Positions 1-11,288 of a stretch of 11,288 bases of DNA are shown here, piece by piece. Source of the DNA: Gammaproteobacteria bacterium (GTDB lineage Bacteria > Pseudomonadota > Gammaproteobacteria > Halothiobacillales > Halothiobacillaceae); assembly GCA_029335925.2 (NCBI GenBank), contig JARJMX020000011.1, positions 1 through 11,288 on the forward strand, in the 5' to 3' direction. The position numbers and the translations under genes were made by a program. How positions within the stretch are numbered: the first letter of the stretch is position 1; each line of letters starts with the position of its first letter. Below the pieces are notes generated by a model. It searched no databases and was not told where the DNA came from. It saw nothing but the letters and a program-made list of their open reading frames with translations.

Positions 1-1164
<1,164 letters not shown>

Positions 1165-1172
1165 TCCATCGC

Positions 1173-1202
1173 CCGGATCCGGGTTTGAGGGCCTGGATCC
1201 GG
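1173..1202 (+). terminator. Strong hairpin after acs without a U-tract
   Basis: Bases 1173-1184 pair with 1191-1202 to give a 12-bp stem (CCGGATCCGGGT against GCCTGGATCCGG, two G-U pairs) and a 6-nt loop. It begins 9 bp after the acs stop. No T-run follows, so it is not a standard intrinsic terminator. It may protect the acs 3' end from exonucleases, or act with Rho to lower expression of the downstream genes. The structure is seen directly; its role is inferred. Confidence 0.4.
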
Positions 1203-1296
1203 AGCTCTTGCGGACACCCACCCCCTCGGACCGCTACGGCTTACATGGGGCTTTCCATCAGGCCTATTTCCAGAAAAGGCTTGAATGGCATTGAGA

Positions 1297-1314
1297 TTTA
1301 CCGGAACTTTACCG
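1297..1314 (+). promoter_or_regulatory. Direct repeat TTTACCG x2, 11-bp register, upstream of the DUF485 gene
   Basis: TTTACCG occurs at 1297-1303 and again at 1308-1314, so the copies lie one helical turn apart and about 80-95 bp upstream of the DUF485 start. That spacing and location would suit an activator or response-regulator site for acetate-transport genes. No convincing sigma-70 -35/-10 pair or sigma-54 element was found beside it. The repeat is observed; the function is inference. Confidence 0.25.
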
Positions 1315-1391
1315 ATGCCTCTCGCACGCGTAACCTGCGCCAAGGCCGTAAGTGGCCCGGTAAGAAACCAACCAATAGGGAGTCCTCCACC

Positions 1392-1700
1392 ATGCACCCC
1401 GATCTGGCCGAGCGCATCCAGGCGGATCCGCGCTTTCAGGAACTTGTAAGCAAGCGCTCCAAGTACAACTGGACGATGGCCATCCTCATGATGGTCATTT
1501 ACTACGCCTTCATCCTCTTCATCGCCTTCAACCCGACGGCCCTGGCCGCCAAGCTTGGTGAAGGCACGGTCATATCGGTCGGCATCCTGATGGGCTTTCT
1601 CGTCATCATCGCCGCCTTCGTCCTGACCGGCATCTACGTGCGTCGCGCGAACCGCGAGTTCGACACCCTGACTGCACAGATCAAGGAGAACGCGAAATGA
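1392..1700 (+). CDS. yjcH: DUF485 small inner-membrane protein (YjcH-like) of the acetate transport operon
   Basis: The protein is 102 residues, close to the ~104 of E. coli YjcH, which is encoded between acs and actP. A hydrophilic N-terminus ([20 protein letters not shown]) is followed by two predicted membrane helices at about residues 27-46 and 59-81, then a charged tail ([19 protein letters not shown]). This is the usual DUF485 plan. The ATG at 1392 is chosen because AGGGAG lies at 1377-1382, 9 nt upstream, and the family N-terminus begins there; the same frame is open further upstream but without family similarity. The stop overlaps the actP start (ATGA, 1697-1700), so the two are probably translationally coupled. 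Its biochemical role is not settled; it is thought to support the ActP permease. Confidence 0.9.
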
Positions 1701-3349
1701 GGATGCGTCCCATGATGATGGCGGCCGGACTCGCCGCCCTCGCCTATGCCGGCGTCACCCTGGCCGCGGATGGCGCCAAGAAGGGCGTCAACATGCCCGC
1801 CATAATCATGTTCATCCTGTTCGTGATCGCCACCCTCGGCATCACCTACTGGGCCGCCAAGCGTACCCGCACCGCCAAGGACTTCTACACCGCGGGCGGC
1901 GGCATCACCGGCCTCCAGAATGGACTGGCCCTCGCCGGTGATTACATGTCCGCCGCATCCTTCCTTGGCATCGCCGGCCTTGTATTCGCCAACGGTTTCG
2001 ACGGCCTGATCTACTCAATCGGCTTTCTGGTCGGCTGGCCGATCATGCTGTTCCTCTTGGCCGAGAAGCTGCGCAACCTCGGCAAGTACACCTTCGCCGA
2101 CGTCGCCTCCTACCGCCTGTCCCAGGTGCCGGTGCGCGCCGTTGCTGCTGTGGCCTCGCTGGTTGTGGTCGCCATGTACCTGATCGCGCAGATGGTGGGC
2201 GCGGGCAAGCTGATCGAGGTCCTGTTCGGCCTGCCGTACACCTATGCGGTGATCATCGTCGGCGTGCTGATGATCCTCTACGTCACCTTCGGCGGCATGC
2301 TCGCCACCACCTGGGTGCAGATCATCAAGGCCATACTGCTGCTCTCCGGCGCCACCTTCATGGCCCTGGCCGTGCTGTGGGCCTTCGGCTTCAGCTTTGA
2401 CGCCATGTTCAGCAAGGCGGTTGAGATCAGCCCCAAGCATGACGCCATTATGGCCCCGGGCAGCCTAGTGAAGGACCCGATCTCCGCCATCTCGCTGGGC
2501 CTTGCGCTGATGTTCGGCGTGGCCGGCCTACCACATATCCTGATGCGTTTCTTCACCGTGAGCGACGCCAAGGAAGCGCGCAAGTCCGTGCTGTTTGCCA
2601 CCGGCTTCATTGGCTATTTCTACATCCTGACTTTCATCATCGGCTTTGGCGCCATCATCATGGTGTCCACCGACCCGGCCTATCTGGATGCGACGAAGAA
2701 GCTGATCGGCGGCAACAACATGGCGGCAATCCACCTGTCCCACGCGATCGGCGGTGACTTCTTCCTCGGCTTCATCTCCGCCGTGGCCTTCGCCACCATC
2801 CTCGCGGTGGTCTCCGGCCTGACCCTGGCGGGTGCCTCGGCCGTGTCGCACGACCTGTACGCCAACGTATTCAAACGCGGCCAGATCGACGAGCAGGCCG
2901 AAATGCGCTTCTCCAAGTACGCCACCATCGCCCTCGGCATCGTCGCGATCTTCCTCGGCATCGCGTTCGAGAAGCAGAACATCGCCTTCATGGTTGGCCT
3001 GGCCTTCGCCGTCGCCGCGAGCGCCAACTTCCCGATCTTGTTCCTGGCCATCTACTGGCGCGGCCTGACCACCCGTGGCGCGGTCATAGGCGGTCTTGGC
3101 GGCCTGATCACCGCCGTGGTGCTGGTCGTGCTCTCCAAGACCGTGTGGGTGGACGTGCTTGGCAACGCCAAGGAAATCGTCCCCTACAAGGACCCGGCCA
3201 TCTTCTCCATGCCGGTGGCCTTCATCCTGGCCTGGTTCTTCTCCATCACGGACAAGAGCGCGCGTGCTAAGGCCGAGCAAGAGGCCTTCACCGCCCAGTA
3301 CGTCCGCTCGGAGACCGGCATCGGCGCCGAGGGTGCCACACAGCACTAA
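1697..3349 (+). CDS. actP: Cation/acetate symporter ActP (sodium:solute symporter family)
   Basis: ActP is an inner-membrane permease that takes up acetate, and related short monocarboxylates such as glycolate, with a cation. At 550 residues it matches E. coli ActP (549) in length and closely in sequence. It has a signal-peptide-like N-terminus (to about residue 24, ending VTLAADG) and then the hydrophobic SSS core. Recognisable blocks are the [20 protein letters not shown] segment, [92 protein letters not shown] and [26 protein letters not shown] at 1683-1688 sits 8 nt before the ATG, inside the end of the DUF485 gene. A start two codons later (ATG 1703) is possible. A terminator follows 40 bp after the stop. 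Confidence 0.95.
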
Positions 3350-3388
3350 GCACCCGACAGGATCAGGGAGTGGCCCGTTTACCCCACG

Positions 3389-3418
3389 AAAAGCTCGACC
3401 CTATGGTCGGGCTTTTTT
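3389..3418 (+). terminator. Intrinsic terminator of the actP operon, possibly bidirectional
   Basis: AAAAGCTCGACC (3389-3400) pairs with GGTCGGGCTTTT (3405-3416), giving 12 pairs with one T-G wobble around the loop CTAT. Six Ts follow the GC part on the plus strand (3413-3418). On the minus strand the same stem ends in four Us, so it could also serve the convergent hrpB, which ends at 3443. Confidence 0.9.
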
Positions 3419-3442
3419 CATTAAACTGAAGCTTCGCCAGCT

Positions 3443-6010
3443 TCATCCTTCCACCCGCTTGGTGCGGCGCGTCGGTGTGGCGGTGAGTGGATCCTCTGGC
3501 CAAGGATGCTTGGGATAGCGCCCGCGCAGGTCCTTGCGCACGTCCTGATAGGGCCCGCGCCAGAAGCTCGCGAGGTCCTGGGTGACCGCCACCGGCCGCT
3601 GCGCGGGCGAGAGCATGTGGATCATCACCGGCACCCGCCCCTGGGCGATCCGCGGCGTTTCCAGCAGGCCGAACAGCTCTTGCAGCTTGACGGCCAGCAC
3701 CGGCAGCCCCCCGCCTTCGAGCACCGGGCTGTAGTCCAGGGCGATGCGCGAACCGCTCGGCACTTCGAGGTGGGTGGGCGCGAGCCGGTCGAACTCCTGC
3801 CGTTTGTCCCAAGGCAAAAGGCTCTGCAGGGCGGCATCGAGGTCGAGCCGCTCAAGGTGGGAAAGGCGGGTCATGCCATCGAGCCGGGGCACGAGCCAGT
3901 CATCGAGTGAGGCCAAGAGCGCAGCATCGGAGACGTCCGGCCACCCCTCGCCGAGCGTGCGACGCAGCAGGGTAACCCGTCCCCGCCATTGCTGATGGCG
4001 CGCCTGCCACGGCAGACAGGCCAGGCCGACTTGGCAGATACCTTCCAGCAGGGCGGTACGCACTCGTTCCGGATCGGGTTTGGGGAGTGGGCGGTCCTCT
4101 AAGACCAGCGCCCCGAGACGGCGCTGACGGCGGGCCATGACAGCCTGCTCGCGACCATCCCAGGTTACCTCCTCCACATCCTCGATCCGGGCGGCAAAGG
4201 CCTCCTCGATGTCGTTCAGCGTAAGGCCTGCGGCGAGGAACACGCGCGCCTCCCGCCGCACGCCATCGGTATGGCCATCGAGATGGGCGATGGCGAGCCA
4301 GGGCGCATGCGCCAAGGCATCGACCGCATCCAGCAGCGCACCCCGTCCGTTGGCGAGCACGAAGCGCCCAGGCTGGCCCATTCGTCCCTGCGCTACGCGC
4401 TCCGGGTAGGCCAAGGCGACCAGCAGGCCGACAGCATGAACATCTCCCGCGGCACCGACAAGCTCGATCCCCATACGCCGGGCAAGATCGCGGGCCGACT
4501 GGCGGACGCGGGCGCGCGCGCCTTCGTCGAGGGTAAGTCCAGCGGGCAGGGCCGCACTGCCCCACCGCAGGGCTTCGATGCGCAGGACGAGGTCGGCCGG
4601 AAGGCGCTCGCACCCCGCGCCCCGCAGCAAGTCGCGCTCGCCAAGCAGCGCAGCCAGCTCACAGGCCAGCCTGCCATATCCCAGTCGATTCCCCTCCACC
4701 AGCATGTGGGCAAGCCGGGGATGCAGGGGCATGCGCGCAAGCTCCCGGCCATGCGGGGTCATGTGGCCTCCGGCATCCACGGCGCCGAGCCCCTGTAAGA
4801 CCTCGCGGGCCTGGTCGAGCAAGGCCGCAGGTGGTGGATCAAGCCAGAACAGCTCTTCCGGGTGGGCCCCCCACTGGGCCAGTTCAAGCGCCAGCGGCAG
4901 CAGGTCGGCGCGCTGGATCTCGGGCTCAGCCTGCGCCGGCAGGCTGCCCTGCTCGCCCTCCCCCCATAGGCGGATGCACACCCCGGGCCCCAGGCGTCCC
5001 GCCCGGCCGCAGCGCTGCTCGGCGTTGGCCTTGCTGATATGCTGGGTGACCAGCCGGGTCATGCCACTTGCGGGGTCGAAGCGCGATACGCGGGCAAGGC
5101 CCGAGTCCACCACCACCCGCACCCCCTCGATGGTCAGGCTGGTTTCGGCAATGTTGGTGGCGAGAATGACCCGGCGGCGCTCATGGCGGGGCTCCAGCAC
5201 GGCGTGTTGCTCGGCGAGGCTCATGTCGCCGTGCAGGGGAAGGACATCGACTTCCGCAAGCTCCCTTAGCCCCGCAGCCACCCGCTGGATCTCTCGTTTA
5301 CCCGGCAGGAAAACCAGGATGTCGCCATGCTCCTCCGCCAGAGCGCGCCGCACCATGGCGGCAGCATGGCCCTCCAGCGAGAAGTCGCGCTGAGGCGGCC
5401 GGTAATGGACCTCGACGGGGTGCAAGCGACCCGCACTTTTCACCACTTGAGCCTGAAGACGCTCCGCCAGCGGCAAGCCCTCGAGGGTGGCCGACATGAT
5501 CAGAACACGCAAATCCTCGCGCAACATCTGTTGGGCCTGGAGGGTGAAGGCCAGCCCCAGATCAGCCTGCAGGCTGCGCTCGTGGAATTCGTCGAAGACA
5601 ACCAACCCCACCCCATCAAGCGAGGGGTCATCCTGCAACATGCGCGTGAGCACGCCCTCCGTGACCACCTCAATGCGGGTCGTGGGTCCCACCCGGCTTT
5701 CCACGCGCATGCGGTAACCGACGGTCTGGCCCACGGCTTCGCCCAACAGCCCCGCCATACGCTCGGTGACGGCACGCGCGGCAATGCGACGAGGCTCGAG
5801 CATGATGATTCGCTGCCTGCCCAACCAGGGCTCATCCATCAGGGCAAGCGGAACGACGGAGCTCTTGCCAGCCCCCGGCGCAGCCTCCAGCACAACCACT
5901 CCAAAGGTGGCGAGGGTATCGCGTAGCGCGGGCAGGATTTCGACGATGGGCAGATCAATCCGGGTGGGATCAAACCCTCTGGCATGATTTTTGGGGTGCA
6001 TGGAGGACAT
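3443..6010 (-). CDS. hrpB: ATP-dependent RNA helicase HrpB (DEAH/DExH family)
   Basis: The protein is 855 residues, slightly longer than E. coli HrpB. Helicase motifs appear in order: Walker A APGAGKSS (residues 44-51), EPRRIAARA (72-80), the Walker B/DExH box DEFHERS (140-146), SAT (173-175), LVFLPGKREI (232-241), LATNIAETSLTI (283-294) and QRCGRAGR (332-339). The C-terminal HrpB-specific domain ends in DLASFWRGPYQDVRKDLRGR, YPKHPWPEDP (from residue 812), which separates HrpB from HrpA and other DExH proteins. Its substrate is poorly known; HrpA relatives act on mRNA or ribosomes. The ATG at 6010-6008 is chosen; a second ATG three codons in (6001-5999) has no Shine-Dalgarno sequence, and the first has only a weak AGGTG about 11 nt upstream. 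It is convergent with actP, and its promoter must lie in or near the DnaA-box region upstream. Confidence 0.95.
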   Translation of the reverse strand: MSSMHPKNHARGFDPTRIDLPIVEILPALRDTLATFGVVVLEAAPGAGKSSVVPLALMDEPWLGRQRIIMLEPRRIAARAVTERMAGLLGEAVGQTVGYRMRVESRVGPTTRIEVVTEGVLTRMLQDDPSLDGVGLVVFDEFHERSLQADLGLAFTLQAQQMLREDLRVLIMSATLEGLPLAERLQAQVVKSAGRLHPVEVHYRPPQRDFSLEGHAAAMVRRALAEEHGDILVFLPGKREIQRVAAGLRELAEVDVLPLHGDMSLAEQHAVLEPRHERRRVILATNIAETSLTIEGVRVVVDSGLARVSRFDPASGMTRLVTQHISKANAEQRCGRAGRLGPGVCIRLWGEGEQGSLPAQAEPEIQRADLLPLALELAQWGAHPEELFWLDPPPAALLDQAREVLQGLGAVDAGGHMTPHGRELARMPLHPRLAHMLVEGNRLGYGRLACELAALLGERDLLRGAGCERLPADLVLRIEALRWGSAALPAGLTLDEGARARVRQSARDLARRMGIELVGAAGDVHAVGLLVALAYPERVAQGRMGQPGRFVLANGRGALLDAVDALAHAPWLAIAHLDGHTDGVRREARVFLAAGLTLNDIEEAFAARIEDVEEVTWDGREQAVMARRQRRLGALVLEDRPLPKPDPERVRTALLEGICQVGLACLPWQARHQQWRGRVTLLRRTLGEGWPDVSDAALLASLDDWLVPRLDGMTRLSHLERLDLDAALQSLLPWDKRQEFDRLAPTHLEVPSGSRIALDYSPVLEGGGLPVLAVKLQELFGLLETPRIAQGRVPVMIHMLSPAQRPVAVTQDLASFWRGPYQDVRKDLRGRYPKHPWPEDPLTATPTRRTKRVEG

Positions 6011-6122
6011 GAAAAATCACACCTGAGCGTAGGGCGGGATTGCTCCACATGGGCCGTGGATGAATCTGTGGATAAAGCGGTGGAAAACAGCGCAAAAACG
6101 CATCCGATCAGGGCTTTCAAAC

Positions 6123-6145
6123 GCCTGATCAAATTTTGATCAGGC
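6123..6145. repeat. Perfect 23-bp palindrome with two Dam sites
   Basis: Two 11-bp arms (6123-6133, GCCTGATCAAA, and 6135-6145, TTTGATCAGGC) are exact reverse complements around a single T at 6134. Each arm carries a GATC. A further inverted-related GATCAGG lies at 6106-6112. It sits at the centre of the AT-rich core between the two groups of DnaA boxes. It could be a dimeric regulator site, a SeqA/Dam target, or part of an unwinding element. Confidence 0.6.
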
Positions 6146-6162
6146 AGGACTCGTATTCAAAG

Positions 6163-6175
6163 AATCAATAACTTA
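6163..6175 (+). promoter_or_regulatory. Consensus IHF binding site
   Basis: AATCAATAACTTA matches the IHF consensus WATCAANNNNTTR at every defined position. It lies between the left (6041-6087) and right (6199-6303) DnaA-box groups, where a sharp IHF bend would bring them together as in E. coli oriC. A match this short can occur by chance, but it is less expected in GC-rich DNA. Confidence 0.5.
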
Positions 6176-6391
6176 GCGCAACCCGCTCTCTATAAGACCT
6201 ATCCACGCAGGGCTTTTCAAGGGCTTGACAAGGCTTGTGGAAAAGAAATCGCATCCGGAGCCTGAAAGTCATCCACAAAGACTGTGGAAAAGCCTGTGCA
6301 GGAGGTGGGTATGATGCGCCCAAGCTCTGGTCGTTCATGGCTTTTCCGACTCGCCCGAGCTGCGCACAGCCGATGATCGGAGCCGCATCCG

Positions 6392-6778
6392 TCAGTGTTT
6401 TGGTCCAAGCAGCTCAATCGGATAACCATCCGGGTCCTCAACGAAGGCAATGATCGTACTGCCCGCATTCATCGGCCCCGGCTCGCGGATGATCTTGCCA
6501 CCGCGCGCACGGATCGCTTCGGCCGCCTGGTACACGTCGTCCACCTCCAGGGCTATGTGACCGTAGGCCGTGCCCATCTCGTAATGATCCACGCCCCAGT
6601 TATAGGTCAGTTCCAGCACTGCCCCCTCGGACTCGTCCTGGTAGCCGAGAAACGCCAGGGTAAACTTCCCCTCGGGATAATCCTTGCGGCGCAGCAGGCG
6701 CATGCCGAGTACCTCGGTGTAAAAACGGATGGAGCGATCAAGATCGCCGACGCGGAGCATGGTGTGCAGGATGCGCAT
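6392..6778 (-). CDS. gloA: Lactoylglutathione lyase (glyoxalase I), GloA type
   Basis: GloA isomerises the hemithioacetal of methylglyoxal and glutathione to S-lactoylglutathione in the cytoplasm. The protein is 128 residues (E. coli 135) and is a single-module VOC-fold enzyme. All four metal ligands align with the E. coli numbering: His5 ([16 protein letters not shown]), Glu56 ([10 protein letters not shown]), His74 ([13 protein letters not shown]) and Glu122 ([12 protein letters not shown]). The short form lacking the extra loop is the Ni/Co-dependent bacterial class. The start at 6778 is chosen over the in-frame ATG at 6811 because the family N-terminus begins here, AGAGG lies 8 nt upstream (6791-6787), and the longer form would run through the argG terminator hairpin. 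It is downstream of argG on the same strand, so expression needs readthrough or its own promoter. Confidence 0.95.
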
Positions 6779-6796
6779 GATTTCAACCTCTGGGAA

Positions 6797-6820
6797 GGAA
6801 AAGGCCCGCAAGCGCGGGCC
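6797..6820 (-). terminator. Intrinsic terminator between argG and gloA
   Basis: Read on the minus strand, GGCCCGC (6820-6814) and GCGGGCC (6809-6803) form a 7-bp, nearly all-GC stem with the loop GCTT, followed by TTTTCC (6802-6797). It begins 30 bp after the argG stop and ends only 5 bp before the gloA Shine-Dalgarno sequence. It should end most argG transcripts, though the U-tract is short. Confidence 0.75.
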
Positions 6821-6849
6821 GGTGAGCAGGGAAGAAGATTGACAGGAGC

Positions 6850-8064
6850 TTACCCTCCGCGCTTAGCGGCAATGCGCATGCGCAGGGCATTGAGCTTGAT
6901 GAAGCCCTCGGCATCCTTCTGGTTATAGGCGCCTTGGTCGTCCTCGAAGGTGGCCATGGAGGCGCTGAACAGGCTGTCACGCTCGGAGCGGCGGCCGGTG
7001 ACCATGACATTGCCCTTGTATAGGCGCACGCGCACCTCGCCGTTCACGCACTCCTGGCTCGCATCGATCATGGTTTGCAGCATGCGGCGCTCCGGGCTCC
7101 ACCAGTAGCCGTTGTAGATCAAGCTGGCATAGCGCGGCATCAGCTCATCCTTCAGGTGCGCCACCTCGCGGTCTAGGGTGATGGACTCAATCGCACGGTG
7201 AGCACGCAGCAGGATGGTGCCACCCGGGGTCTCATAGCAGCCACGCGACTTCATGCCGACGTAACGGTTCTCCACCAGGTCCAGGCGGCCAATGCCGTGC
7301 TTGCCGCCAAGCTGGTTGAGCTTGAGCAGCAGGGCCGCCGGGGACAGGCGCTCGCCGTCGATGGCGACGGGATCCCCCTTCTCAAAGGTGATGACGATGT
7401 CCTCGGGCTGATCTGGGGCCTTCTCGGGAGACACGGTCCAGCGCCACATGTCCTCCTCCGGCGCCCACCACGGGTCCTCCAGGCCACCGCCCTCGTAGGA
7501 GATGTGCAGCAGGTTAGCGTCCATGGAGTACGGCGACTTTTTCTTGTCCTTGGCAAAATCCACCGGGATGCCGTGCTGTTCGGCATAGGCCATCAGTTTT
7601 TCGCGCGAGTTCAAATCCCACTCGCGCCACGGCGCAATCACCTTGATATCAGGTTTTAGGGCATAGGCCCCCAGCTCAAAACGCACCTGATCATTGCCTT
7701 TGCCAGTCGCACCGTGGGCAATGGCATCAGCGCCGGTCTCATGGGCGATCTCGATCAGGCGCTTGACGATCAGCGGGCGGGCGATGGACGTACCGAGCAG
7801 GTACTCTCCCTCATAGACGGCGTTGGCGCGAAACATGGGGAACACAAAATCGCGCACGAACTCCTCGCGTACATCCTCGATGAAGATGTCCTTCACCCCC
7901 ATCGCCTGCGCCTTGGCGCGCGCCGGCTCGACCTCCTCGCCCTGGCCGAGGTCGGCAGTGAAGGTCACTACCTCACACTGGTAAGTCTCTTGCAGCCACT
8001 TGAGGATGACGGACGTGTCCAGGCCACCGGAGTAGGCCAGAACCACCTTTTTGATCGAGGACAT
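6850..8064 (-). CDS. argG: Argininosuccinate synthase
   Basis: ArgG condenses citrulline and aspartate with ATP to argininosuccinate, the penultimate step of arginine synthesis. The 404-residue protein is the usual size for the ~400-residue bacterial/eukaryotic-type enzyme. It carries the N-type ATP pyrophosphatase loop AYSGGLDTS (residues 10-18), the second family signature [14 protein letters not shown] (117-130) and the substrate-binding region [19 protein letters not shown]. The ATG at 8064-8062 has AAGGAG (8075-8070) 5 nt upstream. It is divergent from aceE; the upstream region carries the 25-bp tandem repeat. I looked for an ArgR box (TGAAT/ATTCA half-sites) and saw only AT-rich GAATT-containing sequence at about 8085-8100, not a credible operator. 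A terminator follows the gene. Confidence 0.97.
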
Positions 8065-8069
8065 GATGA

Positions 8070-8075
8070 CTCCTT
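8070..8075 (-). promoter_or_regulatory. argG Shine-Dalgarno AAGGAG
   Basis: AAGGAG (minus strand) ends 5 nt before the argG ATG. Its context, CCAAGGAG, is repeated twice more upstream (8156-8149 and 8181-8174) inside the 25-bp tandem repeat, so the three sites resemble one another. Confidence 0.8.
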
Positions 8076-8142
8076 GGGATACGCGAATTTTCCGAATTAT
8101 GACATAGCCACATGCCGAATGGCTGTCGCCAAACTCGCCTCC

Positions 8143-8192
8143 TCATGCCTCCTTGGATAGGAAAAAGTCATGCCTCCTTGGGTAGGAAAAAA
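8143..8192. repeat. 25-bp tandem direct repeat in the argG/aceE intergenic region
   Basis: Two adjacent copies, 8143-8167 and 8168-8192, are 25 bp each and differ at two positions (A/G at copy position 15, and the last base). The shared core on the plus strand is TCATGCCTCCTTGG. On the minus strand each copy reads CCAAGGAGGCATGA, and a shorter related stretch with CCAAGGAG forms the argG ribosome-binding site at 8077-8070. The pair looks like a recent duplication, perhaps derived from the argG start region. Either it is regulatory or it is a replication-slippage product. Confidence 0.85.
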
Positions 8193-8277
8193 CCTGCCCT
8201 TACAGCATAATCAGGAAAATTTTCTATCGGGAGGCCAGGGCCACCGCCCAGCCCTTCCGTCAACCGAACTTGACCTT

Positions 8278-8282
8278 GGGAG
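8278..8282 (+). promoter_or_regulatory. aceE Shine-Dalgarno GGGAG, deciding the start at 8293
   Basis: GGGAG lies 10 nt before ATG 8293, where family similarity begins. The in-frame ATG at 8170 lies inside the 25-bp repeat and would add 41 residues with no AceE-like sequence. Confidence 0.6.
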
Positions 8283-8292
8283 TGCGCGCCGC

Positions 8293-10959
<2,667 letters not shown>

Positions 10960-10971
10960 GGAGCGCCGCGC

Positions 10972-11288
10972 ATGGGTATGTATAAATTCTTGCTGCCGGA
11001 CATTGGCAACTACGAAAACATCCCGGTCATCGAGCTTTTGGTGAACGAGGGCGACACCGTCGAGAAGGATCAGTCCATCCTCACCCTGGAGTCGGATAAG
11101 GCCACCATGGAGATCCCCGCCCCGGTCAGTGGTGTGATCCGTAACCTCCAGATCAAACTAGAAGACAAGGTCAGCAAGGGCAGCTACATCTGCGACATCG
11201 AAACTTCGATGGACACGCCGACGTCAGCGCCCCAAGAGATGGCGGCCGCTCCGATCACGGAGGCACCCAAGCCCGCAGCCGCGTCGGC
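10972..11288 (+). CDS. aceF: Pyruvate dehydrogenase E2 (dihydrolipoyllysine acetyltransferase), N-terminal part; runs off the window
   Basis: The frame is open from ATG 10972 to the window end (105 codons). AAGGAG at 10958-10963, overlapping the aceE stop, is 8 nt upstream; a second ATG at 10978 is less well spaced. The visible part is one lipoyl domain of about 80 residues (MYKFLLPDIGNYENIPVIEL, then ESDKATMEIPAPVSG). Lys43 in ESDKATME is the predicted lipoylation site. An Ala/Pro-rich segment begins near residue 84, as expected for the swinging linker before the next domain. The tight link to aceE makes E2 the best call. An E3 (dihydrolipoamide dehydrogenase) with an N-terminal lipoyl domain, known in some proteobacteria, cannot be excluded because the catalytic domain is not visible. 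Confidence 0.88.
   Translation, partial: MGMYKFLLPDIGNYENIPVIELLVNEGDTVEKDQSILTLESDKATMEIPAPVSGVIRNLQIKLEDKVSKGSYICDIETSMDTPTSAPQEMAAAPITEAPKPAAAS

Follow-up and report, generated by a model that had tools for sequence, protein, structure and literature searches.

The window analysed here is a stretch of 11,288 bp that makes up the entire contig C205 of a 1.64-Mb draft genome in 214 contigs. Its genes run in the order acetate-CoA ligase (partial), a small frame, actP, hrpB, gloA, argG, aceE and the start of an E2 gene, with hrpB, gloA and argG on the minus strand. The subject of this report is the 381-bp intergenic spacer between hrpB and gloA (6011-6391). An earlier note had remarked that the usual neighbours of oriC (dnaA-dnaN-rpmH or gidA/mioC) are absent, and the gene content bears this out: the site adjoins hrpB and gloA, and the dnaA gene of this genome lies on another contig. 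Neither a promoter, including one of the sigma-70-like kind, nor a terminator was found in 5980-6420, and there is no Rfam match for a structured RNA within 5900-6500.

The spacer is rich in DnaA boxes (Table 1). The perfect box claimed in the earlier note is present (TTATCCACA at 6067, minus strand), as are three boxes with one mismatch at 6236 (-), 6269 (+) and 6283 (-). Four of the five claimed two-mismatch boxes were recovered (6041 +, 6055 -, 6079 -, 6199 +). The supposed fifth must be TCCTGCACA at 6295-6303, which has three mismatches against TTATCCACA and two against TTWTNCACA. The numbers of boxes with at most one mismatch (4) and at most two (8) were equalled in none of 2000 dinucleotide shuffles of 6011-6391, and a perfect box arose in 3 of 2000. 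The DnaA boxes of the spacer are real and far above chance.

The other reported elements fared unevenly. The consensus IHF site is there (AATCAATAACTTA, 6163-6175), and so are the three GATC sequences, at 6106, 6127 and 6138. The AT-rich core, given as about 35% GC, holds over about 50 bp only (minimum 32%, 6126-6175) and dissolves over longer stretches, the lowest-GC 100-bp stretch having 42% and the whole of 6041-6303 having 48% GC. GATC occurs 91 times in the window, and SeqA was found in none of 10 family genomes searched; the three GATCs of the spacer therefore do not argue for sequestration as at oriC. A SeqA/Dam meaning for the palindrome at 6127 was rejected on the same SeqA result. 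This site, read earlier as a Dam palindrome, matches the Fis consensus instead and lies 60 bp from the start of box III in core A. The beginning of this Fis-like palindrome is overlapped by another, imperfect inverted repeat at 6106-6130, with arms that are 83% complementary.

Table 1. Features of the hrpB-gloA spacer and its flanking genes, in window coordinates (g1, the window's genus; g2, g3 and g4, further genera of Halothiobacillaceae)
Feature	Position	Strand	Sequence	Remark
hrpB, ATP-dependent helicase	3443..6010	-		adjoins the site in g1 and g2 only
DnaA box I, core A, weak	6041..6049	+	TGCTCCACA	starts 14 bp ahead of box II, as in E. coli DARS1/DARS2
DnaA box II, core A, weak	6055..6063	-	TCATCCACG	box scan and core pattern
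DnaA box III, core A, perfect	6067..6075	-	TTATCCACA	aligned in relatives
Extra DnaA box, tandem with box III	6079..6087	-	TTTTCCACC	box scan
Fis-consensus palindrome	6127..6141	.	GATCAAATTTTGATC	+60 from box III of core A
IHF consensus (minus-strand reading)	6163..6175	-	TAAGTTATTGATT	+96 from box III of core A
Isolated two-mismatch DnaA box	6199..6207	+	CTATCCACG	box scan
One-mismatch DnaA box	6236..6244	-	TTTTCCACA	box scan
DnaA box I, core B	6269..6277	+	TCATCCACA	box scan and core pattern
DnaA box II, core B	6283..6291	-	TTTTCCACA	box scan and core pattern
DnaA box III, core B, weak	6295..6303	-	TCCTGCACA	core pattern; aligned within the genus
gloA, lactoylglutathione lyase	6392..6811	-		neighbour that retains the site family-wide

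The arrangement of these boxes is that of a DnaA-reactivating sequence (DARS). The DARS1 and DARS2 cores of E. coli MG1655 have box I in one direction and boxes II and III in the other, with start-to-start spacings of 14 and 12 bp. The accessible part of PMC5742627 likewise describes a box spacing that is identical in DARS1 and DARS2 and a box I that is opposite to II and III. The spacer carries two cores of this type, the imperfect core A (6041-6075) and core B (6269-6303), each with three boxes, the same relative orientation and the same spacings of 14 and 12. Against the search pattern TTWTNCACA-N5-TGTGNAWAA-N3-TGTGNAWAA, DARS1 has 2 mismatches and DARS2 has 3, core B of the window has 3 and core A has 4, and the best match in datA has 6. 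Core A of genome G002 has 5 mismatches. In core A of the window, the two boxes that form the catalytic pair in E. coli (I and II) have two mismatches apiece.

The site is retained throughout the family. A gloA gene was detected in 25 of 27 family genomes (G024 and G026, which gave no match, are left out of the 25), and in all 25 it is followed by a DnaA-box cluster with at least one core at three mismatches or fewer. The conservation check proposed in the earlier note thus found the box geometry kept across the family. Five gloA loci from other families (L004, L009, L014, L026 and L028) contain no such cluster. Full-length HrpB follows gloA in g1 and g2 (6 genomes). HrpB has only partial matches in g3 and g4; these cover about 430 residues, belong to long frames elsewhere in the genome and by length look like HrpA.

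The gene neighbours bear on the possibility that the spacer is an operator through which DnaA, together with IHF, controls transcription of hrpB (or gloA). Core A and the extra box are placed 31-77 bp before the hrpB start codon, and DnaA binds its E. coli targets, promoters included, through paired boxes 2-3 bp apart, according to the accessible part of PMC11317965. However, the core stays beside gloA in g3 and g4, where HrpB is represented by the partial matches just described. In the two genomes of g3 and g4 that were read, the genes next past the site, named by eye, are an ArsR-like fusion and then GAPDH in G006, and GAPDH with an MFS gene in G009. The region 5980-6420 also lacks a sigma-70-like promoter, and we consider an operator function very unlikely.

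Cores of this type are common beyond the gloA locus. A genome-wide search at three mismatches or fewer found a core in 50 of 57 genomes, the window's own included, and none in 7, and the reversed pattern occurred in 0 of 57. A control with both gaps 2 bp longer matched 1 of 57 genomes, and the same control reversed matched 2 of 57. In a sample of the phylum, 69 of 120 genomes have a core (27 of 30 from the same class and 42 of 90 from other classes), as compared with 2 of 120 for the reversed pattern. A few single matches, such as one in G062, look like chance occurrences. One match in the class adjoins a frame read by eye as rppH, the gene beside which DARS2 sits in E. coli. Even at four mismatches, the core was found at none of 30 dnaA loci examined, so it does not mark the dnaA end.

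The number and grouping of cores vary among genomes. One to three per genome is usual in the same class, but G055 has six and G078 five. The f47 genomes are rich in them, with nine in G094 (3.1 Mb), six in G084 and five in G102. Twin cores about 270-550 bp apart were seen at L157:1951-2531 (G006:C1, about 842 kb), G010:C9:180353-180834, G018:C50:28722-29286 and G031:C15:1221-1527, and the window's locus is accordingly not alone in being twinned. Within 1.59 Mb sampled from relatives, the twin-core site in G006 is the sole locus at three mismatches or fewer outside the gloA loci.

The core is accompanied by an IHF site at a set distance. Offsets are counted from the start of box III, and the IHF consensus is that printed in PMC4245941, which was accessible in part. 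The window has the exact consensus at +96, and all 6 loci from g1 and g2 have exact matches at +94 to +96. Allowing one mismatch, a site lies at +92 to +97 in 18 of the 25 family gloA loci and is missing there in 7. The reference in g1 is core A; with the best-scoring core instead, IHF falls at +90 to +99 in 16 of 25. The offset, first seen in the family, was then sought at +90 to +99 around 40 cores of the class (27 genomes, 27 other families), and 26 had the site. A narrower interval of +92 to +96, fixed afterwards, contains the same 26 loci, all with the site in the same orientation, and 0.15 are expected. Since shifting the IHF site of DARS2 by 5 or 10 bp reduces activity (PMC4245941, accessible part), a fixed phase is what would be expected of a working site.

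A second phase involves Fis. An exact Fis consensus lies at +58 to +60 in 18 of the same 40 class loci (expected 0.16 for +57 to +63), and 11 of the 40 have Fis and IHF sites jointly. This offset was spotted in the class profile, which makes it post hoc as regards the class; the Fis consensus at 6127 in the window had been listed earlier. Among the gloA loci, the six from g1 and g2 all carry the consensus at +60, three of them exactly and three with one mismatch, and a Fis-like site with at most one mismatch occurs at +57 to +64 in 0 of 19 loci of g3 and g4. Among 20 second family loci, 10 have the exact Fis phase and 2 have IHF at +92 to +97. The palindrome pooled from 44 sites in 60 loci away from gloA is ATTGGTCAATTTTTGACCAAT. 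Judged by its match to the consensus, the palindrome at 6127-6141 is probably bound by Fis, and binding of another dimeric protein is possible. The expected numbers derive from the remaining offsets of the same loci, each stretch counts once via its best core, and related genomes are not independent. The 42 core matches outside the family contributed 33 stretches with 34 matches, with 8 matches omitted, and the 7 further class loci and the 20 second family loci were hand-picked and are not a random sample.

Core B lacks this phasing. It has no IHF site at two mismatches or fewer within +85 to +104, and the closest exact Fis consensus lies at +69 rather than +60; on these grounds, core B as an independent module was rejected. 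The IHF site at 6163-6175 is the only one in the spacer at one mismatch or fewer, and it lies about midway between the cores, 111 and 117 bp from their centres. Each core is deficient in some way: boxes I and II are weak in core A, and core B combines a weak box III with the absence of IHF and Fis sites in phase. Together with the central IHF site, this makes joint action through one bend a reasonable guess, and it may be speculated that an IHF U-turn could bring both cores together.

The earlier note had given a gammaproteobacterial origin in an unusual gene neighbourhood as one reading and proposed GC skew as a check. An origin would indeed be expected to contain DnaA boxes, IHF and GATC sites and a short AT-rich stretch. 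The check was run in relatives, on 20 sampled stretches (about 300 kb in total) from each of four complete family genomes, and in three of the four it placed the site at or near the terminus. In G006, G009 and G011, the skew changes from negative to positive at dnaA and back to negative, as at a terminus, at the gloA site; one G006 stretch (980 kb, +0.007) deviates from the pattern. The distance from the gloA-side core to dnaA is 0.49-0.50 of the genome in these three and 0.36 in G008, where gloA and the plus-to-minus turn are 0.08-0.13 of the genome apart. The converse assignment, with oriC at gloA and the terminus at dnaA, would place both opposite each other equally well and is overturned by the sign of the skew. 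Within the genus of the window (G001 and G003), two contigs 211 and 188 kb long have positive skew in all sampled stretches, with no switch at the site. Likewise, the skew in the window is -0.065 to the left and -0.057 to the right of the spacer, with no switch.

The dif site gives a second view of position. A dif-like sequence with up to three mismatches is present in 14 of 14 family genomes searched, G001 having a second, weaker match. It lies 12.4-15.1 kb from gloA in five genomes (G006, G009, G011, G015 and G017) and 392 kb from it in G008; in the remaining eight, dif and gloA are on different contigs. Taken together, skew and dif placement across genomes indicate that the position of the site varies within the family, yet the site stays with gloA. 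In relatives, the site does not coincide with the GC-skew minimum expected of oriC. The origin reading is rejected on the skew and dif of relatives, and we give it next to no probability. The spacer itself, the separate dnaA contig and the skew of relatives point to an intergenic site away from oriC, as is typical of a DARS. A further DARS-type core in G009 and G011 (G009:C1:565092 and G011:C1:2138234) is separated from dnaA by 0.14-0.15 of the genome, so that an arm site is paired with a near-dif site in both.

We conclude that the gloA-hrpB spacer is, with high probability, a two-core DARS-type locus and not a replication origin. In E. coli, ADP-DnaA molecules on the head-to-head boxes I and II interact through their AAA+ domains, ADP leaves and apo-DnaA reloads ATP, and DARS2 is activated by IHF and Fis, as described in the accessible parts of PMC8682772 and PMC10380432. 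By analogy, the spacer most likely regenerates ATP-DnaA from ADP-DnaA, and it would do so through binding of DnaA, IHF and Fis followed by ADP release. ADP-DnaA would occupy boxes I and II in head-to-head fashion, and box III would stabilise the complex. IHF at 6163-6175, and probably Fis at 6127-6141, would bend the DNA and activate the complex. ADP would then be released, and apo-DnaA would leave and load ATP, raising the initiation-competent pool of ATP-DnaA. Relevant proteins appear to be at hand in the family: genes for IHF-alpha and a Fis homologue are present in 10 of 10 genomes each, and Hda scores above the cut-off in nine of the ten. The exception is the draft genome of the window, which gave no full-length Hda and has just a 55-residue match at a contig end. 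A finding that counts against the DARS reading is that DARS2 of E. coli works less well when relocated near the terminus (PMC5010248, accessible part). Also counting against it are the weak core A, the weak box III and missing phase of core B, the lack of a phased Fis-like site in g3 and g4, the 7 family loci that have no IHF site in phase, the 7 genomes without a core and the missing full-length Hda.

The earlier note had also offered datA or DARS as an alternative to an origin. The DARS half of this proposal agrees with the core geometry and its retention in relatives, whereas datA lacks that core. A datA-like site would lower active DnaA by titration or by DnaA-ATP hydrolysis, and a box cluster with one consensus IHF site is the parts list of datA given in the accessible part of PMC5742627. 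The minimal datA consists of boxes 2, 3 and 7 around a single IHF site. Any box cluster titrates some DnaA, so the spacer may have a share in titration. On the other hand, the I-II-III core occurs twice in the window and the best match of datA to it has 6 mismatches. E. coli datA is also close to oriC (PMC10380432, accessible part), which the site is not in the relatives examined. Overall, we regard a datA-like role as unlikely, with a small share of the probability left to it.

A DARS in Halothiobacillaceae is no surprise in kind, because sequences like DARS1 and DARS2 are conserved in many proteobacteria, according to the accessible part of PMC10380432. A literature search, mostly without subscription papers and supplementary figures (for example PMC4245941 Figure S10A, which may show part of the phasing), turned up no description of such a site in Halothiobacillaceae, and none of the +60/+94 phasing or of a native DARS located next to dif. 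The DARS literature found concerns E. coli. The same core combined with another phasing of Fis and IHF, shared across the class, amounts to a testable general model of DnaA recharging. The first DARS paper is reportedly that of Fujimitsu in 2009. The class phasing predicts an IHF site at E. coli DARS1, where core and site would together span 134 bp and so exceed the stated DARS1 length of 101 bp. The copies that lie near dif in several genomes of the family oppose the E. coli finding of a weaker DARS2 near the terminus. Sulfur oxidisers of this group can be cultured, and these copies make position effects testable in them.

A wider joint reading is offered tentatively, as a possibility with less than even prospects. 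The ancestral gammaproteobacterial DARS may have been a rigid machine of boxes I-II-III with a Fis-type palindrome and an IHF site, at about 60 and about 94-96 bp from box III respectively; DARS1 and DARS2 of E. coli would be rearranged descendants of that machine. The gloA-linked copy of Halothiobacillaceae would have become twinned round one IHF bend in the window's genus. In several sister-genus genomes it lies within about 15 kb of dif, so that copying the last stretch of the chromosome might raise DnaA reactivation and couple termination to the next initiation.

The spacer can finally be set against the known DnaA-binding loci. It shares DnaA boxes, an IHF site and an AT-rich stretch with a gammaproteobacterial oriC, but GC skew and dif in relatives place it wrongly for an origin. 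Its boxes form head-to-head pairs, which the accessible part of PMC10380432 contrasts with the head-to-tail boxes of oriC. E. coli datA resembles it in having DnaA boxes and one IHF consensus site, and differs in lacking a DARS core (at best 6 mismatches) and in having the opposite biochemical effect in E. coli.

E. coli DARS1, between bioD and uvrB, has the same core geometry and a degenerate IHF-like site in the same orientation at +95 (2 mismatches, TAACCAGTTAAAA, L191); unlike the window, it has no Fis consensus near +60. DARS1 acts in vitro without additional factors, as stated in the accessible part of PMC5742627. In G092, a DARS1-like core (L258) is accompanied by an exact IHF consensus at +95. 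In contrast to the window's site, DARS2 (rppH-mutH) has one-mismatch IHF-like sites at +67 and +83 and an exact Fis site at +119 in a consensus scan of MG1655. IHF thus precedes Fis in DARS2, whereas in the window Fis at +60 is followed by IHF at +96. The window also differs in having a second core among the distal boxes and other gene neighbours, and the gloA-linked site is terminus-proximal in several relatives. The likeness to DARS2 lies in the intergenic location, the three-box core with its 14/12 spacing, the IHF and Fis sites on the box III side and the additional DnaA boxes beyond them.
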